Below are positions 1 to 22,813 of a DNA stretch of 22,813 bases, one piece after another. This stretch comes from Beroe ovata (taxonomy: Eukaryota > Ctenophora > Nuda > Beroida > Beroidae), in the NCBI GenBank assembly GCA_946803715.1, contig CAMPET010000034.1:4481-27293 (forward strand), in the 5' to 3' direction. Position 1 is the first letter of the stretch; each line of letters starts with the position of its first letter. A program made the translations under genes and the position numbers. The notes under the pieces were generated by a model that was not told the DNA's origin, did not search any database, and saw nothing but the letters and a program-made list of their open reading frames with translations.

Positions 1-40
1 CGTTCTAGAAACACGGTCTTTGACCTTAATTTTGCGTCAG

Positions 41-136
41 GTGATAGAGTCAGTTGTCACTCAGAACTTAGTCACCACTATCGGACTGATGGTAACAGCG
101 ATCTTAACTCTTCTTCGTATGAGAGATCTTACCAAG
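41..136 (+). CDS. Membrane-protein penultimate exon, copy 1
   Basis: A 96-nt phase-0 exon of 32 codons. It follows a good acceptor (ttttgcgtcag) and ends at the strong donor CCAAG|gtgagt. It encodes a hydrophobic stretch (LVTTIGLMVTAILTLL) followed by the basic RMRDLTK, as expected for a last membrane helix and the start of a cytosolic tail. It joins in phase to the tail exon at 381-476. The gene's earlier exons lie left of the window, so the family cannot be named. The exon and about 75 bases after it are identical to copy 2 at 898-993. A second reading frame is also open across this stretch, but it is broken by a stop in copy 2, which favours the frame given here. Confidence 0.5.
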
Positions 137-380
137 GTGAGTGTTCCGACTTCCATCCTTCATATTCCATGTTCGATTATGCCGGAAGAAGTATCGAAGT
201 GGTTGAGTCAGATTTCATGGAACGCGCGGGAAGCATCGGACATTTTTATGGACGCTTCGCGCGCACGTACGTTTATTTTGAAGAATTTGTGGATTGGTCG
301 ACGAATTGCGCGCCAAGTGTAGGAAAATTGTTTCGCGCCAGCGGCAAAGTTCGTATCTATAATCATGGTCTCTTCTCCAG

Positions 381-476
381 GTTATTGTGAGACGACAACG
401 GGTACGTTATCTACAAAACAGGTTGAGTTTCTTCAGTTTTTGTACCTGCTGTGCACCCGATGAAGATGATTATTGA
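381..476 (+). CDS. Membrane-protein terminal exon with stop, copy 1
   Basis: A terminal exon of 31 codons plus TGA, following the acceptor ctcttctccag. The tail begins VIVRRQR, then has a hydrophobic/Cys patch (SFFSFCTCC) and ends in acidic DEDDY. The paired cysteines next to a membrane segment could be palmitoylated, which is an inference. Against copy 2 there are four substitutions: three synonymous (GTG/GTC, TAT/TAC, GCA/GCG) and one Val/Ile. That pattern suggests the frame is, or recently was, under selection. A canonical AATAAA lies 120 bases past the stop. Protein family not recognised. Confidence 0.55.
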   Translation, partial: VIVRRQRVRYLQNRLSFFSFCTCCAPDEDDY

Positions 477-595
477 GAACAGTGATATATAGGGCTCGAA
501 TCGATTCTCTATTTTGTGGGAGTGAGGGGTTTCAAAGCCAGATAAGAATCTGATTGATTGATTGATAACCCACAGTGGGGCTGGCAATGTGCCGA

Positions 596-601
596 AATAA
601 A
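596..601 (+). terminator. Polyadenylation signal AATAAA
   Basis: AATAAA lies 120 bases downstream of the copy 1 stop codon on the same strand, a plausible 3' end for the membrane-protein gene. Copy 2 has no equally clear signal within about 150 bases of its stop, because the duplicated sequence ends before this point. Confidence 0.4.
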
Positions 602-897
602 TTATTTACAATTACAATTATAAAAGCTACAAACACATAGAGATGCCTATTCAGGCATGTNAGTAATTTATATTCTGTATATTTTGCATGGTCTGGATTC
701 TTGCATATTGCCCCTGTATTTAGATATAGTTTGAGGACAGGGGAGATTCTTTGATAGTTTTACCTATTAAGTTCATTGGCAAAATATTCCCTTCGCCATT
801 ACATGCTATTCTTTTGCCATTAATACACTATTATTATGCGTGCTGGTGAGCTTCACACGTTCTAGAAACACGGTCTTTGACCTTAATTTTGCGTCAG

Positions 898-993
898 GTG
901 ATAGAGTCAGTTGTCACTCAGAACTTAGTCACCACTATCGGACTGATGGTAACAGCGATCTTAACTCTTCTTCGTATGAGAGATCTTACCAAG
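898..993 (+). CDS. Membrane-protein penultimate exon, copy 2
   Basis: This is identical over all 96 nt to the exon at 41-136, with the same acceptor (ttttgcgtcag) and donor (CCAAG|gtgagt). It could be an alternative 3' end of the gene to the left or an inactive partial duplicate. No other exons of the gene appear between the copies, so copy 2 cannot be a complete second gene. Confidence 0.4.
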
Positions 994-1235
994 GTGAGTG
1001 TTCCGACTTCCATCCTTCATATTCCATGTTCGATTATGCCGGAAGAAGTATCGAAGTGGTTGAGTCAAATTTCATGGAACGCGCGGGAAGCATTGGACAT
1101 TTTTATGGACGCTTCACGCGCACGTAGGTTTATTTTGAAGAATTTGTGGATTGGTCGACGAATTGCGCGCCAAGTTTAGGAAAATTGTTCCGCGCCAGCG
1201 GCAAAGTTCGTATCAAATTATGGTCTCTTCTCCAG

Positions 1236-1331
1236 GTTATTGTCAGACGACAACGGATACGTTACCTACAAAACAGGTTGAGTTTCTTCAGTTTTTGTAC
1301 CTGCTGTGCGCCCGATGAAGATGATTATTGA
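1236..1331 (+). CDS. Membrane-protein terminal exon with stop, copy 2
   Basis: This encodes the same 31-codon tail as 381-476 (VIVRRQR ... CTCC ... DEDDY, then TGA) with one Val/Ile change. The intron from exon 898-993 is 242 nt, against 244 nt in copy 1, and splice sites are intact. Whether it is expressed is unknown. Confidence 0.4.
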   Translation, partial: VIVRRQRIRYLQNRLSFFSFCTCCAPDEDDY

Positions 1332-1408
1332 GAACAGTGATATGTAGGGTTCAAATCGATTCTCTATTTGGTGGTAGTGAGGGGTTTCAAAGCCAGACAG
1401 GAATCTCT

Positions 1409-2158
1409 CTGAACTCTCCGAGTCAAGGGTATGCTAGGACTAAACGAGATTATCTGGATTGATTATGCATCGCAGTAGGTCGTATCAAAGATAAAGTGTT
1501 AATTGCATTCTTTTATTTCTTTCATTTCTGTTCATCAAAATATCATGATGAGCCATACAAAGAGGATTATGCATGATCTCCGTGATTCTGTTAATCATTA
1601 AACATTTGTAGCCAGGAACTAGGCACGATTTAAAAAGAAATTCATTTCTAAATGCCATTAGAAAGATGCATAATTAAACAATTTTGAATTCATATTTTGA
1701 TGTTATCCAAGATCCATATGTTTATCATAGAAAACTCTGCTTCTAACGAGATATGGAAGCGAAATGTTAAAACTGGATTGGTATATGAATGATTAAAACT
1801 AACATAAGTATATTATATTGCCTATCAAAAACAATTTTAGATGGGAAGATATATGAATACAGACGCAGCCACACTAACCCAATCTCACAACATAGTTCAG
1901 TGTAAGAAACTCGTGGTATAAGCCAACAGTCCTATTCATAATAAACGAAATTTATAGTTATATGCAAAGACCTCTGGTTCATTTTATCCCAAATCGGGAT
2001 CAGAGCTTTTTCTATTCCCCTAAACGTCTAGAAGATCGCCAAATCCATCACGAGAAACAGAATTTCTGTGTGACAATCTCGGACTTGATGCCTCTTTCGA
2101 TTCTCTCTAAAACTATTTGCTTTTGTTGCCTCTCCTTAACAATCACATCTGGGTGTTG
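1409..2158. other. Convergent intergenic / 3' UTR region
   Basis: I see no exon with splice-site support here. The stretch lies between the end of the duplicated plus-strand exons and the stop codon of the minus-strand DM gene, so part of it is probably the DM gene's 3' UTR. A minus-strand AATAAA (plus-strand tttatt at 1512-1517) is the nearest canonical poly(A) signal that I noticed. Confidence 0.4.
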
Positions 2159-2213
2159 CTAGATGGTCTTGTGAACACCGTCCTCAGGTTGTGTAATCTG
2201 TTGGAGCAGTTGC
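2159..2213 (-). CDS. DM gene exon 8 (terminal, stop TAG)
   Basis: After acceptor aagttcgttcag the exon completes the split Arg codon, encodes QLLQQITQPEDGVHKTI and ends with TAG. Phase 2 in agrees with exon 7, and the short Gln-rich end is a plausible natural C-terminus. Confidence 0.75.
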
Positions 2214-5200
2214 CTGAACGAACTTTGGATTTATTAATTCTTCAATCGGGAATGAATACAGCCAAGCCGTGTAACATAACAATACCAAACTCTAGGTTTG
2301 ATGGACAAAATCCTGATCCCAGTTTCTGAGGCCCAACCTTAAATTTCCGAGTACAATAATTAATTAATTAATTGCCCTCTTCCCCCCATTTTAGCACATA
2401 CCTTTGCATCATGATATCGGGGTTAGAGTCCCTGAGGAGGGCATTGACTTGATAACTTGCGGAGGGATGGTTAGGACGACCAGTCGTGGTTGCAACCTGC
2501 AACTAGAGTTGTCAATCGTTAATAACAACTTGTTGCAGAGTTGTTAGCGGTGAGATTATGCGTCCATATGTTATTACACTTATGGAGTTATGGTATGGCC
2601 TATGTCAATATGATTGTAAAGCATACCTATTCGTAATGACTGATTCGTAACGATTAGTGTGCTGCAGATTGCAACCACAATTTCGTTCATTTTATTACCG
2701 CCGTATAGCTGTTGCACCAACAAATGCTAAATTATTATCAAATCAGCTCTTTTCATACAGAATAATTGCATGTTGGACGCTAACCGCAATTAATTCTGTA
2801 ATATACCCCTAATTTGTTACGTCATTAGACGACCTGGAATTTCCATCAGACGTGGGATCAATAGGGTTTGGAATCTTCTAGATTTATCTATCCTGTGAAA
2901 TTCTACCCAATCCTTTAAGTCATGAATGTAGATGATAACTTGTTTGACGGTTCATAACTAAACGGTTTTCGTGAAACGGTTTTCGTGAAACTAAACGGTT
3001 TTCGTGAAGATGAACAATTGATTTTAGCCACCTTGTAAGCAGGCTCGAGTAATCTCTTTCGATCCTCGAGAGAGGGATGGGTGTGGGTTGCTCCTGGCTG
3101 TGGGAATGGAGACATTCCTGAAACGAATGAACGGTTAAAAATGAGAATTGTTTCAGTTGAAAAGATTTTGAATTGGGAAGTTTTTTCGGAGAAATTGTAA
3201 AAAAAGTATACGTCTCGCATGAAGCGCTCTTATGCATTATGTTGTTGTAAATTCAATGGTATGAATTTATTCTTTTACCAGACATATGTTGCATAATTCA
3301 ACGAAGATCATAGCATATGCTAACTCATTTAAATTATTAAATTGAATGATAATCACTCTATATTCCGATTTAAGCCTCATCACCTTAATTAACTAATTTC
3401 CCTTCAAACAGCTTAGATATGGCATGGTCCAAAAACCTCGCAACAAATATCAAGGAAGTATTGAAGAACCCATCGAAAGGTGAGAACTTTTCGATAACTT
3501 TTTCCCTAGATTACATTATCGTAAGATGAAATGCCTCGGAGGTATAGCATAAATGCAAATTGTTCGGCATCATTTCCTGTCATTTTGGCAGACAATCGGG
3601 CTAGATTTTGACAGACACAACTTCCACAACCGGTTGCGTGCGTCTGACAGTAATTTTTAAACTGTGTTTATTATAGAACCCATTTGTCTCAGTACGGTTT
3701 TTAAAATTTGGAAGTTTTAAAATTACCGAGTTTATTGCCCGTGAATAATGGGTTCAAGTCATCATATTGCATATTGCATATCGTGGTTGATTTTAAAACA
3801 TTTTTAAAATTAACCCACCCCATTGAGAGATTGAATCATCCTACTTAGCATATTTGAGGGCCGAACCTACCCTTTATTTTGAAACAGTGATATCATTCAG
3901 CACCCCAATTAGTTAAAAAATTGGACCAAAAGATAATTCCCACGCTCCACACATGACACGCAATGGGCGTAAGCGGGAACAACAATTTCACCTGCAGTTT
4001 TTTCACGAAATTCATGCCGCGTGTGTATGTTTCTCACTAAATTTAATTTAGTTGGATTTTAACGCCCTCCCTCCCCCTCAATAATGAGAAACAGCTGCTC
4101 ATGGGGTTTAATATAATATCGAAATAATATATATATTTTCCATGCGTAGGTATAGGTACATGAGCCTTGTGCACAGGATGTTAAAAAGAGTGGTTTACGC
4201 ATGAGGTGAAGAACATGGTTTATTTTCATCTGGAATATCCACTCACTCCCTCAAGGCAGGTGATAGATTATCAGACAGTCACGTGATCGCAGGGTTGAGG
4301 TCACGTGATTTACTGACAGATTCGGTTATCTGGTGTGACGTGTGTGTGTTACGTGCGTGTGTAGGTGGTTTTTGACATGCTGTGAGTTGTGAACTGAGAT
4401 AAGCTTCCAGCGGAATTGAGTATGGAAATTTTCAGCAAAAAACTTAGGTACTGAACATCTCAAATTCGAGACGCTGTACGACACTGCGACATTCTAAATA
4501 AATTACATTCCCTCCCATCTGAACGTTATCCATGTATCTCACTACAATAAGTATTAACTACAGTAAGTATAAACTTTGCCCTAACCAGCTCCACCACAAC
4601 AAAAGTTTAAAACCAACCTGGATAGTTGATGTATCGGGGGTCCATGCCCTGTCTGAGACAGTCGTATGGGGGCCACGCCCCTCTTGTATCCTGCTGGAGG
4701 TACCCGTACCCCACGTGCACTCCCTGAGCGTCGGATGAGGGCGGCGATGTCCGGAGTCTCTTCACTGGGGGAGCAGAGAGGGGAGTGAGCTTTGATAAAA
4801 CCGTATTTATGCGGGGGTGGGTTGAGTGAAGCGGACACTGTTATTGATTTTTCCGTGGAGTAAACATGAACTTAAGAGTTTAACTGCATCAATCTTAATA
4901 CATCTTCAGGTTGAAATTATTGAGAAATTTTAGGCGTTAGATATTACGAATTGTCGGGCGTATACCCAATGACTGGACAGAAATACCGGACCACCCTTTA
5001 AATTAGAGAGAGGGAGGCGTGAAAATTGCACGATTCACTTGAAACATTGATAACAGCGATAAGTAGGTACTCAGGTTTTAAAATTAGCGTTCTCCTTTTT
5101 AAAATCGAGCCTCATTCCTATATACTGAGTTGTGCATCACGAGGTGATAAGTATTCTCTTGACTCAATTAATTTGAGTCAAAGGAATTCAACTCAAATGA

Positions 5201-8200
5201 AGACTTAGAAGCGAGTGATAACAATGATATAAATTGATGTCAACGTCATGATATGGTTATCCATCAACATCTTTTGAAATTTCAATCCATCGTAGAGATT
5301 TGACCCTGGATATTTGATAGAACTTTTGTGTTTTCCATGTCATCAAGATTTTCAGATCCAACAATTGCCAGGTACTGAAAGTTGGATATGAAATTGTCAT
5401 TTGAATTGGGAAAATTATAGGTTTGAAAATTAAGACTTATCGCGCCTCACTCAACGATAGCAGAGCCGTATTTCCGTTACTGAAAAGTGTGACTGCAATA
5501 TATTATGTCGTTGCAAGCTTTTTTTCTAACATTAGAACATGTGACCAACTGTTAAAGACATAAATTCTTGATTGCTTCCTGATAATGAAGCACAAGTTTC
5601 CATCACATATATTTCAATTTGTTTCAGGTGCCCTGTAGAATAATGCCTGATAACGGGTGTTAAACAGCCACGTGGAGAATCAGTGTGGAATCTGCCAGTA
5701 TCAGGATTAACTTCTGTCTAACAAGATTGAGGTATGTCTGTCTTGTTGGACTGAGTCTAAACTTGGGACTAAGTCTAAATACTTGTGGGAAGTCTGACTC
5801 TGAGGGGAAGTCTCACACACTGCGCACGAGCAGGGAATGTTAAACATGGGCTAAATTATCATATGCTTTTGCCCTAACTTCTTTATGAAGTCATCTGGGA
5901 AACTCTGGGTGTCATTTATCATACAGCCACAATATCTGGAAAGCTTCAAACAACCAAATTGATTTATGAAGACGAAATTTCTTCTACACAATTAAGAAGT
6001 AGGAGACTCAAAATTCTTTTTCCAAGCATAGGTTATCTAAACGCCAGTTTTCGTCACTGCTAGAGTTCCAAATATCGCGGAAACTCTCCTTATAACTGCT
6101 AAAAGCTCCCGAAAATTGCCAGTTATCCACCACCACTCAGTTACTAGTCAGGAGCTGTGTAATATAGCTCGTGAAGAAGTAGCGGTAAAGCACTGATAAC
6201 ATTTCACACTTGACCAACTTTGATGCTAAACCCGGATATTAAAGTGATGATTGCCCTCATTGAGTGTTGGAAGCCACCAAACTGGAGTATATAACAGCTT
6301 CACCAAGTGTATGATATTATATAGATCTAAATTTGCGGAAAAAATTGTTGAAAATGTCGGCTACCACCTCTGAAAACCGAGATTGCTTTCGGAGGTTTCT
6401 CTCCCTTTTTGAGTGCGAATAAAAAGGTGTTGCTGAGATGATGAGGTGACAAGATAGGTCACATGTTGGACGAACGCAAATATAGTGATCCTCATGTGCC
6501 CTAGATATCAAAACACGATATCAGCCCGAAGCTTACAGTAAACTTCAATTAACCACAACGAACTTGAAACTATACATGCAACTACAGAAAGTCGCCCCAA
6601 GTTTCGAACACATTTTAAAGATATTTCCTTGTGTTCACACACATGTCTCACCTGGCCTGTCGTAGCTGGTCGTATCGGGGGTCTGAGGGTCGGTGTCGAA
6701 TGTTTCGTGGTACTCTGGTTTGATGGCCGTGGAGCACATGACGGGCGTTGTACTGGAACAACTACTGTCAGCCTGGCATGGTTGTCATGGTTACTATTAC
6801 GGTCGTCATGGTTACCATTATTTTGATGATCATCAGAGTTGTCATGGATATGGGAACTGGATGTCATTTTTTATGGCGAGACTTCTTTTATTATACGTCA
6901 GAATTGAGATTGGGAAGTTTTTTGGATCATGAAATTGAACATTTCCTGTGTTTGTGAAATTGCAAACGTTAACTAATTGAGCAGGAAGCAGGTCTCACAT
7001 AATAATATGTTGGAAGGAGTACACTCCTATACTTTAAACAGCCGGGAGTATTTTAAAATTAGCTGTGGCCACAGAATATGCTACACGCCCACATTTCGAT
7101 CATATCATAGAATGTGAGTGTGTGCGGTCAGTGCTAATTTTAAATTTAAATATATTCATTTTAAAACACTCACTCATATCAAAACATCGCCCTATACTTT
7201 AAAATTTTGAGCCCTATACATTTCGCCGTTTTTAAACCAGGGTCATCTTGCGAATTGCAACTTTGCTTTCGGTCCCCTCCTATCAACGTCTAACTTTTTG
7301 AAGTTAGTTCAAGACGTTTTTTGACATTTCCGCGTTAGTTTTTTGCGGGAATTCATTAACAAGTTTTTATGTTTAAAACACATCATAAAATATTATGATG
7401 ATGACTGAATTTTAAAGTTTCGTGTGTTTATATAACTGTCTGGGAGTTGCGATGTCAGTAGTTTTGACACACTGTGTTTTTCGTGTGCTAGAACTCTTAA
7501 TTGTATCGCTCGCATTTTATCATTTTGGAAGTTAAATAATAAATTCGATTGTCCTTCAAGACGGAAAAGGGAGAAAGGGAAGAGAAACGAGCTACTCTCA
7601 TATATCGCACTAGTACCATCAAGTTGTTGGATTGTTGTCGCTTGAGGGCCGACAGTTTCCGTTCATTGGCCATGGTCTGTGCCATACTCTTATTCCTCAT
7701 CTGGGTTGCCGAGCACAGGTCACAGAGACAGTGTTCGTACGGACACGAGCCCTTATGGCCGATTCTGTAGTTTGTCTGCGAGAGAGAGAGATGAGGACTG
7801 GAGATGAGGACTGGGGATGAGGACTAGGGATGAGGACTGGGAGAGAAGAAGTGAGGGCGGATGGGAGTGGGGAAAGACTGGATCGATGGAATGATGAGTG
7901 GAGGACAGGGGGACAGCTGTAGTGGAGGTTGAGGAAGCTGCATTAACAAATGAGGAAAGGAGGATTGATGGTTTTGCTTCACCACAGTACTCAGAGATAC
8001 GAGTTCTGCTTCACCACAGTACTGAGAGACACGAGTTCTGCTTCACCACAGCACTGAGGGGCACAAGTTCTGCTTCACCACAGTACTGCACCTCACACAG
8101 GATGACGATAGAGTGGGAGTTCTAAATGAGGATAGCTGCACGTAACTGCAAGAGAGCTGCACGTGACCGAGGGCTGCACGACGCACGTGCATCAGACCAC

Positions 8201-11200
8201 CGCACGTGCATCAGACCACCGTGTAAAGGGGGAGAAGAGTGATGGAAGAGTGCAATTAGTGGCACTCATTGCACTCTCCTAGGAGCCCTCTACTGAGAGT
8301 GCCGATACCGCTGACTAGAATTCGGGTTGGGATAGAATGAGAGGTCTGAAGGTGCTGTAAAAGTAAAACAATGCTTTTGTAGAGTTTCATTTCGGTTTTT
8401 GTGTGTTTCCCTTCTTTTTGGCCGTGATTTTGTTTGATAAATCGCTCATGGTGCACGTGCGACGGGTTAGATTGTAACGCGCGTTTGTCTGTGTAGCGTG
8501 ACTTTTTTAGAGGATTACGATTTCATCTCCCAAAGGTTTTGATTAAACTATATCAACGAGTTCCTTCTTGGAGTTAATCATAAAGGAGTACCTGCTAAGG
8601 TAAAATCGTAATAACTCCCCGTCGTGGAATAATTAGGACTTACTTCCGCGAATCCCATCGCATTGACCTTTGGGATTGTAGACTTCCGTTCATTAGACAT
8701 GCACTTGGCCATGCTCTCATTCCTCATTTTGATAGCATGGCACTGAGCACACTTGCAGTTCAAGTACTCGCAGTGCTGTGAGTGACCCTTCCGAAACATA
8801 ATCTGAAACATGGGGGCGCTGTTGTTTGGGATGCCACATCGCCACACGGAGGGCACATGGCATCTCAAACATGGCATCGGGCATTTCTAGTATTATTATG
8901 TGGTTATTGGGTTCGGCACGGTGCTACATTGGGCTTGGGTGAGGTTCAAGGATCTGTGCTTTGAGGTAGAATCAAGCGGAAACACGTGCTTCATTTGTAT
9001 CTGATGATTTCATCCATGGTCATTAAGATGTTGAATGAGTCGCTGTTAACCAATAAGCATATGTTATGATTGTCAATGTGCTCTTTATAAAACTGATGAT
9101 TTAAATTCAGATGATGGAAATATCTCGACTATTGTCGGCAGGGATGAAAGACATGTGGGATGATAAATTAATGTGGTGATATGAGTGTGCGTGAGTTAGA
9201 GGTACATGTGATGATTACAATCATCAAATAATCATATTAGTTGGTTGAGAAACTCAATTTTCCCTTTAGTTATTCAAATTGATAATGCAAGCAGGAAAAA
9301 AAAGCCCAACATAATAGGAAATATTTGGAAAAATGTAACAGAAAACCCCGCCCATGTTCGATCGATTCAGCACCAAAAAAGGATCGAGAATACGATTTAT
9401 GAAAAACTGATGCTTACCTTGCCATGATTTTTGCATCTGGCACACGTTGGTTTGCTCTTGGATGTTGCTTTGGTTGCTTTTTGAGGAACTGCGTCTTTGG
9501 TTAGCATCGTTGTTGCTGATAGTTGAGGAACGCCGATTTTATCTGGAGATGAAAAGCTGTGTTTTAGAATGATGTTTCATTTATAAGGCTGAATAAATCA
9601 TTCATAACGTCAATAAACCCAAAGTTTTTAGGCTCGCAGCTTAGATCCTCGAAGAAGCACGCTTGATTTTTAAAACTCAGTGCTCTAACCCTATCTCTGA
9701 TATAATAACAGGGATGTTGCGTATTTCCCCATCACATCTAACCGCACATATAGACACAAGATTACATTTCACATAATTTTGATACTCAACGAAAAGTGGG
9801 GAATTTTAAAAAAGGTCATTGTTTAACTTTAGATTCCTAAAATAACACTCACCCATTATTATACTACAATTAATTTTGTGCCTTTTTAAACTCTATTTCT
9901 AGATATGATTGTATCAATGAACTTTCTGGAGCGTTCACAGAAAAAATAAATATTACACGCGGAAGGGGCAAAAACCGACAACACAAACAAATGCTGGAGT
10001 AGAAAGAGGGGAGCCGTTATGCTCGTCACGGCTTGGGACCGACTATTGGACCGCCAGAAGGGAGTAAATGCAATAAGCTACGTGGTATATTCGAAACTTA
10101 CACCGTATTGTATGTAACAACATATACGTGCGTTTGTGTGAGTGTGTGAGTGTGTGTGAGTGTGTGAGCCAATGGTAGACAGGGTGGCGATGGTTCTGGC
10201 CAATGAGAGCTCAGGAGGTCGATAGTTGTGAATCAAGCTGTAATTTTTGCATTTTTGGTCGAGTAGGTACCGCGCGTTTGCTTGGATATATGTTTTTCCA
10301 TGTGCGGGATTGTTCATCATTCACGATGTACTAATCGCTGCTGGGGCAATCTAATTAAGGGTGAATTTCACACAAAGCATTCCAATTATCATGCGAGGGA
10401 ATGTCCTAATTAGGTTGAAAAAGAATTGCCCGGAAATCCTCTTCATTGATTTCAATGCTTGACCCCTTTTTACAGGTATGAAATTAGATTAACATATACT
10501 TTGCACAAATTCCTTGTTTTTTACTGCTTTTGAGGACGGTAGGGGTTGCCTAGGAACATTACTTTGGAAAATTACAAACAAAAGTCGCTCTGGAACTTTC
10601 TAAAATCCTGCCACATCTGTGAAACCCACACAGACAGACACACAAACATACACAAACATACACACACGCACACACACATACACACACACATACACACAAA
10701 AACACACACACACACACAGCAGTTCAATGGCGACGTGGTACACGGTCGGAACTGGTTTGAGTTTAGGACGACATACCCGTGTATTAATAGCAATGTTTGA
10801 CAAGCAGTAGAGGGGGACTGAGGAGGGAAGAGATTTGCGTGATAGAGAGTGAGTATTTTGTGTGATCGAATAAAGAACTTGTGTGATAGGGTTAGCAGAA
10901 CTAGGTTTGAGATGGACGAGATTATTGAAGATGTTTGGGAGAAATTGTGGTTGACTGATAGATGATCATCAGTTATACGACTCCCCGTGTTATTTGATTA
11001 TCATATCATAGAGCAACATCCAGTAATATTACGGAACTTTGTAACAATTCATTGTTTATTTTAAAGACTTTAAGGTGTTTGAAACCACAGTAGCAACAGC
11101 AGCAACAGCAGCAACACAGACAGAACTTGTTTTAAACACAAGGAAATATATTAAGAGAAGATTAAAACAATCATTACGCTGTCTACGCTCTGTTAAAAAC

Positions 11201-14163
11201 CTTCCACTTATCCAAGTTATGTATGTTGTGGTTGTATTATGAAACTGGTTTAAAACTTCTCACAATGATAATGATCATAAACTGGGGGTGTTGAGGGGTT
11301 GATAGTTGAAGGGTGTTGATTGTAGACGATGACGGAATGACATTGTAACATGACGTTTGAAGCAGCAAGTGATTCAAAGTGATTCGGGTTTGTGTGAACT
11401 ATCATAAGGTTTTACAAGTGTGGAAAGCGCTGTATACATATGATGGGGACAATTCTGTGGTTTTCCCCTGACCCTACTGGTACTATGTCCTGATCCCTTC
11501 TGGTCCTTCTATATTAGTGAAATGTTATGGTTTTTTCGTGATAATTGGTTACAAAATGGAAATTGCTATGATAAGTATGTGTGAGAGAGAGTATGTTGTT
11601 AGTTGGTTCATCCCCCAATTTTATACTCATGTCCTCCCAAATTGTGGACTGATAACACACACTGCACCATTGACAATGTTGTACACATGTTGCGACAATG
11701 TAAGGGTGTTATAATTGGTTAAGTGGTGTCAAGTGCCCGCACCGGTATTTCCCCCCTCCTTATCTTGCCACCCTGTGAAAGTTCCAGACTGTGACAATGG
11801 GAAATCGAGTAGATGAAATATGTGGAATATATTATGAGACAGTTCTAGATGGGTAGCCTGACGATTGTGGTTTTGAGTTTTTGAACCTGAAAGGCGTGAA
11901 AAATCGGGTGAGTTTTGGTTTCTCAAAGTCCGAGAAGATAGATTTTTGAACGGGGTCTGTGTGTGTTTAGGTGATGATTTCGGAGGGTTAATCACTGAAT
12001 GTTCACCTTTTATACGGCTTTTTTCTGTCATGATAATAAGATAATGACACGATATGTGACAAAATTTGAGGAGAAAACTTGTGAATTATGCCCCCGCGGG
12101 TAAATTTAGAATTCCGATTTTTGGATATTGGTCCTCTGTTCAAAATGCATCAATTTCAACAAACCATGTTCGTAAGCACGGAAAGTGTTGAGCAGTGAGC
12201 TATAAATTACATTGTCTGAATCGGCGATTGATTGACCATCAACTTTTTTGCAGGAATTGTTACTACTTTTTCTGCAAAACAACAAGCATTTTCCATGTAT
12301 AATTGTGGTCGTGTGAACTTAACATTGTAAAAATTCATGGAATCATTATTATCAGAAAATAATCCCTACTATTGATGGTTTTGGTCGGCGTTAGCGTTGT
12401 TATGACCCAATATTTTATCAGTGTATCCCAATACTTGAACTAACTAGTATTTTGAGTGTGTACTGCGTGTGTGTACTGCGTGTGTGTACTGCGTGTGTGT
12501 GTGTGGGCAGTGTGTGTGTGTGTGTGTGGGCAGTGTGTTGAAATCCTGTGGAGACATGAAGTGTGGCGGAACACATCAGAGCAGGAAATCTGTCAATTCA
12601 GAGGTCCGGTAGAAAACTGTTTAGATAGCGTGCTACATGGTCAACCAAGCGGAACAAAGGCTTTAACTTCCTGTGCGTGTCTGTGTATGTTTGTGTTTCT
12701 GACGTCTGTGAGTGTCTGTGTTTGTGCTTGTATGTCTGTGTGTCTTTGTGCGCTGTCCTGTCTCAAAGGTCTGTTGCTGTCTAGTGCGAGGGTCTGTTGC
12801 TATGGCACGACTGATAGTGTTGCTATAGCAACAATATACCTGGTCGTTCGCCTACTATGAGGATGATGACTCCCAAATTTTGGTTCATCAAAAACACAGA
12901 AAGGTATGTAATAGGTACTGGTGCTATAAAATATGAATTTGATATGAGGATACCATTTTAAAAAGTTTCAAGTATCCCGTGCACACCCATATCAATACTC
13001 ATGAACTTGGCACTTTTTATGCCATATTAATCACATCGTTTCAAACCTCCTATAAAGGTTGTCAGTACGCTATAGTGCAGTGTTTTAAACTGTGTCGGAA
13101 TAGCGGTTCCGGTTAACTGTTCGGGAGCAACCAAACGTGAAGTGTGGTCGTGTTGTTGTGGTCGTGTTGTCATGGTAACGCACCAGATAGTGAGAGGTGT
13201 CGGACATCCACACTTGGAAACTCCACCGAGTCACCGTATGCTGCTCGGTTTTGTGTCGCCATGGTTGCATTCACCGGATTCGCTGTGCGAGACTGCGCCG
13301 ACTTCACGGCGCCAGGATAGGACATAGGTTCGGCTTTGGAGACTCACGGAGAGCACACACACACACACAGACACGCACACACACACACACACACAAACCT
13401 ACACGCACAATCTTCTTCTGATTGATTAGAGTAAGTGGGATGGTTTTGAACCATGGTCGTCACGCTTCGGACTTGTTTTAATCTCATCCCGTATTTATTA
13501 AATAAAATTGATGAAGCAATTAATTAACACTCAGTCCACGTCCCAATGTTCAAATGGTTTGAGATGGTTCAAACTGAAATAACCACGCAGATTGAGCTTC
13601 GTAGATGGTTCGAAAGCATCAGTTTGGCTATGTAGAAGTAAAATCAAGAAAAATGAATATTGCAATCGTTTATTGTTGAGTTGGTACCCCAAGACAGTCT
13701 ATGGTACTTCTTGAATTCTTGAGAGCGAATATTGCCTCGATTAAGAAAGGTTCAAATTTTGGGTTTCGAATTTTGTGACTTCATCTTTTTTAGGTTTCGG
13801 GCAAGTTTTTCTTCGATTGCTCTAGATAAAATTCTTATTAGCCTACCGGTATTCGGTAAACTGGTTGCCTCATTGAAGATAATGAGATGCAAGCTGCAAA
13901 CATTGATGGGAATTTCATTTTTCCAGTATTTTTGCGGAGCTGCTCTAAGCCAATGAACATGACTTCATGTCAACAAGCTGCGAACCTATAAAACTTTACT
14001 TAAAATCACAAATAAAGACATCCGCATTGTTATAAACGGAGCTATGCACTGTGTTAACTCAAATTTGTTGTTATAGTTTTGATTTAAACTGCTTTTTATT
14101 AAACTCACCTATAAGAAGTGCGGGCGAGATTGTCGAATCGTCGTTTCCAAGCAACCCTGACAT
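2159..14163 (-). CDS. DM-domain (DMRT family) transcription factor, whole gene
   Basis: Joined coding exons in transcript order are 14109-14163, 9418-9542, then 8668-8802 and/or 7617-7775, then 6652-6772, 4618-4764, 3032-3117, 2402-2496 and 2159-2213. All junctions match in phase. The product is 272 aa with exon 3a, 280 aa with 3b, or 325 aa with both. The DM domain binds DNA in the minor groove through two intertwined zinc sites (CCHC and HCCC); family members control sexual differentiation and other developmental choices in animals. PTCARCKNHG comes from exon 2, and GH-x3-C-x4-C-x-C-x2-C comes from either exon 3, exactly matching Doublesex spacing. The recognition tail is divergent (KMRNESMAK or QMRNKSMAQ where RQRVMA is usual). 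No DMA or DMB motif was recognised, so the subfamily is not assigned. Confidence 0.85.
2402..2496 (-). CDS. DM gene exon 7
   Basis: The exon is phase 0 in and phase 2 out, with acceptor caactctagttgcag and donor GCAAAG|gtatgt. It encodes VATTTGRPNHPSASYQVNAL and then LRDSNPDIMMQ. The frame is open throughout and joins in phase to exon 6 and exon 8. Confidence 0.8.
2960..3009. repeat. Short tandem repeat, AAACGGTTTTCGTG unit
   Basis: Three near-identical copies of a 14-base unit, the last separated by a few bases, lie in DM intron 6. On the minus strand the retained-intron frame reads this as a repeated RKPFS peptide. Confidence 0.85.
3032..3117 (-). CDS. DM gene exon 6
   Basis: The exon is phase 1 in and phase 0 out, with an excellent acceptor (accgttcattcgtttcag). 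It encodes GMSPFPQPGATHTHPSLEDR and then KRLLEPAYK. The donor ACAAG|gtggct is poor. Reading through it continues 38 more codons to a stop at 2915-2917, so intron retention could give an alternative C-terminus. Confidence 0.8.
4280..4307. promoter_or_regulatory. Pair of CACGTG E-boxes
   Basis: Two copies of TCACGTGAT (CACGTG at 4280-4285 and 4302-4307), 22 bases apart, lie in DM intron 5. They are candidate bHLH-zip sites and nothing more is visible. Confidence 0.4.
4618..4764 (-). CDS. DM gene exon 5
   Basis: The exon is phase 1 in and phase 1 out, with a strong acceptor (ctctctgctcccccag) and donor ATCCAG|gttggt. It encodes VKRLRTSPPSSDAQG, then the Tyr/Gly/Pro-rich VGYGYLQQDTRGAWPPYDC and MDPRYINYP. 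The basic start (KRLR) next to SP sites may be part of a nuclear-localisation and phosphorylation region (inference). Confidence 0.85.
6652..6772 (-). CDS. DM gene exon 4
   Basis: The exon is phase 0 in and phase 1 out, with donor GGCCAG|gtgaga. It encodes a Ser/Thr/Pro-rich segment beginning ADSSCSSTTPVMCSTAIKPE and ending TTSYDRP. IKPE matches the SUMO-acceptor consensus (hydrophobic-Lys-x-Glu), which is suggestive only. The acceptor is unusual: atgccag with no pyrimidine tract, sitting inside a GTTGTCATGG-type tandem repeat. The left boundary is fixed by an in-frame TGA a few codons upstream and by phase. Confidence 0.75.
6773..6855. repeat. GTTGTCATGGTTAC-type tandem repeat upstream of DM exon 4
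   Basis: Repeats of (G)TTGTCATGGTTAC and diverged variants flank exon 4 on its acceptor side. On the minus strand they read GTAACCATGACAAC and replace the pyrimidine tract expected before a 3' splice site. Confidence 0.6.
7617..7775 (-). CDS. DM gene exon 3b: second half of the DM domain, version B
   Basis: A 53-codon exon, phase 0 at both ends, with a strong CT-rich acceptor (ctctctctcgcag) and donor TTGATG|gtacta. It encodes TNYRIGHKGSCPYEHCLCDLC and then the tail SATQMRNKSMAQTMANERK, extended by LSALKRQQSNNLM. All zinc ligands are kept at canonical spacing. It differs from 3a in the loop between zinc ligands, at several positions of the recognition tail, and by its longer C-terminal extension. 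Splicing exon 2 to either 3a or 3b gives a complete DM domain. Including both gives one domain followed by a second half-domain. Confidence 0.88.
7790..7845. repeat. Minisatellite, GATGAGGACTGGG unit
   Basis: About four copies of a 13-14 base unit lie 15 bases from the acceptor of DM exon 3b, just beyond its CT tract. Confidence 0.85.
7974..8090. repeat. 32-bp minisatellite between DM exons 3a and 3b
   Basis: Four starts of GCTTCACCACAG occur at exactly 32-base spacing (7976, 8008, 8040, 8072), with minor divergence between units. It lies in the intron separating the two alternative DM half-exons. Confidence 0.9.
8182..8219. repeat. Two 19-bp direct repeats with E-boxes
   Basis: CGCACGTGCATCAGACCAC occurs twice head to tail. 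Each copy contains a CACGTG inside the 8-base palindrome GCACGTGC. Another CACGTG precedes the pair at 8160-8165. All lie in the intron between exons 3a and 3b. Confidence 0.9.
8668..8802 (-). CDS. DM gene exon 3a: second half of the DM domain, version A
   Basis: A 45-codon exon, phase 0 at both ends, acceptor ccatgtttcag and donor CCAAAG|gtcaat. It encodes IMFRKGHSQHCEYLNCKCAQC followed by the tail HAIKMRNESMAKCMSNERK. His, Cys, Cys, Cys, Cys fall at exactly the spacing of Doublesex. Joined to exon 2, the distance between the two zinc histidines (HGKIMFRKGH, nine residues) is also exact. About 21 of 45 positions match exon 3b. The acceptor has a weak pyrimidine tract compared with 3b. Confidence 0.88.
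9418..9542 (-). CDS. DM gene exon 2: first half of the DM domain
   Basis: The exon follows acceptor cttttcatctccag and ends GGCAAG|gtaagc in phase 0. It encodes a Thr/Lys-rich lead (TKATSKSKP) and then TCARCKNHGK, the canonical start of a DM domain. This supplies two cysteines of zinc site 1 and the first histidine of site 2. The domain is interrupted exactly two residues after that histidine, so the rest must come from a downstream exon. An in-frame ATG lies inside the exon (encoding MLTKDAV) and could serve as an alternative start. Confidence 0.9.
10626..10718. repeat. (CA)n-rich microsatellite
   Basis: Interrupted ACACAC / CATACA runs. Overlapping open frames encode only His-Thr or Cys-Val repeats. 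Confidence 0.95.
12451..12540. repeat. (TG)n-rich microsatellite
   Basis: Begins with three copies of GTGTGTACTGC and continues as interrupted TG runs with GGGCAG breaks. The overlapping 134-aa open frame is repeat-driven. Confidence 0.9.
12819..12832. promoter_or_regulatory. X-box-like (RFX) motif
   Basis: GTTGCTATAGCAAC fits the RFX X-box pattern (RYYNYY, 2-base spacer, RRNRAC) and forms a near-perfect palindrome. It lies in DM intron 1. Confidence 0.4.
13166..13179. promoter_or_regulatory. X-box-like (RFX) motif
   Basis: GTTGTCATGGTAAC fits the X-box pattern. It lies about 930 bases inside intron 1 from DM exon 1. Confidence 0.4.
13353..13403. repeat. (CA)n microsatellite
   Basis: ACACAC run with GACACGC interruptions. 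Confidence 0.95.
14109..14163 (-). CDS. DM gene exon 1 (start codon)
   Basis: The first coding exon begins MSGLLGNDDSTISPALLI and ends at the consensus donor ATAG|gtgagt in phase 1, which fits the phase of exon 2. The start was chosen because it is the only ATG near an excellent phase-1 donor upstream of exon 2, and the E-box cluster lies just upstream. The intron to exon 2 is 4,566 nt, the longest in the gene. Confidence 0.65.
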
Positions 14164-14370
14164 GATGGAAAACGGAGGGGTTCTGTGAGATCTTTTAACC
14201 AAACAAACATAAAAGTGACAGCATAGTAGATAATTGCATTATTAATGATCATCATAACATAATTAATAAATCAAATTCATATGACAAGCGCAGAACTTTT
14301 AAAACGAACGAAACTTTACAATAAGCGTAGAGTGATATCGGTGATTTTAATCTCAGTATGCCGTGACAAA

Positions 14371-14679
14371 CACGTGGTGACGTCACGCTGAGCGGTCACG
14401 TGATCGGAACGCGTCGCCGTAGTGAAGAGTAGTAGAGCGCACGTGGGCGCATACTCAAAACACGTGTCCTGATACACCGCAGTTCATCACCAGACGTTTT
14501 GGGAGATGGGTGAAACGTGTTCAAGCAACTTGTAACCTAGGGGTATGATACGGTGTTTTTAGCGGCCTCCACACACAATCAAACACCACTCTTTGAGGTG
14601 AAATGTCGCGCTGCGCGCGTGTTTCTGGTCACGTGTTGTGTGTGTGTGTGTGCGCGTCACGTGTCTTATCGATCACGTG
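14371..14679. promoter_or_regulatory. E-box cluster with CRE upstream of the DM gene
   Basis: Seven CACGTG sites (14371, 14397, 14440, 14461, 14630, 14658, 14674) occur in 309 bases, with a perfect TGACGTCA cAMP-response element at 14378-14385. The cluster starts about 200 bases upstream of the DM start codon on its strand, so it is the likely promoter-proximal region. CACGTG is bound by bHLH-zip proteins such as USF, MYC/MAX and MITF/TFE. Confidence 0.6.
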
Positions 14680-14857
14680 ACACCACACAAGATATATGTT
14701 AACTAGAGGCAGAGAACTGAGGATATATAATATGTAACGAGAGCTCTGCTCGTCCAATGGAAAAGGGCGGATCAGAGATGTTGATTGCCTGCTTGCGACG
14801 GTCAACAAGCACACTTGCGAGCGAATTAACAAGACCAATTGACAATAGCGTGATCAA

Positions 14858-14897
<40 letters not shown>

Positions 14898-15833
14898 GCT
14901 CGGNAGTGTGACTGATAGTAGAGTACACTAGAGTTACTCTATGAGCGGAGAGTTTTAAAAGCAAAAGCCATCGTTTTTGTCTCCTAGATAATTGCTGTTT
15001 GGAAAAGTGGATGTATATATTTTGTTCGTTTTTCAAGATAAATCCACTGATTCACGTGCTTGCTTTCTGCACAGCGTATTAATGTTAGACAGAAAATGGA
15101 AAATAGCACAAGCTATTCAACAGTTGATGATAAAACTGAGATTTTTATAAAATTAGTAGTTTTTAAGATTTGAATTTAAATTCTTGAAATACAGACAGGA
15201 CAATGAAACAGCTATTGTACTGTCTTTTTGGGTGCGTTTGTGTGTGTTTGATGAGAGAGGATAAATCTTTTAAAATGATGTGGCCTACTTAAACTACACA
15301 CAGTTAATGATTTTAATGCTAACATAATTTTAGGCTCGAAATCCAGGTATTTTCAAGCGATTCTTCAAGCAATACTCACTGAAAAATAACAAAAGCTGTG
15401 CCTGTCAAATTTTCAATTTTTCATTGTTTAGAAAATAGAAAATATGTTTTGTGCACTAGAAAAGGTCTTAAGTACTACTAAGAATTGTGAAAATGTCATT
15501 GCAAGTATGAAATAGACTTGACAAGCTGTCAAAACCGCAGCTATAATTAACAATGAAAACTGAGCTCACACGCATTTGGCATTGTTAATTCAGATCCAAG
15601 TTGATTGTTGAATGTTAATGGCAGCAAAAATATTTCATAAGACGGAATTCTCATTTTCAGGAATTACGTTGACTCGAAGTCAAAGTCTGAACGAAATCGA
15701 AGTTGAAGCAGCTGAAAAGGACGGATGCCCCAAGCTTAACTTCAAGTTCAATTGGACTATGAAATGGTTAGCAATAGCTAAATGACAATTTGAATGCTAC
15801 ATAGAAACTAGGAAACAAAATAGCGAAGGGGCG

Positions 15834-15914
15834 AGGAGCCCAATCAAGCAGAATCCAACCACGAGGACTAGGAGAGTCTGAACTCTGAAGTAGAGCAGAA
15901 CCAATAAAGCCGGC
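15834..15914 (-). mobile_element. tRNA-derived SINE-like head, copy 1
   Basis: The minus strand of this stretch is the degenerate partner of 17040-17112. The B-box is altered (GGTTGGATTCT) and the A-box is weaker. It was duplicated with the 1.2 kb unit rather than inserted independently. Confidence 0.45.
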
Positions 15915-17039
15915 AAAATTTTAAAATATACCGTTGTCTGCACGATTCCGAATGTCACGCACGGTAACAGATAGAGAGAGAGCGTAGGGTTGATATAATG
16001 AGTGTGTGTATTTACCCGCGTAATAGCAACTAAACCGGCGTTGAATTACAAAACATGTGTGGGTGTGTGTGTGTGTGTGTGTGTGTNGTGTGAGTGTGTG
16101 AGTGTGAGTGTGTGACTGATAGAGTATACTAGAGTTACTACACTGTTACTACACTGTTATGATCGGAGAGTTTTAAAAACAAAAACCATCGTTTTTGTCT
16201 CCTAGATAATTGCTGTTTGGAAAAGTGGATATATATATTTCGTTCGTTTCTCAAGATAAATCCACTGATTCACGTGCTTGCTTTCTGCACAGCGTATTAA
16301 TGTTAGACAGAAATGAGGAAAAATAGCACAAACTCTTCAACAGATGATGATAAAACTGAGATTTTTATAAAATTAGTAGTTTTTAAGTTTGAATTTAAAT
16401 TCTTGAAATACAGACAGGACAATGAAACAGCTATTGTACTGTCTTTTTTGGGCGCATTTATGTTTGATGAGGTAGGATAAATCTTTTAAAATGATGTGGC
16501 CTTAAACTACTACACAGTTAAAGATTTTTGCTAACATAATGGTTTCTTTAAGGCTCGAAATCCAGGTATTTTCAAGCGATTTTTCAAGCAATGCTCACTG
16601 AAAAACAACAAAAGCTGTGCCTGTCAAATTTTCAATTTTTCATTGTTTTTAGAAAATATATTTGTTGTGCACTAGAAAAGGTCTTAAGTACTACTAAGAA
16701 TTGTGAAAATGTCATCGCAAGTATTATATAAACTTGACAAGCTGTCACAACCGCAGTTACAGTGAAAACTGAGCTCACGCGCATTTGGCATTGTTAATTC
16801 AAATCCAAGTTGATTGTTGAATGTTGATGGCAGCAAGAATACTTCATATGATGGAATTCTCATTTTCAGGAATTACGTGGACTCGAAGTCAAACTGAACT
16901 GGAAGCACTGAAAGACTAAGAGACGGATGCCCCGTCAACTTCAAGTTCAATTGGATAATGAAATGGTTAGCAATAGCTAAATGACAATGTTGAACCATGT
17001 TACATAGAAACTAGGACACAAAATAGCGAAGGGGCGAAG

Positions 17040-17112
17040 GAGCCCAATCAAGCGGAATCGAACCACGAGGAAAGTCTGAACTCTGAAGTAGAGCAGAACC
17101 AACTGAGCCGGC
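17040..17112 (-). mobile_element. tRNA-derived SINE-like head, copy 2
   Basis: On the minus strand the sequence starts GCCGGCTCAGTTGGTTCTGC, close to a tRNA 5' end with A-box, and carries the B-box GGTTCGATTCC at 17054-17064. The length to the expected tRNA end is about 73 bases, but the ends do not pair into an acceptor stem, so it is a tRNA-derived repeat or pseudogene, not a working tRNA. Confidence 0.5.
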
Positions 17113-17250
17113 AAAATTTTAAAATTTGCCGTTGTCTGCACGATTCCGAATGTCACGCACGGTAACAGATAGAGAGAGCGTAGGGTTAATATAATGAATG
17201 TGTGTATTTACCCGCGTAATAGCAACTAAACCGGGGTTAAATTACAAAAC

Positions 17251-17306
17251 ATGTGTGTGTGTGTGTTTGTGTGTGTGTGTCTGTGTGTGTCTGTGTGTCT
17301 GTGTGT
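17251..17306. repeat. (GT)n microsatellite
   Basis: GT run with TCTGTGTG interruptions at the right end of the 1.2 kb duplication. The short open frame over it is Cys-Val repeat. Confidence 0.95.
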
Positions 17307-17505
17307 TACAAAGATGTACAACCGCCAACTATTACTAAATGTATTTTCCTCCGATGAAGTTGATCATGATGTAGAATTGGGTATCTCTCATACAATGCAT
17401 TTTGCAGTCTTATCTAATATGAATACTATTAGTAATAGCGAATGAGCTGAGTTTGTGCTTTGCAGCTTGCAGTCTTTGCCGGATGTTATCTGTCCACAGT
17501 TTGCC

Positions 17506-18440
17506 GTTTCTCGCGCGCGGCAATGCAGTCTAAAACATCTTGATCAATAAGTCACGTGACTACTGACTAGTCACAGTCTAGTCACTGAAGGCCTGAAGGG
17601 TCGTAATACTAATATGAAAAACCAAGCCACGGATGTCGTTGTCGATCGATGATAGACCCTGTCGAGAATTTCGTTTTGCGCGCGCGCGGCGCAAACTTAT
17701 TCTCAAACAGAGACGCAAGCCGCTTCGCGGCTTGCATCAGCGGTCTAGCAGTAGCATCGCGCCATCGCCAGACAACGGATGTCGGAATGTCGCGGTCGGA
17801 TAAAATTAAAACCCACGGATCCGCGCAGTGCAGCCCAGCAGCGCTTGCGGAGTATTACTATTGTTTATTTGAATTGTGACGTCGCACATCGTGGGATCGA
17901 TGCTAGACACTAGCTGGCTGAGCGTTATATTAGCAGCGCGCGCTAAACCCGGGCCGCGCATAATCGTAGACAGGCAAGTGGCTACAAATATCCACAAACG
18001 CAGCTGCGCGCAGCGCGGCTCCACCATCCACGAATCATTGTATTTGTAATCTTGATTAATTGCTGATTAATGGCGCCTTGTGGGATTTCCCGAGCCGGCG
18101 AGGGCCTAGGCCCTCGCCGGCGCGGCGTGGTTTTACTTTTATCTCGGTCGGGCGGGCGATATTACAATTGCGCGGCGCGGTGCCGACGATAGGAAAAACC
18201 CTACAACGCGGCGCCGCGCCGACGAGAGTGCACGTTGCGACTTACGCCGGGCCGCAATTGAGCATGGCACTGGGCTTGTCATATTTTATCTGACCTCTGT
18301 TTCTCCCGCGCGTGCGAGAAACAAAAAGTGAGTTAAAATCTGACAACATTGAACCCAGTCAAGTCAAATTTTATTGAGCGGCGCGCGCGCGATGATTGTT
18401 CTCGCGTGATGATTGAACATTGTAGACAGTGATACAAAGT
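17506..18440. other. GC-rich, palindrome-rich island
   Basis: This stretch contrasts with the AT-rich surroundings and is dense in CpG and CGCGCG. It contains hairpins at 17675-17695 (TTTGCGC arms), 17715-17735 (GCAAGCCGC arms, TTC loop) and 18299-18322 (GTTTCTC arms), and a 28-bp perfect palindrome at 18094-18121. GTTTCTCGCGCGCG at 17506 recurs inverted, with slight change, at 18322. Three overlapping open frames of 73-77 aa show no recognised motif. It could be a foldback or MITE-like element or a CpG island; I cannot tell which. Confidence 0.55.
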
Positions 18441-19200
18441 CAATTGAATCAAACCCACACACTTTTTTACCACGAATCTACTGACAGTTTCAAGACATTA
18501 TAGTCTCTTCTTCGGGATCTCCACAAAGTGTGGCCCACTGGCCCTCGCTTCTGAGATGAGATGAAAATGATATGATCATGAAAATGATATGAAATGAATA
18601 TGATGAGATGAAAGATGAATTAGGAACATATAAATTTGAAATACCTACCAACAGATTGATGTCTCAAAAGAATCTTTCTTCACTGAAATATATCTTTTCA
18701 TGAAGTATCTACCAACTCTAATTTTAAAATACTCCAATGACAATCAAACCCCTGAGACATTAAAACTTAAAACCAAAGCCAAAATTCTACTGAAAATCAA
18801 AGCTCTGAAATGTAATGAAAAACAGTAATTAAAGCAGTAGTATGACTCACCTAAAATTTTTTTTGAAGGTCACTGGACCCCTAGGTCCAGTGATCTATTG
18901 GCCATGGGTCTGAATGAGCCTAATACACCACCAGGTTTCTCCTTGTTCAAACCGAAGGGTTGAATAGTCAGAAACTGTTAATGTTGTCCCAATTTATCAA
19001 TTAAATGGTCCCCATCTTATCATGTTAACATGAGTGATTAAGTGATTTCCTACCAGTTGATGAATCAACCATTAGGGTGCGCCCTTTTTTCCAACTTTTT
19101 GAGGCACAACCCTGTACTTGTAGATCTCGATGAGCTGATTCCAACGCTGCCAAGCTTTTTGAAATTGGACAACGGGAAGTACTGCCGCATCGCAATTTTT
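18441..19200. other. AT-rich intergenic stretch
   Basis: No supported exon is seen. It contains a GATATGAAAATG-like run near 18555-18610 and one short hairpin at 18870-18893 (stem TCACTGGACC, four-base loop). Confidence 0.5.
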
Positions 19201-19208
19201 CGTTTAGT

Positions 19209-19236
19209 CACGTGACTATCACGTGAGGGTCACGTG
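19209..19236. promoter_or_regulatory. Triple CACGTG array upstream of the coiled-coil gene
   Basis: CACGTG occurs at 19209, 19220 and 19231. The starts are exactly 11 bases apart, placing the sites on about the same helix face. The first and third sit in GTCACGTGAC, which matches the CLEAR-type TFEB/MITF consensus. The array is about 180 bases upstream of the exon carrying the likely start codon. Confidence 0.6.
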
Positions 19237-19455
19237 ACTCACGGATAAACGCTGCTAGTACTTATAGTTAAGACGCGCGCGCGGCTTGGCGCGCTGTAAA
19301 ATCATTGAATTCTCGCNGTTTGGGAGGATATGAAGATATCAATATGTATGTACCTGGTTTCTGTTGTAGTTTAGATACTCTTATTGAGTAAGGAATTTAG
19401 TGTCATTATTTTCAGCTCACCAATACACTGTTCTACACCAAGAAATCCAAGCCAC

Positions 19456-19500
19456 ATGGCTGAATCAAAAAATAAATTGAAGCCAAATCTACAGTCTAAG
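19456..19500 (+). CDS. Coiled-coil gene coding exon 1
   Basis: The ATG sits in GCCACATGG, a strong Kozak context. The exon encodes MAESKNKLKPNLQSK and ends at AAG|gtaggt in phase 0. The exon itself starts at 19416 after tcattattttcag, so there is a 5' UTR intron. A possible non-coding first exon ends at 19345 (gtatgt donor). The frame is open upstream of the ATG to 19416, so a more upstream start is not excluded. Confidence 0.65.
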
Positions 19501-22500
19501 GTAGGTACCTAACTAAAGACAAATATTCTTTTCAGATGGATATAATTTGTATGCAATCTAAGATGAGAAGCATTTCTGAAGTGTTATGGAATTTGGCAAG
19601 ACTAGGTGTTAAAATATGACCCTTCATAACAATGTGTGAAAGTCTGGTTGCTGTGGAAACAGAATAATTAAACATATATACTGATAAGAGATTATTCATG
19701 CCACTTCTCGTCTTGTCTTACACTTGTTTTGTTTCACCACAGCACCCTGCTTTGCCTTCCTTCCTTCCATATACAACATCACAAAAGGATAGAGCTATTT
19801 CATTCAAAGAATTGAGTTTGAAGACGTCAGAATATTTCAGAGTTTTCCTGAGTGTTCAGCAAAGCGACAGTCAAAGAGAAAAGCAGTCAGATTTAGGTCT
19901 CAAAGCTTAGACAACACTTCAAAACCAAAGGTTGGATGAATTTCTACATTCTTAGAGAAAGCTTCCACTCAAACTATTCTCATAAACTTCTTCCTGTATG
20001 GTGAAAATTTTCGCTATTAATTGAAATATGTCACAGGAGGATCCATTGTCACTCCTTAAAGCAGTTCTTGGAATGAGGCCAGAAAATTCTAGTTTCTCAG
20101 ATGTGATAGACAAGATACAGCAGGTGAATAGATATTCTGCAATCTGCTGGAAGTTTTTGCAGCTGCTTTTAAATATTTGGTTGTTGAGTTTGCTCCTTGA
20201 AATTACTGATCATACTTTCTTTCCGTATTCAATTTGAAATTGCGTCAATCAGTTCAAGTGTGTCGGTCTGTGTGAAGGGGCACACACACTAAGTGAAACT
20301 TAATCCCGATATATTGAAGAGTAGAATAGATGTTTCGGTAGTGGAGTGAAACTCAATCATTCCAATTTGAATTGGTTGTCAGGCATGGATCATGTTGCAA
20401 TGCCGTTAGGTAGAAGCAGTTATTAATGGTAGGATTCCAACTCCTCGTTTCTAGATTTTAGTTACCTTCCTCGTAATGTATAAAAAAGTAATTTCTAAGC
20501 TGTATCAATAAAATACCTCAGCTCCAAGACAGGCTGGTATCACAAAGGTGCATCACAAGCAAGAAATCCTACGAAATAGAGACCCTCAAGTGTAGGTTGG
20601 AGTCAACTGGTCATGAAATAGAATGTCTGAAGATCGAAAACAGGAAGCATGTGCTGAGAACAAAAGCGTTCGATGCAGAGGTCAGTGACAGACATGAGAC
20701 AATATCCCGCTTGTCCTCACCCATATATCTATTCCATATAAGGAATAACCTCTCTCTCTTCTGCTCTAGATGCTGCGGATCGGATCTCGGAGAAAGCAAC
20801 AACGGGACGCTCTGCGGAGTGCCAGTCTCCCAGCAACGCTGGGTCGCAGATTTCCTGATATGGTGGTGGAAACCAGACAGCCGAGTCTGGCGTCAAACAG
20901 TCTGAAGAGTGCTAGCTGGGATAGTGTTGGTGCTAAAGAGAAGGTAAGCTGGAAATGTCTTGGGATGTGAGTTGCTTGATTGAGGTTGCTTGATTGAGGT
21001 TCAAGTTGACCTATATATTCTATGGTATAATACGCGTTTTACGTAATACGCATTGCATTGGGTACCTCTCATGATAACTTTGCAACTCCCTTCTTCTGTT
21101 ACAGTTGGACAGTGAGAAGAGGCCGAGTTATCTTTCCGAAGTTATATCGGAAGATTTCGATTACACCAGTGATTTCGAGACGACACTACAAGACATCGGC
21201 CTGGAAGATAACAAATACCTCAAACAGAAAGTCCAGGTCTGTGGTATAGCCACTCTTAGTGTGGGTTGTGAGATTTTCGATACCTTTAATTAACAGTTTT
21301 ATAGAGTTTAATAAATAAGTTGCGAGAATTAGTAACTTCTTGGGTAGGCACCTAATCTCCCCCTGCCCGGGCTCGTGTCCAATCTCCATAATGAATCCTG
21401 ATAAATCAGATTATCCTGCATTCTCCACCAGTAAATAATAACCGGGCGCTGGGCAGGTGGCTCTGGGGTGTCTCACCCCATATTATGTAAATCCAACTCC
21501 TAGTATTGCGAACTTGGCAACATTGTTGCTATGGTAACAACCAATGGAGGCATCAATCCCCGTATAATATAATACTGATAGATGTAATTTAGTTAATGTT
21601 TTCGTCGCTACTTCCGATACTGTTTCGATGTTTAATTCTCCAATTATCACGCTGGTATACTCCAGGTATTACACGTTAATCGTAATAACCGCCGGAATAA
21701 GGAATTTAGCCTTGTACGAGATGAGTGATGAGAAACACAAATGATGTAAACTGGATCTTCTTTTTTCAGATATTGGAGCGATTGTTGAAGGAGTCGACAA
21801 ATCTTCATTCGCAGTCGGGGGAGTTTGAACTTATGTCACAAGATGGGTGAGTGGTGTCAGGAGGGAAGTGGTGTCAGGGTAGAGTAGTGTCAGGAAGAAA
21901 GTGGTGTCAGGATATAGTAGTGTCAAGGGGGAAATGGTGTCAGTGGAAAGTGGTGTCAAGGGGGAACTGGTGCCAGTGTAAAGTGGTGTCAAGGGAGTGG
22001 GGTCGATGAGGAGTGGCGCAAGGGTGGGGTCGTCGAGAAGTGGTGTCAAGGTAAATGGTATCTGCGAGGAGTGGTGTCAAGGTCAAGTGGTGACTATTCC
22101 TACTCCTCGCCAGAGAATGCATTTCACGAACTGACGTGGATAGGCTGAGGCGGGAATATGATAAACTGCTACGAGAAAATGCGAAGCTTCTATCGGAGAG
22201 GTTTGTTTTGTACCTTCCTTCTTATTCTTGAATTCATCCGATCCAATGAAAAGAGATATAGGGTCAATTTTATGGATAAATGTGCTATTGAGATCGACTT
22301 TGATTCTGGATCATGCTCCTTCATCAATACTTCGTTTCAGATTGGACATATCTTCTGAAATGGATCAACTCAACAGCGCTAATGTCCAACTGAAAAGGGA
22401 GATAGAGCAGTTTGAGATAAAGGTTCGGATTGATTGAGTTTTTTCGATAGATTCACTACTGATTCTATTGATCAGTTATTGATAAGTCCTCAATTAGTAA

Positions 22501-22746
22501 TCGATTAATTAGCTTATTACATCCGTAGATTCAGACTCTCAAGCAGAAATCTGCTAAAGAGGATGTAGTTGGAAAGGTAGCATCCCAGAGGTATGAAATA
22601 ATCGTGGAATATCTTTTACTCGATGATTCCCACTTTCAGTTTCAGTCGTTCATACTTTATCTTGTTGGTAAGACATGATTCCTCTTTTCTCTTCAGCACT
22701 TGCAGTGAGAATGGAGGGTCTTGTAACGACTGCAAAGCTAACATCA
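19456..22746 (+). CDS. Coiled-coil protein gene, 5' portion (continues off the window)
   Basis: Eleven phase-consistent coding exons: 19456-19500, 19841-19930, 20037-20123, 20522-20680, 20770-20943, 21105-21236, 21770-21846, 22114-22200, 22341-22422, 22529-22590 and 22697-22746. They give about 348 residues before the window ends. The N-terminus is basic and Ser-rich (KRQSKRKAVRFRSQS). A heptad-like Leu/Glu/Lys region follows in exon 4. Exon 5 is Arg/Ser-rich, exon 6 is acidic, and exons 7-10 resume coiled coil (VDRLRREYDKLLRENAKLL). The last visible exon has a Cys cluster (TCSENGGSCNDCK). No catalytic motif or signal peptide is seen. It is probably an intracellular structural or adaptor protein; family not recognised. 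Confidence 0.8.
19841..19930 (+). CDS. Coiled-coil gene coding exon 2
   Basis: A 30-codon phase-0 exon with acceptor gaatatttcag and donor CCAAAG|gttgga. It encodes a basic Ser-rich segment (SFPECSAKRQSKRKAVRFRS). A stronger acceptor at 19742 is not compatible, because its phase-0 frame hits a stop. Confidence 0.65.
20037..20123 (+). CDS. Coiled-coil gene coding exon 3
   Basis: A 29-codon phase-0 exon (EDPLSLLKAVLGMRPENSSF, then SDVIDKIQQ) with acceptor aatatgtcacag and donor CAGCAG|gtgaat. Confidence 0.8.
20522..20680 (+). CDS. Coiled-coil gene coding exon 4
   Basis: A 53-codon phase-0 exon with acceptor aaatacctcag and donor GCAGAG|gtcagt. It contains heptad-like spacing (LQDRLVSQRC, YEIETLKCRLES, IECLKIENRK), a predicted coiled coil. 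Confidence 0.8.
20770..20943 (+). CDS. Coiled-coil gene coding exon 5
   Basis: A 58-codon phase-0 exon with acceptor tctcttctgctctag and donor GAGAAG|gtaagc. It encodes an Arg/Ser-rich, probably disordered linker (MLRIGSRRKQQRDALRSAS) with a Ser-Leu-Lys-Ser stretch near the end. Confidence 0.8.
21105..21236 (+). CDS. Coiled-coil gene coding exon 6
   Basis: A 44-codon phase-0 exon with acceptor cttcttctgttacag and donor GTCCAG|gtctgt. It contains an acidic/aromatic patch (SEDFDYTSDFETTLQDI) and then NKYLKQKVQ leading into the next coil. Confidence 0.85.
21525..21545. promoter_or_regulatory. X-box-like motif followed by CCAAT box
   Basis: GTTGCTATGGTAAC fits the RFX X-box consensus and is followed within three bases by CCAAT, an arrangement seen in some RFX/NF-Y promoters. 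It lies in the intron between coiled-coil exons 6 and 7. Confidence 0.45.
21770..21846 (+). CDS. Coiled-coil gene coding exon 7
   Basis: A phase 0 to 2 exon with acceptor cttcttttttcag and donor GATGG|gtgagt. It encodes ILERLLKESTNLHSQSGEF and then ELMSQD. A minisatellite starts directly after the donor. Confidence 0.85.
21847..22092. repeat. Minisatellite, AGTGGTGTCAAGG-type unit
   Basis: More than ten diverged 16-22 base units built around GTGGTGTCA fill almost the whole intron between coiled-coil exons 7 and 8, starting at the donor itself. Minus-strand open frames across it (DTT/LTPL repeats) are artefacts. Confidence 0.9.
22114..22200 (+). CDS. Coiled-coil gene coding exon 8
   Basis: A phase 2 to 2 exon with acceptor cctactcctcgccag and donor GGAGAG|gtttgt. 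It encodes a clear coiled coil (VDRLRREYDKLLRENAKLL). Confidence 0.85.
22341..22422 (+). CDS. Coiled-coil gene coding exon 9
   Basis: A phase 2 to 0 exon with acceptor aatacttcgtttcag and donor ATAAAG|gttcgg. The coiled coil continues (MDQLNSANVQLKREIEQFE). Confidence 0.85.
22529..22590 (+). CDS. Coiled-coil gene coding exon 10
   Basis: A phase 0 to 2 exon with acceptor ttattacatccgtag and donor CCCAGAG|gtatga. It encodes IQTLKQKSAKEDVVGKVASQ. Confidence 0.8.
22697..22746 (+). CDS. Coiled-coil gene coding exon 11
   Basis: A phase 2 to 1 exon with acceptor cctcttttctcttcag and donor ATCA|gtaagt. It carries three cysteines in TCSENGGSCNDCK. The next exon is outside the window; the remaining 67 bases are intron. 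Confidence 0.75.
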
Positions 22747-22813
22747 GTAAGTCTGACTCGTACTATACACTATTACCTCAGGAACCGATCATCGGATTGA
22801 CGTTAAATTTTGG

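Follow-up and report, generated by a model that had tools for sequence, protein, structure and literature searches.

A ctenophore Dmrt gene with two phase-matched exons for the second half of its DM domain, very probably used as alternatives

Can one gene supply two different second halves of a single DM DNA-binding domain, and are these spliced as alternatives? The question is raised by the window, the 22,813-nucleotide stretch of Beroe ovata DNA analysed here, which holds a minus-strand gene with nine coding exons (14163-2159). Exon 2 (9418..9542, minus strand) encodes the common first part of the DM domain, including the zinc ligands C, C and H, and, as a sequence-only reading of this DNA had described, ends just past CARCKNH, at CARCKNHGK followed by the donor gtaagc. 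That reading had also claimed two downstream exons on the same strand, each in phase 0 at both ends and each with a full H-x3-C-x4-C-x-C-x2-C, and both are present: alternative exon 3b (8644..8802, minus strand; IMFRKGHSQHCEYLNCKCAQCHAIKMRNESMAKCMSNERKSTIPKVNAMGFAE), which lies between tttcag before ATT and gtaagt after GAA, and alternative exon 3a (7617..7775, minus strand; TNYRIGHKGSCPYEHCLCDLCSATQMRNKSMAQTMANERKLSALKRQQSNNLM), which lies between tcgcag before ACA and gtacta after ATG. Each measures 159 nt. Taken together with its relatives, the locus is very probably a ctenophore Dmrt gene with a tandem-duplicated second-half DM exon, in which exon 2 would be spliced to 3b or to 3a to give two transcription factors.

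The remainder of the gene model is common to both products. The coding part of exon 1 (14109..14163, minus strand) encodes MSGLLGNDDSTISPALLI and ends with a further G before the donor GTGAGT, joining exon 2 as G plus AT; it was placed by the best match to the N-terminus of the homologue P0002 (score 43, the next best N-terminus tried scoring 25), and its end and phase were taken from the printed sequence. Protein alignment with the homologues P0002-P0009 placed the common tail, also on the minus strand, in exons 4 (6652..6772), 5 (4618..4764), 6 (3032..3117), 7 (2402..2496) and 8 (2159..2213), the last carrying the stop TAG. A possible second acceptor lies 6 nt upstream of exon 7. GT/AG is found at every junction, and the frame is open over 280 codons whichever exon is used, giving 280 aa with 3a or 3b. 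The intron between 3b and 3a (7776..8643, minus strand; 868 nt) contains short tandem-repeat arrays at 7788-7840, 7971-8088 and 8182-8221.

Both spliced domains were recognized as DM domains by Pfam (52.8 bits with 3a and 50.7 bits with 3b; cut-off 27) and aligned with DSX without a gap, with eight zinc ligands at Doublesex spacing: C-x2-C-x2-H from exon 2 and H-x3-C-x4-C-x-C-x2-C from 3a or 3b. In sequence matches to the solved DSX and DMRT1 chains, the 3a protein yielded E values of 5e-8 and 9.1e-8, and the 3b protein 2.8e-8 and 1.4e-8, respectively. A six-frame scan of the window returned H-x3-C-x4-C-x-C-x2-C only at 3a and 3b, while CxxCxxH occurred once outside exon 2 (10609, plus strand) in an unrelated context. 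Searched genome-wide, 3b matched, besides itself, 3a (E=2.8e-7), C212 and C2, and 3a matched C212, 3b (E=3.6e-7), C14 and C2; judged by these reciprocal values, the likeness of the two exons exceeds chance. No third copy of the exon was found at E values up to 10 in the genome search, in which only the best candidates were scored and stretches of N, which make up much of the C3, C2 and C14 loci, were excluded.

Between the two exons 21 of 53 residues agree, every one of them inside the first 45, which fits the earlier estimate of about 21 in 45. The earlier description of their differences held for the helix tail, where the last eight residues are unalike, but not for a supposed extension of 3b, as the exons are equal in length. 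DMRT1 R111 and R123 correspond to R27 and R39 of the exons, which do not vary among the six aligned exon sequences; R111 was placed by a repair template printed in PMC9713387, in the section of that article used here, and R123 was equated with DSX R91 by residue counting. At the position equivalent to R113, 3a has K, and 3b has E or D.

The named relatives of the window gene are isoforms of LOC134814161 of the ctenophore Bolinopsis microptera, whose "isoform X" names we take to denote computed NCBI models. Exon choice there is as proposed for the window gene, with 3a used in X5 and 3b in X4 and X8, and the tail is alike (131 of 185 aligned columns, with gaps included in the count). Exon 3a is identical to its counterpart in X5 (53/53), and 3b matches at 43 of 53 residues, the Bolinopsis 3b being one residue shorter; the Bolinopsis gene also has in-frame segments absent from the window model, namely MHFSGAHSK (X4, X5 and X8) and SSF (X4). 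Among eight homologues, three (P0005, P0006 and P0007, from two lineages) contain 3b and five have 3a alone, P0002, P0003, P0008 and P0009 being cases of 3a without 3b. The contigs of P0002 and P0003 (at most 1256 and 1282 bases) are short against the 12 kb gene span in the window, and for this reason look like spliced cDNA in which exon 2 has been joined to 3a.

The exon pair was found in Bolinopsis and the P0007 lineage as well as in the window, with the frame and all five ligands of 3b kept in each of the three lineages where 3b was seen. On this comparison of sequences, the pair dates back at least to the point at which the lineages of the window species, Bolinopsis and P0007 parted; its two exons are probably in use, since both have been kept across lineages. 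A tree of DM second halves built from 13 short sequences united the three 3b copies (100/98); support for the nodes placing 3b relative to 3a, P0008 and the C212 paralogue ranged from 36.4/62 to 62.7/78, so that 3b may be derived from 3a or may predate the C212 split.

The sequence-only reading knew of no described DM gene with such an arrangement; one had in fact been published for MlDmrtB of Mnemiopsis leidyi, a gene with alternative second-half DM exons (Reitzel, Pang and Martindale 2016; PMC4971632). As set out in the passages of that article drawn on here, MlDmrtB exon 2 carries the first zinc ligands and each of the next two exons carries the rest, matching the window, and the gene yields two isoforms, lacking either exon 3 or exon 4, with start and stop codons common to both. 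MlDmrtB has ten exons, compared with nine coding exons in the window gene, and isoform-specific 3' UTRs and expression in the comb rows are reported (PMC4971632). From the published description and the matching exon plan, the window gene is most likely the MlDmrtB orthologue; none of the matches was named as Mnemiopsis, and Bolinopsis was the one named relative aligned over its whole length. The present result is therefore an extension of a finding published in 2016 and not a discovery; what the sequences add is that three lineages have retained the pair, with the five zinc ligands in every copy seen.

We propose that an old tandem duplication of the second-half DM exon produced two phase-matched exons, and that the spliceosome would join exon 2 to 3b or 3a, and then to exon 4. 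The two predicted transcription factors would have in common the N-terminus, the first three zinc ligands and the C-terminal tail, and would differ in the remaining zinc module, part of the recognition helix and the helix tail. Mutually exclusive use, as the earlier reading supposed, is supported in relatives by the Bolinopsis isoforms and, in the sections cited, by MlDmrtB (PMC4971632); the window species would be expected to splice in the same way. Both proteins may bind a common core DM site and differ in flank preference, affinity or dimer partner. Grossly different core motifs seem less likely than was first supposed, because the R111 and R123 arginines are kept in both exons and because the sites chosen by vertebrate DM proteins are similar even where their recognition helices differ, according to the portion of PMC1931443 used here. 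The Mnemiopsis authors' stated expectation of divergent DNA motifs for the two isoforms (PMC4971632) runs against this reading of a shared core.

The two exons might instead be spliced as cassettes and included together, giving a full DM module followed by a second half module of H-C-C-C-C. As both exons are 159 nt long and in phase 0, an mRNA with both would stay in frame, and P0007, a gene model, joins 3b directly to 3a; the one-and-a-half-module form that the earlier reading named for inclusion of both has its counterpart in this model alone. However, the MFQ with which P0007 starts corresponds to the acceptor of 3b in the window (atgtttcag) and looks like a product of gene prediction. The all-exon form was also not seen among RACE products and sequencing or assembled transcripts of MlDmrtB, as far as the cited sections of the Mnemiopsis study extend (PMC4971632), and no Bolinopsis form with both exons was listed in the protein searches, where such a form could be masked by clustering at 90% identity. 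We consider joint inclusion unlikely.

As to how joint inclusion might be prevented, steric exclusion by a short intron is unlikely, the intron being 868 nt, and exclusion through a frameshift and mRNA decay is not expected of two 159-nt, phase 0 exons. A search for docking and selector pairing in three intron pairs gave no discrete stem clearly above shuffles: the best ungapped stems were matched by 85 of 100 shuffles for introns 2 and 3, 9 of 100 for introns 2 and 4, and 97 of 100 for introns 3 and 4. Whole-intron duplex energies were reached by 0 of 60, 56 of 60 and 53 of 60 shuffles, respectively.

Could 3b be a decaying or non-functional duplicate, rarely spliced, with 3a the sole functional exon? 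Between the window and Bolinopsis, 3b has indeed changed faster than 3a, and several homologues have 3a alone. Its tail, STIPK, might also be expected to stop the helix early: in AlphaFold2 models of P0005 and P0004 (mean pLDDT 42.8 and 45.3; 7 sequences each), the helix ends, at low confidence, at residue 97 with 3b and residue 109 with 3a. Decay is nevertheless very improbable, given a frame and five ligands intact in three lineages and 3b isoforms that are annotated in Bolinopsis and, by the published account in the sections used, cloned in Mnemiopsis (PMC4971632). Least credible of all is an internal promoter from which 3b would start at the in-frame ATG directly before it (MFQIMFRKGH...), where P0007 begins, to make an inhibitor without the first ligands, for that atgtttcag is nothing other than the splice acceptor, the Bolinopsis isoforms annotated with 3b have the N-terminus and exon 2, and both Mnemiopsis isoforms are described with common start and stop codons (PMC4971632).

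Alternative splicing of exon 2 to 3b or 3a, the reading we prefer, would exchange part of a DNA-binding domain, an unusual route to two transcription factors from one gene, and makes 3a and 3b a natural pair for finding the DM residues that set DNA specificity. More speculatively, the choice could be a regulated DM switch that retargets one factor, for example between comb-row cell types or neighbouring male and female gonads, although we hold this to be rather doubtful. Such a switch, if it exists, would work by replacing part of the zinc module and altering the charge carried by the recognition helix, and would be a splicing-based device in a lineage near the animal base, independent of insect doublesex. 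Doublesex is, like the window gene on the preferred reading, a DM gene with products set by alternative splicing; in doublesex splicing changes the C-terminal region and leaves the DM domain common, whereas in the window gene the DM domain itself would be exchanged. The cited passages of the Mnemiopsis article name sex-specific dsx splicing and describe almost all ctenophores as hermaphroditic (PMC4971632). A second Mnemiopsis gene, MlDmrtA, is described as having an intron within the DM domain and splicing that changes the domain (PMC4971632), as is proposed for the window gene; in MlDmrtA, one exon is skipped and the DM domain is lost, whereas in the window gene it would be exchanged.

A complete Dmrt coding sequence lies on the minus strand of the window (G000:C34:4481-27293, within the 77.8-Mb genome), where it extends over 12 kb with GT-AG boundaries at all junctions. 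Coding exon 1 (14109-14163) is followed by exon 2 (9418-9542), which ends CARCKNHGK and contributes three of the eight zinc ligands of the DM domain. The remaining five are encoded, at Doublesex spacing, in exon 3b (8644-8802) and again in exon 3a (7617-7775), both of which are exactly 159 nt long and, as the sequence-only reading had described, have phase 0 at each end. Exons 4 (6652-6772), 5 (4618-4764), 6 (3032-3117), 7 (2402-2496), and 8 (2159-2213, with a TAG stop) complete a frame that is open for 280 codons whether 3a or 3b is chosen.

The presence of two alternative DM exons is confirmed. At the protein level 3a and 3b have 21 of 53 residues in common, all within the first 45, which bears out the earlier estimate of about 21 in 45; the 3b-only extension that was also proposed is absent. 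In genome-wide searches each exon recovered the other (E=2.8e-7 with 3b as query, E=3.6e-7 with 3a). The spliced domain scored 52.8 bits with 3a and 50.7 bits with 3b against the Pfam DM model (cut-off 27), and both forms matched, by sequence, PDB chains of Doublesex (DSX) and DMRT1.

Eight proteins were found with the 3a isoform as query (144 candidates, E up to 1); the 3b isoform recovered seven of these and none new, and an alignment-based search added one, P0010. The organism-named proteins among the eight are isoforms X5, X8, and X4 of Bolinopsis microptera LOC134814161, on which basis we regard the gene as a ctenophore one; X5 contains 3a alone, while X8 and X4 contain 3b alone. The contigs that yielded P0002 (90% identical) and P0003 (81% identical) are no longer than 1256 and 1282 bases, which is too little to hold a 12-kb gene, and so both look like cDNA in which exon 2 is spliced to 3a. 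P0008 and P0009 (52%) have 3a only. In the EukProt protein P0007, whose "sb" label we take to denote Pleurobrachia, 3b is joined directly to 3a; because its first residues, MFQ, match the splice acceptor preceding 3b in the window, this protein looks like a product of gene prediction. A 134-kb contig carries P0010, a frame of the same kind as P0008, and in this distant lineage an additional intron, between RATK and ARNKSM, appears to interrupt 3a.

The sequence-only reading knew of no described DM gene with this arrangement, which is wrong. Reitzel, Pang and Martindale (2016, PMC4971632) describe five Dmrt genes in Mnemiopsis leidyi, of which MlDmrtB has ten exons, with exon 3 missing from isoform A and exon 4 from isoform B; in both, the first ligands are in exon 2 and the DM domain is finished by exon 4 or exon 3. 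Those authors report finding no transcript with all ten exons, and describe expression in comb rows with a probe that could not separate the isoforms. Likewise, the genome of the window has five DM loci, which gave six matches because the window gene gives two. Compared by published description and not by sequence letters, the window gene is probably the MlDmrtB orthologue. The arrangement is therefore already known from that report, and the window adds one more species. Mutually exclusive use, as proposed earlier, gains support from the single-exon isoforms of Bolinopsis and, as described in the same report, of MlDmrtB; the reading as a whole is partly supported.

Between the window and Bolinopsis, 3a is identical at 53/53 residues, 3b at 43/53, and the common tail at 131/185 aligned columns, gaps counted. 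The sequence-only reading had pointed to ligand loss in related species as a check; all zinc ligands are retained in the six exon copies aligned. Within three lineages the two exons are nearly equally alike (21/53, 22/53, and 21/56 residues), which fits a duplication that predates their split. The repair template given in PMC9713387 puts DMRT1 R111 at AE-R-QR. In the alignment, R27 and R39 of the exons correspond to DMRT1 R111 and R123 (the latter, by counting residues, DSX R91) and are invariant in all six sequences. The R113 position shows a charge reversal, being K in all three aligned 3a copies and E or D in all three 3b copies. Following NERK, window 3a reads LSALKRQQ, whereas 3b of both the window and Bolinopsis reads STIPK; in AlphaFold2 models that are poor overall, the helix ends at residue 97 in the 3b-carrying P0005 (mean pLDDT 42.8) versus 109 in the 3a-carrying P0004 (45.3). 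Murphy et al. (2007, PMC1931443) report that similar sites are chosen by vertebrate DM proteins whose recognition helices differ, and that some of these proteins can heterodimerise. Given those findings, we would expect the 3a and 3b forms to have a common core site and to differ in flank preference, affinity, or partner, rather than to have two unrelated specificities. This expectation leans the other way from that of the Mnemiopsis authors, who anticipated divergent binding motifs for the two isoforms (PMC4971632).

The splice sites of 3b and 3a are unequal, and in opposite senses: a GTAAGT donor and an acceptor tract of 57% pyrimidines for 3b, against a GTACTA donor and an 83% tract for 3a, an inequality compatible with a choice made by a regulator. 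As for RNA pairing, the exon 2-3b intron paired as a whole with the 3b-3a intron more strongly than 60 of 60 shuffles, and the other two intron pairs were not stronger than all 60; no discrete pairing elements stood out, the best stems of the three pairs being matched by 85, 9, and 97 of 100 shuffles. Simple steric exclusion is unlikely, since the intron between 3b and 3a, at 868 nt, is too long for it. Exclusion by frame or decay is not expected, because inclusion of both exons keeps the frame open. Three short tandem arrays also lie within the 3b-3a intron, one at a distance of 12 nt from 3a. These arrays (7788-8221) are minisatellite-like, with units of 13, 32, and 19 bp; the 13-bp array, directly upstream of the 3a acceptor, is pyrimidine-rich on the gene's strand. 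Similar arrays are present elsewhere in the window.

Three of the four other Dmrt loci in the genome, on contigs C212, C2, and C3, were informative about origin. Those on C212 and C2 likewise carry an intron inside the DM domain, which by our reading of the sequence is in phase 2 and lies a few codons later than in the window gene, and that on C3 has no intron there; the first half of the C14 gene was not found, in a stretch that is largely N. Exon 3a is more like the C212 paralogue (61% of 38 residues) than like 3b (49% of 41), and support in the tree was too weak to tell whether 3b originated from 3a after the C212 split. The C212 gene (L006/L007), another ctenophore Dmrt gene and the nearest paralogue of 3a, has CAKCRNHG and RLGHKGCCQYEECECELCKQTKTRNDAMAKTMANERR on separate exons; no duplicated exon was seen, with a single second-half match within the 17 kb examined.

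Exon 7 (2402-2502, minus strand, in its longer form) has two candidate acceptors 6 nt apart, ctctag and ttgcag. With the longer form the protein gains two residues (LQ; compare YKLQV in Bolinopsis X5 and YKFQV in P0002), and the shorter is used by X4, X8, and P0003, so that the pair looks like a small, conserved splicing choice. Window 1-1406 holds two head-to-tail copies of a unit of roughly 857 bp (99% over 300 nt, 94% over 191 nt); when window 60-540 was searched against the genome, no copies other than these two were found, suggesting either that the duplication is recent and local or that it is an artefact of assembly. On the strand opposite to the gene, a 137-aa open frame (20492-20905, plus strand), with a coiled-coil look by eye, may be an exon from an adjacent gene.
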